From NCBI GenBank assembly GCA_947448735.1, contig CANFOS010000002.1:124001-188000 (forward strand): a stretch of 64,000 bases of DNA, in the 5' to 3' direction. The DNA comes from Comamonadaceae bacterium. Its GTDB lineage: Bacteria; Pseudomonadota; Gammaproteobacteria; Burkholderiales; Burkholderiaceae_C. Below the pieces are notes generated by a model. It was given only the letters and a program-made list of their open reading frames with translations. It was not told where the DNA came from and ran no database searches. Shown piece after piece: positions 1 to 64,000 of this stretch. Made by a program: the position numbers and the translations under genes. Numbering within the stretch: position 1 is the first letter of the stretch; each line of letters starts with the position of its first letter.

Positions 1-338
1 TGCGTAACATGATGAATTCGTTGCTGCAGCACGAAGCCATTAAAACGACTTTGCCCAAGGCGAAAGAGTTGCGCCGCGTGGTTGAACCCATGATCACGCT
101 GGCCAAAGAGCCAACGCTGGCGAACAAGCGCCTGGCCTTTGACCGTCTGCGCGACCGCGACATGGTGGTCAAGCTGTTTGCTGAACTTGGACCACGCTAC
201 AAAACCCGTCCCGGTGGTTATACACGTATCCTGAAAATGGGGTTCCGTGTGGGTGACAACGCACCGATGGCACTGGTTGAACTGGTGGACCGTCCTGATG
301 TGGATGCCACTACTGCTGAAGCGGTGAAAGCCGAATAA
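1..338 (+). CDS. rplQ: 50S ribosomal protein L17, 5'-truncated by window edge
   Basis: This is a large-subunit ribosomal protein. The reading frame is open to the left edge of the window (residues LRNMMNSLL...), so the ATG at 9 is internal and the true start lies upstream. The conserved L17 core is visible ([16 protein letters not shown], then [16 protein letters not shown] and [11 protein letters not shown]). About the first 20 residues are missing. L17 is normally last in the rpsM-rpsK-rpsD-rpoA-rplQ operon, which fits the absence of another ribosomal gene downstream. Identification is very secure. Confidence 0.97.
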
Positions 339-340
339 GC

Positions 341-346
341 TATAAT
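341..346 (+). promoter_or_regulatory. -10 element of the tRNA-fMet promoter
   Basis: A perfect TATAAT begins 3 bp after the rplQ stop codon and ends 10 bp before the mature tRNA 5' end, the right place for a sigma-70 promoter driving the tRNA. No good -35 hexamer is visible 16-18 bp upstream, inside the end of rplQ. The assignment rests on the -10 match and its position. Confidence 0.5.
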
Positions 347-356
347 CTAAAGATAC

Positions 357-433
<77 letters not shown>

Positions 434-458
434 TTTTTCTGGTGAGTTTAACCAGACC

Positions 459-488
459 AAAACGCCTACATCACGTAGGCGTTTTGCG
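459..488 (+). terminator. Intrinsic terminator after the tRNA gene
   Basis: A perfect 11-bp stem AAAACGCCTAC / GTAGGCGTTTT (459-469 and 475-485) with a 5-nt loop closes in a T-run. It can act as a bidirectional terminator. A smaller CTGGT/ACCAG hairpin lies just upstream at 439-455. Because bchI starts only ~34 bp later, there is little room for a bchI promoter outside this structure. Confidence 0.7.
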
Positions 489-518
489 TTGGAGAACCTC
501 TTAAACAAACCGTTTTGC

Positions 519-1535
519 ATGGCAATATCGTTTCCTTTTTCTGCGATTGTGGGTCAAGACGAAATGAAGCTGGCGATTTTGATCGCTGCCGTTGATCCGG
601 CTATTGGGGGCATTTTGGTGTTTGGTGACCGTGGCACCGGTAAATCAACCGCTGTCAGGGCGCTGGCTGCGCTGCTGCCCAAGATGCGCGCCGTTGTCGG
701 TTGTCCCTATAACAGCGACCCGGCTCGGCCCTATATTGCAGAGGGAGCGGAGGCTCCGAAAGCACAAGTTAAGAGTCATTTGATCACCGTGCCTGTTGTC
801 GATTTGCCCTTGGGCGCAACCGAGGACCGCGTGGTCGGTGCGCTTGACCTGGAGCGCGCTTTGTCCCAAGGGGTCAAAGCCTTTGAGCCTGGCCTGTTGG
901 CGCGTGCCAATCGTGGATTTCTGTACATCGATGAAGTCAACTTGCTGGAAGACCATTTGGTGGACTTGCTGATTGACGTGGCTGCCTCGGGCGAGAACGT
1001 GGTCGAGCGCGAAGGCCTGAGTGTTCGTCATCCGGCCCGCTTTGTTCTGGTGGGAAGCGGCAACCCTGAAGAGGGCGAACTGCGTCCTCAGTTGCTCGAC
1101 CGTTTCGGTTTGTCGGTGGAAGTCAAAACGCCGACCGATTTGGCCGGACGGGTTGAAGTTGTCAAGCGCCGTGATGCGTTTGAACAGGACCCCGCAGCGT
1201 TTACCGAGCAGTGGAAGAAAGAAGACGAAAAAACGCGTAAACGTATCGTTGCTGGACGCAGCCGCTTGGATGCTGTACGAATCAGCGATGCGGCTCGAGA
1301 GCGCGCCGCGCAGCTGTGTATGGCCTTGGGCACTGACGGCTTGCGCGGGGACTTGACGCTGATTCGCGCTGCGCGCGCTTATGCCGCGCTAATAGGCGAC
1401 GCGGCCATCACAGACGTGCATTTCAGACGCATTGCCGCCCCTGCGCTGCGCCACCGCTTGCGCCGTAACCCCCTGGATGATTCTGGTTCTACCGTCCGTG
1501 TTGACCGGGCAGTGGCTGAGCTGATGGGCGACTGA
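519..1535 (+). CDS. bchI: Magnesium chelatase subunit I (AAA+ ATPase)
   Basis: BchI is the ATPase motor that, with BchD and BchH, inserts Mg2+ into protoporphyrin IX, the committed step of bacteriochlorophyll synthesis. The Walker A motif GDRGTGKS is near residue 36, Walker B reads LYIDEVNLL, and an arginine-containing segment RPQLLDRFG follows, as in AAA+ chelatase subunits. The ORF track opens at a TTG (489). I prefer ATG 519 because homologous proteins begin just before FPFSAIVGQDEMK; no strong Shine-Dalgarno precedes it (GGAG at 491 is ~24 nt away). The stop codon overlaps the bchD start by one base (TGATG), so the two are translationally coupled. Length about 338 aa is normal. Confidence 0.95.
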   Translation: MAISFPFSAIVGQDEMKLAILIAAVDPAIGGILVFGDRGTGKSTAVRALAALLPKMRAVVGCPYNSDPARPYIAEGAEAPKAQVKSHLITVPVVDLPLGATEDRVVGALDLERALSQGVKAFEPGLLARANRGFLYIDEVNLLEDHLVDLLIDVAASGENVVEREGLSVRHPARFVLVGSGNPEEGELRPQLLDRFGLSVEVKTPTDLAGRVEVVKRRDAFEQDPAAFTEQWKKEDEKTRKRIVAGRSRLDAVRISDAARERAAQLCMALGTDGLRGDLTLIRAARAYAALIGDAAITDVHFRRIAAPALRHRLRRNPLDDSGSTVRVDRAVAELMGD

Positions 1536-3373
1536 TGAGCGGATTGGTCGCAGCCTTGTTTGCTGTCGATCCCTGCGGTTTGGGTGGTGTCGCCTTGCGC
1601 TCATCGGCTTGTCAATCGCGCGACGATTGGCTGGCGCTGTTGAAAAAGCTGCTCCCGGCGGGCACACCCCAGCGCCGGATCCCGCTCAACATCAATGATG
1701 CTGCCTTGCTGGGCGGTCTGGACCTGGGCGCCACGCTGAGCGCAGGTCGTCCCATTGCGCAGCAGGGCGTACTGGCCCATGCCGATGGTGGTGTGGTGCT
1801 GCTGGCCATGGCAGAGCGTTTGCCAGTCGCGACCGCTGCACGGCTAGCAGCTGTGCTGGACACGCAGCAAGTCGCCATAGAGCGCGACGGCCTGGCGCTT
1901 CAATTGCCTGCACGCCTGGGGGTGGTCGCGCTGGACGAAGGGCTGGCCGACGACGAGCAAGTGCCCGCGGCGCTGCTGGACCGGCTGGCGTTCTTGGTCA
2001 GGCTCAAAGAGCGCGATCAAGACGATGAAGACAGCGACTGGCAGGCCAAAGACATTGCTTTCGCCAGAGAAATTTTGCCCCGCATCAGTGTGTCAGATGA
2101 CGTTGTACAAGCCTTGTGCGCCGCTGCTTTGGCGCTGGGTGTGTACTCACTGCGTGCGCCTATTTTTGCGATCAAGGTTGCCCGATGCGCGGCAGCGCTC
2201 GATGGCCTTCTGGAGGTCAACGAAGCCCATACTGCGCTGGCAGCCCGACTGGTGCTGGCGCCGCGTGCAACCCAATTGCCGTCCGCCCAAGCTGAACCCG
2301 AGCAACAGCCGCAGCCTGGCGAAGAGCCGGACGACACGCCAACCGATCAGCAAAATGCACAAAGCGAGCAAGCTGACGAGCCACAAGACAACCAGCAGGA
2401 CGAATCGACAGACCAGCCTGACACGCCGCCTGACTTGCCCGCTCCGCCTGACGAGCAAGAGATCAGTCACAGCGAAGCCCTCGCTGAAAGCGTGCTGGAT
2501 GCGGCCCAGTCTGCGATTCCGGACGGCCTGCTGGCTGCCCTGCAAGTGGGCCAGGCCGCCAAGGCGCGTGCCCAGGCTGCCGGCCGCTCGGGTGCGGTGC
2601 AAAAAAGCCAGACCCGTGGCCGACCGATGGGCGCCAGGCGAGGCGAGCCACGCGCAGGCGCGCGCCTGAACGTGATTGAAACACTGCGCGCCGCCGCGCC
2701 CTGGCAAAAGCTGCGTGAACGCCAAAACCCGACACCACCAGAGGCAACACGCAAACGCATCCACGTGCGGCGCGAAGACTTCCACGTCACCCGCTTCAAG
2801 CAGGTGGGGCAAACCACCACGCTGTTTGTGGTGGACGCATCGGGCTCCTCCGCATTGCATCGGCTGGCTGAAGCCAAAGGCGCAGTGGAACTGTTGTTGG
2901 CCGATTGTTACGTGCGTCGTGACCAGGTCGCGGTGTTGGCTTTTCGCGGTAAAACTGCCGAGCTGCTGCTGCCGCCGACCCGCTCGTTGGCGCGCGCCAA
3001 GCGCAGCCTGGGCGCTCTGCCCGGCGGCGGCGGCACACCGCTGGCCACAGCCATTGATGCCGCACGTGAGCTGGCGAACCAGATCAGCCGACGGGGCGAA
3101 ACCCCCATCATCGTGCTGCTGACCGACGGGCGCGGCAACATTGCGCGTGACGGCTCCCCAGGCCGCGCCAAAGCTGTTGAAGATGCCATCGCGGCTGCCC
3201 GGCAGATGCGGCTGGCAGGCATCACTGCCTTGTTGCTGGACACATCACCTCAGCCGCAGCCTGCGGCGCAAGCCCTTGCCACCGAGATGGGCGCAGCTTA
3301 TGTGCCGCTGCCCTATGCCGGTGCGCAGGCGGTGTCACGGGTGGTGCAGTTGGCCAGCGCATCGGCGAGATAG
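1535..3373 (+). CDS. bchD: Magnesium chelatase subunit D
   Basis: BchD is the scaffold subunit that joins the BchI ring to BchH. Three regions are visible in 612 aa: a degenerate AAA+ domain (about 1-240) without a clear Walker A; an acidic, proline- and glutamine-rich linker (about 245-310, e.g. PQPGEEPDDTPTDQQNAQ); and a C-terminal von Willebrand factor A domain (about 420-612) with the metal-site motif DASGSS and later LLTDGRGN. This architecture is diagnostic for BchD/ChlD. The start overlaps the bchI stop. bchO follows 24 bp later, giving a bchIDO transcription unit. Confidence 0.95.
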   Translation: MSGLVAALFAVDPCGLGGVALRSSACQSRDDWLALLKKLLPAGTPQRRIPLNINDAALLGGLDLGATLSAGRPIAQQGVLAHADGGVVLLAMAERLPVATAARLAAVLDTQQVAIERDGLALQLPARLGVVALDEGLADDEQVPAALLDRLAFLVRLKERDQDDEDSDWQAKDIAFAREILPRISVSDDVVQALCAAALALGVYSLRAPIFAIKVARCAAALDGLLEVNEAHTALAARLVLAPRATQLPSAQAEPEQQPQPGEEPDDTPTDQQNAQSEQADEPQDNQQDESTDQPDTPPDLPAPPDEQEISHSEALAESVLDAAQSAIPDGLLAALQVGQAAKARAQAAGRSGAVQKSQTRGRPMGARRGEPRAGARLNVIETLRAAAPWQKLRERQNPTPPEATRKRIHVRREDFHVTRFKQVGQTTTLFVVDASGSSALHRLAEAKGAVELLLADCYVRRDQVAVLAFRGKTAELLLPPTRSLARAKRSLGALPGGGGTPLATAIDAARELANQISRRGETPIIVLLTDGRGNIARDGSPGRAKAVEDAIAAARQMRLAGITALLLDTSPQPQPAAQALATEMGAAYVPLPYAGAQAVSRVVQLASASAR

Positions 3374-3397
3374 CGCCAAATACACCTCGACACTGCC

Positions 3398-4339
3398 ATG
3401 ACCCAACGACTGAACTGGGAGAGCGACGGTCTCAAATGGCCACACCGCCAGCACAGCCGGTTTGTGCAAGCTGCTGGGCTGCGCTGGCATATCCAGCAGT
3501 TCGATTCAGGGCTTCTTGCTGCGCCCACGGCACTTTTGATTCACGGCACAGGCGCATCCACCCATTCCTGGCGTGGCCTTGCGCCCTTGTTGACCCCGTA
3601 TTTCAAGGTGCTGTCGCTTGATTTACCCGGCCACGCCTTCACCGGCATGCCGTCAGGTGGTGCCAGCTCCTCGCAGCTGTCATTGCCTGGTATGGCCAAA
3701 GCGATCGGCGAGTTGCTGGTGTTGCTTGATGTCCGACCCGCATTGCTGATTGGCCATTCAGCCGGTGCTGCCCTGGCGGTGCGCATGGCGCTTGACGGCT
3801 TGGCCCGTCCAGACAACATCGTCAGCATCAATGGCGCTTTGCAGCCGCTGGGCGGGCTGGCGGGACAGGTGTTTTCGCCGGTAGCCAAGCTCATGTCGGC
3901 GCTGCCCTTTGTGCCCTCGCTGTTTGCCTGGCAAGCCACGCATCCCAGCGTGTTGCAAAAGCTGATCGACAGCACCGGCTCGCGGCTGGATGCTGAAGGC
4001 ATGGCGCTGTATGGCCAGCTGGTCAGCAACGCCGGCCACGCCGCAGGCGCGCTGGGCATGATGGCCAACTGGGACTTGCCGCAACTGGCGAGCGACCTGC
4101 CGCGCCTGACAGTGCCGCTCAGCCTTATTGTGGGTAGCCAGGACCACACGGTGCAGCCACGCCAGGCCGAGCAACTGGTGGCCTTGTGGCCCGCAAGTTC
4201 TGCTTGTGCGCGGCCGCAGCTGATCAAATTACCCGGTCTGGGCCATCTGGCCCATGAAGAGCGGCCAGACCTGGTCGCGGCGCACATCTTCCGGCAACTC
4301 GGCTTAGCATCAACCCGAGATGAAGACTGCTATCAATAA
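3398..4339 (+). CDS. bchO: BchO-type alpha/beta hydrolase, magnesium chelatase accessory protein
   Basis: A 313-aa alpha/beta-hydrolase-fold protein whose place after bchID identifies it as BchO, a putative accessory factor of Mg chelatase with unproven catalytic role. The oxyanion-hole region LLIHGTGASTHSW, the nucleophile elbow GHSAGA (Ser) and a late LPGLGHLAHEE with the catalytic His are all present. The last residues (after LGLAS) run into an interspersed repeat beginning at 4327, so the extreme C-terminus was probably supplied or altered by that element. It is transcribed toward the ccm operon, which converges on it. Confidence 0.88.
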   Translation: MTQRLNWESDGLKWPHRQHSRFVQAAGLRWHIQQFDSGLLAAPTALLIHGTGASTHSWRGLAPLLTPYFKVLSLDLPGHAFTGMPSGGASSSQLSLPGMAKAIGELLVLLDVRPALLIGHSAGAALAVRMALDGLARPDNIVSINGALQPLGGLAGQVFSPVAKLMSALPFVPSLFAWQATHPSVLQKLIDSTGSRLDAEGMALYGQLVSNAGHAAGALGMMANWDLPQLASDLPRLTVPLSLIVGSQDHTVQPRQAEQLVALWPASSACARPQLIKLPGLGHLAHEERPDLVAAHIFRQLGLASTRDEDCYQ

Positions 4340-4383
4340 AATAGCAGATTGCCAAGGTATTTCATGCCCTTCAGGCATATTTA
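4327..4383 (+). repeat. Interspersed GCTAT/AGC repeat at the bchO 3' end
   Basis: CTGCTAT (4327-4333) and ATAGCAG (4341-4347) form a 7-bp stem, followed by a second stem-like ATGCCCTTCAGGCAT. It matches the general pattern of the other copies in this window (GCTAT, spacer, AGC, then a GGC/GCC-type stem). It overlaps the last codons of bchO and lies between convergent bchO and ccmI, so it could also serve as a terminator. Confidence 0.55.
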
Positions 4384-4447
4384 AAGGTTAAAAAGCCGTT
4401 TTAAGGTTCGAAATTGGCTTGATGTGGTGGTATGCGCAAGCAGCGCC

Positions 4448-5698
4448 TCAGGGCTGAACGCCGTCAATCACAAGTGTCAATTTGCCGCTGCCTGCCTTGA
4501 CGGGTGCGCTTTGGCCGACCAGATCGCCGCTTTGGGGCAGGGCGTTGCCTGACTTGGACACCCGCGCACCGACGACGACCAGCTCGAACTTGGAGAGTTT
4601 GAGCTCGTCTGACATGGCGGTGCTGTCGTCCAGCGTGAAGGTGATCGGCAGCTCGCTGGCTTTGCGCTTCAAAATGGCCAGCGGCATGCGTGGCCCTTGC
4701 GAGGCCCGCGCGAAGATGAAAACGGTGTCGTCCGGGTTGACTTTGCTTTTCATGGCGGGCGACAAGCTGACAACGCCTTGAATGTTGGCGGCAACTAAAA
4801 CGGGTGTTGGCGCTGCCCTGGCGACTGCTGGCGAGATGCCTGCCTGACCCAAGGCGAGCCGCGCCTCCTCAACGCTGCTGGCCAGGCCTTTGGCAAATTC
4901 GCTGCCCGGTGGCGCCAGCCCTTGGGCCTTGGTCCAAAACTGAACCGCCTTGGCAAACTCTTTTTTCTCAAACGCGGCGCTGCCGGCCAGAGCCAGGGCT
5001 TTCAGGTTGTTCGGGTCCAGCACCAGCGCACGCTCAAACAATCTGGATGGCTCGCCCAGCATGCTCTGGCCTTGCAGCATGGCCACCACGTCGGCGTGAT
5101 CGGCCAGCATCTGGGCGTTGCCGGGGTTCAGCTCCACCGCGCGCTTGTAGGCTTTGTTGGCTTCTGGAAACTTTTGCATGGCAGCATAGGACCGGGCCAG
5201 CATTTCCCAGGCCTTGGGGTCGGGCGGCTGGTTGGCGGGCACCGCCTCTAGGCGGGCGGCAAATGCGCTGACCATCGCCTCAATTTGCTCGGGCGTGGGC
5301 TCGGTGTCGGCCGTGGCCTGCAAGTTAACGGGGTCCAGCGCCTGGATATTGCCCAAAAAGCCGTACATGCCGAGTGCCAGCAACGGGATGGTCAAGCCAA
5401 GCGCCCAGGCAGTACGGTTTGAACTGGCTGTGGCCACGGCAGTTTCAGGTGCGCTTTCTTCTTCAAGGGCGCGGCGTTCAATCTCACTTTTTGCAAGGGC
5501 CAATTGGTCGGCATTGATGCTGCCCGCTGCAAAGTCGGTATCAAGTTGCGTGAGCTGGCTGCGCAGAACGGACAGATTGGCCTGGGCTGCGGCGTCAGTC
5601 GGTTTTTCGTTGTTGATTTTTGACCTGAGCAAGGCAGGCAGAACCAGCACAAGGGCCAACACCAGCAGCAGGGCGGCAGATATCCAAAAAGCGATCAT
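4448..5698 (-). CDS. ccmI: Cytochrome c biogenesis protein CcmI (CycH), TPR protein
   Basis: CcmI holds apocytochrome c for heme attachment by CcmF/H in the cytoplasmic membrane. Two N-terminal membrane segments (about 4-24 and 92-112) bracket a basic/acidic cytoplasmic loop. A periplasmic domain with tetratricopeptide repeats follows (PPDPKAWEMLARSYAAMQKFPEANKAYKRAVELNPGN, quoted in part: EANKAYKRAVELNPGN). The C-terminal ~120 residues form the Ig-like domain usual in fused CcmI/NrfG-type proteins. It is the last gene of the minus-strand ccm operon, 3 bp after ccmH. Length 416 aa is typical. Confidence 0.92.
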   Translation of the reverse strand: MIAFWISAALLLVLALVLVLPALLRSKINNEKPTDAAAQANLSVLRSQLTQLDTDFAAGSINADQLALAKSEIERRALEEESAPETAVATASSNRTAWALGLTIPLLALGMYGFLGNIQALDPVNLQATADTEPTPEQIEAMVSAFAARLEAVPANQPPDPKAWEMLARSYAAMQKFPEANKAYKRAVELNPGNAQMLADHADVVAMLQGQSMLGEPSRLFERALVLDPNNLKALALAGSAAFEKKEFAKAVQFWTKAQGLAPPGSEFAKGLASSVEEARLALGQAGISPAVARAAPTPVLVAANIQGVVSLSPAMKSKVNPDDTVFIFARASQGPRMPLAILKRKASELPITFTLDDSTAMSDELKLSKFELVVVGARVSKSGNALPQSGDLVGQSAPVKAGSGKLTLVIDGVQP

Positions 5699-5701
5699 GT
5701 T

Positions 5702-6166
5702 TTAGTTTTGAGGTGGGTTGGCCAGCAGTTCTCTGGCTTTGGCGATGTCGGCGTCGCTCAATGCCGCAGGCTGGGCGCTGCGCCTGCGCCGCCTGACGTT
5801 CAGCACCAGCATCAGCAGGGCAATTGCCAGCAAAGTAAACGGCCCCAGCCACAGCAGCACGGTGGTGGTTTTAAGCGGCGGGCGGTACAACACAAAGTCG
5901 CCGTAACGCTCGACCATGAACTCCAGAATCTGCTTTTGCGACTGGCCCTGCGTGAGCTTGATGCGGATCTGATTTTTCAGGTCAATCGCCAGGTCGGCAT
6001 GTGACGCGGCAATGGTTTCGTTCTGGCACACGAGACAACGCAGCTCTTCGGCAATCACCATCATGCGGGCTTCAAGGGCCGGGTCTGCCGATGTGTTGGC
6101 CGCCACTTTGGCTTGGGCATTCAAGCTTGAGCAGATCAACAGGGCGATGAAGAGATACCTGAGCAT
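5702..6166 (-). CDS. ccmH: Cytochrome c maturation protein CcmH (CycL)
   Basis: CcmH is a membrane-anchored periplasmic thiol protein that reduces the apocytochrome CXXCH motif before heme ligation. It shows a signal/anchor at the N-terminus, the redox motif LRCLVCQNETIAASHA, the conserved RYGDFVLYRPP segment, and a C-terminal membrane helix followed by an Arg-rich cytoplasmic tail. Length 154 aa is normal. It follows ccmG with no spacer and precedes ccmI. Confidence 0.95.
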   Translation of the reverse strand: MLRYLFIALLICSSLNAQAKVAANTSADPALEARMMVIAEELRCLVCQNETIAASHADLAIDLKNQIRIKLTQGQSQKQILEFMVERYGDFVLYRPPLKTTTVLLWLGPFTLLAIALLMLVLNVRRRRRSAQPAALSDADIAKARELLANPPQN

Positions 6167-6706
6167 TTAACCGGCCGAGAGTTTTTTAACCAGCGGCAAA
6201 ATCGTGTCCCGCAGTGCCTCAGGCGTGACCGGGCCAATCTGCTTGTAGCGGATCACGCCCTGCTTGTCGACCACAAAGGTCTCGGGCACACCGTACACGC
6301 CCAGGTCAATACCTACCAGGCCATCAGCATCGACGAGTGACTGCACATAAGGGTTTCCAAAATTGGCCAGCCAGGCCATGGCCGCAGGCGACTTGTCTTT
6401 GTAGTTCAAGCCGTAGATGGGCACCTGCTTGGTTTTGGAAAGTTCGACCAGTACCGGGTGCTCAATGCGGCAGGCCACGCACCACGATGCCCAGACGTTG
6501 AGCAGCCAGACCTGGCCCAGCATGTCTTGCGCGGCGATGGTCTTGTCAGGTTGGCTCAATACCGCCAACTTGAATTGAGGCAGCGGTTTGTTGATCAGGG
6601 GCGAGGGTACTTCACGCGGGTTCAGCGTCAGGCCAATGGCCAAAAAGCCGACCAACACGATAAAAATCCCCAGCGGCAGGAATCGCTTGAAGGTGGTGCT
6701 GCTCAT
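6167..6706 (-). CDS. ccmG: Thiol:disulfide interchange protein CcmG (DsbE)
   Basis: A membrane-tethered periplasmic thioredoxin that delivers reductant to CcmH and apocytochrome. One N-terminal helix (about 9-27) is followed by a thioredoxin fold with active site WASWCVACRIEHP and the cis-proline region YGVPETFVVDKQG, both typical of DsbE. Length is 179 aa. Its ATG overlaps the ccmF stop by one base. Confidence 0.96.
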   Translation of the reverse strand: MSSTTFKRFLPLGIFIVLVGFLAIGLTLNPREVPSPLINKPLPQFKLAVLSQPDKTIAAQDMLGQVWLLNVWASWCVACRIEHPVLVELSKTKQVPIYGLNYKDKSPAAMAWLANFGNPYVQSLVDADGLVGIDLGVYGVPETFVVDKQGVIRYKQIGPVTPEALRDTILPLVKKLSAG

Positions 6707-8733
6707 CAGGCCTGAACCACGGTATTGTCTTTGGCTGCAACGGGCGAAGCGGCTACGTGCTTGGCGGATGCAACAGCGGGCGCTGTTTTTTTGGCCGCCA
6801 CCTTCACCGCACGGTAGCGCCGGTCCAGCACAGCCAGCAAGCCGCCGAGGGCCATCAGCACGCAGCCCAACCAGATCCAGTTGACAAACGGTTTGTGGTG
6901 CAGGCGCACGCTCCAGGCCGTGCTGCTGACGGGCTCGCCGAGCGCCACATACAAGTCGCGGGTGATGCCCCGGTCAATCGCCACTTCGGTCATTGGCATG
7001 CTGCGCACGGTGTAGATGCGGCGTTCGGGGCTGAGCGTGGCAATTGTCTTGTCGCCATCCGTCACGGTCAATGTCGCGCGTGCCGACGAGTAGTTCGGGC
7101 CCTTGGCCTGCACCACCTTGTCCAGCTTGAAGGTGTAGCCGCCGACGGTCGCTGTTTCACCGGGCTCCATGCGCACATCGTTTTCGCTCTGAAAACTGCT
7201 GACCACAGTCACACCAACAATGAACACCGCAATGCCAAAGTGCGCCAGCAGCATGCCGTAGTAGCTGCCCGGCTGCGCTGCAAAGCGGGCCAGCCAGCTG
7301 GGCGAGCGGTGCTCGCGCACTTTGGTGATCAGGTTCACAACAGCTGTGCTTGCCACCCACACCGCCAGCAGCAAGCCCAAGCCCGTCATGGGCGTCCAGC
7401 TGCCCAGCAGCATTGGCGCGATGATGGCACTTGCAACGCTGACGCCAATCGCCCAGCGCAGGCGCTTGGCCAGATCGATCACCTCAGCCTGGCGCCAGCG
7501 TGTCATGGGGCCAACACCCATCAAGAACAAAGCAGGAGCAATCAAAGGCACAAAAACAGCCACAAAATACGGTGGGCCGACTGACAGTTTTCCCATGCCG
7601 AGTGCGTCAATCACCAATGGGTAAATGGTGCCCAGCAGTACGGCCGCAGCGGCCACCACCAGCAACACATTGTTGGCCAGCAGCATGGATTCACGCGACA
7701 CCGGCTCAAAGCTGCCGCCCAAACCCACACGCGGCGCGCGCCAGGCAAACAGCGCCAGCGAACCACCAATCACGAAGGCCAGAAACCCCAGAATAAAAAT
7801 ACCGCGTGCGGGGTCTGTCGCAAAAGCATGAACAGAACTCAGCACGCCCGAACGAACAATAAAGGTACCCAATAGCGAGAGCGAAAACGTCATGATGGCC
7901 AGCAGGGCGGTCCACATTTTGAAGCCGCCGCGCTTTTCAGTCACGGCCAGTGAATGAATCAATGCGGTGCCGACCAGCCAGGGCATAAAGGATGCGTTTT
8001 CGACCGGGTCCCAAAACCACCAGCCGCCCCAGCCCAATTCGTAGTACGCCCAAAAACTGCCGAGCGCAATGCCCACCGTCAAAAAGCACCATGCCACCGT
8101 CGTCCACGGGCGTGACCAGCGCGCCCAGGCGGCGTCCAGTCGGCCCGACAACAGCGCCGCAATCGCAAATGCAAAAGCCACCACAAAACCCACATAACCC
8201 ATGTACAGCATCGGCGGGTGGATGACCATGCCGGGGTCTTGCAACAAAGGGTTCAGGTCTTGCCCATCGGGCGCGGCGGGAAGCAGGCGGATGAAGGGGT
8301 TGGACGTCAGCAGCGTGAACAAAATAAAACCACAGCTGATCAAACCCATCACGCCCAGTACACGCGCCACCATGCGGTCATCCAGCTGCTTTGAAAAAAT
8401 GGACACCGCCAATGTCCAGCCCGACAGAATCAGGGCCCACAGCAATATCGAGCCTTCGTGGTTGCCCCAGACAGCAGTGAATTTGTAAACCAAAGGCAGC
8501 ATGCTGTTGGAATGCTGCGCCGCCAGCTGAACCGAAAAGTCATTGGTGACAAACGCATAGGTCAGGCACCCGTAGGCTATCGCAACGAACACAAATTGCC
8601 CGCGTGCCGAAGGCCGCGCCAGCGCCATCCAAGCAGCGTTTCCCTTGTGGGCGCCAATCAATGGCAACATGCTTTGCGACAGCGCCATCATGAAGGCCAA
8701 AATAAGGGCAAAGTGGCCGAGTTCACTGATCAT
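6706..8733 (-). CDS. ccmF: Heme lyase subunit CcmF
   Basis: CcmF is the multi-spanning membrane component of the system I cytochrome c synthetase. The 675-aa protein has about 14-15 hydrophobic helices and the tryptophan-rich WWD domain GWGGWWFWDPVENASFMPW, which handles heme from holo-CcmE. Conserved histidines flank it (e.g. WGNHEGS). The C-terminus carries an Ala/Lys-rich tail with no known role. Located between ccmE and ccmG in canonical order. Confidence 0.97.
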   Translation of the reverse strand: MISELGHFALILAFMMALSQSMLPLIGAHKGNAAWMALARPSARGQFVFVAIAYGCLTYAFVTNDFSVQLAAQHSNSMLPLVYKFTAVWGNHEGSILLWALILSGWTLAVSIFSKQLDDRMVARVLGVMGLISCGFILFTLLTSNPFIRLLPAAPDGQDLNPLLQDPGMVIHPPMLYMGYVGFVVAFAFAIAALLSGRLDAAWARWSRPWTTVAWCFLTVGIALGSFWAYYELGWGGWWFWDPVENASFMPWLVGTALIHSLAVTEKRGGFKMWTALLAIMTFSLSLLGTFIVRSGVLSSVHAFATDPARGIFILGFLAFVIGGSLALFAWRAPRVGLGGSFEPVSRESMLLANNVLLVVAAAAVLLGTIYPLVIDALGMGKLSVGPPYFVAVFVPLIAPALFLMGVGPMTRWRQAEVIDLAKRLRWAIGVSVASAIIAPMLLGSWTPMTGLGLLLAVWVASTAVVNLITKVREHRSPSWLARFAAQPGSYYGMLLAHFGIAVFIVGVTVVSSFQSENDVRMEPGETATVGGYTFKLDKVVQAKGPNYSSARATLTVTDGDKTIATLSPERRIYTVRSMPMTEVAIDRGITRDLYVALGEPVSSTAWSVRLHHKPFVNWIWLGCVLMALGGLLAVLDRRYRAVKVAAKKTAPAVASAKHVAASPVAAKDNTVVQA

Positions 8734-8779
8734 GGTGGCTTGAAGGTTGCTTCGGTTAAGGGGCTAAAGGCTAAGCGGA

Positions 8780-9247
8780 TTAGGGGGTTTGTTTGAGGGT
8801 GGCGCTGGTCTGTTGCGGCTTGCCCGCTGCAGCGTTTTTCAAGGCTGTCGCGGCTTCGGGCGGCATGTAGTTTTCATCATGCTTGGCCAGTACCTGGTCG
8901 GCCCTGAAGATGCCGTCGGCGCCCAGTTTGCCCTGCGCCACGACGCCTTTGCCTTCTTTAAACAGGTCAGGCAGCAGGCCGGTGTAGGTGACAGGAATCG
9001 TCTTGGCCAGATCGGTGACCACAAAACGGGTCGTCAGTCCCTGGGTTTCACGCTGGATACTGCCTTGCTCTACCAAGCCGCCAATGCGAAAACTTCGGCC
9101 CTGTGGCGCTTCGTTGGCCGCAACCTGCGTGGGGCTGAAGAAAAACACCAGATTGCTGTTAAAGGCGTTCAGCACCAACGCGGTAGCCACACCCAGGGCA
9201 GCAAGCCCGCAGGCAATCGCTATCAGTCGTTTGCTTCTTGGTTTCAT
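8780..9247 (-). CDS. ccmE: Periplasmic heme chaperone CcmE
   Basis: CcmE covalently binds heme and ferries it to CcmF/H. There is one N-terminal membrane anchor (about 8-27), the [11 protein letters not shown] beta-barrel motif, and the heme-attachment motif [11 protein letters not shown] with the H-x-x-x-Y pattern. The Ala/Lys-rich C-terminal tail is flexible. Its start overlaps the end of ccmD by 4 bp. Length 155 aa is normal. Confidence 0.96.
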
Positions 9248-9429
9248 GACTCGAATTGTCCGGTATCTGGCGCGCCCTGCTCACGCGCCTCGGACAAAAG
9301 CGCACGGCGTTTGAGGTTAAGTGTGAGGGGCTCCATGATGCAAACCAGCAGGCAAGCACCCACAGACCCCCAAACATAAAGACCGTAGCCGCCCATCGCT
9401 AAAAAATCACTTAGGCTATTCCACATCAC
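9244..9429 (-). CDS. ccmD: Heme exporter subunit CcmD
   Basis: A 61-aa single-helix membrane protein that links CcmE to the CcmABC complex. The N-terminal [14 protein letters not shown] motif followed by a hydrophobic helix and a basic Leu-rich stretch (LNLKRRALL) is the normal CcmD pattern. It overlaps ccmC by 4 bp upstream and ccmE by 4 bp downstream. Confidence 0.93.
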
Positions 9430-10169
9430 ATGGCCCCCATTTCGGCACGCGCCCAGGCGGTGTGGCGTTCACGTTCAAGAATAATGACCCGCACCCGCTT
9501 GAGCACCACCGCAATGCAGTAAGCCCAAAAAGCCAGTGCCATGACCAGCATGGCAATCAGCATGGGTGTGGCCATGCTCGTGCCTTTAAAGCTGACAGAT
9601 GCGCCCTGATGCAGGGTGTTCCACCATTTGACTGAAAAATAAATGATCGGCACGTTCACCACGCCAATCAATGCCAGTAGCCCCGCAGCGCGGTCGGCTC
9701 GGCGCACGTCATCAATCGATGCATGCAGGGACATGAAACCGATGTACAAAAAAAGCAGAACCAGTTCAGATGTCAGGCGCGCGTCCCACACCCACCACGC
9801 GCCCCAGGTGGGCTTACCCCACAGCGCACCGGTCCAGAGCGCCAATACCGTCATCAGCGCACCCGTTGGGGCCAGCGCGCAAGCCATCATGGACGACAGG
9901 CGTGAGTTGAACACCAGCCCGACGCCCGCCCAGCCGGCCATGGCAACGTAAATCACCATCGACATCCAGGCCGTTGGCACGTGGACAAAAATAATCCGGT
10001 AGGCTTGGCCTTGCGTGGCATCGGTCGGGGCCACCCACAGGCCCAGATAGAGGCCATAGGCGGCCAACAAAACCCCGGCCACCGTAAACCATGGCATCAG
10101 GCGCCCAGCCAGTGGGTAAAAGCGCTGCGGCGCGGCAAACTGAAACCAGTTCATCTTATGGTTGGGCAC
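9426..10169 (-). CDS. ccmC: Heme exporter subunit CcmC
   Basis: CcmC attaches heme to CcmE. It is a six-helix membrane protein with the WWD motif GAWWVWDARLTSE and flanking conserved histidines (FVHVPTAWM; LHASIDD-type loop). The annotated start is GTG at 10169, supported by AGGAA about 9 nt upstream. The ATG five codons later (10154) has no ribosome-binding site. Length 247 aa. The 61-bp gap to ccmB is the only sizeable gap in this half of the operon. Confidence 0.95.
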   Translation of the reverse strand: MPNHKMNWFQFAAPQRFYPLAGRLMPWFTVAGVLLAAYGLYLGLWVAPTDATQGQAYRIIFVHVPTAWMSMVIYVAMAGWAGVGLVFNSRLSSMMACALAPTGALMTVLALWTGALWGKPTWGAWWVWDARLTSELVLLFLYIGFMSLHASIDDVRRADRAAGLLALIGVVNVPIIYFSVKWWNTLHQGASVSFKGTSMATPMLIAMLVMALAFWAYCIAVVLKRVRVIILERERHTAWARAEMGAM

Positions 10170-10230
10170 TTGTCGTGATTCCTAAATCTTCTGAGTCATT
10201 TTATTCAGCCGGCTAACGTGCACAGGCCGC

Positions 10231-10917
10231 TCATTCCATCGAAATCCGCAGTGCCGCAGCCGACACCCAGGGCGCTGCCAGCAGTCCGAGGATCAGCAGC
10301 GCCCCCAGCAACGAGAAATGTCCCGCCACACCCAGTCCGGCGTTGTGCGCCTCGACGGCACCTGCACCAAAAATCAGCACCGGAATGGTCAAAGGGAGCA
10401 CCAGCAAGGACAGCAAGACACTGGAGCCACGCAAACCGACCGTCAGAGCAGCGCCCATCGAACCTACCAGGCTCAAAATGGGCGTGCCCAGCAGCAGCGA
10501 CAGCACCAGCACACCGGTAGCCGACGCAGACAAATCAAACTGCAGTGCCAGCACTGGCGACAACAGCACCAGCGGCAGGCCGGAGCCGACCCAGTGCGCC
10601 ATCGTTTTGCCAAATACAAGCAGCGCCAGCGGGTAGGTTGACAGCAGCATCTGTTCTAAAGTTCCGTCGGCGTGGTCGTCGGCAAACAGACGCGGCAGCG
10701 ACAGCATGGATGCCAGCATCGCTGCCACCCACAAGACACCGGGTGCCATGGTGCGCAGCAATTGCGTTTCAGGCCCGACCCCCAGCGGGAACAGGCTGAC
10801 CACCATGACAAAGAAAATCAGCGTTGACAAGGTATCGCTGCGCCGCCGCAAGGCCACCCGCAGGTCGCGCCGCAGCACCACCATCAGGCCCGTCATCAGG
10901 CGAGGGGCTGCGCTCAT
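10231..10917 (-). CDS. ccmB: Heme exporter subunit CcmB
   Basis: Membrane permease of the CcmAB ABC module that drives release of holo-CcmE. Six hydrophobic segments are visible. The family motif is clear around LSLPRLFADDHADGTLEQ. The ORF track opens 36 codons upstream, but the ATG at 10917 overlaps the ccmA stop codon (ATGA) and begins MSAAPRLMTGL, which fits family N-termini. The resulting length is 228 aa. Confidence 0.93.
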   Translation of the reverse strand: MSAAPRLMTGLMVVLRRDLRVALRRRSDTLSTLIFFVMVVSLFPLGVGPETQLLRTMAPGVLWVAAMLASMLSLPRLFADDHADGTLEQMLLSTYPLALLVFGKTMAHWVGSGLPLVLLSPVLALQFDLSASATGVLVLSLLLGTPILSLVGSMGAALTVGLRGSSVLLSLLVLPLTIPVLIFGAGAVEAHNAGLGVAGHFSLLGALLILGLLAAPWVSAAALRISME

Positions 10918-11537
10918 AGCGTCAAGTCCACCTGGTTTGCTGCGGCAATCGGCATGTCCTGGTGACTGGTCAGCACCACGATGCCGGCGTTTTTCAGATG
11001 GCCTTCTATCAGGCCGGTCAGCCATGCGTTGGCGGCAATGTCCAGTGCATTAAAGGGTTCATCAAGAATCCACAAAGGGGCATGTTGGCTCAGGGCCAGG
11101 CGCGCCAAGGCGCTGCGCCTGCGCTGGCCTTGTGACAGGCGGCGTGCAGGGGTGCGCTCATGGCTGCGCAGGCCAGCACCCTGGAGTGCTGCCAGCGCTG
11201 CTGGCAGGGTGGGAATGTGTCCACCTAGGTTGCAGGCGTCGAACAAATTTTCAAGCGGCGACAGTTCATCTTTCAAGGCGGCCGCGTGACCCAGGTACAT
11301 CAGGTCCTGCCCCAGCCTGTCGCGCTGCGCGCTCAAGGGTTTTCCATGCCACAGCACCTGACCGTTGGTGGGCAGCAGCAAGCCGCACAGCATGCGCAGC
11401 AAACTGGTCTTGCCCGCGCCATTGGCACCGCGCACCCGTAGCAGGTCGCCTGGTTTGACTGTCAGCGACAGGCCGCCAAACAACTGGCGGCTGCCTCTGG
11501 TGCAGGCCAGGTTATCCAGTTCAAGACCGTGGCTCAT
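10914..11537 (-). CDS. ccmA: Cytochrome c biogenesis ATP-binding protein CcmA
   Basis: ABC ATPase of the heme-handling CcmABCD complex. The Walker A motif GANGAGKTS, signature RLSQGQRRR, Walker B LWILDEP and switch His TSHQD are all present in the right order. The ORF could begin at 11591, but neither that ATG nor the ATG at 11537 has a strong ribosome-binding site. I chose 11537 (MSHGLELD) because family members start just before the first beta strand. It is the first gene of the minus-strand operon, divergent from crtE. Confidence 0.92.
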   Translation of the reverse strand: MSHGLELDNLACTRGSRQLFGGLSLTVKPGDLLRVRGANGAGKTSLLRMLCGLLLPTNGQVLWHGKPLSAQRDRLGQDLMYLGHAAALKDELSPLENLFDACNLGGHIPTLPAALAALQGAGLRSHERTPARRLSQGQRRRSALARLALSQHAPLWILDEPFNALDIAANAWLTGLIEGHLKNAGIVVLTSHQDMPIAAANQVDLTL

Positions 11538-11676
11538 GGCCTGGCCGGCAAAAACGGGACGCAATGAAAAAAGCCCAAAGCACAACTCCATAAAAAATCG
11601 ATTGTCGCGTGGATTGTCACGTGACCGACCAGTCGCCTGTCTGCGCGTTCAAGCGGGTTGACGGCTTCTTTAAATG

Positions 11677-11720
11677 TGTCTATATTAATTGACAGTTAAT
11701 GTTGACAATGAATATTTACA
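11677..11720 (+). promoter_or_regulatory. Tandem PpsR/CrtJ-type operators upstream of crtE
   Basis: Site 1 (11677-11694) is an exact TGT-N12-ACA palindrome (TGTCTATATTAATTGACA). Site 2 (11703-11720) is TGA-N12-ACA, one base off consensus. The gap between them is exactly 8 bp, the arrangement described for CrtJ/PpsR co-operative binding. A TTGACA at 11689 with 17-bp spacing to AATATT at 11712 would place the crtE promoter inside the operators, consistent with repression. The region is shared with divergent ccmA. Confidence 0.65.
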
Positions 11721-11736
11721 CTCAACTGGAGCGTCT

Positions 11737-12657
11737 ATGAAAGCCATCACACACATCGAACAATCCCTGGCTGCAGCACTGGCTCTCGGTGAGGAACCGG
11801 GTTGCCCACCCAAGCTGGCCAACGCGGTACGACATGCTGTGTTTCCGGGTGGGGCGCGCATCCGGCCCCAGCTGTGCCTGGCGGTGGCGCATGCTTGTGG
11901 CAACGACGATCCCTTGCTGGCCGATGCCGCAGCCGTGGCCATTGAACTGCTGCATTGCGCCTCGCTGGTGCATGACGATCTGCCGTGTTTTGACGATGCC
12001 CCCACACGCCGTGGTCGGGCTTCGGTGCATTGGGCGTACGGCGAAAGTCTGGCGGTTCTGGCGGGTGACGCCCTGATCGTGCTGGCTTTCCAGACCCTTG
12101 GCCTGGCAGGTGGCCAGTCACCCCAACGCATGGCCGAAGTGCTTGGCGTGGTCGCCAAAGGCGTCGGCATGCCCTTTGGTATTGTGGCTGGGCAGGCCTG
12201 GGAAAGCGAGTCACGGGTGTCGCTCACGGCGTATCAGCGGGCCAAGACGGGAGCCCTCTTTGTAGCTGCAACGGCTGGCGGTGCTTTGGCCGCGGGCGCA
12301 GACCCCAAGCCCTGGGTGGCGCTGGGCGAGTGGCTCGGCGAGGCCTATCAGGTGGCCGATGATATTCGCGATGTGCTGGCAGACCCAAGCATGCTCGGCA
12401 AGCCGGTGGGGCAGGACCTTGCACTGGGCCGCCCCAGTTCGGCGATTGACCTCGGGTTGGGCGGCGCCATCGCCTACTTCGAAAAACTGGTTCAGTCGGC
12501 CATCGATTCGGTGCCTGAATGCGCCAGCCGCGAGGCGATGCGCCAGTTGGTGCGCCAGGAGTCAGAGCGCCTGGTGCCACGCGAGGCCTGCGACAAGTTC
12601 AGACATGTGCAGGCCGTCAATGGCGGTGTCTCAGCTGTCAAAGGCGTTGCCGCCTGA
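11737..12657 (+). CDS. crtE: Geranylgeranyl diphosphate synthase
   Basis: CrtE makes C20 geranylgeranyl diphosphate for carotenoids and the bacteriochlorophyll tail. The two aspartate-rich prenyltransferase motifs are present: DDLPCFDD (first) and DDIRD (second); the GGARIRPQL segment binds the diphosphate. The ORF track starts at 11689, but ATG 11737 has GGAG 5 nt upstream and gives the normal N-terminus MKAITHIEQS; the earlier start would overlap the operators. Length 306 aa. The stop overlaps the crtF start by one base. Confidence 0.95.
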   Translation: MKAITHIEQSLAAALALGEEPGCPPKLANAVRHAVFPGGARIRPQLCLAVAHACGNDDPLLADAAAVAIELLHCASLVHDDLPCFDDAPTRRGRASVHWAYGESLAVLAGDALIVLAFQTLGLAGGQSPQRMAEVLGVVAKGVGMPFGIVAGQAWESESRVSLTAYQRAKTGALFVAATAGGALAAGADPKPWVALGEWLGEAYQVADDIRDVLADPSMLGKPVGQDLALGRPSSAIDLGLGGAIAYFEKLVQSAIDSVPECASREAMRQLVRQESERLVPREACDKFRHVQAVNGGVSAVKGVAA

Positions 12658-13853
12658 TGCGAACACTCGACTTGGCCAAGCCGCTGGACGGTGGGCATAG
12701 CAGGCCCGCCTGGCGTGATCGGCTGGATGCCTGGATGGACAGAAAGCTCACCGACCCCGGCTTTTCACGTTGGGCTGCCGCAAATGTGTTGACCCGCTGG
12801 ATCACACGCAGACGCGCGCAGCAGGTGTTCGATGTGATGGCTGGTTTTGTGTATTCGCAAGTGTTGTTAGCGTGTGTGCGGCTGCGCATTTTTGAACTGG
12901 TCAATGAGACCCCACGCACGCTGGACGAACTGGCGCAAATTTGCCACGTGCCCGCATCGGCTTTGCAGCGCTTGATCAATTCTGCTGTCGCCCTCAGGTT
13001 GCTGGCGCTGCGCGGGCAAGGCCGTTACGGCTTGGGAGCACTCGGTGCACCCGTTGCTGGTCATCCGGGCATACGCGCCATGATTGAGCACCATGCTGTG
13101 CTGTACCACGACATGCAAGACCCGGTGGCCCTGCTGCGTGACCAGGTCAGTGACGGACAAATGATGGCCTACTGGCCGTATGTTGAAACCCATATGCAAG
13201 ACCTTGGGGTCAGTGGGCAGCCGCAACAAGCCCCCAGAGCCTGGGAGCAGGAAAAAGTGTCGCGTTATTCGCAGCTCATGTCCGCCTCGCAGCCCTTCGT
13301 GGTGGACGAGGTGTTGGCGACCTACTCATTTGCCAGGCATCAATGCGTGCTGGATGTGGGTGGCGGGCAGGGCACGTTTGTCAGTCGTTTGGCGGGGCAC
13401 GCGCCGCACCTCAAGCTCAAGTTGTTTGACTTGCCCCAAGTCGCTGCGCTGGCGCAGGACAACTTCAGGCAGAAATCTCTTTCTGACCGGGCAGACGCTT
13501 TTGGTGGTGATTTTTTAAAGGATTCGCTGCCCGAAGGCGCGGACCTGGTCACGCTGATACGTGTTGCGCACGACCACCCTGACGCACATGTCAACATCAT
13601 CTTGCGCGCCATCTTCAGGGCCTTGCCTGCGGGCGGCACCTTGCTGCTGACCGAGCCAATGGCCCAGGCCAGCGACGAGGCGCCGCTTGGGGATGCTTAT
13701 TTCCATTTCTATCTTTTGGCGATGGGCTCGGGCCGTTTGCGCACCGTCAAAGAGTTGAGCGACATGATCATGAACGCGGGCTTTGACCGCGTTGACGTCA
13801 TGGCTAACGCCATGCCTTTGCAGACGCGAATTCTTGTGGCGCACAAAAAATAA
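12657..13853 (+). CDS. crtF: Hydroxyneurosporene/demethylspheroidene O-methyltransferase
   Basis: CrtF transfers a methyl group from S-adenosylmethionine to the tertiary hydroxyl of hydroxylated carotenoids in the spheroidene pathway. The N-terminal dimerisation/winged-helix half (about 60-160) and C-terminal class I methyltransferase half are both visible. The SAM-binding loop reads VLDVGGGQGTF, with a later LFDLPQV motif and a His-Asp-His region RVAHDHPD. The ATG overlaps the crtE stop (TGATG), excluding the longer ORF start. Length is 398 aa. Confidence 0.93.
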   Translation: MRTLDLAKPLDGGHSRPAWRDRLDAWMDRKLTDPGFSRWAAANVLTRWITRRRAQQVFDVMAGFVYSQVLLACVRLRIFELVNETPRTLDELAQICHVPASALQRLINSAVALRLLALRGQGRYGLGALGAPVAGHPGIRAMIEHHAVLYHDMQDPVALLRDQVSDGQMMAYWPYVETHMQDLGVSGQPQQAPRAWEQEKVSRYSQLMSASQPFVVDEVLATYSFARHQCVLDVGGGQGTFVSRLAGHAPHLKLKLFDLPQVAALAQDNFRQKSLSDRADAFGGDFLKDSLPEGADLVTLIRVAHDHPDAHVNIILRAIFRALPAGGTLLLTEPMAQASDEAPLGDAYFHFYLLAMGSGRLRTVKELSDMIMNAGFDRVDVMANAMPLQTRILVAHKK

Positions 13854-13879
13854 GTGTTTACCCTAATTTCGACCAATAA

Positions 13880-13923
13880 CGTCAATAATAGTTGACACTT
13901 TAAAACGTAAAAGTAAACTGACA
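13880..13923 (+). promoter_or_regulatory. Tandem PpsR/CrtJ-like operators before the bchC remnant / bchXYZ-puf
   Basis: Two half-degenerate palindromes, CGT-N12-ACA at 13880-13897 and CGT-N12-ACA at 13906-13923, are separated by exactly 8 bp. Each carries a perfect right half (TGACA) and differs from TGT-N12-ACA only at the first base. TTGACA at 13892 could serve as -35 with TAAACT at 13914. The spacing equals that of the crtE pair in this window and that known for the bchC promoter of Rhodobacter. Confidence 0.55.
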
Positions 13924-13925
13924 CA

Positions 13926-14137
13926 ATGCAAGCCGAAGCGATCGTCGTATTGACAAGCCCCAAAACCCTGGACATCCAGCGTCTGGATCGGGCTGGCTTT
14001 TGTAAGAAATCACTCAATTTTTCCTTTGCGCAGGCCTTCGTGGGCAATAAGCCCGCGAATGCAGCCTGTGCCTACGAATCGCTGTTGGCGATACAGCCTG
14101 CTTAAAAATGATTTTGGATTGGAAACACCGCACATGA
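13926..14137 (+). pseudogene. bchC: bchC remnant: N-terminus fused to frameshifted C-terminus
   Basis: BchC is the NAD-dependent dehydrogenase that oxidises the C3-hydroxyethyl group of bacteriochlorophyllide. It normally has >300 aa and lies directly before bchX. Here an ATG frame starts MQAEAIVVLTSPKTLDIQRL, like BchC N-termini, but after ~21 codons jumps to unrelated or C-terminal sequence and stops at 14105 (59 codons, too short for the ORF track). One base out of frame, ACLKMILDWK, the typical BchC C-terminus, runs to TGA at 14135-14137. That stop overlaps the bchX ATG as ATGA, the expected ancestral junction. I infer an internal deletion of roughly 270 codons plus a 1-base shift. Identification is from remembered family sequence. 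Confidence 0.72.
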
Positions 14138-15123
14138 ACCCGACGACCATCATGATGAAAGATCTCCGCGCAGAGGCGGCTATTGAGCCAACGCCAATGA
14201 AAACGGGCGAGGCCAACAAGGAAACGCAAATCATCGCCATATATGGCAAAGGCGGTATTGGCAAAAGCTTTACGCTCGCCAACCTCAGCTACATGATGGC
14301 CCAGCAGGGCAAGAAAGTTTTGCTCATCGGTTGTGACCCGAAGAGTGACACGACCAGTCTGTTGTTTGGCGGTCGGGCTTGCCCCACCATCATTGAAACG
14401 TCGTCGAAGAAAAAACTGGCTGGCGAGGCTGTTTCGATCGGCGATGTGTGCTTCAAAAGGGACGGCGTTTATGCCATGGAGCTCGGCGGTCCTGAAGTCG
14501 GACGCGGTTGCGGAGGGCGCGGCATCATTCATGGCTTCGAGCTTCTCGAAAAGCTCGGTTTTCACGACTGGGGCTTTGACTACGTCCTGCTCGACTTTTT
14601 GGGCGATGTGGTGTGCGGCGGTTTTGGCCTCCCGATTGCTCGAGACATGTGCCAAAAAGTGATCGTGGTGGCCAGCAACGACCTGCAGTCGCTTTATGTG
14701 GCCAACAACGTTTGCTCGGCCGTTGAATATTTCCGCAAGCTGGGCGGTAATGTCGGCGTAGCAGGCATGGTGATCAACCGCGATGATGGCACTGGCGAAG
14801 CATCGGCTTTCGCTGAGAAAGTCGGCATTCCTGTGCTGTCAGTGATTCCCGCCAATGACGACATTCGCCGCAAAAGTGCCAGCTACGAAATCATTGGCCG
14901 GCCCGACTCGGTCTGGGGCCCGATGTTTGCTCAGCTCGCAGAAAACGTGGGCACTTCCGAGCCGATTCGGCCTAAACCGATGACGCAAGACCAGCTGCTG
15001 GGTTTGTTCTCGGCCGATGTCGTGGGCCGCAATGTGGTGCTGGAGCCAGCCACGCAGTTTGACATGTGCGGCAAAAAAGAAACTGTCAAAGAAACGCTTG
15101 AAGTCGTTTACGACGAAGTCTGA
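14134..15123 (+). CDS. bchX: Chlorophyllide a reductase iron protein subunit X
   Basis: BchX is the NifH-like ATPase that passes electrons to BchYZ for reduction of ring B of chlorophyllide a. It has the P-loop GKGGIGKSF (about residue 41), switch region GCDPKSDTT, and the two cluster-ligand cysteines in RGCGGRG and VVCGGFG. The ORF track begins at 14026, but the ATG at 14134 overlaps the bchC-remnant stop and yields MNPTTIMMKDL, a normal BchX start. Length is 329 aa. bchY follows 15 bp later. Confidence 0.95.
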   Translation: MNPTTIMMKDLRAEAAIEPTPMKTGEANKETQIIAIYGKGGIGKSFTLANLSYMMAQQGKKVLLIGCDPKSDTTSLLFGGRACPTIIETSSKKKLAGEAVSIGDVCFKRDGVYAMELGGPEVGRGCGGRGIIHGFELLEKLGFHDWGFDYVLLDFLGDVVCGGFGLPIARDMCQKVIVVASNDLQSLYVANNVCSAVEYFRKLGGNVGVAGMVINRDDGTGEASAFAEKVGIPVLSVIPANDDIRRKSASYEIIGRPDSVWGPMFAQLAENVGTSEPIRPKPMTQDQLLGLFSADVVGRNVVLEPATQFDMCGKKETVKETLEVVYDEV

Positions 15124-15138
15124 ACCGTAGAAAAAGTC

Positions 15139-16698
15139 ATGAGCACAGTCATCCCGATCATTCCGATGCCCACGGCGCCGATCAGCACGGCCCTTGAGGG
15201 CGACGGCATGGGCTGCCACAGCGGCGGTGAGGCCATGCTGGCAGCGGCCAAGTCGGCAGGCAAGTCTGAAATTCTCGAGCAATACGCCAAGGATTATCCG
15301 AAAAACCCCAAAGCGGGCCCGCATGACCAGCCCCAAAGCATGTGCCCTGCGTTTGGTTCTTTGCGCGTGGGTTTGCGCATGCGCCGTACCGCAACCATTT
15401 TGTCGGGCTCCGCCTGCTGCGTGTATGGACTGACCTTCACCTCTCATTTTTATGGTGCCAAGCGCAGCGTCGGCTATGTGCCGTTCAACTCCGAGTCGCT
15501 GGTGACAGGCAAGCTGTTTGAAGACATCCGCGAAGCGGTGTTTCAGCAGGCTGACCCCGCTTTGTACGACTCGATCGTGATCATCAATTTGTGCGTGCCT
15601 ACCGCCAGCGGTGTGCCTTTGCAAATATTGCCGAAAGAAATCAACGGCGTCCGCATCATTGGTATTGACGTCCCAGGATTTGGGGTGCCAACCCATGCTG
15701 AAGCCAAAGATGTGCTGGCTGGGGCGATGCTGAAATACGCGCGTACCGAGGCTTTGGCTGGACCAGTCCAAGCGCCGCGCAACGGCAAGTCTGACAAGCC
15801 GACCATCACGTTGCTGGGTGAAATGTTTCCTGCAGACCCGGTCATCATCGGCATGATGCTCGAACCCATGGGTTTGTCGGCAGGCCCCTCTGTACCAACG
15901 CGTGAATGGCGCGAGCTGTATGCCGCACTCGACTGCGCAGCGGTTGCCGCTATTCACCCTTTTTACACCGCCAGCGTTCGTGAGTTTGATGCGGCAGGTC
16001 GTGCCATTGTGGGCTCTGCACCGGTGGGTTATGAGGGTACGGAGGCTTGGCTGCAAGCGATTGGCCAAGCCGCCAATATTGCACAAAGCGACATTGACAT
16101 CGCCAAAAATAAATTCTTGCCTGCGATCAAAGGGGTGCTTTCGAAAACGCCCATCAAGGGCCGTATCACGCTGAGTGGCTACGAAGGCTCTGAGCTTTTG
16201 GTCGGTAGATTGCTGATCGAAAGCGGCGCTGACTTGCGCTATGTTGGCACGGCCTGCCCACGCACGGCATGGAACGAAGCCGATGTTCAGTGGTTGGAAA
16301 GCAAAGGCGTGATGGTGCAGTTCCGCGCATCGCTGGAGCAAGACTTGGCCGCAGTGCACGAATTCAAGCCTGACCTGGCCATTGGCACCACGCCTGTAGT
16401 TCAAGCAGCCAAGGAGTTAACAATTCCGTCGCTGTATTTCACCAATCTGATTTCTGCCCGTCCCTTGATGGGCCCGGCAGGCGCTGGTTCCTTGGCGACT
16501 GTGGTGAATTCGGCCATTGGCAACAAAGCACGCTTTGAGGAAATGAAAGATTTCTTCGGCTCAACGGGTACGGGGCATGCGACAGGGGTGTGGGAGGCCG
16601 CACAAGGGATTCCTCAAGACCGGCCAGAGTTCAAGGCTGAGCAACGCAGACTTGCCGTGAAGATGGCGAAAAAGCGCAAAGCAGAGGAAATGATCTGA
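15139..16698 (+). CDS. bchY: Chlorophyllide a reductase subunit Y
   Basis: BchY is the NifD-like half of the catalytic component of chlorophyllide reductase; with BchZ it carries the [4Fe-4S] cluster and binds chlorophyllide. Conserved N-terminal cysteines occur in [19 protein letters not shown] and SGSACCVYG. The substrate/cluster region [18 protein letters not shown] and C-terminal [17 protein letters not shown] are typical. Length 519 aa is normal. The stop overlaps the bchZ ATG by one base. Confidence 0.95.
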
Positions 16699-18176
16699 TG
16701 TTGGTCCTAGATCACGATCGCGCTGGCGGCTATTGGGGCGCGGTGTATGTGTTTACCGCCATCAAAGGTTTGCAGGTGGTCATTGACGGGCCAGTGGGCT
16801 GCGAAAACCTGCCCGTCACATCGGTGCTGCATTACACCGATGCCTTGCCCCCGCATGAGTTGCCGATTGTGGTGACGGGTTTGGCTGAAGAGCAGTTGGG
16901 CCGTGAAGGCACCGAAGGCTCCATGAGGCGAGCTCATGCTGCGCTTGATCCCGACTTGCCTTCTGTTGTGGTGACAGGCTCGATCGCCGAAATGATCGGC
17001 GGTGGCGTGACTCCGGCAGGTACCAACATCCAGCGGTTCTTACCTCGAACAATCGATGAGGACCAGTGGCAGTGCGCCAACCGCGCGATGTTCTGGCTCT
17101 GGTCAGAATACGGCCTCAAGGAGGTGCCTGCGCGCAAGCCCGCCTCTGAGCGGGCCCCAGGTGAAAAGCCCCGAGTCAACATCATTGGTCCGAGCTACGG
17201 CACGTTCAACTGCCCCAGCGACTTGGCAGAAATCCGCCGCTTGGTCCAAGGCATTGGCGCTGAGATCAATATGGTGTTTCCACTGGGCAGTCACTTGGCC
17301 GACGTCTCGCGCCTGGTGGAGGCCAACGTGAACATCTGCATGTACCGCGAGTTTGGCCGCATGCTGTGCGAGGCGCTGGAGCGACCCTACCTGCAGGCGC
17401 CGATTGGTCTGCACAGCACGACCAAGTTCTTACGCAAGCTGGGCGAGCTGCTCGGACTGGATCCTGAGCCCTTCATCGAACGCGAAAAGCACACCACGAT
17501 CAAACCCATTTGGGACTTGTGGCGCTCTGTGACGCAAGATTTTTTTGGCACCGCCAGCTTTGCGGTCGTGGCCAATGAAACCTATACACGAGGTATTCGC
17601 CACTTTCTTGAAGAAGAGATGGGTTTGCCCTGCAGCTTTGCCGTCTCGCGCTGCCCTGGTGCAAAAACCGACAACGCCGAAGTGCGCCGGCTGACCACCA
17701 CAAAAACGCCTTTGGTGATGTATGGCAGCTACAACGAGCGCATGTACCTGGCCGAATGCGGTGGTGGCGGCATGATGAAAGCGACCTTCATCCCTGCCTC
17801 ATTTCCGCTGCCGATTATTCGCCGCCACACCGGCACGCCATTTATGGGCTATGCAGGCGCAACTTATGTGATTCAAGAGTTTTGCAATGCGCTGTTTGAT
17901 GCCTTGTTTCATATCTTGCCGCTGGGCACTGAGTTGGACAAGATTGACTCGACACCAAGCCGCGTCAACGCAGACAAGCCCATCAGCTGGAGCGCCGAGG
18001 CGCATGCGCTGCTTGAAGAATTGATTGAGGCCGAGCCGGTACTGGTTCGCATTTCAGCCGCCAAACAAATGCGTGATCGCGCTGAGCGCGATGCCCGCCA
18101 ATCCGGCAAATCAAGTGTGGAGCTTGACCGTCTTTCAGAATTGTTTGGGCATTTAAAAGCGGGGGCGGCTGCATGA
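16698..18176 (+). CDS. bchZ: Chlorophyllide a reductase subunit Z
   Basis: BchZ is the NifK-like partner of BchY. The N-terminal segment [20 protein letters not shown] and the cysteine in [11 protein letters not shown] are conserved, as is [18 protein letters not shown]. The C-terminal [18 protein letters not shown] is a family signature. Length 492 aa is typical. It is translationally coupled to bchY and is followed by a 145-bp structured leader and pufB, as in other purple bacteria with a bchXYZ-puf superoperon. Confidence 0.95.
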
Positions 18177-18209
18177 CCTGCAACAGCACCGCCTCGGGTT
18201 CCCCGACAA

Positions 18210-18307
18210 GCATTCAGGCTTGCCTGAATGCATGTTTGCCACAGCAACCCTGTTGTGGCAATTCGTTCCTTGCTTTCGGGCAAGGTCTTGGCCGAAAGGC
18301 TTTTTAA
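18210..18307 (+). promoter_or_regulatory. Cluster of RNA hairpins in the bchZ-pufB leader
   Basis: Three stem-loops lie in a row: GCATTCAGG/CCTGAATGC (18210-18218 and 18223-18231, tetraloop CTTG), TTGCCACA/TGTGGCAA (18236-18243 and 18254-18261), and CCTTGC/GCAAGG, overlapping an alternative GCC-GAAA-GGC hairpin that ends in TTTTT just before the pufB ribosome-binding site. Such structures in puf leaders act in mRNA processing and stability or partial termination. No pufQ-like ORF is present here. Confidence 0.6.
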
Positions 18308-18321
18308 GTGAGGTATTGACG

Positions 18322-18465
18322 ATGAATCAAAGTACTAACCCGACAGGGTTGTCTGACTCAGAGTGCCAGGAATTTCACAGCTACTACATCCAAGGTTATG
18401 TGATGTGGGGTGTGGGCGCGATGATCGCCCACAGCTTGGTGTGGATCTGGCGTCCCTGGTTCTAA
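18322..18465 (+). CDS. pufB: LH1 antenna beta polypeptide
   Basis: The 47-aa core-antenna beta chain binds bacteriochlorophyll in the LH1 ring. It has the N-terminal acidic motif DSECQEFHSYYIQGY and the C-terminal AHSLVWIWRPWF, where the His ligates bacteriochlorophyll and WRPW is a family hallmark. The ORF track starts 34 codons early; ATG 18322 has GAGG 8 nt upstream. The protein has one membrane helix. An unusual extra gene, not pufA, follows 22 bp later. Confidence 0.96.
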   Translation: MNQSTNPTGLSDSECQEFHSYYIQGYVMWGVGAMIAHSLVWIWRPWF

Positions 18466-18487
18466 GAACCAACTCACGGAGATAAAT

Positions 18488-18712
18488 ATGGCTTACCTAC
18501 ATGCTCAGCACGCTGACAGCGACGTTCAAGCTCCCCTCAAGGAGTTTCGCTACCTGTACGTGGTGCTTTTCTGCGTCTTTTTATTGCTTGCAATGATGGG
18601 CCAGATGTTGTTCATGGATTGGCGTAACTGGCTGCCAGGGGCAGAGGGAACCAGACCCATGTTGGGCAGCGTGAAGTCGGCTGTTTACACCGTGATTTCC
18701 CAACTCAGCTAA
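18488..18712 (+). CDS. Unrecognised single-helix membrane protein between pufB and pufA
   Basis: I do not recognise this 74-aa protein with confidence. It has its own strong ribosome-binding site (GGAG, 7 nt before ATG) and fits neatly between pufB (22 bp) and pufA (16 bp), so it is very likely translated with the antenna genes. Residues 1-20 are polar with three His; about 22-44 form one hydrophobic helix (YLYVVLFCVFLLLAMMGQML); the rest (MDWRNWLPGAEGTRP then VKSAVYTVISQL) looks like a periplasmic loop and short amphipathic helix. There is no His in the membrane helix, so it is not an ordinary bacteriochlorophyll-binding LH1 chain. An accessory LH1/reaction-centre subunit, like PufX, protein W or LH1-gamma in role but not in sequence, is the best guess. 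Confidence 0.8.
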   Translation: MAYLHAQHADSDVQAPLKEFRYLYVVLFCVFLLLAMMGQMLFMDWRNWLPGAEGTRPMLGSVKSAVYTVISQLS

Positions 18713-18728
18713 CACTAAAGGAAATATT

Positions 18729-18920
18729 ATGTGGCGTATGTGGCGTATGGTCGATCCCCGCAAGGCGATCATCCTGACAGGCTTAATGATAGCCTTCATT
18801 TCGACGAGCATTCATCTGATTCAAGTCAGTGGTGATCGTTACAACATCAACACGTGGCATCCTGACACCGTCAAGGCCGCGAAAGCCGCCAACAACGCGG
18901 CGATGCCTCCGTCGAAGTAA
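18729..18920 (+). CDS. pufA: LH1 antenna alpha polypeptide
   Basis: Core-antenna alpha chain, 63 aa. It begins MWRMWRMVDPRKAI, the standard alpha-chain N-terminus, and has the ligand His in FISTSIHLIQVSGDRYN. The C-terminal extension (NTWHPDTVKAAKAANNAA) is Ala/Lys-rich. AGGA lies 9 nt before the ATG. It is separated from pufB by the extra gene, whereas pufB-pufA are normally adjacent. Strong hairpins follow before pufL. Confidence 0.95.
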   Translation: MWRMWRMVDPRKAIILTGLMIAFISTSIHLIQVSGDRYNINTWHPDTVKAAKAANNAAMPPSK

Positions 18921-18985
18921 CGGTAGCAAATTTTGTTACCGATGTGGTGAGCGAAGTCAGGCTCTCGTGGCCTGCTTCGCACACC
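18921..18985 (+). promoter_or_regulatory. pufA-pufL intercistronic stem-loops
   Basis: A small hairpin (GGTAGCAA/TTGTTACC, from 18922) is followed by a large one at 18946-18985: GGTG-A-GCGAAG-T-CAGGC pairing with GCCTG-CTTCGC-A-CACC around a 7-nt loop. There is no T-run, so it is more likely an mRNA-stabilising element than a terminator. In Rhodobacter a hairpin at this position protects pufBA mRNA and sets the antenna to reaction-centre ratio. Confidence 0.7.
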
Positions 18986-19057
18986 CTACCCAAGAATTAG
19001 TTTTAACAGTTTTTAATCCGAATCACGCACACTAGCGGATCGGGCAGAGGAGCCAAC

Positions 19058-19885
19058 ATGGCCATGTTGAGTTTTGAAAGAAAGTACCGCGTACGCGGCG
19101 GCACCCTGATTGGGGGTGACTTGTTCGACTTTTGGGTCGGCCCGTTTTACGTTGGCTTTTTCGGAATTACCACCGCCTTTTTTGCGGTCCTTGGCACAGC
19201 CATGATCATGTGGGGTGCCGCCATGGGCCCCACCTGGAATCCTTGGCAAATCAACATCGCGCCGCCAGACATTTCAAATGGACTGAAGATGGCTCCGATG
19301 ATGGCTGGAGGCCTTTGGCAAATCATCACCGTTTGCGCGCTGGGTGCCTTTGTCTCCTGGGCACTTCGCGAGGTCGAAATTTGTCGCAAACTTGGAATGG
19401 GCTTGCATGTCCCGATAGCATTCGGCTTTGCCATCTTTGCGTACTTCACCTTGCAGGTTATCCGACCGGTGCTGATGGGTTCCTGGGGTCATGCTTTTCC
19501 TTACGGCATTTACAGCCACCTGGACTGGGTCAGTAACACTGGCTACCAGTACCTGCACTTTCATTACAACCCGGCGCACATGATTGCGGCGACACTGTTT
19601 TTTGCGACCACCTTGTCATTGTCTTTGCATGGCGCGCTGGTCTTGTCGGCGACCAATCCGGGCCATGGGCAAGCTGTCAAAACGCCTGAGCATGAAGACA
19701 CTTTTTTTCGCGACGTGATCGGCTATTCGGTGGGCACGCTGGGTATTCACCGTCTGGGGTTGTTCCTGGCGCTGGCAGCAGTCTGGTTTTCTGCCCTTTG
19801 CATTGTCATCAGCGGGCCATTTTGGACGCGCGGCTGGCCCGAATGGTGGGGCTGGTGGCTGAACATGCCCATCTGGGGCCATTGA
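19058..19885 (+). CDS. pufL: Photosynthetic reaction centre L subunit
   Basis: L subunit of the type II reaction centre, five membrane helices, 275 aa. The special-pair and accessory ligands are in YSHLDW and YNPAHM; non-haem iron ligands are the His in LSLHGALVL and GTLGIHRLG. Glu and Ser of the secondary-quinone proton path lie in EHEDTFFRD and GYSVG. It starts at ATG 19058 with GAGG upstream. pufM follows 33 bp later. Nothing appears damaged. Confidence 0.97.
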
Positions 19886-19918
19886 AGAGGCACAAGGAAA
19901 GAACAAGAGGTAATAAAC

Positions 19919-20893
19919 ATGGCTGAATATCAAAATCTTTTTACCACCGTGCAGCCCGTCGGGCCTGCATCCGCAGGGGTTCCGCTGCCGCCCGGGGACT
20001 CCGAGCGCATCGGCACACCATTTTTTCTGCACCTGGCTGGTCGTTTGGGAAACGCCCAAATTGGCCCCGTCTATCTAGGGTGGCTGGGCTTGGCGTCGCT
20101 GCTATTTGGCACGCTGGCCTTCAACATCATTGGCTTCAATATGTTGGCCCAGGTGGACTGGAATCCACTGCAAATGATTCGCCAGCTATTTTGGTTGGCG
20201 CTTGACCCGCCAGCGCCCAAATACGGTCTGAGTATTGCGCCACTCAATGACGGGGGTTGGTGGAATATTGCGGGCTTATTTCTGACGGTATCCCTGATTT
20301 TGTGGTGGGCACGCATGTACCGCCGCGCGCGTCAGCTCGGCTTGGGCACGCATGTGGCTTGGGCGTTTGCTGCTGCCATCTGGCTTTATTTGGTGGTTGG
20401 ATTTTTCCGCCCCGTGCTGATGGGCAGCTGGTCTGAATCCGTGCCCCTCGGTATCTTTCCGCACCTGGACTGGACCGCCGCCTTGTCCTTGCGTTATGGC
20501 AATCTTTTCTACAACCCTTTCCATGCGCTGTCGATTGTGTTTTTGTATGGCTCTGTGTTGCTGTTTGCCATGCACGGCGCCACCATTTTGGCAGTGGGCC
20601 GTTACGGTGGTGAGCGTGAGATTGAGCAGATCATTGACCGCGGTACCGCATCGGAGCGCGCCGGGCTGTTTTGGCGCTGGACCATGGGCTTCAACGCATC
20701 AATGGAGTCTATTCACCGCTGGGCCTGGTGGTTTGCAGTGCTTTGCCCGCTGGTCGGTGGTATTGGTATCTTGCTGACTGGCACCGTCGTGGACAACTGG
20801 TATCTGTGGTCTGTCAAGCACCATGTCGTACCCGGCTATCCGGCTGTGTATGTGCCCACCATTGACCCAGCTTTGCTTGGAGTAAAACCATGA
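19919..20893 (+). CDS. pufM: Photosynthetic reaction centre M subunit
   Basis: M subunit of the reaction centre, 324 aa, paired with PufL. Chlorophyll-ligand His residues are in FPHLDW and NPFHAL, iron ligands in FAMHGATI and [11 protein letters not shown], and the quinone-site Trp in FWRWTMGF. The C-terminal [14 protein letters not shown] extends toward the cytochrome subunit, as in reaction centres with PufC. Its stop overlaps the pufC start (ATGA). Confidence 0.97.
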
Positions 20894-22005
20894 TCATGCG
20901 TACTACCATCAAACTGCTTCTGGCAAGCACTGCAGCGTTGCTGCTGGCAGCTTGTGAAAAGCCGCCGATTGCGGTGTCTCAAACCGGTTTTCGGGGCACG
21001 GGCATGGAGCAGGTGTACAACCCGCGCATCTTGGCAACCCAGGCCTCACTCAACAAGGCGCCTGAGGTGTCGGCCGCCGTGGAAGATGTGCCTGGGGGTC
21101 CTAAAGCCGGGGCGATTTACCAAAACGTCAAGGTGCTGGGTGATCTGAGTGTGGGGGAGTTTGCCCGCACCATGAGTGCCATCACCGAATGGGTAGCGCC
21201 GCAGCAGGGTTGCAATTACTGCCACGTGGCCGGTAACTTTGCCGACGACAGTGTGTACACCAAAGTGGTGGCGCGCAAGATGTTGCAGATGACGCAAAAA
21301 GTGAACTCGGGATGGAAGCAGCACGTGGCCGAAACTGGCGTGACCTGCTACACCTGCCACCGGGGCAACAACATTCCCAAAGAAGTCTGGTTTGCACCTC
21401 AGCCTCAAAAATCTGCCGGTGGCAGCATGGGGAATGATTTCGGCCAAAACCGGGCTGCCAAATCGGTGGGCCTGTCGTCTTTGCCGTATGACCCTTTCAC
21501 GCCATACTTCCTGGACAGCAAGCCCATTCGCGTTAATGGCAAAGAGGCTTTGGCCATGACGGGAGCCGCTGCCAACCGCAGTTCCATCAAGCAGGCTGAA
21601 CACACGTATGGCACGATGATCCACTGGTCTGAGTCGCTGGGCGTGAATTGCACGTATTGCCACAACACGCAATCTTTTTCATCCTGGGGTGCCAACGCAA
21701 CACCGCAACGCGCGACTGCCTGGTACGGCATTCGGATGGCGCGTGAGTTGAACAACGAGTTCATGGTGCCGCTGACCAGCGTGTTCCCGGCCAATCGGCT
21801 CGGGCCAACAGGTGACGTTGCCAAAGCCAATTGCGCCACTTGCCACCAAGGCGCGTACAAGCCGCTCTACGGTGCGGCGATGGCCAAGCATTACCCAGGC
21901 ATGCAAGCGCCGGTCAAAGCACCTGATGCCGCTGCCGCAGCACCTGTTGCTGACGCTGGGCAAGCGGTGCCGGTTGCTGGTAAGGTTGAGGTTTCAGCCA
22001 AGTAA
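20890..22005 (+). CDS. pufC: Reaction-centre tetraheme cytochrome c subunit
   Basis: PufC re-reduces the photo-oxidised special pair from the periplasm. The N-terminus is a lipoprotein signal with lipobox LLLAAC. Four heme-binding motifs occur in order: CNYCH, CYTCH, CTYCH and CATCH, with axial Met segments upstream (e.g. ARKMLQMT). The C-terminus is Ala/Pro-rich and probably disordered. Length is 371 aa. Heme attachment would depend on the ccm operon ~10 kb upstream. Confidence 0.97.
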
Positions 22006-22027
22006 TTTGTTTTTGGCCCATGAGCCC

Positions 22028-22064
22028 CGCTGAGCTTCTGGCTCAGCGTGGGCGGTCACTTTTT
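22028..22064 (+). terminator. Intrinsic terminator after pufC
   Basis: An 8-bp perfect stem CGCTGAGC/GCTCAGCG (22028-22035 and 22041-22048), possibly extended by flanking GCCC/GGGC, is followed by TTTTT at 22060-22064. It sits between pufC and crtA and could end or attenuate the superoperon. crtA begins only 2 bp after the T-run. Confidence 0.65.
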
Positions 22065-22066
22065 GT

Positions 22067-22810
22067 ATGCCGCCCACAGTTGTATTGCAAGGATCAGCCA
22101 CCGAAAGCTCACAGGCCCAAGCTGTGGGCACGGTGGCTGTGTTTTTATTGGCAGACATTGCCCCTAGGCACCGTTTGTGGGGCTATGCACGTTTCGTGAT
22201 CGGGCGTTTTGCGATGCGCCATGTGCCGGGCCTGGTGATGTCCAAGGTCATGGGCAGTGGTGATGGCGGCGGTTTTGGCCTCAAACCCAGCAGGTCGCGC
22301 CAAGCGCTGTTTTGCCTGTTCACCGACGAGGACAGTGCCGACTTATTTTTAAAATCACCCATCGCCCAGGCCTATGCGCAACGCGCGCAGGAGTTTTGCA
22401 GTGCCAAGCTGCGGGCTTATTCATGCAGGGGCGCGTGGTCCGGTCAGTCGATTGCGGTGACGGCCAATCCACCCGACAGCGGTAGCGGGCCGATTGCCAC
22501 ACTGACCCGCGCCTCTATTCGCCCCATGAGCGCGCGCCGCTTTTGGCGCATGCAACCGGCCAGCGAGGTGTCGCTCAATGAGGCCAGTGGTTGCCTGCTG
22601 GCCACTGGTGTCGGTGAGGCACCATTTTTCAGGCAGGCGACCTTCAGTCTGTGGGCCAACACGGCCGCGATGGATGCTTACGCCCGCACAGGCGCGCACC
22701 TGGCCGCCATACGCGCGGCGCATGAAGGCGCGTTCTTTTCCGAATCCATGTTTGCCCGTTTTGTGCCCCTTGAGCTGGCCGGTCGCTGGCGTGGGCAGTC
22801 CTATGGCTGA
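22067..22810 (+). CDS. crtA: Spheroidene monooxygenase
   Basis: CrtA oxidises spheroidene to spheroidenone in the presence of oxygen. The 247-aa protein carries the family pattern: an N-terminal RLWGYARFVIGRF...PGL segment, MGSGDGGGFGLKPSRSR, ATLTRASIRPMSARRFW and a late ESMFARFVPLE. The start at ATG 22067 has no clear ribosome-binding site and lies right after a terminator T-run, so an in-frame GTG near codon 21 remains possible. It overlaps crtD by 8 bp. Confidence 0.88.
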   Translation: MPPTVVLQGSATESSQAQAVGTVAVFLLADIAPRHRLWGYARFVIGRFAMRHVPGLVMSKVMGSGDGGGFGLKPSRSRQALFCLFTDEDSADLFLKSPIAQAYAQRAQEFCSAKLRAYSCRGAWSGQSIAVTANPPDSGSGPIATLTRASIRPMSARRFWRMQPASEVSLNEASGCLLATGVGEAPFFRQATFSLWANTAAMDAYARTGAHLAAIRAAHEGAFFSESMFARFVPLELAGRWRGQSYG

Positions 22811-24425
22811 GCCTGCGGTGCTGCAAAAAAAGCAGCTCACCCCGTTGCGTGACAAGCACGTCATCGTGGTGGGCGCTGGCGTGGGTGGCCTGGTCAGTGC
22901 GCTGCTGCTGGCACACAGCGGCGTGCGTGTGACGCTGGTCGATTCAGCGGCTGCGCCAGGCGGCAAGATGCGCCAGGTCAACGCGGGTGGCGCACTGATT
23001 GACTCAGGCCCCACCGTCTTCACCATGCGCTGGGTGTTTGAACAAATCTTTGCGCAAGTAGGCTGCAAGCTGACTGACCTGGTCAAGCTGGAGCCGCTGG
23101 ATGTTTTGTGTCGCCATGCCTGGGGTCACACCGATCAGCGTCTGGATTTATTCACCGACGTGGCCCGTTCTGCCGAGGCTATTGCGCAATTCAGCTCGCC
23201 TGAAGAAGCCCGGCGCTTTGTTGCTTTCTGCCAAAAAGCCAAAGACATCTACCGGCATCTTGAAGGGCCGTACATTCGCTCGTCGCGCCCCACCCTGATG
23301 GGCATGGGTGCAGACTTGGGCCCCAGCGGTCTTGCGGCGCTGGCCAGCCTGGGGCCGTTTGCCTCGTTGTGGCAGTCGCTTGGCCACTATTTTCATGACC
23401 CGCGTTTGCGCCAGTTGTTTGGCCGTTACGCCACCTACTGCGGCGCGTCGCCTTGGGCGGCACCGGCCACCTTGATGCTGGTAGCCCATGTTGAACTCGA
23501 CGGTGTCTGGTCAGTCGATGGCGGCATGCACGCGCTGGCCAAAGCGATCGCGGCGCAGGCACAGCGCCAAGGCGCAAGCCTGCGCTACAGCACAAGCTGC
23601 CAGCGCATTTTGGTGCGTGACGGCCGAGCCTGCGGCATTGAACTGGCCGGCGGTGAGCAACTGCAGGCCGACGCGGTGGTATTTAATGGCGATGCCAGTG
23701 CGCTGGCCCAAGGCCTGCTGGGCGAAAGTGTGCGTGCCGCTGCCAGCAACACGCCGCTTGACAAACGCTCCTTGTCAGCCGTCACCTGGTCTGTCAACGC
23801 GCCTACATCGGGCTTCCCGCTGGTCAGGCACAACGTGTTTTTCGACGACGACTACAAGTTGGAGTTTGACGACATCTTCAAGCGGCGCAAGCTGCCCAGC
23901 CGCGGCACGGTGTATGTGTGCGCCCAAGACCGCACTGACACAGCGCAAGCGGTCAGCGGCAGCGAACGCCTGCTGTGCCTTGTCAACGCACCTGCCACCG
24001 GCGACCAAAGCAGCGGCCATCAGTTAACCCCCTCGGAGATCCAATCATGCCAGGAGCAAAGCCTCAAACTGCTGGGCCAATGTGGCCTGGCGCTGGATTT
24101 GACAACCGCTACAGCCCATTCAGTCATCACCACCCCGCGGGACTTCAACCAATTGTTTCCGGGTACGGGCGGGGCACTGTACGGCCCGGCATCGCACGGC
24201 TGGATGACCCCCTTTCAAAGGCCGAGCTCAGCCAGCAAGCTGCCGGGCCTTTACCTGGCGGGGGGCAGCGTGCATCCGGGGCCGGGCGTGCCGATGGCGG
24301 CGCTGTCGGGTCAACTGGCGGCCGCCACAGTACTGGCGAGCCTCGCTTCGACCAGGCCGTTGGGCCGGGTGCGTATCTCTGGTGGTACGTCGATGCCATC
24401 AGCGACGACGGCCAGCACGCCCTGA
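22803..24425 (+). CDS. crtD: Hydroxyneurosporene/methoxyneurosporene desaturase
   Basis: CrtD is a phytoene-desaturase-like flavoenzyme that introduces the C3,4 double bond in spheroidene-type carotenoids. The FAD Rossmann motif VIVVGAGVGGLVSALLLA and GGKM are at the N-terminus, and the C-terminal signature LYLAGGSVHPGPGVPMAALSG is present. The track ORF starts at 22578, but ATG 22803 gives the proper N-terminus and a short overlap with crtA. Length is 540 aa. CrtI, also of this family, is unlikely given the crtA-crtD-crtC context. The last ~380 nt also encode the start of crtC in another frame. Confidence 0.88.
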   Translation: MAEPAVLQKKQLTPLRDKHVIVVGAGVGGLVSALLLAHSGVRVTLVDSAAAPGGKMRQVNAGGALIDSGPTVFTMRWVFEQIFAQVGCKLTDLVKLEPLDVLCRHAWGHTDQRLDLFTDVARSAEAIAQFSSPEEARRFVAFCQKAKDIYRHLEGPYIRSSRPTLMGMGADLGPSGLAALASLGPFASLWQSLGHYFHDPRLRQLFGRYATYCGASPWAAPATLMLVAHVELDGVWSVDGGMHALAKAIAAQAQRQGASLRYSTSCQRILVRDGRACGIELAGGEQLQADAVVFNGDASALAQGLLGESVRAAASNTPLDKRSLSAVTWSVNAPTSGFPLVRHNVFFDDDYKLEFDDIFKRRKLPSRGTVYVCAQDRTDTAQAVSGSERLLCLVNAPATGDQSSGHQLTPSEIQSCQEQSLKLLGQCGLALDLTTATAHSVITTPRDFNQLFPGTGGALYGPASHGWMTPFQRPSSASKLPGLYLAGGSVHPGPGVPMAALSGQLAAATVLASLASTRPLGRVRISGGTSMPSATTASTP

Positions 24426-25285
24426 GCATCATTGCCTTTGTGGGCAGCGTTTTTTCGCCCTACTACGCCAGCGCCTTCGAAAAGCAAGGCTCAGCCGTGC
24501 AGGCCGGCAACCACTGCGCCATCAACGTCGCGCTGTACAGCCCCGGCCAGCGCCGCTGGACCATGACCGAGCGTGGCTACCGCAGCGTCGAGCGCAGTGC
24601 CGAACACCTGCGCGTTGGTCCGAGCCAACTGGCGTGGCGCGGCGACCATCTGGACATCTCCCTTGACGAAATCAGCGTGCCGGTCCCGCAGCGGGTGCGC
24701 GGCACAGTGCGGGTTTATCCGCAGGCGCTGTGCCGTTACACCAACGCGCTGGACGATGCAGGCCGCCACCGTTGGGGGCCGATTGCACCCTGCGCCCGCA
24801 TCGAGGTTGACCTTGCCAAGCCTGGCCTGCGCTGGGAAGGCAACGCCTATCTGGACAGCAACGAGGGGGACGAGCCGGTGACCGTGCCGTTTAAAACCTG
24901 GGACTGGTCGCGCGCCCGCATGGCCGATGGCAGCACCGCCGTGATCTACGACGTGACGCAGCTCAGCGGCGCGCGCACCCTGTTAGCCGAGCGTTTCAAA
25001 CCCGATGGCAGCTGGGAATCGTTTGACGCGGCACCCAAGCGCGAAGCCATGCCCGCCACCCTGTGGCGTATTGACCGTGGCGTGCGGTCCGACCTGGGCA
25101 CCACCAGTCAGGTCATCGACACCCTGGAAGACACCCCGTTTTATGCGCGATCGCTGCTGCGAACCCACCTGCTTGGCGAGCAGGTCACGGCAGTCCACGA
25201 AACGCTGGAGCCGCAGCGCCTGAAAAGTCGCATTGTGCAAATGATGTTGCCGTTTCGCATGCCGCGACGGGCTGGGGGTGGGTGA
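24047..25285 (+). CDS. crtC: Acyclic carotenoid 1,2-hydratase, start deep inside crtD
   Basis: CrtC adds water to the C1,2 double bond of neurosporene or lycopene. The conserved core starts near FDQAVGPGAYLWWYVDA and includes SDDGQHALSIIAFVGSVFSPYYA, FCINVAL-like NHCAINVALYSPG, and VPVPQRVRGTVRV. No in-frame start exists near the core: going upstream the first candidates are ATG 24080 and ATG 24047. The latter has GGAG 8 nt before it, so I chose it (412 aa). This makes a ~379-nt overlap with crtD and gives CrtC a Gly/Pro/Ala-rich, low-conservation N-terminal extension of ~100 aa. Confidence 0.8.
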   Translation: MPGAKPQTAGPMWPGAGFDNRYSPFSHHHPAGLQPIVSGYGRGTVRPGIARLDDPLSKAELSQQAAGPLPGGGQRASGAGRADGGAVGSTGGRHSTGEPRFDQAVGPGAYLWWYVDAISDDGQHALSIIAFVGSVFSPYYASAFEKQGSAVQAGNHCAINVALYSPGQRRWTMTERGYRSVERSAEHLRVGPSQLAWRGDHLDISLDEISVPVPQRVRGTVRVYPQALCRYTNALDDAGRHRWGPIAPCARIEVDLAKPGLRWEGNAYLDSNEGDEPVTVPFKTWDWSRARMADGSTAVIYDVTQLSGARTLLAERFKPDGSWESFDAAPKREAMPATLWRIDRGVRSDLGTTSQVIDTLEDTPFYARSLLRTHLLGEQVTAVHETLEPQRLKSRIVQMMLPFRMPRRAGGG

Positions 25286-25752
25286 TGGTCATTGCCAACG
25301 ACACCGTCAAGGTTTTGCATGTGCTGTCAGCTTGCCTGTTTTTGGGCAATGTGGTGGTCAGCGGCACCTGGGCCTTTCTGGCCGAGCGCACGCGCAATTT
25401 TGATGTTATTTCCTTCAGCAACCGGCTGGTGCTGATCACCGACTTGATGTTCACCCTGACAGGCGCGCTGCTGGTGGTTTACACCGGCTCACTCATGTCG
25501 CAACGTTACGCAGGCGCGCCGGCAGAGTCGCAGGCGTGGATCAGCTGGTCGTACATGCTGTTTGGCTTGTCGGGGGCGATCTGGGCGCTGGTCCTGGTGC
25601 CCATCCAGTTGCGCCAGCGCGTGCTGCTCAATCGGCATCTCACCATCACGCCCGAATACCTCAAGCTGTCGCGGATCTGGCAAATCAGCGGTGCTGTGGC
25701 CACCATCGTGCCACTGCCGATTGTGTATTTGATGATCGTCAAGGGGATCTGA
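25285..25752 (+). CDS. DUF2269-like integral membrane protein
   Basis: A 155-aa protein with about four membrane helices, beginning VIANDTVKVLHVLSACLFLGNVVVSG; it resembles the DUF2269 family of unknown function (His in the first helix, LxxR motifs between helices). ATG 25285 overlaps the crtC stop (TGATG) and a following TTG-start dehydrogenase abuts it, so it is translationally coupled to the carotenoid genes. A role in pigment biosynthesis or its membrane placement is possible but unproved. Confidence 0.72.
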   Translation: MVIANDTVKVLHVLSACLFLGNVVVSGTWAFLAERTRNFDVISFSNRLVLITDLMFTLTGALLVVYTGSLMSQRYAGAPAESQAWISWSYMLFGLSGAIWALVLVPIQLRQRVLLNRHLTITPEYLKLSRIWQISGAVATIVPLPIVYLMIVKGI

Positions 25753-26631
25753 TTGACCTCCGTTCGCGGCTTGGTCATCCTGATTACCGGCGGTGCGTCC
25801 GGCATCGGTGCGGCCACGGCCAGAGCGCTCCAGGCGCAAGGCGCGATACCGGTGCTGATCGACTGCGCCGAGCAGCAGCTCAAAGCCACCGCTGCAGAGT
25901 TAAACGCGACATCGTTTTGCCTCGACGTGACCGACCTGGCGGCCTGTGAGGCCGCCGTCGCGCAAACTCTGGCCACGCATGGCCGGATTGACGTGGTCTG
26001 GGCCAACGCGGGTATCGCCTCGTTCGGCCCGCTGTTGTTAACCGACATGGCGGGCTGGAAACGCTGCATAGAGGTCAACGTCTTCGGCACGCTCAACATG
26101 GTGCGCGCCGCGCTGCCAGCCGTCATTGCCCAGCGCGGCTACGTGCTGGCAACAGCCTCGGTCTCCAGTTTTGCCAACCCGCCCGCCGTTTCTAGTTACG
26201 CGGCGTCCAAAGCCGCTGTCGAGGCAATGTGCAACTGCTGGCGCATCGAGCTGGCCGCGCATGGCGTGGGCGTGGGCACCATCTACGCATCCTGGGTGCA
26301 AACGCCGATGGTCACCGAGAGCGACATGCTGCCCGCTTTTGTTCGCCTGAAAAGCACCATGCCAGCCCCTTTGCGCCGGGCCATGCCGGTGAGTCAGGCG
26401 GCAGACATGATCGTCCAGGGCATCCAGCGCCGCGCCAGACGCATTTGGATACCTGGCTGGCTGCGACTGCTGCATTGGCTGCGCGCCGCCCTGCACACCC
26501 CGCTGGCCGAACGCTCCTTGCTGCAAGCGGCCCCCGAGATGGAAAAGCTCTTCGAGCAAACCATCGCCACCAGCGGCGTGAAGGCCTCATCCGTCGCCCC
26601 GCGAGAGCTGGCGCGGGAGCAGGCGAGTTGA
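25753..26631 (+). CDS. Short-chain dehydrogenase/reductase at the end of the carotenoid operon
   Basis: NAD(P)-dependent SDR of 292 aa. The cofactor motif TGGASGIGAATARA, the NAG motif (WANAGIASFG), and the catalytic Ser plus YAASK are visible. The C-terminal tail (RIWIPGWLRLLHWLRAAL) is basic and amphipathic, suggesting membrane contact. The start is TTG directly after the preceding stop codon, indicating coupling. The substrate is unknown. Because bchC is broken in this cluster, a redox enzyme acting on pigment side chains deserves thought, but BchC belongs to a different (medium-chain) superfamily. Confidence 0.85.
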   Translation: MTSVRGLVILITGGASGIGAATARALQAQGAIPVLIDCAEQQLKATAAELNATSFCLDVTDLAACEAAVAQTLATHGRIDVVWANAGIASFGPLLLTDMAGWKRCIEVNVFGTLNMVRAALPAVIAQRGYVLATASVSSFANPPAVSSYAASKAAVEAMCNCWRIELAAHGVGVGTIYASWVQTPMVTESDMLPAFVRLKSTMPAPLRRAMPVSQAADMIVQGIQRRARRIWIPGWLRLLHWLRAALHTPLAERSLLQAAPEMEKLFEQTIATSGVKASSVAPRELAREQAS

Positions 26632-26645
26632 ATGCAGTCAAGCTG

Positions 26646-26700
26646 GTGCTATTTATTCAATAGCTGAATGCCCCTAGATTCATTGGCCTGTAGGGCACAA
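26646..26700 (+). repeat. Interspersed GCTAT...AGCTG repeat
   Basis: GTGCTATTTATTCAATAGCT forms a short stem and is followed by GCCCCTAGATTCATTGGCCTGTAGGGC, a second imperfect stem. The copy closely parallels the one at 51600 (both share ATTCATTGGCCT). It lies between the SDR gene and sbp. Confidence 0.65.
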
Positions 26701-26896
26701 CATATAACTAGGAACAGCTGGTAAAGCTGTTCCGACCTCATGTTGGTGCAAACAGGGCTGGTCTGAGCCATCAGAAGCCGAAAATCAACTTGATATATCG
26801 TTAAAGATATTAAGTACAAATTTAATATTCTTTTGAGATTTAAGTGATCGCTTGCAGAATCCAACGCTTCACCAGTTGTGTTCTCAAGGAGAAATC
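26701..26896 (+). promoter_or_regulatory. AT-rich upstream region of the sulfate transport operon
   Basis: The ~100 bp before sbp are unusually AT-rich for this genome (e.g. GATATATCGTTAAAGATATT, then AAATTTAATATTC). This is the sort of region where a CysB-type activator would bind ahead of cys genes. I see no site clear enough to define. AAGGAG lies 5 nt before the sbp ATG. Confidence 0.35.
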
Positions 26897-27910
26897 ATGA
26901 TTCAACGCCGCAGATGGATTGCAATGTCAGTCGCCACTGCTCTGACTGGCATCGCCTCGGCCAGCATCGCACAGCAGAGTGTCACGCTGCTCAATGTGTC
27001 TTATGACCCAACACGCGAACTGTACGTGGCCTACAACGCTGCTTTTGCCAAACACTGGAAAGCCAAAACCGGCCAGGACGTGACCATCAAGCAGTCGCAC
27101 GGCGGGTCAGGCAAACAGGCGAGGTCCATCATCGACGGGCTGGATGCCGATGTGGCCACGCTGGCGTTGGCGGGCGACACCGATGCGCTGGTCAAAAACG
27201 GCGCCTGGCTGAAGGCTGACTGGCAAAAAAAACTGCCCAACAACTCGTCACCCTACACCTCCACCATCGTGCTGGTGGTGCGCGAAGGCAATCCCAAAGG
27301 CATCAAGGACTGGGACGACCTGATCAAACCCGGCATCAAGGTCATCACGCCGAACCCCAAAACATCGGGCGGTGCCCGCTGGAACTACCTGGCCGCCTGG
27401 GAGTTTGCCAAACGCAAGTACGGCAGTGAGGCAAAAGCCAAAGAGTTTGTCGCCAAGCTGTACGGCAACGTGCCAGTGCTTGACACCGGCGCGCGCGGCT
27501 CGACCATCAGTTTTGCCCAGCGGGCGCAGGGCGACGTGCTGATTGCGTGGGAAAACGAGGCCTACCTGCTTGAAAAGGAATTCAATGCCAAATTCGACGT
27601 GATTGCGCCGTCGCTGAGCATTCTGGCTGAACCGGCAGTTGCCGTCGTCGATAAAAACGTCGACAAAAAAGGTACCCGTGCGGTGGCCGAGGAATACCTG
27701 AATTATTTGTACTCCGAAGAAGGCCAGGACATTGCCGGTAAAAACTTCTACCGTCCAGCGGTCAGTGAAAAAGCAAAAGCCAAATACGCCAAGCAATTTG
27801 CCAAGCTCAACCTGTTCAGCATTGACACGGCCTTTGGCGGCTGGGACAAAGCTGACAAAACGCACTTTGCTGATGGCGGCTCGTTTGACCAAATATACAC
27901 ACGCAAATAG
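26897..27910 (+). CDS. sbp: Periplasmic sulfate-binding protein
   Basis: Solute-binding protein of the sulfate/thiosulfate ABC importer. A Sec signal peptide (about 1-25, ending ASIAQQ) precedes the family start [15 protein letters not shown]. Ligand-loop motifs [11 protein letters not shown] and GARGSTISF are present. Track ORF starts 15 codons earlier, but ATG 26897 has a strong AAGGAG site. Length is 337 aa. cysT follows in 9 bp. Confidence 0.95.
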
Positions 27911-27919
27911 GCTGGTGGC

Positions 27920-28756
27920 GTGAGTAAACAATCAACGAGGCGCGTGCTGCCCGGCTTCAGGCTGACACTGGGTTACACGCTGTTTTACCTGAGCCTGGTG
28001 GTGCTGATACCGATGTCGGCGCTGTTTTTCAAAACCTTCAGCTTGAGCCTCGATCAGTTTTGGGCTGCTGTCACGTCTGAACGCGTCATGGCGTCGTACC
28101 GCCTGACGTTTGGCGCTTCACTGATTGCCGCGCTGGTCAATCTGGTGTTTGGCCTGCTGCTGGCCTGGGTGCTGGTGCGCTACAGCTTTCCGGGCAAAAA
28201 AATCATTGACGCGCTGGTTGACCTGCCGTTTGCGCTGCCCACTGCGGTGGCAGGTATTTCGTTGACGGCCTTGCTGGCGGGCAACGGCTGGCTGGGCCAG
28301 TACCTGGAGCCACTGGGTATCAAGCTGGCGTTTGTGCCTGCGGGCGTGGTGATTGCGCTGATTTTTATTGGCATTCCTTTCGTGGTGCGTACCGTGCAGC
28401 CAGTGCTGGAAGACTTTGAAAAAGAACTCGAAGAAGCCGCCACCTCACTCGGTGCCAGTCGTCTGCAGATTTTTACCAAAGTCATCCTGCCGCACATTGC
28501 ACCGGCCCTGCTGACGGGTTTTGCCATGGCCTTTGCGCGCGCGATTGGTGAATATGGCTCGGTGATTTTTATTGCGGGTAATGTGCCGCTGGTGTCTGAA
28601 ATCACGCCCCTCATCATCATTGGCAAGCTCGAGCAGTATGACTACGCAGGCGCGACAGCCGTCGCGGTGGTGATGCTGGTCATCTCTTTCGTGTTGCTGC
28701 TCGTCATCAACGCATTGCAAGCCTGGCAGCGGCGCAATACAGGGGCGTCTGCATGA
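27920..28756 (+). CDS. cysT: Sulfate ABC transporter permease CysT (CysU)
   Basis: Inner-membrane permease of the sulfate importer with about six helices and the ABC-permease EAA loop ([21 protein letters not shown]). It starts at GTG 27920. The family motif [14 protein letters not shown] is present. It overlaps cysW by 4 bp (ATGA). Length is 278 aa. Confidence 0.94.
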
Positions 28757-29637
28757 CCTCAACTGCCATCCGTTCAACCACAAGCAGCACGACCGAGTCT
28801 GCTTGGGTGCGCTCCAGCCTGCTGGCAGCTGCCCTGCTGTTTGTGGTGTTGTTTTTGATCCTGCCACTGGCCGCTGTGTTTACCGAGGCGCTGCGCAAAG
28901 GCTTTGGCGCCTATCTGGCAGCGCTGCAAGAACCCGACGCCTGGAGTGCCATCAAACTCACCCTGATCACCGCCGCCATCGCCGTGCCGTTGAACCTGGT
29001 GTTTGGCGTGGCGGCGGCATGGGCGATTGCCAAATACGAGTTTTGGGGCAAGTCGTTTTTAACCACGCTGATAGACCTGCCGTTTTCTGTTTCACCGGTT
29101 GTGGCGGGTCTGATTTATGTGCTGATCTTTGGCGCGCAGGGCTGGTTTGGGCCCTGGCTGATGGCGCATGACATCAAGATCATTTTTGCGGTGCCCGGCA
29201 TTGTGTTGGCGACTGTATTTGTGACCTTTCCCTTCATTGCGCGCGAGCTGATTCCGCTGATGCAGGCGCAGGGCAATGACGAGGAGCAGGCCGCCATCGT
29301 GCTGGGTGCCACCGGTTGGCAAACCTTCTGGTATGTGACGCTGCCCAACATCAAATGGGGGCTGATTTACGGCGTGATTTTGTGCAACGCACGCGCCATG
29401 GGCGAGTTTGGTGCGGTGTCTGTGGTGTCTGGTCACATTCGCGGGCAGACCAACACACTGCCCCTGCACGTCGAGATTTTGTACAACGAATACCAGTCGG
29501 TGGCCGCGTTTGCCGTGGCGTCGCTGCTGGCGATTCTGGCGCTGGTCACGCTGGTCATCAAGTCGGTGGCCGAGTGGCGGCATGAAGCGGACATGAAAGC
29601 TGCAGCAGCGCTGCCGCCTGAGCGCCCCACGGTTTGA
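28753..29637 (+). CDS. cysW: Sulfate ABC transporter permease CysW
   Basis: Second permease of the importer, 294 aa. It has [17 protein letters not shown] in helix 3-4 and the EAA loop [22 protein letters not shown]. The [18 protein letters not shown] segment is characteristic of CysW. It is coupled to cysT, and cysA follows after 9 bp. Confidence 0.94.
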
Positions 29638-29646
29638 AAGGAAAAA

Positions 29647-30768
29647 ATGAGCATTGAAATCCGCAACATCAGCAAAAATTTTGGCAACTTCAGTGCGCTG
29701 GGCGATGTCAGCCTGGACATCGAATCGGGCGAGCTGGTCGCGCTGCTCGGCCCGTCCGGCTGCGGCAAAACCACCTTGCTGCGCATCATTGCCGGGCTGG
29801 AGACACCAGACCACGGCAGCATTGCCTTCAGCGGCGAAGACACCACCGATGTGCATGTGCGCGAGCGGCAGGTGGGTTTTGTGTTTCAGCATTACGCGCT
29901 GTTTCGCCACATGACGGTGTTCGAAAACGTCGCCTTTGGCCTGCGCATGAAGCCGCGCAGTCTGCGGCCCAGCGAAGCACAGATCAAAGAGAAAGTGCAT
30001 TCGCTCTTGAGTCTCGTTCAGCTTGACTGGCTGGCTGACCGCTTTCCGTCGCAGCTCTCAGGGGGGCAGCGCCAGCGCATTGCCCTGGCGCGTGCCTTGG
30101 CCGTTGAGCCCAAGGTGCTGCTGCTCGACGAACCCTTTGGTGCGCTGGATGCCAAAGTGCGCAAAGAGTTGCGCCGCTGGCTGCGCCGCCTGCACGATGA
30201 CCTGAACGTGACCAGTATTTTTGTCACGCACGACCAGGAAGAAGCGCTGGAAGTGGCTGACCGCGTGGTGCTGATGAACAAGGGCAAAGTTGAGCAGATC
30301 GGCTCGCCCCAAGAGGTGTGGGACCACCCGGCCAGCCCATTTGTGTATGGCTTTTTGGGCGACGTGAACCTGTTTCACGGCCGCGCACATGAGGGAGAAG
30401 TCAATGTTGAAGGCATACGCATCGCCGCACCCGAGCACGACAGCGCGCAAAACGCGAAAGCTTTTGCCTATGTCAGGCCGCACGACATCGACGTACAGCC
30501 CTACACGACGCAAGCGGCTAGAGGCGAGGGCAAGAGCGAAGGAATCATTGCCAAGCTTGACCGCGCCATCGTCATTGGCCCCGTCGCCCGGCTGGAGCTG
30601 ATCCCGAAAGACGACAGCCGACCTTCAGGTGGCCCGCTGGTTGAAACATTGATCGAGGCCCAACTGCCCGCGCAGCAGTTCAGGGAGCTGGGCTTGAGAG
30701 AAGGCGATACCGTGGTGCTGACCCCGCGCAAGGCACGCGTGTTTGTGGATGCAGGGGAGGGGATTTGA
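29647..30768 (+). CDS. cysA: Sulfate ABC transporter ATP-binding protein CysA
   Basis: ATPase of the sulfate/thiosulfate importer. The nucleotide domain (1-235) has Walker [10 protein letters not shown], signature LSGGQRQR, Walker B VLLLDEPF and switch [12 protein letters not shown]. The C-terminal ~130 residues form the TOBE-like regulatory domain ([20 protein letters not shown]). AAAGGA precedes the ATG. Length is 373 aa. Confidence 0.95.
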
Positions 30769-30800
30769 GTGGGCTTAGCGGCTCAAAACCAGCACTTTTA

Positions 30801-30860
30801 TCATTAAAAATACCTAAGACCCAATAAATGCATGGGCTTGCAGCTCCTGAATAAATAGCG
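30801..30860 (-). repeat. Interspersed GCTAT...AGCTGC repeat, reverse orientation
   Basis: Read on the minus strand: CGCTATTTATTCAGGAGCTG, then GCAAGCCCATGCATTTATTGGGTCTTAGG. The TATTCAGGAGCTGC core is shared with the leuS copy at 36683. It lies between convergent cysA and the BLUF gene and fills most of that 102-bp gap. Confidence 0.65.
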
Positions 30861-30870
30861 ACGACTCGCT

Positions 30871-31299
30871 TCAAATCACAGGCGCATTCATCACCTTGCC
30901 TGCGGCAATCAGGGCATCAATCTTCGCCATCACTTCTTCAGCTGTCGCGGTGTAGGGGTCAAAAGCGGTTTGTTGGGGGTGGGCAGCTTCTTCATCTGAC
31001 AGCTGGCCCATGTCCACATGCGCCATGGCCCATTTGCCGTAGCGGCGCCGGCTGATGCTTTCTTGCTGTTGAAGCACGACCTTGTGATGCCGTTTGTCAA
31101 GCGCGATGCGCGCGTACAGGGCGTCTACCTGGCTGCGCTCGCCTTCGAGCACCTGCAAATACAAGCCGCGTCCTTGGCACAGCACGCCGGTGATGCCGTT
31201 GGCCGGGTTGTGCGCCTGCGCGCTGCGCAGGATGGTTCCGGTGACGGCCGTGGTGACCGGGCCTACAGCGGTGCTCACATAAATGATGCGGCTTAGCAT
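30871..31299 (-). CDS. BLUF-domain blue-light sensor
   Basis: BLUF proteins bind FAD and switch a hydrogen-bond network on blue light. All key residues are visible in 142 aa: the Tyr in RIIYVSTA, the Asn in AHNPANGITGVL, the Gln in GLYLQVLEGE and the semi-conserved Trp/Met region GKWAMAHV. The long track ORF overlaps fur; ATG 31299 begins MLSRIIYV, where BLUF domains normally start. About 40 residues follow the domain, rich in Ala, with no output domain. Being within 5 kb of the photosynthesis superoperon, a role like AppA/PpsR light control is conceivable. Confidence 0.9.
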   Translation of the reverse strand: MLSRIIYVSTAVGPVTTAVTGTILRSAQAHNPANGITGVLCQGRGLYLQVLEGERSQVDALYARIALDKRHHKVVLQQQESISRRRYGKWAMAHVDMGQLSDEEAAHPQQTAFDPYTATAEEVMAKIDALIAAGKVMNAPVI

Positions 31300-31339
31300 G
31301 GTGCGTTCATCGTGATTTTTCCTTTGCCAGAGCTTTGGC

Positions 31340-31792
31340 TCAGGCGTGATGGTGCCGCACCGGCGTGTCACCGCGGTTGGGGCATTTGTCTTTGGTGCAA
31401 TTGGCATAAATCGACAGCGAGTGGTCGGCGATGGCAAAGCCTTTGGCTTTGGCCACCGCGTGCTGGCGCTTTTCGATTTCTGCGTCGTAAAACTCTTCAA
31501 CCTTGCCGCAGTCCAGACACACCAGGTGGTCGTGGTGCTGGCCTTCGTTCAGCTCATACACGGCTTTGCCAGACTCAAAATTGCTGCGATTGAGCAAGCC
31601 TGCCTGTTCGAACTGCGTCAACACCCGGTAGACGGTGGCCAGGCCGACGTCAGAGCGTTCTTCCAGCAGTACCCGAAACACGTCTTCAGCGGTCATGTGG
31701 CGCTGCTTGCCCACCTGAAAGATTTCAAGAATCTTCAGTCGCGGCAAAGTGGCCTTCAGGCCCGTATTTTTCAGGTCTTTGATGTTGCTCAT
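31340..31792 (-). CDS. fur: Ferric uptake regulator Fur
   Basis: Iron-responsive repressor, 150 aa. The winged-helix domain includes [11 protein letters not shown] and [16 protein letters not shown], and the metal/dimerisation domain [16 protein letters not shown] plus the C-terminal [10 protein letters not shown]. Track ORF starts upstream, but ATG 31792 gives [15 protein letters not shown], as in beta-proteobacterial Fur. It is divergent from bamE, an arrangement common in this group. Confidence 0.95.
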
Positions 31793-31886
31793 GTGTTTTT
31801 CCTCGGCCAAAGTACGCGCCTGCCCGCCAAGCATTGCAAAATACCCAGCCGCTACAATGAATCATCATATCGCCACCGGCTCCCTC

Positions 31887-32495
31887 ATGACCGAAACACA
31901 CCGCTCTACCCAAGCCCCAGCGCGCCCGTTGTTTGGCCTTGCGGTGCTGTCCTGCCTGACGCTGGTCATTGGCTTGTCTGGTTGCAGCAGCATCGATACA
32001 AGCAGCCTGAGCACCAGCAAGATCAACCCTGTGAACTGGATCACGCCTTACCGCGTCGACATCATTCAGGGCAACTTCCTGTCCAAAGAACAGGTGGGCA
32101 TGCTCAAGACCGGCATGAGCCGCGCACAGGTCAAAGACACGCTCGGCACTCCCTTGGTGTCCAGCTTGTTTCACCAGGACCGCTGGGACTATGTTTTTAC
32201 CTTGAAGCGCCAAGGTGTTGAGCCCCAATCTTACAAATACACCGTGTATTTCAAAGGAGACGAGCTGGAGCGCTTTGAGGGCGACACCATGCCCACCGAA
32301 GCTGAGTTCATTGCCACCCTCGCGTCTGCGCGCAAGTTTGGCAAAGCGCTCCCACTTGAGGCGACAGAAGAGCAGCTCAAAGCGGCCGAAAAATCCACCC
32401 CATCGAACGCGGCAACCACTGATGCCGGCAACACCGGAGCCCAAGCGCCTGCACCGGCCACGGTGTACCCACCGCTAGAAGGTACCACCCGGTGA
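31887..32495 (+). CDS. bamE: Outer membrane assembly lipoprotein BamE (OmlA/SmpA)
   Basis: Lipoprotein component of the BAM complex for outer-membrane protein insertion. Lipobox LSGC follows a hydrophobic signal; the BamE fold motifs [22 protein letters not shown] and [19 protein letters not shown] are clear. The C-terminal ~60 residues are Ala/Pro/Thr-rich and not part of the core domain, making the protein (202 aa) longer than the E. coli one. ATG 31887 is chosen; an in-frame ATG at 31857 is possible. Overlaps dapB. Confidence 0.93.
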
Positions 32496-33316
32496 GCGCG
32501 GCTAAAGCGCACGCCATTGCCGTAGCCGGTGCCACTGGCCGCATGGGCCGCATGCTGATCGAAGCCATCACCCAAAGCAACGACTGTCAGCTCAGTGGCG
32601 CGCTGGACGTCGCGGGCGGCCCCGGCATTGGCAGCGATGCCGCGGCTTTTACAGGCCGGTCTGCCGGCGTGGCGATTGCCTCGGACATGCGCCAGGGCCT
32701 GCAACACGCCGGCGTTTTGATCGATTTCACCCGCCCCGAAGGCACCATGGCGCATCTGGCCGTCTGCCGCGAGCTGGGCGTGAACATGGTGATTGGCACG
32801 ACCGGCTTTAGCGACGCGCAAAAAGCTGAAATTCTTGATGCTGCCAAACACATCGCCATCGTCATGGCGCCGAACATGAGCGTGGGCGTGAACGTCACAC
32901 TCAAGCTGCTCGAAATGGCGGCCAAGGCGTTGAGCACGGGCTACGACATCGAGATTGTTGAAACGCACCACCGCCACAAGGTCGATGCCCCGTCGGGCAC
33001 CGCCCTGAAAATGGGTGAAGTCATTGCGGCCGCGCTGGGCCGTGACCTGAAAGAATGCGGCGTGTTGTCCCGTGAGGGTGTGACCGGCGAGCGCGACCCC
33101 TCAACCATCGGCTTTGCTGCCGTGCGCGGCGGCGACGTGGTGGGCGACCATAACGTGATGTTTTTGGGGGACGGCGAGCGCATTGAAATCACCCACAAAT
33201 CATCGAGCCGCACCACCTATGCCCAGGGCAGCTTGCGGGCGGCGCGCTTTTTGGCGGGCAAATCCTCGGGTTTGTTTGACATGTTTGATGTGCTTGATCT
33301 CAAGTCGATGGCCTGA
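32492..33316 (+). CDS. dapB: 4-hydroxy-tetrahydrodipicolinate reductase
   Basis: DapB performs the NAD(P)H-dependent reduction in lysine and diaminopimelate biosynthesis. The nucleotide-binding motif [17 protein letters not shown], the catalytic [19 protein letters not shown] and the [18 protein letters not shown] region are conserved. It starts with GTG overlapping the bamE stop (GTGA). Length 274 aa is normal. Confidence 0.96.
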
Positions 33317-33352
33317 GCAGCACACGCAAGCAGCACATAAAGCGAGCAACCG

Positions 33353-33997
33353 GTGAATTTCATGAGCTTGATGACCCAAGGCGGCGCCGTCAGCGTGATC
33401 GTGGCGGTAGTGCTGCTGCTGATGTCAATCGCCAGCTGGGTCGTGATTTTGTGGAAAGCCTGGCTGCTCAAACGCGCGGTGGGCGACGTGGCGCGCAGCG
33501 CGGCAGCATTCTGGCAGTCGGCCAGCGTTGCGGAAGGCGCTGAAAAAGTAGCCCTCTTTGACCGCGAGGCACTGCTCCTGCCTTTGATATCAGCCAGCAA
33601 CATGGCGGCGGGCAACACACTGGCCACGCGGGGTGACAAGTCCCAGCAGCTCACCCGCGTGCTGCGCGACGCGCTGCACAAAATTTTGCTCAAGCTGCAA
33701 TATGGGCAGGTGCTGCTGGCCACCGTTGGGTCTACCGCGCCTTTTGTGGGCTTGCTGGGCACCGTCTGGGGTATTTATCACGCGTTGATGGCGATTGCCT
33801 CAAGCGGGCAAATCACCATCGACAAGGTGTCTGGCCCGGTGGGTGAGGCGCTCATCATGACGGCAGCAGGCCTGGCCGTGGCGATTCCAGCCGTGCTGGC
33901 GTACAACATTTTTGGGCGTTATATCAATCGCATTGAGGCTGACTTGGAAGGGTTTGCGCGTGACCTGCGTGAGCTGTTGATTCAGGAAGTTAAATGA
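33353..33997 (+). CDS. MotA/TolQ/ExbB proton channel family protein
   Basis: Inner-membrane proton channel subunit energising outer-membrane processes with the TolR/ExbD partner. Three helices: near 10-32, then the pair beginning TVGSTAPFVGLLGTVWGIYHAL and VGEALIMTAAGLAVAIPAVLAYN, the family core. GTG 33353 (MNFMSLMTQGG) fits the family start better than ATG 33362. Whether it is TolQ or ExbB cannot be decided without TolA/TonB context. Coupled to the next gene by ATGA. Confidence 0.92.
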   Translation: MNFMSLMTQGGAVSVIVAVVLLLMSIASWVVILWKAWLLKRAVGDVARSAAAFWQSASVAEGAEKVALFDREALLLPLISASNMAAGNTLATRGDKSQQLTRVLRDALHKILLKLQYGQVLLATVGSTAPFVGLLGTVWGIYHALMAIASSGQITIDKVSGPVGEALIMTAAGLAVAIPAVLAYNIFGRYINRIEADLEGFARDLRELLIQEVK

Positions 33998-34446
33998 GTT
34001 TCGGTCGTTTAGAGCGCACCAAAGGCTCTGAGCCGATGAGCGAGATCAACGTCACGCCGATGGTTGATGTGATGCTGGTGCTGCTGGTGATTTTCATGTT
34101 GACGGCGCCGCTGATGGCCAGCTCTATCAAGCTTGACCTGCCCAAGACTGACGCTGCCAAAGCGTCGGAAGCGCCAAAATTTGTGACGTTGGTGGTCGAC
34201 AAGACCGGCCAGACTTTCCTCAATGATCAGCCCATCGCGCTGGATGCCCTGAAAACCAGCCTGACCCAAACCGCCGTCAAAACGCCTGACACTGAAGTAC
34301 AACTGCGCGCCGACGAGGCCGTGCCCTACGGCAAGGTGGTGGAGGTGATGGGTGTCGCGCAAAAAGCCGGCTTGAACCGCATTGGTTTTGTGGCCGATCC
34401 ACCCGCCTCGACACCCCGCCCAGCGTCGTCCCCGACCACTCGTTGA
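33994..34446 (+). CDS. ExbD/TolR family biopolymer transport protein
   Basis: Partner of the upstream channel; 150 aa. One membrane helix carries the essential Asp in NVTPMVDVMLVLLVIFMLTAP. The periplasmic domain ends with VPYGKVVEVMGVAQKAGLNRIGFV, standard for this family. The tail is Pro/Ser-rich. A terminator-like hairpin follows at 34497. Confidence 0.93.
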   Translation: MSFGRLERTKGSEPMSEINVTPMVDVMLVLLVIFMLTAPLMASSIKLDLPKTDAAKASEAPKFVTLVVDKTGQTFLNDQPIALDALKTSLTQTAVKTPDTEVQLRADEAVPYGKVVEVMGVAQKAGLNRIGFVADPPASTPRPASSPTTR

Positions 34447-34496
34447 TCCGCCTGGGTCCGCATCTAAAATCCGTGATTCGCAGCCATGTGCTGCTT

Positions 34497-34528
34497 GGCC
34501 TGCCTGACCCGCTGTAACAGGCCTTTTT
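34497..34528 (+). terminator. Intrinsic terminator before leuS
   Basis: GGCCTG (34497-34502) pairs with CAGGCC (34518-34523) and is followed by TTTTT. The loop is 15 nt and may contain extra pairing. It separates dapB-tolQR from leuS. Confidence 0.55.
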
Positions 34529-34569
34529 CGCTAGTTGCCCGCTCTTTTCCCGCCCCAGAATGACTTTCC

Positions 34570-37329
34570 ATGCACGCCACAGAACAAACCAAGCCGTATA
34601 ACCACAAGCCTGTTGAAGCCGCCGCCCAAACCCACTGGACGGCTAACCATGCCTACCGTGTTGAAAACCACGACAGCGCCAGCAAACCGCTGGGCAAGTA
34701 CTACGCTTGCTCTATGCTGCCTTACCCCAGCGGCAAGCTGCACATGGGCCACGTGCGCAACTACACCATCAACGACATGCTGACCCGCTACTTGCGCATG
34801 AAGGGTTACAACGTGCTGATGCCGATGGGCTGGGACGCATTTGGCTTGCCAGCTGAAAACGCCGCCATGAAAAACGGCGTGCCGCCCGCCCAATGGACCT
34901 ACGACAACATCGCCTACATGAAGCAGCAGATGCAGGCACTGGGCCTGGCGATTGACTGGAGCCGCGAGGTCGCCACCTGCGATGCGAGTTATTACAAATG
35001 GAACCAGTGGCTGTTTTTGAAGATGCTGGAAAAAGGCATCGCCTACCGCAAGACGCAAGTCGTGAACTGGGACCCGATTGACCAGACGGTGCTGGCCAAT
35101 GAACAAGTGATTGACGGCAAGGGCTGGCGCACTGGTGCGGTGGTTGAAAAGCGCGAAATTCCGGGTTATTACCTGAAGATCACCGACTACGCCGAAGAGT
35201 TGCTGGGCCATGTCAAGGACGGCTTGCCGGGCTGGCCTGAGCGTGTCAAGCTGATGCAGGAAAACTGGATTGGCAAAAGCGAAGGTGTGCGCTTTGCATT
35301 TACCCATGACATCAAAAATGCAGCGGGGCACTTGATCGGCGACGGCAAGATGTACGTCTTCACCACCCGCGCCGACACCATCATGGGTGTCACGTTTTGC
35401 GCCGTGGCCCCTGAGCATCCGCTGGCGCTGCATGCGGCACTGAGCAACACCAGGCTTGCTGCGTTCATCGAAGACTGCAAGTCCGGCGGCACCACAGAAG
35501 CCGAGTTGGCCACGCAAGAAAAAAAAGGTGAGCGCACCGGTTTGTTGGTGACCCATCCTTTGAGCGGCGAGCAGGTTGAAGTGTGGGTGGGCAACTATGT
35601 GCTGATGAGCTACGGCGACGGTGCGGTGATGGGTGTGCCGGCGCATGACGAGCGGGACTTTGAGTTTGCAAACAAATACGGTTTGCCTATCAAGCAGGTC
35701 ACCGACTTCAAAGGCCAGGTCTTTAGCAGCACCGTGTGGGCCGACTGGTATGGCGACAAACAGCGGGGCGTGGCCGTCAACTCCGGCAAATACAACGGCC
35801 TGGCCTTCAAAGCCGCGGTTGATGCGGTCGCTGCCGACCTGATGGCCAAAAACCTGGGCGAGAAAAAAACCACCTGGCGCTTGCGCGACTGGGGTGTGAG
35901 CCGCCAGCGCTACTGGGGCACGCCGATTCCCATCATCCACTGTGCCGAACACGGCGCTGTGCCCGTGCCTGAAAAAGACCTGCCCGTCGTGCTGCCGCAA
36001 GACTGCGTGCCGGATGGCTCGGGTAACCCGCTGCTCAAGCACGAAGGTTTTCATGCCGGTGTGGTGTGCCCCGTGTGCGGCAAGCCCGGTCGGCGCGAGA
36101 CAGACACGATGGATACCTTTGTCGATTCGTCCTGGTATTACATGCGGTATTGTGATCCTGCAAATGCAGACAAGATGGTCGCAGAAGGCGCGAACTACTG
36201 GATGCCGATGGACCAGTACATCGGCGGCATTGAACATGCGATTTTGCATTTGCTCTACGCCCGCTTCTGGACCAAAGTCATGCGCGATATTGGCCTGGTC
36301 AAAGCCGACGAGCCGTTTACCAAGCTGCTGACGCAAGGCATGGTGCTCAACCATATTTATTCGCGCAAAACCGACAAGGGCGGCGTGGACTACTTCTGGC
36401 CGAAAGAGGTCGAAGACATTCATGATGCCGATGGCAAGGTGCGTACCGCCAAACGAAAAACCGACGGCCTGATCGTGAACTACGAAGGCGTCGGCACGAT
36501 GAGCAAAAGCAAAAATAACGGTGTTGACCCGCAGGACCTGATTGAAAAATACGGTGCGGACACGGCGCGGCTGTACACCATGTTCACCGCACCGCCCGAG
36601 GCCACGCTGGAGTGGAACGATGCGGGTGTTGAGGGGAGTTACCGCTTCTTGCGCCGCGTCTGGAATTTTGGTGCCAAGCTAAATGCTATGTATTCAGGAG
36701 CTGCTCGCCCAAGTATTGAATGGTCTACAGGCAGTTTTGGCAAGGAAATCAAGTCTTTGAGGCTGGAGATCCACACGGTGCTCAAGCAAATTGACTACGA
36801 CTACCAGCGTATGCAGTACAACACTGTCGTCTCGGGTTCGATGAAACTTCTGAACGCGCTTGAAGACAACCTTTCTACCCCCACGCCGGTCGCTTCGCCT
36901 ACCACGCTGCCCCCCGAGGGGGAGTCCCCACCTCAGGGCGGCCTGTCGGCGGGGCAACCTGATGCCACAGACGCATTCAACGCTGCCCTGCATGAAGGCT
37001 TCAACATCCTGCTGCGCTGCCTGTACCCGTGCGCGCCCCATCTGGCGCATGCACTGTGGGTAGATTTGGGCTATGCCAAAGACCACGGCGATCTGCTTGA
37101 CGCACCGTGGCCGCAGGTGGACGCCAGCGCCTTGACGCAGGACGAAATCGAGCTGATGCTGCAAATCAATGGCAAGCTGCGTGGCTCGGTCACGGTCAGC
37201 GCAACAGCAGACAAACAGGCGATCGAAGCCGCTGCGTTGGCCACAGACGCTTTCATCAAGCAGGCCGCAGGCGCTGCACCCAAAAAGGTGATTGTTGTGC
37301 CGGGCCGACTGATCAACATCGTGGTGTGA
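34570..37329 (+). CDS. leuS: Leucyl-tRNA synthetase with two repeat-derived insertions
   Basis: Class I aminoacyl-tRNA synthetase charging tRNA-Leu. The HIGH motif appears as PSGKLHMGH, the editing (CP1) domain includes [13 protein letters not shown] and [12 protein letters not shown], and the KMSKS motif is TMSKSKNNG. At 919 aa it is longer than usual (about 860-880). Two extra stretches explain this: residues ~705-724 ([15 protein letters not shown]) and ~771-795 ([20 protein letters not shown]), each encoded by an interspersed repeat inserted in frame in the C-terminal anticodon-binding part. The gene is otherwise intact and presumably essential. Confidence 0.96.
36683..36740 (+). repeat. 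GCTAT...AGCTGCT repeat inside leuS
   Basis: ATGCTATGTATTCAGGAGCT then GCTCGCCCAAGTATTGAATGGTCTACAGGC. The block GGAGCTGCTCGCCCAA also occurs in the copy within the MocR gene at 57664, so two unrelated genes share it. It is read in frame here. Confidence 0.75.
36881..36955 (+). repeat. Second-family repeat (CCCCCCGAGGGGG) inside leuS
   Basis: Contains GTCGCTTCGC followed by CGCTGCCCCCCGAGGGGG and then GGGCGGCC. The same ordered blocks occur in the glutathione S-transferase gene at 60469. The C-run/G-run forms a tight palindrome. Read in frame as Pro/Thr/Gly-rich sequence. Confidence 0.75.
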
Positions 37330-37351
37330 AACCCATAACCGAGGAACAAGC

Positions 37352-37864
37352 ATGCAACGCCGTTTTTGCCTGACCCTGCTGGCGCTCAGTCCTGCGCTTG
37401 GTGCCCCTGGCTGCGGCTTTGCGCTGCGCCAAGCACCCAACTTTGCGTTTAAAACGCTGTTCTCGCCCTTTTCTGAAGGCTCCAGTCTGGGCATTGAGCT
37501 CAAGCGATCGCTTGAATCCAATGGCAATGTGCAAGTCATCACCGACGTGCGGCAAATTGACAAGGCCGATGTGATTCTGGACGTGCTGGCCGACCGGCGT
37601 GAAAAAACCGTGGTCGGTGTGAACGCATCTGGTCAGGTGCGCGAGTTCCAGTTGCGCTTGCGCTTTACCTTCAGGTTGCGAAGTGCCAAAAACAGCGAGT
37701 TGATTCCGGCCACTGAAATTTTGCAGCAGCGTGATATCAGTTTCAATGAATCCGCCGTGCTGGCCAAGGAGACCGAAGAAGGCCTGCTGTACCGCGAGAT
37801 GCAAAGCGATGTCGTGCAGCAGATCATGCGCCGCCTGGCCACGGTGACTGCCAACAAAATATAA
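37352..37864 (+). CDS. lptE: LPS-assembly lipoprotein LptE
   Basis: LptE plugs the LptD outer-membrane barrel for lipopolysaccharide insertion. The N-terminus is a signal with Cys at LGAPGC, a weak lipobox, followed by GFALRQ, the normal LptE start (CGF-L-R/G). The region EFQLRLRFTFRLR and the C-terminal LLYREMQSDVVQQIMRRLATV fit the family. The leuS-lptE-holA order supports it. Length 170 aa. Confidence 0.9.
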   Translation: MQRRFCLTLLALSPALGAPGCGFALRQAPNFAFKTLFSPFSEGSSLGIELKRSLESNGNVQVITDVRQIDKADVILDVLADRREKTVVGVNASGQVREFQLRLRFTFRLRSAKNSELIPATEILQQRDISFNESAVLAKETEEGLLYREMQSDVVQQIMRRLATVTANKI

Positions 37865-37870
37865 AAAGCC

Positions 37871-38938
37871 ATGAACTTAGCGCCCGGTCAACTCCAAGAG
37901 CATCTGAAGCGCGGCATGAAAAGCCTGTACACCCTGCATGGTGACGAGCCGCTGCTGGTGCAGGAGTTTGCCGACAGCCTGCGTGCCCACGCCCGGGGGC
38001 TTGGTTACACCGAGCGCACGGTGCATACCGTGGCTGGCGCGCACTTTGACTGGAGCGAGGTGCTGGCCAGTGGCGGGTCCCTCAGTTTGTTTGCTGACAA
38101 GCAAATCGTTGAAATCCGTATCCCCAGTGGCAAGCCCGGCAAGGAAGGTTCTGCGGCCTTGCAGCAGATCGCCGAGCGGGCGCAGGGTGACGATTCAACC
38201 TTGAGCCTCATCATGCTGCCGCGGCTGGACAGCATGACCACCAAGGGCGCGTGGTTTGGCGCGCTCGAGAGTTACGGCGTGACCGTCAAGTTTGAGCCGA
38301 TTGCCAGAAACAATTTGCCGCAATGGATTTCCCAGCGTCTGCAAGCCCAGGGCCAGCGCGTCGCCGCAGGAGAAGAGGGCCAGCGCACACTGCAATTTTT
38401 CTCAGACCGGGTTGAGGGCAATCTGCTGGCTGCGCACCAGGAGATCCAAAAACTGGGCCTGCTTTACCCGCCGCCCGGTGGCAGCGTTTTAAGTTTTGAG
38501 CAGGTCGAAAACGCTGTGCTGAACGTGGCTCGCTATGACGTTTTCAAGCTGTCTGAAGCGGTGCTCGGTGGCCAGACGGTCCGTGTGGCGCGCATGCTCG
38601 ACGGCCTTCAGGCCGAGGGCGAATCAGAAGTGCTGGTGCACTGGGCCATCAGCGAAGACATTCGCAGCATGAAGCGCGTCAAAGACGCGATCAACGCGGG
38701 CCGGCCCATGCCGATGGCCCTGCGGGATAACCGGATCTGGGGCGTCAAGGAAAAGCTGTACGAGCGTGTGCTGCCAGGCATGACCGACACCAGCCTGGCC
38801 AACCTGCTGACCGCTGCGCACAAGGTGGACGGCATTTGCAAGGGCTTAAAGCAACCCGACTGGCCCGCCAGCGGATGGCAGGCCCTGCATCGTCTGGCCG
38901 GACTGGTGAGTGAGCAGTGCGCCTTGCGTGCAAAATAG
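37871..38938 (+). CDS. holA: DNA polymerase III delta subunit
   Basis: HolA opens the beta sliding clamp within the clamp loader. It has the N-terminal [19 protein letters not shown] and the divergent AAA+ fold followed by the C-terminal helical domain ([11 protein letters not shown]-type segment [18 protein letters not shown]). Length 355 aa is normal. It follows lptE by 6 bp and nearly touches proA. Confidence 0.93.
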
Positions 38939-38942
38939 CGAC

Positions 38943-40232
38943 ATGACTGACCTGAACATCACCGACCTCATGCATGCTATGGGCGCCAGGGCAAAAGCCG
39001 CCTCGACCCAAGTAGCACGAGCGCAAGCAGCTACTAAAAACAGAGCGCTTGCAGGCCTGGCTGCGTTACTCCGTCAAAACACTGTGCAACTTGCCGCCGC
39101 CAACCAGCAAGACCTGGCCAGAGCCGCCACCGCAGGCCTGGAAGGCCCGATGCTGGACCGCCTGAAACTCAGCCCCAAAGACATTGAAACCGTGGCCACC
39201 GGCTGCGAGCAGCTCGCCGCCATGCCAGATGTGATTGGCGAAATCATAGGCATGAAGCAGCAGCCCAGCGGCATTCGGGTGGGGCAAATGCGGGTGCCGA
39301 TAGGCGTGTTCGGCATGATTTACGAAAGCCGCCCGAACGTCACGATTGAAGCGGCCAGTCTGGCCATCAAAAGCGGCAACGCCTGCATTTTGCGGGGCGG
39401 TTCAGAAGCGATTGAATCGAACAAAGCCTTGGCCGCGCTGGTGGCACAAGCCCTGACAAGCGCTGGCCTGCCTGCCGATGCGGTGCAACTGGTGCCCACC
39501 ACTGACCGTGAAGCCGTCGGCCATTTGATCAGCATGCCGCAATATGTCGACGTGATCATCCCGCGCGGCGGCAAGGGCTTGATTGAACGCATCAGCCGTG
39601 ATGCCAAGGTACCCGTCATCAAGCATCTGGACGGCAACTGCCATGTGTATGTTGACGACCCCTGCGACATCGCCATGGCCGTCAAAGTGGCCGACAACGC
39701 CAAAACCCAAAAGTACAGCCCCTGTAACGCCGCAGAAGGCTTGCTGGTGGCGCGCGGCGTGGCTGAGGCTTTTTTACCTCAAATCGCCGCCATTTATGCT
39801 GAAAAAGGTGTAGAAATACGAGCTGATGAAGCTGCGGCCCTCATTTTGCATGGGCAAGCAGCTACCAAACATATAGCGGTTAAGGGTGCGACTGAACAAG
39901 ACTGGTACGAAGAGTACCTGGCGCCCATCATCAGCATCAAGGTGGTTGAGAACGTTGACGAAGCGATTGCCCACATCAACCACTACAGCAGCCACCACAC
40001 CGACGCCATCATCACCAGCAACCACATGCACGCGCAAAAGTTTTTGCGGGAAGTTGACTCTGCCAGCGTGATGGTCAACGCCAGCACCCGCTTTGCCGAC
40101 GGTTTCGAGTTTGGTCTGGGCGCTGAAATCGGCATCAGCACGGACAAGTTTCACGCACGCGGCCCAGTGGGAATTGAGGGGCTGACCTCGTTGAAGTATG
40201 TGGTGTTGGGGGATGGGGAAGTTCGTAGCTAA
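38943..40232 (+). CDS. proA: Gamma-glutamyl phosphate reductase
   Basis: ProA reduces gamma-glutamyl phosphate in proline biosynthesis. The catalytic Cys is in [38 protein letters not shown] and the C-terminal [20 protein letters not shown] are conserved. ATG 38943 is preferred over the track start. Two stretches (residues ~16-38 and ~294-313) are encoded by reverse-orientation copies of the GCTAT repeat: AAASTQ-like Ala/Ser/Thr stretches [17 protein letters not shown] and [12 protein letters not shown]. The protein (429 aa) is slightly longer than E. coli ProA. Confidence 0.95.
38990..39055 (-). repeat. GCTAT-family repeat in proA, copy 1
   Basis: On the minus strand: GCTCTGTTTTTAGTAGCTGC then TTGCGCTCGTGCTACTTGGGTCGAGGCGGC. 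It has the AGTAGCTGCTTGCGC core seen in related copies. It is read in frame near the ProA N-terminus. Confidence 0.65.
39826..39880 (-). repeat. GCTAT-family repeat in proA, copy 2
   Basis: On the minus strand: CGCTATATGTTTGGTAGCTG then CTTGCCCATGCAAAATGAGGGCCGCAGC. Shares GGTAGCTGCTTG with copy 1. It is read in frame in the middle of ProA. Confidence 0.65.
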
Positions 40233-40392
40233 CGCCGTGTATCGGCCGTTCTGGCCTGTCATCAGCACAGGGTAAGGTGTCAAGTCTTCAAGCAGACCTG
40301 CTTGCGGCCAAAACTCAATGACCCTTGCAACTTAATGGTTAGCCCTAATATCTAACCGAAACCTCAAACAACCAAAACAAGAAAGTGGCCGC

Positions 40393-41706
40393 ATGGTCCC
40401 GCACCTGATTACCGCCCTGACCGGCCCCATCAACGAGCTTGAGCAGCGCATTTTGGACTCCACCCCGGCCATTGAGCGCTGGTTTCGGCTCGAATGGATG
40501 GAGCATACGCCGCCCTTTTACTGCTCGGTGGATGTGCGCAATGCGGGTTTCAAGCTGGCCCCTGTTGACACCAACCTTTTTCCCGATGGCTGGAACAACC
40601 TCACGCCTGAAATGCTGCCGCTGGCGGTGCAGGCGGCCATGGCGGCGGTCGAGAAGATTTGCCCGGAGGCGCGCAACCTGCTGGTGGTGCCTGAAAACCA
40701 CACCCCCAATGACCCCAGGAGCAGCTTTTACCTCGCCAATATCCTCCAGCTCAAGCGCATCTTTCACCAGGCGGGGCTGAATGTGCGCTTTGGTTCGCTC
40801 GACGCAGCCATCAAAACGCCCGCCACTTTCAAGCTGCCAACGGGCGAGAACATCACGCTGGAGCCTTTGAACCGGACAGACCGCCGCTTGGGCCTGAAAG
40901 ACTTCGACCCCTGCACGATTTTGCTGAACAACGATTTGGCGGCCGGCATTCCCGGCATGCTGGAAGACGTGAATGAGCAGCACCTGCTGCCGCCGCTGCA
41001 CGCCAGCGGCTCGGTGCGCAGCAAAGCCACCCACTTCAAGATCTATGAAGAAGTTGCCAAACGCTTTGGCAAGTTGATCGGTGTGGATTCATGGCTCATC
41101 AACCCGATGTTCACGCATTGCGGCCCGGTCAATGTGGCAACCCGCGAGGGCTTTGACAGCTTGAGCACCCATGTCGATGCGCTGCTGACCAAAATCAAGC
41201 GCAAGTACAAGGAATACGGCATTCATGAAAAGCCGTTCGTGCTGGTCAAATCCAACAGCGGCAGTGGCGAGGGCACCGGCGGCATGGGCATCATGACGGT
41301 GCGCGATGTGAAAGACCTGGACGCCTGGGCCGCCAAAAACAAAAGCAGCAATACGCCACTTGCCAATGGGGTGATGGACATCATCATCCAGGAAGGCGTG
41401 CAAACCAACGAGCGCGTCAATGCGGCGGTTGCCGAACCGGTCGTCTACATGATGGACCGTTATGTGGTCGGCGGCTTCTACCGCATTCACGCTGACCGCG
41501 GCATTGACGAAAACTTGAATGCACCCGGCGCCAGCTACGTGCCGCTGGCTTTTGCTGATAGTGGGCGCTTACCTCAGCCAGGTGAAATACCTGGGGCCAG
41601 CAGCCCGAACCGGTTTTATATGTACGGCGTGATTGCCAGGTTGGCCATGCTGGCTGCCAGCTACGAGCTGGAAGCGACTGACCCGAACGCTGAGGTGTAT
41701 GACTGA
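40393..41706 (+). CDS. gshA: Glutamate-cysteine ligase (proteobacterial GshA type)
   Basis: First enzyme of glutathione synthesis; gshB lies 3.4 kb downstream in the same direction. The sequence matches the beta-proteobacterial/acidithiobacillus-type glutamate-cysteine ligase, not the E. coli type: WMEHTPPFYCSVDVRNAGFKLAPVDTN (quoted in part FYCSVDVRNAGFKLAPVD), FVLVKSNSGSGEGTGGMG and IIIQEGVQTNERVN. ATG 40393 starts MVPHLITALTGP. Length 437 aa. A GGTTAG/CTAACC hairpin lies at 40337-40357, upstream. Confidence 0.92.
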   Translation: MVPHLITALTGPINELEQRILDSTPAIERWFRLEWMEHTPPFYCSVDVRNAGFKLAPVDTNLFPDGWNNLTPEMLPLAVQAAMAAVEKICPEARNLLVVPENHTPNDPRSSFYLANILQLKRIFHQAGLNVRFGSLDAAIKTPATFKLPTGENITLEPLNRTDRRLGLKDFDPCTILLNNDLAAGIPGMLEDVNEQHLLPPLHASGSVRSKATHFKIYEEVAKRFGKLIGVDSWLINPMFTHCGPVNVATREGFDSLSTHVDALLTKIKRKYKEYGIHEKPFVLVKSNSGSGEGTGGMGIMTVRDVKDLDAWAAKNKSSNTPLANGVMDIIIQEGVQTNERVNAAVAEPVVYMMDRYVVGGFYRIHADRGIDENLNAPGASYVPLAFADSGRLPQPGEIPGASSPNRFYMYGVIARLAMLAASYELEATDPNAEVYD

Positions 41707-41954
41707 ACACCGTCTGAAATTCCTTCCTGAAGGTATTTTCAAGTCTTGTGTCGGCCTGCGAGCCAAAACAGGCTAGCCCCTTTAGCTCCCGAAAAAAGAG
41801 CATTTGGTATGACATGGATGCAGTTGCTGCGCCGCAACAAACGCCGAATTAGTTAACGGCGCGCCATTTTGAAGCACTGAATCGGCCCGGACCGGGTGCA
41901 AAATAGCGGTTCCTCAGCTATCCACCCCGTCCTGACCCAGGGCGGGACGTTTTT
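41707..41954 (+). other. Noncoding gshA-kup interval with structured leader
   Basis: No gene is visible in 248 bp. The left part holds a degenerate repeat-like stretch (GGCTAGCCCCTTTAGCTCCC). The right part can fold: GCAC-N-CCCGGACCGGG-TGC near 41874-41900 and CGTCC...GGACG followed by TTTTT at about 41928-41953. The T-run touches the kup GTG codon, so this may be an attenuator-like hairpin that also masks the kup start. Confidence 0.4.
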
Positions 41955-43823
41955 GTGTCCAGTCAAAAATCATCCCTAGCCGCGCTCACTCTGGGCGCCA
42001 TCGGCGTCGTTTACGGTGACATCGGTACCAGCGTTTTGTACGCTGTCAAAGAAGTTTTCAGCGGCGGTCACGTCCCGCTGACCCCCGACAACGTGTATGG
42101 CCTGATGTCGATTTTCTTTTGGACCATGACAGTGATCGTGTCCATCAAGTACGTGGCCCTGGTGCTGCGGGCAGACAACAACGGTGAGGGCGGGTTGATT
42201 GCCATGCTGGCGCTGGCGTCCAATGCGGTCAATGACAAACCCAAGCTCAAGCGTAATTTGCTGATCATTGGCGTCTTCGGTACGTCACTGTTTTATGGCG
42301 ATGGTGTGATCACGCCGGCGATTTCAGTGCTGTCAGCCGTTGAGGGGCTGGAGGTGGTATCGCCAGCGTTCACCCAAGGGGTCATACCCATCACGCTGGC
42401 GATTTTGTTTGCCCTGTTTGCGGTGCAGAAAAAAGGCACGGCCGGCATTGGTAAATTTTTTGGACCCATCACCCTGGTCTGGTTTTTGGCCATCGCTTTG
42501 CTCGGCATCTCGCAAATCATCACCCAGCCTCAGATCCTGAAAGCGCTCAGCCCACACTACGCCGTGGGCTTCATGTGGGCGAATCCAGGTATTACTTTTA
42601 TCATTTTGGGCGCTGTCGTGCTCTGCGTCACTGGCGGGGAAGCGCTGTACGCTGACCTGGGTCACTTCGGCAAAAAACCGATTCGCCTGGCCTGGTTCAG
42701 CATCGTCATGCCTTGCCTGGTGCTCAACTATTTTGGTCAGGGCGCACTGCTTTTAAACAATCCGCAAGCGGTTAAAAACCCGTTTTACCTGATGGCCCCT
42801 GACTGGGCATTGCTGCCGCTGGTTGCTTTGGCCACGCTCGCCACGGTGATTGCCTCGCAAGCACTGATCACCGGCGCCTTCAGCGTGACCAAGCAAGCGA
42901 TTCAAATGGGTTACTTGCCCCGCTTGCGTATTTTGCATACCAGCGTGCGCGACACCGGACAAATTTACATGCCCTTCATCAACTGGGGGCTGTTTGTTGT
43001 CATCGTGATGGCGGTGGTGATGTTCCGCTCGTCGAGTAACCTTGCGGCTGCCTACGGCATTGCCGTGTGTACCGACATGCTGATCACCACGATCTTGACG
43101 TTTTACGTGGTCCGCTACGGCTGGAAGTACCCGTTGTGGCTGTGCCTGGCTGCAACCAGCGTGTTTTTTGTGGTCGATTTTGCGTTTTTTGCATCCAACC
43201 TGATGAAGCTGTTTGCGGGCGGCTGGTTCCCGCTGGTGATTGGCGGCATTGTCTTCACACTGATGATGACCTGGAAAAAAGGCCGCTTCATCCTGAACGA
43301 AAAAATGCGTACCGATGCGATTGATTTACACAGCTTTTTAGATGCCGTGTTTGTCAGTCCACCCGCCCGGGTAGAAGGCTCTGCCGTGTTTTTAACCGCC
43401 GAGCCCGGTACCGTGCCCAATGCGCTGCTGCACAACCTCAAACACAACAAGGTGCTGCATCAAAACAATTTGTTTGTGACCGTGCGCAACCATGAAGTGC
43501 CCTGGATAGGCCTGAACAAGCGGCTGGAAATTGAACCGCTGGGCCACGACTGCTGGCAAGTGATTGTGAACTACGGCTTTAAAAACGACCCTGATTTGCC
43601 CAAGGCCTTGCAGGAGATCAAAGGTCACGGCTGCGAGCTGGAACCCATGACAAGCAGCTACTTTTTGTCGCGCGATGTGATTGTGCCGACGGTCGGTGGC
43701 GGCATGGCGGTGTGGCGTGAAAAGCTGTTTGCGCAAATGCACCTCAACGCAGGCTCTGCGGCAGACTTTTTGAAACTGCCGAACAACTCGGTCGTTGAGC
43801 TCGGCAGCAAGATCGAAATCTGA
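41955..43823 (+). CDS. kup: Kup-family potassium uptake protein
   Basis: Secondary K+/H+ symporter, 622 aa, with about 12 membrane helices and a C-terminal cytoplasmic domain. The family start [24 protein letters not shown] and the [19 protein letters not shown] segment are diagnostic. GTG 41955 is chosen because homologues start at this point; the start is directly after a hairpin and T-run, and only a weak GGGCGGGA precedes it. Confidence 0.94.
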
Positions 43824-43858
43824 TAGCCCGGCCGCTTTTGAGCTGCCAACATCGCGCC

Positions 43859-45052
43859 ATGCGATTTTTCAAAGACCTCACGCTCGGCGCCTTCACCGCC
43901 GGTTTTGTTGCGGTGCTGGTCGGCTTCACGTCATCGGTGGCCATCGTCTTTCAGGCGGCGCAGGCGTTTCATGCCACGCCTGCACAAATCGCCTCATGGA
44001 TGTGGGCCCTTGGCGTCGGCATGGGGTTGTGCACCATGCTGCCTTCTTTGTATTACAAAAAACCCATCATGGTGGCGTGGTCCACCCCCGGCGCAGCGGT
44101 GCTGGCCATAGCCGGTGTGGCGGGCGGCTTCAGTATGGGTGAGGCGGTGGGCGCATTTGTGGTCAGCGCGGCGCTGGTCACGCTGTTCGGCATCACTGGC
44201 TGGTTTGAAAAGCTGATGAACCGCATTCCGGTGGCGATGGCTTCTGCGCTGTTGGCAGGTGTGCTGGCGCGCTTTGGCCTGCAGGGCTTTACCGCCGCAC
44301 AAACGGCCTTGCCGCTGGTGCTATTGATGTTGACCATCTATCTGCTGGGCAGGCGCTGGCTGCCGCGCTATGCCGTGGTGCTGACGCTTGTGGGTGGTGT
44401 GGCTTATGCGGCAGTTGCCGGGCAGATGGCCTGGTCATCTGTCAGCTTGAGATTTGCCGTGCCCGTGTTTGTCATGCCGCAATTTTCGCTGGGTGCTGTC
44501 ATTAACCTGGCCATTCCGCTGTTTGTGGTGACCATGGCCTCGCAAAACCTGCCCGGTGTGGCGGCGATTCGCGCCACCGGTTATGAGGCCAGCATTCCGG
44601 TGTCCAAAGTCATCACCATCACGGGCGCGGCCACCTTGTTGCTGGCACCGTTTGGCGCATTCGCATTGAACCTCAGCGCCATCACCGCGGCCATCTGCAT
44701 GGGAAAAGAGGCCCACCCCGACCCTGACAAACGCTACACCGCCAGCGTCAGTTGTGGACTGCTGTATCTGGTGATCGGTGTTTTTGGCGCGGCTGTGACC
44801 AGTCTGCTGGCGGCCTTTCCCAAAGAGCTGGTCGCCGCCATTGCCACTTTGGCGCTGCTGGGCACGATAGGCGGCGGTCTGGCTGCAGCAGTGAAAGACG
44901 AATCTCACCGTGAAGCCGCATTGATCACATTTTTGGTCACCTTGTCTGGGGTGGTGATTGCTGGCATTGGTTCAGCCTTCTGGGGCTTGGTGGCCGGCGC
45001 TCTGGCGCTGTTTGTACAACAATACGGGCAAGCCAAAGCCGCCAACCCTTAA
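43859..45052 (+). CDS. BenE-type benzoate/H+ symporter family protein
   Basis: Membrane transporter, 397 aa, about 12 helices, resembling BenE of the NCS2-like benzoate:H+ symporters. Typical features are FTAGFVAVLVGFTSSVAIVFQAAQA at the N-terminus, PIMVAWSTPGAAVLA in the middle and MASQNLPGVAAIRA. ATG 43859 (MRFFKDLTLGAF) is preferred over the TTG at 43838. Substrate is unproved; there are no aromatic-degradation genes next to it. Confidence 0.85.
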   Translation: MRFFKDLTLGAFTAGFVAVLVGFTSSVAIVFQAAQAFHATPAQIASWMWALGVGMGLCTMLPSLYYKKPIMVAWSTPGAAVLAIAGVAGGFSMGEAVGAFVVSAALVTLFGITGWFEKLMNRIPVAMASALLAGVLARFGLQGFTAAQTALPLVLLMLTIYLLGRRWLPRYAVVLTLVGGVAYAAVAGQMAWSSVSLRFAVPVFVMPQFSLGAVINLAIPLFVVTMASQNLPGVAAIRATGYEASIPVSKVITITGAATLLLAPFGAFALNLSAITAAICMGKEAHPDPDKRYTASVSCGLLYLVIGVFGAAVTSLLAAFPKELVAAIATLALLGTIGGGLAAAVKDESHREAALITFLVTLSGVVIAGIGSAFWGLVAGALALFVQQYGQAKAANP

Positions 45053-45061
45053 AAGCTCATC

Positions 45062-46024
45062 ATGCAAATTCTTTTCGTCGCCGACCCGCTTGAGTCTTTC
45101 AAGATCTACAAAGACACCACCTTCGTCATGATGCGTGAGCTGCAAAAGCGCGGCCACACACTGGCCGCGTGCGAGACCAAAGACATCCGCTGGCAGCGCG
45201 GCGAATGCGTGACGGGTTTTGTCAGAGACATCACACTGACGGGCGCGCCTGATGCATGGTTCACGGCGAAGCAGTCACACCCCAACGAACGCCCGCAAGC
45301 CCTCAAAGACTTTGACGCAGTCGTCATGCGCAAAGACCCACCGTTTGACAGCGAGTTTTTCTACAGCACGCACCTGCTGGAGCAGGCTGAGCGCGAAGGT
45401 GCCAAAGTCTTCAACAAACCCCGTGCCCTGCGTGACCACCCTGAAAAGCTGGCCATCATGGAGTTTGCGCAGTTCATTGGCCCGACGCTGGTGACGCGAG
45501 ACAGCGCCGACATCAAACGCTTTCATGCCGAGCACCAAGACATCATTTTGAAGCCACTCGACGGCATGGGCGGCATGGGTATTTTCCGCGTCAAGGAGGA
45601 CGGCCTGAACCTGGGCAGCATGATCGAAACGCTGAACAAGGACGGTGCGCAAAGCGTGATGGTGCAAAAGTTTTTGCCCGAAATTGTGAAGGGCGACAAG
45701 CGCATTTTGGTGATTGACGGCAAGCCTGTGCCGTTCAGTCTGGCGCGTATCCCGCAGGGCACTGAAGTGCGCGGCAACCTGGCAGTGGGCGGCAAGGGTG
45801 TGGCCCAGCCGCTGTCAACGCGTGACCGGGAAATCGCCGAGGCCATTGGCCCGGTGCTGGCCGCACGCGGCTTGTTGCTGGCAGGCATTGACGTGATTGG
45901 CGACTGCGTGACCGAGATCAACGTGACCAGCCCGACCTGCTTTCAGGAAATCTTTGACCAGGCTGGCTTTGATGTGGCAGCCATGTTTGTGGATGCGCTG
46001 GAGGCTGCCCTAGCTGCCGCTTAA
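45062..46024 (+). CDS. gshB: Glutathione synthetase
   Basis: ATP-grasp enzyme that adds glycine to gamma-glutamylcysteine. The N-terminal FVADPLESFKIYKDTTF, nucleotide-binding KPLDGMGGMGIFRV, and C-terminal GIDVIGDCVTEINVTSPTCFQEI are all conserved. Length 320 aa is normal. Its last ~50 bp and following ~45 bp are duplicated about 950 bp downstream beyond a toxin-antitoxin pair. Confidence 0.96.
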   Translation: MQILFVADPLESFKIYKDTTFVMMRELQKRGHTLAACETKDIRWQRGECVTGFVRDITLTGAPDAWFTAKQSHPNERPQALKDFDAVVMRKDPPFDSEFFYSTHLLEQAEREGAKVFNKPRALRDHPEKLAIMEFAQFIGPTLVTRDSADIKRFHAEHQDIILKPLDGMGGMGIFRVKEDGLNLGSMIETLNKDGAQSVMVQKFLPEIVKGDKRILVIDGKPVPFSLARIPQGTEVRGNLAVGGKGVAQPLSTRDREIAEAIGPVLAARGLLLAGIDVIGDCVTEINVTSPTCFQEIFDQAGFDVAAMFVDALEAALAAA

Positions 46025-46066
46025 GTCTCTTGGCTGTCATTGCTGGCTTGACCCGGAATCTATCCC
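45971..46066 (+). repeat. gshB 3'-end direct repeat, copy A
   Basis: The segment covering the last gshB codons (GTGGCAGCCATGTTTGTGGA...) and the sequence after the stop to CCCGGAATCTATC is repeated at 46924-47018 with roughly 80% identity by eye. The part after the stop can form a CGGG/CCCG hairpin in copy B. Confidence 0.75.
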
Positions 46067-46167
46067 AGGCAATTTAACTTGCTACGCCATTGATAGCTGC
46101 TTGTGCTCGCTGCCCCAAGGCAGGGAGCTGATTAGATGAGTCATTTATTAAAAACCGTTCGGACTGT

Positions 46168-46587
46168 TCAGTTTTCAACAAACGGGTTCTGTACGCGCAC
46201 ACTGCTAATTACTTCACCTGAATTCATATCTTCGCTCAGGAGCACGCTGCAACCTGCCATCTCTGCACTGGCCATGATGAGCGCATCGTAAAACGACACA
46301 CTGCGGGTTTGATGCAAGTCCAGGCCAGCGCGAATGATGGCCGGAGTGACTTGAACGATTTCAAACTGCTCATACAGATCAAGCTGCGCGCGGATGTACC
46401 CAGCCGGAAGCTTTAATTTTTTAAGTGCAACATTGCAATATTCTTGCAAAACCTGAGTAGACAGCACGCCTGTGGCGGTTTCATAAAGCTGCTTGAGCAA
46501 GGCAAGTGCAATTTGCTGTTTTGCGGGTTCGTCGCTTGCCTCGGCGTAAACGAGGATGTTCGTGTCTATGAAGCTGCGGGTCGCCAT
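46168..46587 (-). CDS. PIN-domain toxin, VapC-like RNase
   Basis: A 139-aa PIN-domain protein. The metal-binding acidic residues are visible: Asp in FIDTNILVY, Glu in LQEYCNVAL, Asp in SFYDALIMASA and Asp in LLSEDMNSG. PIN toxins cleave RNA, often initiator tRNA. The upstream antitoxin gene ends 3 bp before it, the classical order. It lies between the two copies of the gshB tail. A partial GCTAT-type repeat (TTGATAGCTGCTTGTGCTCG) precedes its 3' end at ~46088. Confidence 0.88.
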   Translation of the reverse strand: MATRSFIDTNILVYAEASDEPAKQQIALALLKQLYETATGVLSTQVLQEYCNVALKKLKLPAGYIRAQLDLYEQFEIVQVTPAIIRAGLDLHQTRSVSFYDALIMASAEMAGCSVLLSEDMNSGEVISSVRVQNPFVEN

Positions 46588-46590
46588 AAA

Positions 46591-46815
46591 TCAGCGTTCG
46601 TTGGCTTCATCGCGGTTAAAACGCCAACCGCCCAGTTGGGCCGAAGACTGAAGGCAACGCGCCTCAAACTCAGCCCACTGCTGACCACGCCGCGTGCTGC
46701 CCGCCAATTGCTCCAAGTAGTCACGCACTACTTGGTTGAGGCTTTTACCCATTTTTTGCGCAGCCTCACGGGCACGCTGGGCTACTTGTTCATCGACTGA
46801 AAGGGTTATGTTCAT
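46591..46815 (-). CDS. Ribbon-helix-helix antitoxin partner of the PIN toxin
   Basis: A 74-aa protein beginning MNITLSVDEQVAQRAREAAQKMGKS (quoted in part), a ribbon-helix-helix DNA-binding start, followed by LNQVVRDYLEQLAG and a charged C-terminus that would bind the toxin. ATG 46815 has GGAG 8 nt upstream and is preferred to the track start. The pair is probably autoregulated from the promoter just to the right. Confidence 0.82.
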   Translation of the reverse strand: MNITLSVDEQVAQRAREAAQKMGKSLNQVVRDYLEQLAGSTRRGQQWAEFEARCLQSSAQLGGWRFNRDEANER

Positions 46816-46890
46816 GACATTGCTCCATTGAATGGTGTGCACATATTATGTGCGCACGATATATTTAGTCAAGAGCATCCCAATTTAACG

Positions 46891-46977
46891 ATGGCTGGTA
46901 CAGCCGTGTTGTTGGCCGGTGTGGGTGTGGCGGCCATGTTTGTGGATGCGCTGGAAGCTGTTCTAGCCACCGCCTAA
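46891..46977 (+). pseudogene. Duplicated gshB tail fragment, copy B
   Basis: A 28-codon open frame encodes GVGVAAMFVDALEAVLATA and a stop, matching the gshB C-terminus FDVAAMFVDALEAALAAA. The similarity continues past the stop to ~47018 (CGGAATCCATC). It is a non-functional duplicate that marks the right border of the toxin-antitoxin insert. The 46816-47024 stretch holds nothing else I can identify. Confidence 0.75.
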
Positions 46978-47024
46978 GTCCCAGGTCTGTCATTCCGGGC
47001 TTGCCCCGGAATCCATCAACTGCA

Positions 47025-47192
47025 ACGTCCTATTTAATTAGGAGCTGTTCGCTCGCATTTTGATTGGGCTAGAGGCTTGTTTAATAGTCAGCTGATGTGT
47101 CTTTGCAAGACCTGACCCCGTTTTTCGGCTCATATTTTGATGGGGCTAGCGGCTTTTTTGATAGAAGTCTGATGTGTCTTTGCAAGACCTGT
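47025..47192 (+). repeat. Imperfect tandem duplication with GCTAT-family repeat
   Basis: A unit of 77 bp occurs twice. Both copies hold ATTTTGATTGGGCTAGAGGC-like sequence and end with the identical 23-mer CTGATGTGTCTTTGCAAGACCTG (47093-47115 and 47170-47192). The left unit begins with CTATTTAATTAGGAGCTGTT, a full GCTAT-family element. No ORF lies here. Confidence 0.8.
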
Positions 47193-47241
47193 TTTTTACA
47201 TACGCAATGGTGCGGCACCTTATTACTAGTAATACTTCAAT

Positions 47242-47985
47242 CTAATTAATTTCGAAATCCTCTAGAGTGGACCAAATACCTGGAACCTCAATGTCAATAA
47301 ACTTGAACCCAAATGGCAATTGGCAAGCAGTTCCTGAAGAATTATCAAATGGAAGCCATATAAACCGATATTCAGATTCATGGCAATAGCTTGTAGGTTT
47401 TATGAAAGCATGACTAATATCGAAGGATGCATTTATTGACCGCAAAATGCTTCCGTTATCATCTATTTCTTCCTTCTTTTGGTATCTAACATAATCCATC
47501 GCACTGGAAACCGAATCAAAACTTCCCTTGAGTTTGATGGAATCGTCCCGAAAACAATCGAGCAACTTTAGAGCTATCAAATCTTTGAATTTCTGCGGAT
47601 CTGTAATTTTAATCAGGTGCTCGCCAAGGTGGGCTGAATCCTTGAGCGACTCTGAGCCGTTGCCATCAATAAATGTTGTACAAAACACTAGAAAATTAAT
47701 TTCTGATTCAAGGCGCATGACTCCAGAGCCCTTAAAGTTCAAATTTATTTTATCGTTATTAATTTTAAAGGGCAAACCTGCTACTTTGGCATAATGATTG
47801 AATTCAGCGGCTGATACTGTTCTACCCTCCGGCGGTGAACGCATCAAGATGGTGGGAAATCCTTCAGATTTATCCTGCCGATTTTGGTCTTCAATTTTCC
47901 GATAATAACTTAACGAACCAATTCTTAACTTATTAAGCTTAATTGCGGCGTATCCGTTTGGGCAAAGCCTTTTATATATTTTCAT
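47242..47985 (-). CDS. Hypothetical protein, AT-rich accessory gene
   Basis: I do not recognise this 247-aa protein. It starts MKIYKRLCPNGYAAIKLNKL and has the patterns LRIGSLSYYRKIED, FLVFCTTFIDG and, near the C-terminus, HESEYRFIWLPF. The general layout (N-terminal L-RIG-L-YYR and C-terminal ESEYR) recalls DUF2971-like proteins, but the resemblance is weak. It has no signal peptide or membrane segment. It has clearly lower GC and many ATT/AAT/TTA codons, unlike its neighbours, which suggests recent transfer. Confidence 0.7.
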   Translation of the reverse strand: MKIYKRLCPNGYAAIKLNKLRIGSLSYYRKIEDQNRQDKSEGFPTILMRSPPEGRTVSAAEFNHYAKVAGLPFKINNDKINLNFKGSGVMRLESEINFLVFCTTFIDGNGSESLKDSAHLGEHLIKITDPQKFKDLIALKLLDCFRDDSIKLKGSFDSVSSAMDYVRYQKKEEIDDNGSILRSINASFDISHAFIKPTSYCHESEYRFIWLPFDNSSGTACQLPFGFKFIDIEVPGIWSTLEDFEIN

Positions 47986-48084
47986 TATTTATTGCCAAAC
48001 TTTTATTTATTCTGGAACAAGATGAGGTCTTTAGTCATAAGATCGCCGCGTCAAACCGACTTCACAAGTTGACAAAAACTTGTG

Positions 48085-48107
48085 CGAATCGTAGGGGGTG
48101 AGCCATG
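48085..48107 (+). repeat. Left arm of 23-bp inverted repeat flanking the HNH-like gene
   Basis: GAATCGTAGGGGGTGAGCCATGG here is the inverse of the sequence at 49026-49048 with one mismatch. The arms are ~920 bp apart and enclose one AT-rich gene. The nearby ACAAGTT-GACAAA-AACTTGT is a small palindrome. Confidence 0.8.
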
Positions 48108-48182
48108 GAGATATCTTGACTAAATATGATAACGTAAGACCTCGCTTGACCCTTTGACCCCGTTTTTCACTGCCGATTGAAC

Positions 48183-48965
48183 TCATTCTGACGACTGATG
48201 CTTGGGTTCAAAGTGAAATTTTTCGTCATGTAAAGTAATGACGGCTGGTATTCCTGCATTGAGGAATTGCATTGCAGGATTTTCAGGTACTGTTTTACCT
48301 TCTGGTATGAATACCACATAAACGCTCAATCCACCGTAGAAACACAATTTTATTATGTAAAGGCCAAATTTATCTGTGTCGGAAACCATGTACTTAAATA
48401 CATCTGGGTTGCTTCCGATGTAAGACTTTCCTTTTAGATCTATTTCAGCTCGTTTGGTAATGAATTCATTCCAAGTTGCAGAATTTCCTTTTGAGTAGTG
48501 AAGGTATCCAAAGTGTGATTTTACTGTGCCTTTAAACTTTGATTTAAAATGATAAAAATGCAATGCATAGGCTATATTTTGAAGACAGTTGTGAAGACGT
48601 TTAATGTCCGGAGTTCCCCAGAGCACTTCGAGAAAACCATTGTTTGTTGGTATCCGATGGACAATTTGCTTGTTTAAAATTACCTTGTCCAGAAGCTTGT
48701 ACGATCGTCTGCGTAATGCGCGCTCTACTTTACCAAATTTATGCAAATACCCAATTGAGTTGTTTCCGATAATTCCTGCTAGGCTAACCATTAAGAATTC
48801 GTCATCCATTGATTTGGCTGTATTGTGCAAATCGCAGGAAGGTACAGTAATAAGATTGATGCGATAGTCTTTTTCAGGAATGTCGGCCCTTGTAGGGAAT
48901 AGACATTTAGGTGGGACATGCTCGGCTGAAGTCCCAGGTTCTTCGCATCTGTAACACTTATCCAT
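48183..48965 (-). CDS. HNH-endonuclease-like hypothetical protein
   Basis: A 260-aa protein with an N-terminal zinc-type pattern: CYRCEEPGTSAEHVPPKCLF, then LITVPSCDLHNTAKSMDDEF. The CxxC, EH-PP and C-x-x-H-N spacing resembles HNH nucleases, with His-Asn as candidate metal/catalytic residues. The remaining ~190 residues are unlike anything I know. The track start is TTG 48977; ATG 48965 is preferred. AT-rich, and flanked by a 23-bp inverted repeat, it looks like a mobile or defence-island gene. Confidence 0.65.
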   Translation of the reverse strand: MDKCYRCEEPGTSAEHVPPKCLFPTRADIPEKDYRINLITVPSCDLHNTAKSMDDEFLMVSLAGIIGNNSIGYLHKFGKVERALRRRSYKLLDKVILNKQIVHRIPTNNGFLEVLWGTPDIKRLHNCLQNIAYALHFYHFKSKFKGTVKSHFGYLHYSKGNSATWNEFITKRAEIDLKGKSYIGSNPDVFKYMVSDTDKFGLYIIKLCFYGGLSVYVVFIPEGKTVPENPAMQFLNAGIPAVITLHDEKFHFEPKHQSSE

Positions 48966-49280
48966 ATGAAAGCCCAAGAAAAAATGAGGCCAGGTCTTTA
49001 ATTATCAGATTTGGTTGAAATAACGCCATGGCTCGCCCCCTACGATTCAAATCTGCACACGCCCTGAACGAGCGACTAGGAAGTTCATCTTCATGTTACC
49101 AACTATTACAGAGTTTTGGGTCCTGAAACACGTTTCGACCTGAGCTGTGTTGAGGAAGCTTTGCAAAACCCAGTCAACCGCTGAGTTGCGCAAGATTTGG
49201 GGTCAGCTCTTCCATCAATGCATCCCGCTATTCTTTTAAACATTCAGAGCAACCTCAGTAGCAAATCAATACAGCACTAC
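48966..49280 (-). other. Noncoding stretch with right arm of inverted repeat
   Basis: About 315 bp without a supportable gene. It contains the right arm CCATGGCTCGCCCCCTACGATTC (49026-49048) and short fragments such as TTTGGGGTCAGCTC and GAGGCCAGGTC that echo GACCCCG/GACCTG words at 47112 and 48151. It may hold remains of a mobile element; I see no intact transposase. Confidence 0.4.
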
Positions 49281-50084
49281 CTAAGCGCTGCCTGATACCC
49301 CGCCCTCAAACACCTTGAGCTCGCCCGGTGCAAACGCCGTCCAGTGTTCATTGGTGGTCAGAGGTGCGCTGACCACCACGGCTACGCGGTCTGTCATGTT
49401 GGTGTGCTCGGCAAAGTCAACGCTCACGTCTTCGTCGCTGAGGGTGGCGTGCGCAAACGGGTGTTGGCGCTCGATGTAGTGCAGCCCCTGCGAGTCGGGT
49501 TTGGTTGATGCATGCGCCCACAGGGCCTGGCCGTTGCTCGGCAAAAAGTTGAAGGTGCCGTGCGGCGCGATGTTGGCCGCCAGCTCGCGCAGCGTGATGC
49601 TCAGCTCATGCACGCTGGGCACCCCGGCATGCGACTTGGCCAGCTCTTGCATGATCCAGCAAAAAGCGCGTTCGCTGTCGGTGCTGCCCACTGGCTTGAA
49701 GCTGCCGTGCAGGCGCGGTGCAAAGTCTTTCAAGTCGCCGTTGTGTGCAAACACCCAATACCTGCCCCACAACTCTCGCACAAAAGGGTGGCAATTTTCA
49801 AGCGCCACCCGGCCTTGCGTGGCCTTGCGGATGTGTGAAATGACATTTCGGCTTTTGATGGGGTAGCGGCTGATCAGCTCGGCCACCGGCGATGAGCAGG
49901 CGGGCTGGTGGTCTACAAAATGGCGCAGGCCTTTGTCGTCTGCACCTCCGGCATCGCCCTCAAAAAAGGCAATGCCCCAGCCATCGGCGTGGTGGTCGGT
50001 TTGCCCGCCGCGCTGGGCAAAGCCGCGAAAGCTGAAGGTCACATCGGTCGGGGCATTGCAGTTCATGCCCAGCAGTTGGCACAT
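49281..50084 (-). CDS. Class II glutamine amidotransferase, YafJ type
   Basis: An N-terminal nucleophile amidotransferase domain alone, 267 aa. Cys2 in MCQLLGMNCN is the catalytic nucleophile; RGGQTDHHADGWGIAFFEG, NVISHIRKAT and FAHNGDL are the glutamine-site motifs. No synthetase domain is attached. Proteins of this type are related to YafJ; the in vivo acceptor is unknown. A tautomerase gene ends 3 bp upstream. Confidence 0.9.
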   Translation of the reverse strand: MCQLLGMNCNAPTDVTFSFRGFAQRGGQTDHHADGWGIAFFEGDAGGADDKGLRHFVDHQPACSSPVAELISRYPIKSRNVISHIRKATQGRVALENCHPFVRELWGRYWVFAHNGDLKDFAPRLHGSFKPVGSTDSERAFCWIMQELAKSHAGVPSVHELSITLRELAANIAPHGTFNFLPSNGQALWAHASTKPDSQGLHYIERQHPFAHATLSDEDVSVDFAEHTNMTDRVAVVVSAPLTTNEHWTAFAPGELKVFEGGVSGSA

Positions 50085-50087
50085 GGC

Positions 50088-50279
50088 TCAGTCGCGTGGC
50101 TCAGACCACAGCTTGCCACCCGTGGCCCAGTTCTCGCGCTTGATGTCGGTGATGACGATATCGACCGAGTCAGCCACGCCGCCCAAAACCTCAACGCTGA
50201 CGCGCGTGATCTCGGCGACCAGTTTCTTTTTTTGCTCAACCGTGCGGCCTTCCAGCATTTCGACGTGGTAGGTGGGCAT
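50088..50279 (-). CDS. 4-oxalocrotonate tautomerase family protein
   Basis: A 63-aa protein starting MPTYHVEMLEGRTVEQKKKL; after Met removal Pro1 is the catalytic base, as in 4-oxalocrotonate tautomerases. VDIVITDIKRENWATGGKLW is conserved in the family. The track ORF begins 30 codons early; ATG 50279 has GAAGGAGA upstream. Likely co-transcribed with the amidotransferase. The native substrate is unknown. Confidence 0.88.
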   Translation of the reverse strand: MPTYHVEMLEGRTVEQKKKLVAEITRVSVEVLGGVADSVDIVITDIKRENWATGGKLWSEPRD

Positions 50280-50367
50280 GAGATCTCCTTCGGCGGTGAT
50301 GGCGGGTTTGTTGTGGAATTTGGATGACAAATTTAATCGTCTGGCGTGATGATAATCAAGCCTGACC

Positions 50368-51597
50368 ATGACGACTCACCTGCCCCTACTTGTTGGTCGT
50401 TCCTACCATTGCCAATGCGGCAGCCCGGTTTTTTTCAGAAACAGCGAATGCCTGACCTGCGGCACACCGCTCGGCTACGACAGCGCGCTGGCCACCTTGC
50501 TGCCCCTGATGCCGGGGCCGGGGGACAACACTTGGTTGCAGTGGCAGCCAGCGCCAAACCCGATGCAAGCACAGGTGGGGCAAACACAAACGGGGCAAAA
50601 GCAGCTCTACAGCCGCTGCGCCAACCTGACCACACCGGCGGCCTGCAACTGGCTGATACCTCAAACGCCTGATGCTGAACAAGCGCCCCAGCCGCTGTGC
50701 CAGGCCTGCCGCTTGAACCGCACCATTCCTGACCTGAACGATGCCGCCCACCCGGACAACGGGGTGCTGTGGGGCCGCATTGAGCTTGCAAAGCGGCGAC
50801 TTTTTTCAAGCCTGCTGGCCCTTGGGCTGCCCGCCGCGTCATTGACGCAAGACCCGGTGCGCGGCCTGGCGTTTGACCTGCTGCGCCCGCCAGGCGGTGG
50901 CCCGCCCGTGGTGACTGGGCACAAAGAAGGCCTCATCACCCTCAACCTGCTGGAGGCTGACGATGCTGTGCGCGAGGCCGTCAGACGCGACCTGCGCGAA
51001 CCCTACCGTACGCTGCTGGGTCACCTCCGCCATGAAATGGGCCACTACTACTGGGACCGGCTGGTGCGCGGTACGGCATGGATGGACGGCTTTCATGCGC
51101 TGTTTGGTGACGAGACACAAGACTATGCCGCCAGCCTTCAGCGCAACTACCAGCAGGGCCCGCCGACCAACTGGCAGCTTGACCATGTCAGCGCTTACGC
51201 CAGTAGTCACCCGTGGGAGGACTGGGCTGAATGCTGGGCACATTATTTGCACATGCGTGACACGATTGACACCGCCGTCAGCCTGGGCCTGGCGCATGAC
51301 AATCTGCACACGGCGCACCTGGAGTTCACGCCCTTCACGATGGATGCGCTCTACCAGCCCGCCCACCTTGAGGCGCAACAGTTTCTGGACTTTTTAAACG
51401 ACTGGACCCGCCTGACCACGCTGCTCAACGAAATGTCGCGCAGCATGGGGCAGCCTGACTTTTACCCGTTTGTGCTGCCACGACGGGTGGTGGCCAAACT
51501 GCATTTCATCCACCTGCTGGTCACATCGGGCGGCGGCCCACCGCCAGCGACCGCCGAGCTGGATGCGGTGCAAGGGCAGATGCGGAGTCAGTTTTAA
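50368..51597 (+). CDS. Zinc-ribbon and putative zinc metallopeptidase domain protein
   Basis: A 409-aa protein with an N-terminal zinc ribbon (CQCGSPVFFRNSECLTCG) and further cysteines (CANL, CNWL, CQAC). The main domain carries LGHLRHEMGHYYWDRLV, an HExxH metalloprotease motif, with later Glu/His candidates in HPWEDWAECWAHYLH. This is the architecture of the putative zinc-binding metallopeptidase (DUF2248) family. No signal peptide, so it is cytoplasmic. Function is unproved. Confidence 0.85.
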   Translation: MTTHLPLLVGRSYHCQCGSPVFFRNSECLTCGTPLGYDSALATLLPLMPGPGDNTWLQWQPAPNPMQAQVGQTQTGQKQLYSRCANLTTPAACNWLIPQTPDAEQAPQPLCQACRLNRTIPDLNDAAHPDNGVLWGRIELAKRRLFSSLLALGLPAASLTQDPVRGLAFDLLRPPGGGPPVVTGHKEGLITLNLLEADDAVREAVRRDLREPYRTLLGHLRHEMGHYYWDRLVRGTAWMDGFHALFGDETQDYAASLQRNYQQGPPTNWQLDHVSAYASSHPWEDWAECWAHYLHMRDTIDTAVSLGLAHDNLHTAHLEFTPFTMDALYQPAHLEAQQFLDFLNDWTRLTTLLNEMSRSMGQPDFYPFVLPRRVVAKLHFIHLLVTSGGGPPPATAELDAVQGQMRSQF

Positions 51598-51599
51598 AG

Positions 51600-51654
51600 T
51601 GCTATATGATTTGTAGCTGATAGTGCATGTATTCATTGGCCTATAGCCCTAAAT
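51600..51654 (+). repeat. Interspersed GCTAT...AGCTG repeat
   Basis: TGCTATATGATTTGTAGCTG then ATAGTGCATGTATTCATTGGCCTATAGCCC. It begins 2 bp after a stop codon and shares ATTCATTGGCCT with the copy at 26646. It sits between the metallopeptidase and the TPR-methyltransferase gene. Confidence 0.65.
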
Positions 51655-51710
51655 GAGCACCAAAGCAGCCTTGTTAACGCCAACTGACGGCCCAAGCCGT
51701 TTCATTTTTC

Positions 51711-53036
51711 ATGTCGCCACCTGCAGCCAGCCCGTTTGATGCCGCCAGACAGCATTTTGTAGAAGGCGTAGGCCACTACGAGGCGGGTCGCTACGCTCAG
51801 GCGCGGGTCAGTTTTGAAGCTTCCCTGGCGCTGTTGCCGGGCCGGGTGTCAACGCTGGGCAATCTGGGGGCGACGCTGGTCAAACTCGGGCAAGCGGAGG
51901 CGGCGCTGGTGCCGCTTGGCGAGGCGCTGGCCATCGATGCCCATGCGCTGGACGCGCTGTCGCACAAGGGGCTGGCGTTGGCCGAGCTGGGTCGCTACGC
52001 CGACGCGTTGGCTTGCCACGACGCCGTGCTGCGCCTGCAGGCAGACCACATTCCGGCCGCTTACCAGCGCAGCCTGATGCTCAAGCAGCTCGGGCGCTAC
52101 AAGGAAGCTGCGGACGCCACCAGCCGGGTCGTCGCGCTGGATGCAGACAATCTGCAGGCCTGGTGGCTGCGCGCCGAGCTGCTGCATCGGCTCGAGCAAC
52201 ACGACGCGGCGCTCGCGGCATTTGACCGATTGCTCGGCCTGGACCCCCTGCTGCACCGCGCCTGGAGCCAGAAGGCGGGCTTGCTCAACGACCTGGGCCG
52301 GCATGCCGAGGCACTGGCTGCATTTCAGCAAGCCCTGGCGCTTGGTGGAGACCCCGAACTGAACGGTTATTTCATCGCCTCACTGACCGGCCAGCAGGCG
52401 CCCAGCGCGCCGCCGCGCCAGTATGTGGCAGGCTTGTTTGACGACTATGCCGAAGACTTTGACAAGCATCTGGTCAACGTGCTGGGCTACCAGGCGCACC
52501 GGGTGCTGGTTGAAAATTTGCGGGGTGTTGGCAAAACCCATTACCGCTCTGCCCTGGACCTGGGTTGCGGCACCGGCCTGTGCGGGCCGCTGCTGCGCGG
52601 GCAGGTCAATCGGCTGGAGGGCGTGGACTTGTCTGGCCAGATGCTGGATAAGGCGCGTGCCCTTGGGGGGTATGACGCATTGGTTCAAGCCGACGTGGCC
52701 GAGCATTTACAAGCGACTGACCAGCGACACGACCTGCTGCTGTCTTGTGATGTGTTCATTTATGTGGGAGCGCTTGAGGCCGTGTTTGCAGGCGCAGCCC
52801 GCGTGCTGGAGCCGGGCGGCGTGTTCTGCTTTTCAGTCGAAAGCACAGACGATGCGCATGACTATCGCCTGATGCCCAGCCAGCGCTATGCGCATTCAGA
52901 GCGCTACCTGCGCAGCCTGGCTGCCAGTCAGGGTTTGACGGTGGTCAAAACGCTGGCGCAGCCCATCCGGCAAGACCAGCAGCAAAGCATTGACGGTTTG
53001 TATGTGTACCTTGTCAAGCCGGCGCCAGCGTCTTGA
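51711..53036 (+). CDS. TPR-repeat protein fused to a SAM-dependent methyltransferase
   Basis: Two parts in 441 aa. Residues ~10-215 hold about six tetratricopeptide repeats (e.g. YEAGRYAQARVSFEASLALLPG, quoted in part AQARVSFEASLALLPG). Residues ~235-440 form a class I methyltransferase with SALDLGCGTGLCGPLL, GVDLSGQMLDKAR and LLLSCDVFIYVGAL. This fusion occurs in several Proteobacteria; substrate unknown, perhaps a protein or small molecule bound by the TPR part. ATG 51711 is used. Confidence 0.88.
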   Translation: MSPPAASPFDAARQHFVEGVGHYEAGRYAQARVSFEASLALLPGRVSTLGNLGATLVKLGQAEAALVPLGEALAIDAHALDALSHKGLALAELGRYADALACHDAVLRLQADHIPAAYQRSLMLKQLGRYKEAADATSRVVALDADNLQAWWLRAELLHRLEQHDAALAAFDRLLGLDPLLHRAWSQKAGLLNDLGRHAEALAAFQQALALGGDPELNGYFIASLTGQQAPSAPPRQYVAGLFDDYAEDFDKHLVNVLGYQAHRVLVENLRGVGKTHYRSALDLGCGTGLCGPLLRGQVNRLEGVDLSGQMLDKARALGGYDALVQADVAEHLQATDQRHDLLLSCDVFIYVGALEAVFAGAARVLEPGGVFCFSVESTDDAHDYRLMPSQRYAHSERYLRSLAASQGLTVVKTLAQPIRQDQQQSIDGLYVYLVKPAPAS

Positions 53037-53040
53037 GGGC

Positions 53041-53577
53041 CTACCGGCTCGCGCTTTGCAAAACCCAAGGCGTTGCCAGCACGGCCAGCAAACGAATCAG
53101 GGCCACATCGCGCGGCAGCCACTGCGCGCGGCCACCGAGGACATTGAAAGTGGCGGCGCAACGACCATCGACAAGCAGCGGCACATTGACCACGCCATGC
53201 AAACCCAGCGCTATGATGCGCGCGTGGTCGTCAAACACCGCGGTCAGCGCAGCATCACCTTCACCTATAAAAACCTCATGACGCAAGAGCAGTTGGCGTG
53301 ACCAGGGCGTCAGCGTTTTACGCTTCAGGCCCGCGACTGGGTAGGCCTGCAAGTTCGATGACCACAGGCGCTGCAGCTCAAACTCGCCCGCGCTGGCCGG
53401 CAGCGTGTCAACCTTGTTGACGGTTAACAGGCCATCGCCCAGCATGGCCTGACGCGCCCGCTCAATCACTGACAGGGCGGCATCAAAATGACTGGCCCGG
53501 GGCAGCGCCTCGCCCAGCAAGGCACATACCGCAGCCGGGAGTTGCAGGTCTTCTGATGCTGGATCTGCCGTCTTCAC
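53041..53577 (-). CDS. GAF-domain protein
   Basis: A 178-aa protein with a single GAF-like sensor domain: VNKVDTLPASAGEFELQRLWSSN, LRHEVFIGEGDAALTAVFDDHARI, LGLHGVVNVPLLVDGRCAATFNVLG (short parts quoted). No output domain is present. It converges on the TPR-methyltransferase and is followed upstream by a Bug-family binding protein 7 bp away, so the two may be one unit. Confidence 0.75.
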   Translation of the reverse strand: MKTADPASEDLQLPAAVCALLGEALPRASHFDAALSVIERARQAMLGDGLLTVNKVDTLPASAGEFELQRLWSSNLQAYPVAGLKRKTLTPWSRQLLLRHEVFIGEGDAALTAVFDDHARIIALGLHGVVNVPLLVDGRCAATFNVLGGRAQWLPRDVALIRLLAVLATPWVLQSASR

Positions 53578-53583
53578 CCGGTG

Positions 53584-54570
53584 TTACTCGTTTTTAATAC
53601 CCAGCTCACGGATGACTTTGCCGTAGCGGTCTGCGTCACGCTGCAACAGGCCTGCAAAGTCTTGCGGCGTGCTTCGCACCACCTCAACGCCAATCGCGTC
53701 CATGCGTGACTTGATGTCGGGTAAAGCCATGGCTTTGTTGATTTCAGCATTCAGCCTGCTGGCCATGTCTCTGGGCAAACCAACAGGCCCAAAAGCGCCG
53801 TACCAAACGCTCATCTCGTAGCCCGGCAAGGTCTCGCCTACCGTTGGTACATCAGGCAGCAGGGCCGACCGTTTGGCCTCTGTGACGGCCAGCAGGCGCA
53901 GCTTGCCTGACTTGACATGCGGCAGCGTTTGCGTGCCGGCAGAAAACAGCACCTGGGTTTGGTTGCCCACCGTGTCAAGCACGGCAGGTGCGCCTCCTTT
54001 GTACGGCACATGCAACATCTCAATACCGGCGGCTTTTTCAAACATCACCGCGGCAAGGTGGTTGGTGGAGCCAGGACCGGCTGTCGCGTAAGCCAGCTTG
54101 CCGGGGTTGGCTTTGGCGTAGGCAATGAATTCCTTGACGGTTTTAACCGGCACCGATGGGTTGACGACCAGGGTGTTGACCACGTTGGCAATTTGCGCAA
54201 TCGGGGTGAAGTCGTCAACCCCTTTAAAAGGCATGTTCGGCATCAGTCCCGGGTTCATGGCGTGCGTGCTCATGGAGCCGACCAGCAGGGTGTAACCGTC
54301 TGGTTTGGCTTTGGCCACCAGGTTCGAGCCAATATTGCCCGAAGCGCCCGCCTTGTTGTCAACAATGACGGTTTGGCCCATCGACTTGGTCAGTTGCTCA
54401 CTGAGCGTGCGGGCCAAAATGTCGGTTGAGCCGCCAGGCGCCCACGGCACGATGAGGGTGATCGTGCTTTCGGGCCAGGCGGCGCGCGCCCATGGCGAGA
54501 CGCCGCCCAACAAGGTGGCCGCAGAGGCCAGCACGGCATGGCGACGGGTGACTGAAAAAGAATGCGACAT
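53584..54570 (-). CDS. Tripartite tricarboxylate transporter substrate-binding protein (Bug family)
   Basis: Periplasmic binding protein, 328 aa, of the BugT/TctC family. Signal peptide with a twin-arginine-like SVTRRHAVLASAATLLGG, then the family start WPESTITLIVPWAPGGSTDILARTL (part: IVPWAPGGSTDILAR) and VDNKAGASGNIGSNLVAKAKPDGYTLL (part: GASGNIGSNLVAKAKPDGYT). No tctA/tctB membrane genes lie nearby, common for the many orphan Bug proteins of Burkholderiales. Ligand unknown. Confidence 0.92.
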   Translation of the reverse strand: MSHSFSVTRRHAVLASAATLLGGVSPWARAAWPESTITLIVPWAPGGSTDILARTLSEQLTKSMGQTVIVDNKAGASGNIGSNLVAKAKPDGYTLLVGSMSTHAMNPGLMPNMPFKGVDDFTPIAQIANVVNTLVVNPSVPVKTVKEFIAYAKANPGKLAYATAGPGSTNHLAAVMFEKAAGIEMLHVPYKGGAPAVLDTVGNQTQVLFSAGTQTLPHVKSGKLRLLAVTEAKRSALLPDVPTVGETLPGYEMSVWYGAFGPVGLPRDMASRLNAEINKAMALPDIKSRMDAIGVEVVRSTPQDFAGLLQRDADRYGKVIRELGIKNE

Positions 54571-54624
54571 GTTGAAGCTCCTTGACTTGAGAATAATGTG
54601 TTGGTTGATGGAGCACGACGAGAA

Positions 54625-56460
54625 CTAACGTCCCACCGCGTAGCCCTGCATGCCGCGCGGGTTGGCGGCTGCCCGCAGCACAAGCCGGCCCTGCGCATCA
54701 CGGCTGCGGCTGCAAGCCGACAGGCGGCTTTCAGACCAGGCTTCTCCGACTTTCACCTCATGCCCGGCAGCGCGCAGCTCGTCCAGCACCGCTGGTGAAA
54801 AACGCGACTCTATCGTCAACCGGTTCAGCACGGTCTGACGCGGCCAAAAAGACGACGGTCCGTGGTCTACATGCCAGGCGGGGGCGTCAATCGCCTCTTG
54901 CAGGTTCATGCCGTGCACTGCGTGACGCAGAAAAAATGCGGTCGACCACTGGTCTTGCTGGTCGCCACCCGGCGTGCCAAACACCATGTAGGGCTCACCA
55001 TCGCGCAGGGCCAGTGATGGCGACAGCGTGGTGCACGGCGCAACGCCAGGGGCCAGGCTGTTGGGCAAGCCGTCATCCAGCCAGGTCATTTGCAGGCGGG
55101 TGTTGATGGCAAAACCGAGTGCCGGCACCACCGGGCTGGACGACAACCAGCCGCCTGATGGGGTCACGGCCACCATGTTCCCGTGCTTGTCGATGACATC
55201 AATGTGGCAGGTATCGCCCACAAACACTTCGCGCTCGGCCCATTCAGACACGGGCGGCAGCGCTGCAAATGTCGGCTCACCGATGCCGAAGCGGGTGTCT
55301 GCCGTCAGCAGGGTGCGCAGGCTCACAGCAAGATCGGGTAGGCGCGCTGCGTTGGCGTTGGGCGCGCCCGCTTGCAGAACCTGCGAGGCCCTTTGGCCAA
55401 CACCTTGCCAGCGTTTGAGCAGATAGTCATTTGACAGCAATGCCGTCTGGTCTTGCGCCGACGCGCCCGGCGCAGTGCCGTACCAGGCCAGCCGGTCGGC
55501 CAGTGCCAGTTTGGCCGCTTCTGCAATGCGGTGTACAAATCCGGCGCTGTCAGGTGCGTGGTTTTCAAGCCCCGCATGTTTGAGCATGCCCAGTTGCTCT
55601 AGCAGGGTCGGCCCCTGGCTCCAGAAGCCGCACTTGGCCAGCGTGTAGCGACCAAAGTCAAGGCACAAGGGCGCTTCAATTTTGGTTTGCCAGCGCGCCA
55701 TGTCCTCATAGCGCAGCAGGCCGCTGTGCGCTTGCCCGGTACCGTCAACGACTTGTTCCGTGCGGTAAAAATGATCAATCTCTTTGGCCACAAAACCCTG
55801 GTACCAGGCTGTGCTGGCGGCATCAATCACCTCGCTGCGGGTGGCGCCTTGGCTTTGCGCGAGCCGGATTAATTTTTCGTAGGTAGCAGCCAGTGCAGGC
55901 TGTGTGAACAAGGCGCCAGGTGCGGGGACCTTGCCGTCGGGTAACCAAACGCGCGCTGACGAATGCCAGTGCTGCCTGAAGAGGTCTTGCACCGCCACAA
56001 TCGCCTGCACCGCCCGGCCAACCAAGGGGTAACCGTCGCGTGCATAGCCAATGGCAGGGGCCAACACATCGGCCAACGGCCATGTGCCGTGATCGCGCAG
56101 CAATGTCATCCACGCGCCAAAAGCACCTGGCACGGTGGCCGGCAACAGACCGATGCCGGGCACTTGCGCCAGGCCCATGGCGCGAAAAGCCGCGCTGCTC
56201 GCAGCCATGGGCGCAACACCTTGGCCGCACACTGACAGCATCCGTTTTTCGCGCTCGCTCCACAGCAACATGGGCGCTTCACCGCCTGGGCCATTGAGGT
56301 GCGGCTCCACCACCTGAAGCACAAAGCCGCCGGCCACCGCTGCGTCAAAGGCGTTGCCACCACGCTCAAGCACGCCCATGGCCGTTTGCGAGGCCAGCCA
56401 GTGCGTGGACGCGGCAACGCCATAGGTCCCAGTGATCTCGGGGCGGGTGGTGAAACTCAT
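54625..56460 (-). CDS. Gamma-glutamyltransferase family protein
   Basis: An Ntn-hydrolase of the gamma-glutamyltranspeptidase family, 611 aa. N-terminal YGVAASTHWLASQTAMGVLERGGNAFDAA (part: MGVLERGGNAFDAAVAGG) is typical. The catalytic Thr is in VGDTCHIDVIDKHGNMV, and PSGGWLSSSP and FGTPGGDQQDQ follow. No clear signal peptide at ATG 56460, so it may be cytoplasmic, unlike E. coli Ggt. The track ORF start (56844) overlaps the MocR gene. It belongs to the oppositely facing side of the MocR/EamA group and could act on glutathione-like or gamma-glutamyl compounds. Confidence 0.88.
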   Translation of the reverse strand: MSFTTRPEITGTYGVAASTHWLASQTAMGVLERGGNAFDAAVAGGFVLQVVEPHLNGPGGEAPMLLWSEREKRMLSVCGQGVAPMAASSAAFRAMGLAQVPGIGLLPATVPGAFGAWMTLLRDHGTWPLADVLAPAIGYARDGYPLVGRAVQAIVAVQDLFRQHWHSSARVWLPDGKVPAPGALFTQPALAATYEKLIRLAQSQGATRSEVIDAASTAWYQGFVAKEIDHFYRTEQVVDGTGQAHSGLLRYEDMARWQTKIEAPLCLDFGRYTLAKCGFWSQGPTLLEQLGMLKHAGLENHAPDSAGFVHRIAEAAKLALADRLAWYGTAPGASAQDQTALLSNDYLLKRWQGVGQRASQVLQAGAPNANAARLPDLAVSLRTLLTADTRFGIGEPTFAALPPVSEWAEREVFVGDTCHIDVIDKHGNMVAVTPSGGWLSSSPVVPALGFAINTRLQMTWLDDGLPNSLAPGVAPCTTLSPSLALRDGEPYMVFGTPGGDQQDQWSTAFFLRHAVHGMNLQEAIDAPAWHVDHGPSSFWPRQTVLNRLTIESRFSPAVLDELRAAGHEVKVGEAWSESRLSACSRSRDAQGRLVLRAAANPRGMQGYAVGR

Positions 56461-56519
56461 AGGATGGGGCGGGCGGGAGAAGGTGATGCCAACAGGCACT
56501 CTAAGTGTACTTACGAAAT

Positions 56520-57941
56520 TCAGCGCATCGCATCTCTTATTCGCGCAAATACCTGCCAGAACGCAGCGTCTTGCGTGGTGGCAAAGTTGATCCGCATCAG
56601 GGTTGAGGGCTGCTGTGTTGCGTGAAACAGCGCACCGGGTGCCAGCAAATAGCCTTCGTCCAGCATGCGTTGGGCCAGCAATTCGGTATCGATCCCCGTG
56701 TCCACCCAGCCAAACAGGCCTGCGGGATCTGCGGCAAAGCTGCAACCGTGGGCCAGCGCCAGCCGGGCTGACCGGGCTCTGGCCAGGTCCAGACGGCTGC
56801 GGATCCGCTCGGCATGGCGGCGCAACTGGCCTTGGTCGATACACCAGGCCAGCGCTTTTTCAAGCAGGGCGGGCGTGGTCAGCGAGGCCAGCAGTTTGGT
56901 GTCCAGCAGGCGTTCAAACAGGCCAGTGGGCGCGGCGATGTAGCCCACCCGCCAGCCAGGCGCCAGTATTTTGGCGAAACCGCTCACGTAGATCGTGCGC
57001 TGCAAACCGTCCAGCGCGCACAGCCGGGTGGCGTGCTCGGCCGCCAGGTGGCTGTAGGTATCGTCTTCCAGAATATGAAAGTCATGCGTGTTGGCCAGTT
57101 GCAGCACACGGTGGGCGCTGCCGGGCGTGAGGCAATAGCCGGTGGGGTTGTGCAGCACGCTGACGCTGACAAACAGCTTGGGCGCATGCAGTTTGCAGTA
57201 GCTCGCCATCACGCCCAAGTCTGGCCCGGCAGCAGTGCGCGGCACCGGCAAAATGCGCATGCCCAGTGCATTGAGCCGCGCAAACTCAATCGCCCAGCCC
57301 GGCTCTTCCACCATCACGAAGTCGCCAGCGCGCAGCAGGGTGCGGCTGACAATGTCCAGCGCATGGGTGGCACCGACGGTGGTGATGATCTGCTCAGGCG
57401 CGGCATGAACGTTCAGGCCATCCAGCTTTTTTGACAACGCGCGGCGCAGGCCGCTGTCTCCGGCAGGCTCGCCATAGCGCAATGACAAGTCATGCAGTTC
57501 CTTGGCGCCGGTGTAACGCCGCACGGCAGAGGCTAAAAACGTGGTTTCCAGCCAATCGGACGGAAACACGCCCATGCCGGGCTGCGGCTTGCTGCTGACG
57601 CCATGAAACATCCCGCGAATGAGCGCTGTGGCGTTGACGGGATTGTGCTGCAGCGACAGGTTGTGTGCTATTGAATCAGGAGCTGCTCGCCCAACATTTT
57701 GTTGGTCTGACGCCATATTTCGGACATAAAAACCACGGTTTTTGCGAGCCTCGACCAGCCCTTGGGCCAGCAGCTGGTCATAAGCGGCCACCACGGTGGA
57801 GGCGCTGACGCCCTGTTGCTGGGCGCACTGGCGCACCGACGGCAGGCGTGCACCGCTGGCCAGCAGCCGGCTTTTGATGCGTTCGGCAAAGCGGTTGGCC
57901 AGTTGCTCGGTGAGCGACTGGGAGGCGGTTCTCATCAGCAT
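56520..57941 (-). CDS. MocR/PdxR-type transcription regulator with aminotransferase domain
   Basis: GntR winged helix (residues ~8-75: ARLPSVRQCAQQQGVSASTV) fused to a fold-type I PLP domain (~115-473). The PLP Lys is in VSGFAKILAPGWRVGY; the Asn/Asp and Arg anchors are in LHNPTGYC and LMRINFAT. Such proteins sense an amine or PLP and control a neighbouring divergent gene, here the EamA exporter. The interdomain linker (MASDQQNVGRAAPDSIAHN) is encoded by an interspersed repeat. Length 473 aa. Confidence 0.9.
   Translation of the reverse strand: MLMRTASQSLTEQLANRFAERIKSRLLASGARLPSVRQCAQQQGVSASTVVAAYDQLLAQGLVEARKNRGFYVRNMASDQQNVGRAAPDSIAHNLSLQHNPVNATALIRGMFHGVSSKPQPGMGVFPSDWLETTFLASAVRRYTGAKELHDLSLRYGEPAGDSGLRRALSKKLDGLNVHAAPEQIITTVGATHALDIVSRTLLRAGDFVMVEEPGWAIEFARLNALGMRILPVPRTAAGPDLGVMASYCKLHAPKLFVSVSVLHNPTGYCLTPGSAHRVLQLANTHDFHILEDDTYSHLAAEHATRLCALDGLQRTIYVSGFAKILAPGWRVGYIAAPTGLFERLLDTKLLASLTTPALLEKALAWCIDQGQLRRHAERIRSRLDLARARSARLALAHGCSFAADPAGLFGWVDTGIDTELLAQRMLDEGYLLAPGALFHATQQPSTLMRINFATTQDAAFWQVFARIRDAMR
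57664..57722 (+). repeat. GCTAT...AGCTGCT repeat inside the MocR gene
   Basis: TGTGCTATTGAATCAGGAGC then TGCTCGCCCAACATTTTGTTGGTC. It shares TCAGGAGCTGCTCGCCCAA with the leuS copy. The gene is on the minus strand and the repeat is translated in frame as the linker between the DNA-binding and aminotransferase domains. Confidence 0.75.
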
Positions 57942-57991
57942 GAGGCGGTCCTTTGAGGGGGTGTTCAGCCGTGTACCGGTATGTCAACCAG

Positions 57992-58022
57992 TACAGTTTT
58001 CATCAATGTATCTTGAACTGTA
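57992..58022 (+). promoter_or_regulatory. Candidate operator between MocR and EamA genes
   Basis: TACAGTT (57992-57998) and AACTGTA (58016-58022) form a perfect 7-bp inverted repeat with a 17-bp spacer, placed in the 157-bp divergent region. GntR/MocR-type regulators bind paired half-sites in such gaps. Experimental proof is absent. Confidence 0.45.
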
Positions 58023-58098
58023 TGGGTAGTGTGTTGATAACAACTATAAAGTCAGACCCATGAATTGGCAATTTCCTGACCTGACGGGCGCTTGACGC

Positions 58099-59028
58099 AT
58101 GACGACCCGAGCAGTTGACACGGCAGTGGTGGCCAGAGGCCTGTGGCTGGGCCTTCTGGGCATTGTGATTTTTTCAGTCACCCTGCCCATGACGCGTCTG
58201 GCCGCGGGTACGCCGGAGGCGCCCCAAATGTCGGGCGTGTTTATCGCCATGGGGCGGGCCACGGTGGCGGCTGTGTTGTCTGCTGCCCTGTTGTTTTTCA
58301 CCCGCGCGCCCTGGCCTGCTCGAGCCGACTGGCTGCCACTGGCCATCACCGCCGGTGGCGTGGTGTTTGGTTTTCCGCTGCTGACCTCGGTTGCCATGCG
58401 TCATGTAGAAGCCATGCATGCCAGCGTGATTGTGGGCGTGTTGCCGCTGGCCACCGCTGCTGTGGGTGCCTTGCTGCATCGCCAGCGGCCATCGGTGGGC
58501 TTTTGGTTGTGCGCAGCTGCGGGCAGCGCGCTGGTGGTGGTGTTTGCGGTGCTGCGGTCGGGCCAGGCAATCGGCACGTTTGCCATCAGTTTTGCAGACT
58601 TGCTGCTGCTGGCCGCCATGCTGTTCGCGGCGGTGGGCTACTGCTACGGCGGCAGGCTGGCCGGCCATATGCGCGCTGACCATGTGATTTGCTGGGCGCT
58701 GCTGCTGTCATTGCCGCTGACCCTGCCGTTGGCTGTTTATTCATGGCCAGAGCATGGCGTCAAGCCAACGGCCTGGCTGGGCTTTGCTTACCTGGCGGTA
58801 TTTTCGATGTGGCTGGGCTTTTTTGCCTGGTACCGGGGGCTGGCCCTGGGTGGTGCGGTGCGGGTCAGTCAGGTACAACTGGTACAACCGTTTTTGTCGA
58901 TGCTGTTTGCCGTGCCCTTGCTTGGCGAGAGGCTGGATGCCGTCACGGTCGGTTTTGGCCTGGCGGTTGTTGCCACGGTTTTTTTGGGTAAAAAGATGCC
59001 GGTGGGCACCGCAAGTGGAAGGAACTAA
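58099..59028 (+). CDS. EamA/DMT-superfamily transporter
   Basis: A 309-aa protein with ten hydrophobic helices in two EamA repeats (first from GLWLGLLGIVIFSVTLPMTRLAAG; second from SFADLLLLAAMLFAAVGYCYGG; parts only quoted). These are drug/metabolite exporters, often of amino acids. It is divergent from the MocR regulator and followed 2 bp later by an aminotransferase gene, so export of an amino compound controlled by MocR is plausible. Confidence 0.9.
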   Translation: MTTRAVDTAVVARGLWLGLLGIVIFSVTLPMTRLAAGTPEAPQMSGVFIAMGRATVAAVLSAALLFFTRAPWPARADWLPLAITAGGVVFGFPLLTSVAMRHVEAMHASVIVGVLPLATAAVGALLHRQRPSVGFWLCAAAGSALVVVFAVLRSGQAIGTFAISFADLLLLAAMLFAAVGYCYGGRLAGHMRADHVICWALLLSLPLTLPLAVYSWPEHGVKPTAWLGFAYLAVFSMWLGFFAWYRGLALGGAVRVSQVQLVQPFLSMLFAVPLLGERLDAVTVGFGLAVVATVFLGKKMPVGTASGRN

Positions 59029-59030
59029 AA

Positions 59031-60218
59031 ATGAAATGGACACAGGCGCAGCGCGCTGAAAAAATGAACCCCTCAGTGATCCGGGAGATCCTGAAGGTCA
59101 CTGAAAAGCCCGGCATCATCAGCTTTGCAGGTGGGCTGCCGTCGCCCAAAACATTTCCGATCGACGCGTTTGCAGCGGCCTGCGCCAAGGTCTTGTCAAC
59201 CGACGGCGAGGCGGCGTTGCAATACGCTGCCAGCGAAGGCTATGCGCCGCTGCGCGAATGGGTTGCCGCTTCTTTGCCGTGGGAGGTCGACCCGGCGCAG
59301 GTGCTGATCACCACAGGCAGCCAGCAGGCGCTGGACCTGATTGCCAAAATCCTGATCGACAAAGGCTCAAAAGTGCTGGTTGAAACACCGACGTACTTAG
59401 GCGCCTTGCAGGCCTTCACGCCGATGGAGCCCAACTACGTCAGCGTGGCCAGCGACGGGGAAGGCATTGACATCGGCGACTTGAAGGCCAAGGCCAAAGA
59501 CGCCCGTTTTTTATATGTGCTGCCAAACTTTCAGAACCCCACCGGCAACTCGATGAGCCAGGCGCGTCGCGCGTCGCTGAGCGCTGCCGCTGCGCAACTG
59601 GCCCTGCCGATTGTCGAAGACAACCCCTACGGTGATTTGTGGTTTGACACGCCCCCGCCTTTGCCGCTGACCGCCCGCAATCCGGATGGCTGCATCTACA
59701 TGGGCAGCTTTAGCAAAACACTGGCACCCGGTTTGCGCCTGGGTTTTCTGGTCGCGCCCAAAGCGTTGTACCCCAAGCTGCTGCAAGCCAAGCAGGCCGC
59801 CGATTTGCACACGCCCAGCTTTAACCAGCGCATGGTGGCCGAGGTACTGAAAGGCAATTTTCTGGATCGCCACGTGCCGACCATTCGCGCCCTGTACAAA
59901 TCTCAGCGCGACGCCATGCTGGCCGCCCTGAACAAGCACCTGGCGGGCAGTGGCGTGAGCTGGAACACGCCCGACGGCGGCATGTTTTTATGGCTCAAAC
60001 TGCCTGATGGCATGAACGCTGTCGATCTGCTGCCCCTAGCCGTTGAGCGCCATGTGGCCTATGTGCCGGGCGCGGCTTTTTATGCCGACACACCACAGCT
60101 GAGCACCCTCAGGCTGTCGTTTGTGACGGCGAGTGTGGATCAGATCAACACCGGCATTGCTGCATTGGCCGATGTTTTCAAAGCACACATGAAAGAACAG
60201 AAAGAACAAACAGCATGA
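59031..60218 (+). CDS. PLP-dependent aminotransferase (2-aminoadipate aminotransferase-like)
   Basis: Fold-type I aminotransferase, 395 aa. It starts AEKMNPSVIREILKVTEKPGIISFAGGLPSP (part: EKPGIISFAGGLPSPKTFP), the LysN/2-aminoadipate type. PLP Lys is in GSFSKTLAPGLRLGFLV; LPNFQNPTGNSMS and LRLSFVTA bind cofactor and substrate. GGAAGGAAC precedes the ATG. It overlaps the GST gene by 4 bp. The substrate is unknown. Confidence 0.9.
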   Translation: MKWTQAQRAEKMNPSVIREILKVTEKPGIISFAGGLPSPKTFPIDAFAAACAKVLSTDGEAALQYAASEGYAPLREWVAASLPWEVDPAQVLITTGSQQALDLIAKILIDKGSKVLVETPTYLGALQAFTPMEPNYVSVASDGEGIDIGDLKAKAKDARFLYVLPNFQNPTGNSMSQARRASLSAAAAQLALPIVEDNPYGDLWFDTPPPLPLTARNPDGCIYMGSFSKTLAPGLRLGFLVAPKALYPKLLQAKQAADLHTPSFNQRMVAEVLKGNFLDRHVPTIRALYKSQRDAMLAALNKHLAGSGVSWNTPDGGMFLWLKLPDGMNAVDLLPLAVERHVAYVPGAAFYADTPQLSTLRLSFVTASVDQINTGIAALADVFKAHMKEQKEQTA

Positions 60219-60928
60219 GTCAACCCAAAAAACTCAAAATCTGGGGCCGCATGAGCTCCATCAATGTCAAAAAAGCAGTCTGGGCAGCGCAAGAGCTGGG
60301 CCTGGACTTTGAACGCCATGAAGCCGGTGGTGTGCATGGCGTGGTGAAAACACCTGCGTATGTTGCGCTGAATCCGAATTCGCAAATACCTGTGTTGCAA
60401 GATGAGGACTATGTGCTGTGGGAATCGAATGTGATCACCCGCTACTTGTGCGCCACATACAGCGCCGCCACGCGTGTCGCTTCGCGTACTGCGCTGCCCC
60501 CCGAGGGGGCCGTGCCTGGCTTGGGGCGGCCCGGCGCGTCGGCGCACTCGCTGTACCCCAGCGACCTGCAAGAGCGCTTTGACGCCGAACGCTGGATGGA
60601 ATGGCAACAAACCATGGTCAACCCCGCCAGTCGTAACGGCTTTTGGCATTTGATCCGGCTGCCTGCCGAGCAGCGCGACATGGCTTTGGTCGTCCAGTCG
60701 AACGCCCTGGTCGAGCCCTTGATGGCGATCCTGGACGCGCATCTGGCCACCCGCAGCTTCATGGTGGGTGAGCGTTTCACCATGGCTGATATTCCACTGG
60801 GCTGCGAGGTGCAGCGCTGGTTTGGCCTGCCGCAAGCGCGTGAAAAGCGGCCGCATATTGAGCGCTGGTTTGCCTCGCTGTTAGCCCGGCCTGCGGCCAA
60901 GGGCGTGCTCGATTTGCCATTGGCTTGA
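60215..60928 (+). CDS. Glutathione S-transferase with repeat-derived insertion
   Basis: GST fold, 237 aa. The N-terminal thioredoxin-like domain has the start KIWGRMSSINVKKAVWAAQELG with the catalytic Ser region, NPNSQIPVLQDEDYVLWESNVITRYL (cis-Pro and ES motif; parts quoted). The C-terminal helical domain has FTMADIPLGCEVQRW. Between them, ~28 residues (about 85-112: ATRVASRTALPPEGAVPGLG) are encoded by a second-family repeat and lie at the interdomain linker, so function may be kept. Substrate unknown. Confidence 0.9.
   Translation: MSQPKKLKIWGRMSSINVKKAVWAAQELGLDFERHEAGGVHGVVKTPAYVALNPNSQIPVLQDEDYVLWESNVITRYLCATYSAATRVASRTALPPEGAVPGLGRPGASAHSLYPSDLQERFDAERWMEWQQTMVNPASRNGFWHLIRLPAEQRDMALVVQSNALVEPLMAILDAHLATRSFMVGERFTMADIPLGCEVQRWFGLPQAREKRPHIERWFASLLARPAAKGVLDLPLA
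60469..60548 (+). repeat. Second-family repeat (CCCCCCGAGGGGG) inside the GST gene
   Basis: GTCGCTTCGC, then CGCTGCCCCCCGAGGGGG, then TTGGGGCGGCCCGGCG. The first two blocks are identical to the copy in leuS at 36881. It is read in frame. I recall this motif as common in Comamonadaceae intergenic regions. Confidence 0.75.
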
Positions 60929-60938
60929 AAGGCGCCTG

Positions 60939-61865
60939 ATGCAACCACGCCCTTTCAAACAAGTCGATGTTTTTACTTCAACGCCCTACCTGGGTAACCC
61001 GGTCGCTGTGGTTCTAGAGGGCGATGGCCTGAGCGATGCAGAGATGGCGAGTTTTGCCCGCTGGACCAATTTATCCGAAACCACCTTTGTGCTGCCTGCA
61101 CTTGACCCCTTGGCCGATTACCGCCTGCGCATCTTCACGCCGGGCATTGAATTGCCCTTTGCGGGCCATCCCACGCTGGGCAGTTGTCATGCCTGGCTGG
61201 AGGCCGGCGGGCAGCCTCAAAACAAAGATGTCATCGTGCAGGAGTGTGCGAAAGGCCTGGTCAAAATTCGCCGCGACGGGTCGGGCAAGCGCTTGGCTCA
61301 TCGACTCGCTTTTGCAGCCCCTGAATTGAGCCGCTCTGCCCCCAGCCCGGTGGTGCTGGCGCAGGTGGCGGCAGCCCTCGGCATCAAGCCCGCGCAGGTC
61401 ACCGCGGCGCAGCTGCTGGACAACGGCCCGGTATGGCTGGGCTTGCTGCTGGACCAACCCGAGACGGTTTTGCAGATCATGCCCAACCACCAAGCCTTGG
61501 CCAAACTGGGTGTCAAGGTCGGTGTGGCGGGCATCTACCCGGTGGGCGCAGCGACGCCGCTGATTGCCAGAGCCAATCGGGAGGCCAAAGCTTTCGCGCA
61601 CGACCAGCCGGACATCGCCCCCGATCTGGAGGTGCGGGCCTTTGCCGCCAGCATCGGCATCAACGAAGACCCGGTGACCGGCAGCCTGAACGCCAGCCTG
61701 GCGCAATGGCTGATGGCCGAGGGCATCATGCCAGCGCAGTACACCGCCGCACAGGGCGCATGCGTCAACCGCGCAGGACAAATTGACTTGCAGCGGGACG
61801 CGCAGGGGCAGCTATGGGTGGGCGGGCAGTCGGTCACGTGCATCAGCGGGACAGTCACGCTGTGA
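60939..61865 (+). CDS. PhzF-family isomerase
   Basis: A 308-aa protein of the PhzF/diaminopimelate-epimerase fold. It starts RPFKQVDVFTSTPYLGNPVAVVL (part), and has the catalytic Glu region TNLSETTFVLP, ELPFAGHPTLGSCHAWL and EDPVTGSLNASLAQWL, all family signatures. The substrate is unknown. It overlaps the next gene by 4 bp (GTGA). Confidence 0.92.
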   Translation: MQPRPFKQVDVFTSTPYLGNPVAVVLEGDGLSDAEMASFARWTNLSETTFVLPALDPLADYRLRIFTPGIELPFAGHPTLGSCHAWLEAGGQPQNKDVIVQECAKGLVKIRRDGSGKRLAHRLAFAAPELSRSAPSPVVLAQVAAALGIKPAQVTAAQLLDNGPVWLGLLLDQPETVLQIMPNHQALAKLGVKVGVAGIYPVGAATPLIARANREAKAFAHDQPDIAPDLEVRAFAASIGINEDPVTGSLNASLAQWLMAEGIMPAQYTAAQGACVNRAGQIDLQRDAQGQLWVGGQSVTCISGTVTL

Positions 61866-62548
61866 CAGCGCACGTTGATCATCTGGTCGTCGCCGCCAGC
61901 ACGCTTGACGAAGGCGTGGCCTGGTGCGAACAGACATTCGGCAGCCTGCCTGGCCCCGGCGGTGAGCACCCGTTGATGGGCACGCACAACCGGCTGTTTT
62001 CGCTTGCCACAGCGACTTACCCAACCGCTTACCTCGAAATCATTGCTATCAATAAAGGAGCTGACTGCGCCCGAAAACAGGGCGAAAAACGCTGGTTTGA
62101 CCTGGACAATGAGGCGCTGCAACAGCAATTGAAGCAATCTGGCCCGCGGCTGGTTCATTTTGTTGCCAGCACGCCGCATGCTGCACCCGGCATGCAAGCG
62201 CTGGCTGCTCTTGGCATGGACCGTGGCGAGTTGCTACAGGCTTCGCGCATGACACCGCACGGCATGCTGACCTGGAAGATCACGGTTCGCCCAGATGGTC
62301 AGCGGCTGATGAACGGCACCCTGCCCACGCTGATCGAGTGGGGCGATGTTCACCCTGCAACCAGCATGGCGGCAAGTGGCATCACGCTTGAGTCGCTCAC
62401 CGCGTGCCAGCCAGACACCCAAGCCTTGCGTGCTGCTTATGCCGCCATAGGCTTGCAAGGCGTGGCGGTGAGCCAAGGGCTTCCCAATCTGATCGCCACC
62501 CTGCAAACGCCGCGCGGCCTGGTCACCCTGGAGTCCAAAGGCATTTAG
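61862..62548 (+). CDS. VOC/glyoxalase-like domain protein
   Basis: A 228-aa glyoxalase-like (Glyoxalase_3 type) protein starting TAHVDHLVVAASTLDEGVAWCEQTFG (parts quoted), with His in the first strand and HPLMGTHNRLF. GTG 61862 overlaps the PhzF stop and is preferred to the longer track start. Residues ~60-78 (AINKGADCARKQGEKRW) are encoded by an interspersed repeat. Enzymatic role unknown. Confidence 0.82.
   Translation: MTAHVDHLVVAASTLDEGVAWCEQTFGSLPGPGGEHPLMGTHNRLFSLATATYPTAYLEIIAINKGADCARKQGEKRWFDLDNEALQQQLKQSGPRLVHFVASTPHAAPGMQALAALGMDRGELLQASRMTPHGMLTWKITVRPDGQRLMNGTLPTLIEWGDVHPATSMAASGITLESLTACQPDTQALRAAYAAIGLQGVAVSQGLPNLIATLQTPRGLVTLESKGI
62041..62095 (+). repeat. GCTAT...AGCTG repeat inside the VOC gene
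   Basis: TTGCTATCAATAAAGGAGCTG then ACTGCGCCCGAAAACAGGGCG. The GCTATCAATAAA word is identical to the copy at the bchO 3' end (4327). It is translated in frame. Confidence 0.7.
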
Positions 62549-62601
62549 CAGCCGACACGCGGGTGACAGGGTTGACGCCAAAGCCGCCGCACAATGCGGG
62601 C

Positions 62602-63270
62602 ATGGGAACCCTCTATTTAGTGCGCCATGGCCAGGCCTCATTTGGCGCGGATGACTACGACGTGCTGAGCCCGCTGGGCCACCAGCAGGCCGTGCGTTTG
62701 GGCGAGTATTTTGCAGCCAAAGGCATGGTCTTTGATGCGGCACTGACAGGCACCTTGCAGCGGCAGATCAGCACCTATGAGGGGATTTGCAAAGGCATGA
62801 GGGCAACGCCACAGGCGCTGCAGTGGTCAGGCCTGAATGAATACGACAGCCACGCGGTGATTGCCACCGTGCATGCTGGAAAACTTGAAAAACCCAACTC
62901 GCCTGAGCAATACCGCCACCACTTTCGCCTGCTCAAAGACGGCCTGAAGCAATGGATGGACGGCGTGGTCAGCCCGCAAGGCATGCCCAGCTACAGTGAG
63001 TTTGTGGGCGGCGTGACGAGCGCCTTGGACCACGTGCGAAAAAACTGCGACGGCCATGTGTTGTTGGTCTCCAGTGGTGGGCCCATATCAACCGCTGTCG
63101 GCCATGTTTTGGGATGCAGCCCAGAGGCGACGATTGAGCTCAACCTGCGCATTCGCAATGCCTCGGTCACCGAGTTTGCCTTTACCCCCAAGCGCCACAT
63201 GCTGGTGACCTACAACACGCTACCGCATCTGGACGCGCCAGAGTATTCAGATTGGGTGACCTACGCTTAA
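62602..63270 (+). CDS. Histidine phosphatase family protein (phosphoglycerate mutase-like)
   Basis: A 222-aa histidine phosphatase with the catalytic RHG motif in LYLVRHGQASFG, and a second His in LLVSSGGPIS-like region (the usual H is replaced by S here: VLLVSSGGPI). The family usually has V-S-H-G at this point, so the second catalytic His appears missing, which may lower activity or change role. ATG 62602 is chosen over the track start. It ends tail-to-tail with the next gene, stops overlapping. Confidence 0.82.
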   Translation: MGTLYLVRHGQASFGADDYDVLSPLGHQQAVRLGEYFAAKGMVFDAALTGTLQRQISTYEGICKGMRATPQALQWSGLNEYDSHAVIATVHAGKLEKPNSPEQYRHHFRLLKDGLKQWMDGVVSPQGMPSYSEFVGGVTSALDHVRKNCDGHVLLVSSGGPISTAVGHVLGCSPEATIELNLRIRNASVTEFAFTPKRHMLVTYNTLPHLDAPEYSDWVTYA

Positions 63271-64000
63271 AGTGCAGCGCGCAGCGTGTCTGAAGGCAAC
63301 TGGTCAATTTCACCGAGCAATGCCGCAAAGCTGCGGCCTGCCGCGTTCAAAATCTTGCGGCCTTTCTCGGCCGTTGCTGCCGCCGCATTGCCGGCTGCGC
63401 CGTGCTGGTTGTAGTCCTGCATTTGCCAGGCCAGTTTGGCGCTTTTGCCATCGCCAAGAATTTTGAATCTTTCAGCCCGGTCTTGTGCGGTCGAGCGAAA
63501 GTGTTGCGCCTGGGTCATGTCCACCAGCTCGGGTTTCAAGGCCAGCATCATGGAGGTTTCGATGTCGCCACCATGAACACCAAACCGGTGCTCCTCGGCA
63601 CTGAACAGGTCATGGACTGACTCGCCAAGTTCAGTGACCAATGGCAAATGAAACCAGCTCACGCTGTACACCAGCATGCCCAAGCGCGCCCGAAGGTCAC
63701 GCGCCACCACATCCAGCAAGCTGACCTGTCCGCCGTGTGCATTGAGCAGCACCAGTTTTTTGATCCCGGCCGCGTGAGCCGATTCGGCCAGCTCCGTCCA
63801 AAGCGCGATCACCGTCGCCGCTTTGAGCGTCAAGGTGCCATCAAACGCGGCATGTTCAGGGCTCAGGCCCACCGCTTGCGTCGGCAAAAACAGCACAGGT
63901 AAATCGGGCGGTATGCTCGCCAGGCTGGCGGCCACCACGCCGTCGACCAGCGCCGCGTCAACGCTCAGCGGCAGATGCGGGCCATGCTGCTCAATTGCGG
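63267..64000 (-). CDS. Creatininase family protein, 5'-truncated by window edge
   Basis: The frame continues to the right edge of the window: AIEQHGPHLPLSVDAAL precedes the track start, which is therefore internal. EQHGPHLPL is the metal-binding signature of creatininase/creatinine amidohydrolases, and LLNAHGGQVSLLDVVARDLR and VHGGDIETSMMLALKPELVD (both complete-family motifs) follow. Members act as metal-dependent amidohydrolases in various pathways. The visible part is ~243 codons; a short N-terminus is missing. Confidence 0.9.
   Translation of the reverse strand, partial: AIEQHGPHLPLSVDAALVDGVVAASLASIPPDLPVLFLPTQAVGLSPEHAAFDGTLTLKAATVIALWTELAESAHAAGIKKLVLLNAHGGQVSLLDVVARDLRARLGMLVYSVSWFHLPLVTELGESVHDLFSAEEHRFGVHGGDIETSMMLALKPELVDMTQAQHFRSTAQDRAERFKILGDGKSAKLAWQMQDYNQHGAAGNAAAATAEKGRKILNAAGRSFAALLGEIDQLPSDTLRAAL

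Follow-up and report, generated by a model that had tools for sequence, protein, structure and literature searches.

Between crtF and bchX in the photosynthesis gene cluster (PGC) of the window, i.e. the whole 64,000-nucleotide stretch of DNA that was analysed, lies a short remnant of bchC. BchC is 3-hydroxyethyl bacteriochlorophyllide a dehydrogenase (TIGR01202, EC 1.1.1.396), the in-operon form of which is encoded within the arrangement crtEF-bchCXYZ-puf. Eighty-seven genomes of the genus were searched for BchX and the junctions compared; we infer the genus to be Polaromonas from the label of one genome, G068 (a MAG, Polaromonas sp. YR568). The window genome is referred to as G000, the other two species with the remnant as G068 and G085, and two congeners with an intact gene as G039 and G041. 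The features of the interval are as follows.

12657..13853 (start approximate), + strand: crtF, intact upstream neighbour; a single open frame with 97% protein identity to G068 and G085
13892..13919, + strand: promoter-like element, TTGACA (13892-13897), 16-nt spacer and TAAACT (13914-13919), read by eye
13926..14137, + strand: bchC remnant (pseudogene) in the crtF/bchX interval, from alignment; the same in G068 and G085
13926..13991, + strand: remnant block 1, the BchC N-terminus, ~22 codons, frame 0; join ambiguous by a few bases
13992..14045, + strand: remnant block 2, internal BchC segment AGFCKKSLNFSFAQAFV, residues ~235-251, frame 0, from score and DNA alignment
14046..14137, + strand: remnant block 3, the BchC C-terminus, split by a 1-bp deletion, with CLKMILDWKHRT in frame 2, from alignment
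13926..14105, + strand: 59-codon open frame across both deletion joins, probably encoding no functional protein; open in 3/3 species
14134..15123, + strand: bchX, intact (TIGR02016, 411 bits against a cut-off of 331)

Translation in frame 0 from the ATG at 13926 gives MQAEAIVVLTSPKTLDIQRLDRAGFCKKSLNFSFAQAFVGNKPANAACAYESLLAIQPA, with the stop at 14103-14105, and translation in frame 2 ends in ...ACLKMILDWKHRT, with the stop at 14135-14137; the TGA that follows CLKMILDWKHRT overlaps the bchX ATG at 14134-14136, just as the initial annotation had reported for the C-terminal stop. When scored against full-length BchC, AGFCKKSLNFSFAQAFV reached 51 (residues 235-251; shuffle maximum 39.5) and the C-terminal segment 54, scores that none of 2000 shuffles attained in either case; the N-terminal segment, which was scored without shuffles, gave 31, a value that is weak taken alone. 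Alignment with the intact in-operon bchC of G039 and G041 resolves the remnant into three blocks separated by two long deletions, together with a 1-bp deletion that precedes the CLKMILDWK segment. At the DNA level, too, both congeners align with the N-terminal block and the promoter that precedes it, and with the intact genes of two congeners as reference all three blocks stand on firm ground. The intact bchC of G039 has 311 codons (936 bp), whereas the remnant of G068 and G085 measures 209 bp, a net loss of 727 bp. Since a single open frame spans both joins, both deletions keep the frame, and the remaining loss is one base. No complete BchC is present at the remnant, which consists of the three blocks only, and the 59-codon frame has no NCBIfam or Pfam match. 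Lying between crtF and bchX, with a disrupted frame and homologous blocks in order, the remnant is a real, well-supported pseudogene of the native in-operon bchC. Its existence at this position had been proposed in the initial annotation, and translation, alignment and comparison with relatives all uphold it. The accompanying description as a deletion-plus-frameshift remnant was right as to frameshift and deletion but incomplete, there being two deletions and three surviving blocks; the N- and C-termini had been recognised correctly, but the middle block, AGFCKKSLNFSFAQAFV, had been missed.

The same remnant, with the same joins, occurs in G068 and G085 (junction DNA identity 85-86%), and the one later indel among the three species is of 3 bp. 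In G039 and G041, the BchX proteins of which are 98% identical, an intact bchC is kept between crtF and bchX. Estimated completeness is 99.8% for G000, 98% for G085, 88% for G039 and 85% for G068, and thus absences in G039 or G068 carry less weight than those in G000 and G085; most of the genomes are fragmented, completeness in several is 70-90%, and an absence from an incomplete genome is to be taken as provisional.

The genes around the remnant look intact, as the initial annotation had held: curated models recover bchN, bchB, bchH, bchL, acsF, ppsR, bchX, bchY and bchZ as intact, and bchI, bchD, puf and the crt genes were assessed from their open frames, their similarity to relatives and dN/dS (0.06-0.08 for crtF). 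The element TTGACA-N16-TAAACT stands at the same place in all five species (G000, G068, G085, G039 and G041), and a TTGACA box is also found between crtF and bchX in genomes in which bchC has been cleanly lost; judged by position and sequence, it probably serves as promoter for the bchXYZ-puf portion of the superoperon. The need of bchXYZ and puf for both this promoter and the bchX start would explain why both have been kept around the remnant. In G039 and G041 a perfect PpsR-type site, TGT-N12-ACA, overlaps the bchC promoter; across the remnant clade the corresponding site (13906-13923 in the window) has decayed, with CGT as its first half.

A full-length bchC was found on a separate contig of the window genome, C17. 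It scores 405 bits with TIGR01202 (curated cut-off 291.25) over profile positions 2-307 of 308, which bears out the option, raised in the initial annotation along with a genome search, that bchC lives elsewhere. A gene of the BciA type begins 3 bp downstream, and the two form a 2-kb island of ~67% GC within DNA of ~53% GC; per 100 bp, GC is 0.60-0.76 inside the island vs 0.43-0.57 outside. We refer to ectopic bchC copies, found by scanning genome contigs with the C17 protein, as bchC2. In G000, G068 and G085 the bchC2-bciA cassette occupies one locus, beside the same IclR and CobW genes; in G039 and G041 neither the pair nor any BciA was found, so that across the five sampled species remnant and cassette co-segregate. 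Regulation may have changed alongside relocation: no TGT-N12-ACA site occurs in the 300 bp upstream of C17 bchC2 in the window genome, and one does so in 3 of the 20 ectopic bchC copies for which there is upstream sequence.

BciA is the NADPH-dependent C8-vinyl reductase, as in Rhodobacter sphaeroides. The BciA-type protein of C17 has an NAD(P)H-binding/NmrA fold (PF13460, 63.9 bits; PF05368, 53 bits) and is 72% identical to the product of a gene on an 860-kb replicon of Rhodobacter sp. CZR27, which we take to correspond to the bciA characterised in R. sphaeroides; no curated BciA family model scored the protein, and its identity as BciA rests on similarity. Unlike the Rhodobacter gene, C17 bciA forms a two-gene unit with bchC, and it stands in for a BciB-type reductase that is kept in the sister species. 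A search with PF04432 found a BciB-type gene in G039 and G041 and none in G000, G068 or G085. The G039/G041 protein has FrhB/FdhB N- and C-terminal domains (PF04432, 95.4 bits; PF04422, 79.2 bits) and an N-terminal cysteine motif, CTDCGLSR, although specificity within the FrhB family is beyond the reach of domains alone. Reductases of the BciB type are ferredoxin-dependent [4Fe-4S]/FAD enzymes (PMC4214422, PMC13297055).

The sequence 3' of bciA differs in G068, and the cassette edge has thus been rearranged in at least one species. Directly 3' of the cassette in G000 and G085 is a degraded transposase-like stretch (L006:8063-8540 and L227:10764-11243), with a Pfam HTH_Tnp_1 match at E 0.052, below the cut-off, and, over 41-51 bp, 84-88% DNA identity to annotated transposases; G068 lacks it and has other sequence in its place. 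An empty site was not found in the nearest species, the IclR neighbour having no orthologue in G039 or G041, and G065, in which CobW-IclR is followed by no cassette, provides a partial empty site only. The idea of a plasmid-borne cassette was dropped, since bchC2 has no plasmid relative above 60% identity.

Close bchC2 copies lie outside the PGC in diverse Burkholderiales; they are 73-98% identical and occur in differing neighbourhoods, as a rule next to bciA. Bootstrap analysis of 74 BchC sequences puts all 21 copies that are ectopic or lie at a contig edge into a single clade (99/90); on this tree the ectopic label changes once, compared with a mean of 18.4 for shuffled labels; a wider tree of 148 sequences agrees with a single bchC2 clade. 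The bchC2 of G000, G068 and G085 nests with Aquabacterium L040 and L041, away from the bchC of G039 and G041, and the BciA of the three groups with that of G089, the genome of L041 (96/86). Its foreign composition and its phylogenetic place apart from the host's own bchC thus mark the cassette as horizontally acquired. On the BciA tree the cassette copies do not all group together. In G089 bchC2 and bciA are on different contigs, so that the two genes may either have moved together or have been joined on the way. A strict partnership of bciA with bchC2 was considered and rejected, as several bchC2 stand alone (e.g. L041, L042, L049 and G479 have no adjoining bciA) and many genomes have BciA without bchC2; within the family BciA is widespread whether bchC2 is present or not. 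Within the ectopic bchC, L135/L222 (G069), L194/L218 (G224) and L193/L219 (G359) form a sub-clade; the gene is convergent with bciA in G069 and G224, and that of G359 is ~3.5 kb away from the copy in the operon, with no bciA match beside it.

Both an in-operon bchC and bchC2 are present in G088-G094, G102, G112, G224, G359 and G069 (the codes overlap in part), and such genomes are the intermediate expected of a replacement. In G479, G097, G098 and G096, crtF is directly followed by bchX and bchC2 is the only copy. These clean losses fall in three places on the BchX tree apart from the clade of the window, G479 going with G097; G096, with a long BchX branch and an unsure place, is the least certain of them. 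Counting the clade of the window, the tree points to about four independent losses of in-operon bchC. Of 401 genomes drawn evenly from the family, 59 contain BchX (counts combined by hand from two tables). In 55 of these bchC is in the operon, and five of the 55 also carry bchC2; two others are divided between contigs; the remaining two, G000 and G479, have no in-operon copy and do have bchC2. No assessable genome of this survey is without both. Fourteen of the genomes with bchC2 were picked out through their carrying it, a bias that the draw of 401 genomes alone avoids.

Comparison between G000, G068 and G085 gave dN/dS of 0.09-0.12 for bchC2 and 0.12-0.16 for bciA, both of which are under purifying selection, and 0.00-0.08 for PGC genes, on which such selection is strong. 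For the remnant the ratio is 0.39-0.68, with dN of 0.06-0.18 vs 0.000-0.024 in the coding neighbours. Tested against neutrality, its nonsynonymous and synonymous differences gave one-sided p values of 0.59, 0.24 and 0.067 (~53 codons, a weak test); there is no significant excess of synonymous change, and the last value, for the G068-G085 pair, is borderline. A functional small protein from the 59-codon frame was rejected as a candidate, there being neither a family match nor clear constraint. Synonymous distances among the three species are 0.1-0.34 for PGC genes and 0.06-0.23 for the neighbours of the cassette on C17.

We consider the best explanation to be a xenologous replacement of bchC in trans, rather than an early loss of phototrophy, with a probability of roughly 0.88. 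The ancestor of the three species would have gained the two-gene cassette, bchC2 and bciA, from a G+C-rich Burkholderiales donor, inserted at an unrelated site, today on contig C17. Once the C3 dehydrogenase was present in duplicate, the gene in the operon would have been free to decay, through two internal deletions and a frameshift, leaving the native bchC of the superoperon dead and its function taken over in trans by bchC2. The same lineage would have switched its 8-vinyl reductase from the BciB to the BciA type. BchC2 from C17 is expected to act in trans on the 3-hydroxyethyl group of bacteriochlorophyllide, which it would oxidise, and BciA to reduce the vinyl group at C8; that both catalyse these steps is predicted from their sequences, as is a pigment synthesis that is probably complete in the cell. 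We infer that gain of the cassette preceded decay in the operon, and bciA is a plausible but unproven reason for the cassette having been kept. Given the full-length bchC on C17, there is no need for the other dehydrogenase that the initial annotation had offered as one option, nor are the 3-hydroxyethyl pigments that it predicted to be expected, loss of phototrophy being unsupported.

The order of events could be reversed, with the native bchC dying first and bchC2 being acquired later as a rescue. No species with an intact operon bchC plus the C17-type cassette was found, as such an order would have it, but an intermediate without BchC would have had a defect in making bacteriochlorophyll a, both copies occur together in many relatives, and the survey has no assessable genome that is without both; we regard a rescue as distinctly unlikely. 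A little less improbable, though still unlikely, is a retained function of the remnant, either as a short coding frame or as a spacer that couples translation into bchX. That both deletions are in frame, that the frame is open in 3/3 species, that the later indel between species is of 3 bp and that the ATGA overlap is retained all fit such a role. However, owing to the 1-bp deletion the frame ends 28 nt before the bchX ATG, which takes the ATGA overlap off the same ribosome; the differences within the remnant fit neutrality, other lineages have removed the whole of bchC cleanly, and a run of ~55 codons free of stops is unsurprising at such divergence.

The early-stage scenario of the initial annotation was that phototrophy is being lost; on this view bchC would simply be the earliest casualty and its counterpart on C17 incidental. 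One PGC gene is indeed clearly dead. We nevertheless hold such a loss to be highly improbable: the other tested PGC genes are intact with low dN/dS, the remnant is common to three species whose synonymous distances in the PGC imply that the cluster was kept long after the death of bchC, and bchC2 is itself under purifying selection. Least probable of all, and very unlikely indeed, is an assembly artefact, be it a full bchC collapsed at the junction or C17 as a contaminant contig. The assembly is of 62 contigs and the GC of C17 (~0.53) is lower than that of the window (0.587), but identical joins in three separate assemblies argue that the remnant is inherited and against the misassembly named in the initial annotation as its refuting case; the cassette is beside the same neighbours in each assembly, and the synonymous divergence of those neighbours resembles that of PGC genes in the same species.

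The BchC protein of C17 shares with in-operon BchC a full-length match above the curated cut-off, and the remnant sits at the classic bchC position; the C17 copy differs in lying outside the PGC, in belonging to the separate bchC2 clade and in having no PpsR-type site within 300 bp upstream. In xenologous gene displacement a homologue is gained horizontally and the resident gene is then lost. The foreign composition, separate phylogeny, decayed resident copy and two-copy intermediates seen here all match that pattern. By contrast with it, the displacement is ectopic rather than in situ, a member of an essential pathway leaves a tightly coupled superoperon, some four lineages appear to be involved, and, along with the displacement, another step of the pathway passes to a different class of enzyme.

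The usual view of a photosynthesis gene cluster is of one unit, passed on to descendants, transferred or lost in its entirety. Here a gene from the middle of a superoperon would instead have given way to a homologue of outside origin, situated far from the cluster. The fossil in three species, the presence of both copies elsewhere and the clean deletions in further lineages provide what may be read as a dated series of steps. Absence of bchC from the cluster does not mean that pigment synthesis is non-functional, and the choice of 8-vinyl reductase, BciA or BciB, appears to be linked to cluster reorganisation. While the consequence for the cell would be ordinary, the history is instructive, involving as it does a recurrent ectopic replacement and a change in 8-vinyl reductase class. 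In a literature search with subscription journals largely outside its scope, no paper joining Polaromonas, the PGC and bchC was found, and such a replacement is not described in the accessible parts of the literature on bchC with bciA or pseudogenes. As a more tentative extension, which we think possible though rather doubtful, bchC2(-bciA) might be a transferable module that repeatedly pulls two late bacteriochlorophyll steps out of the superoperon and PpsR control; the gain would be an NADPH-dependent BciA in place of the ferredoxin-dependent iron-sulfur BciB in aerobic phototrophs, and bchC would have come as a passenger before displacing the resident gene.

Some further observations concern the clusters as a whole. 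On the BchX tree, G000, G068, G085, G039 and G041 are set apart from G065, G083, G069 and G044 and from G045, G046, G033, G030 and G081. BchX is only 81-85% identical between these lineages of the genus, which lie on separate branches and thus represent at least two or three PGC lineages, and this suggests that whole PGCs moved into the genus more than once. In L111, a Caulobacterales MAG, the gene order is different, with a BchX match ~2 kb beyond bchC within the cluster. Between bchO and crtE in the window (4448-11591, - strand), the open reading frames look, on inspection by eye, like an operon for cytochrome c maturation (ccmA, B, C, E, F, G, H and I); a similar gap of 7.4 kb separates bchO and crtE in G085, and the interval is ~1.4 kb in L057 and L058.
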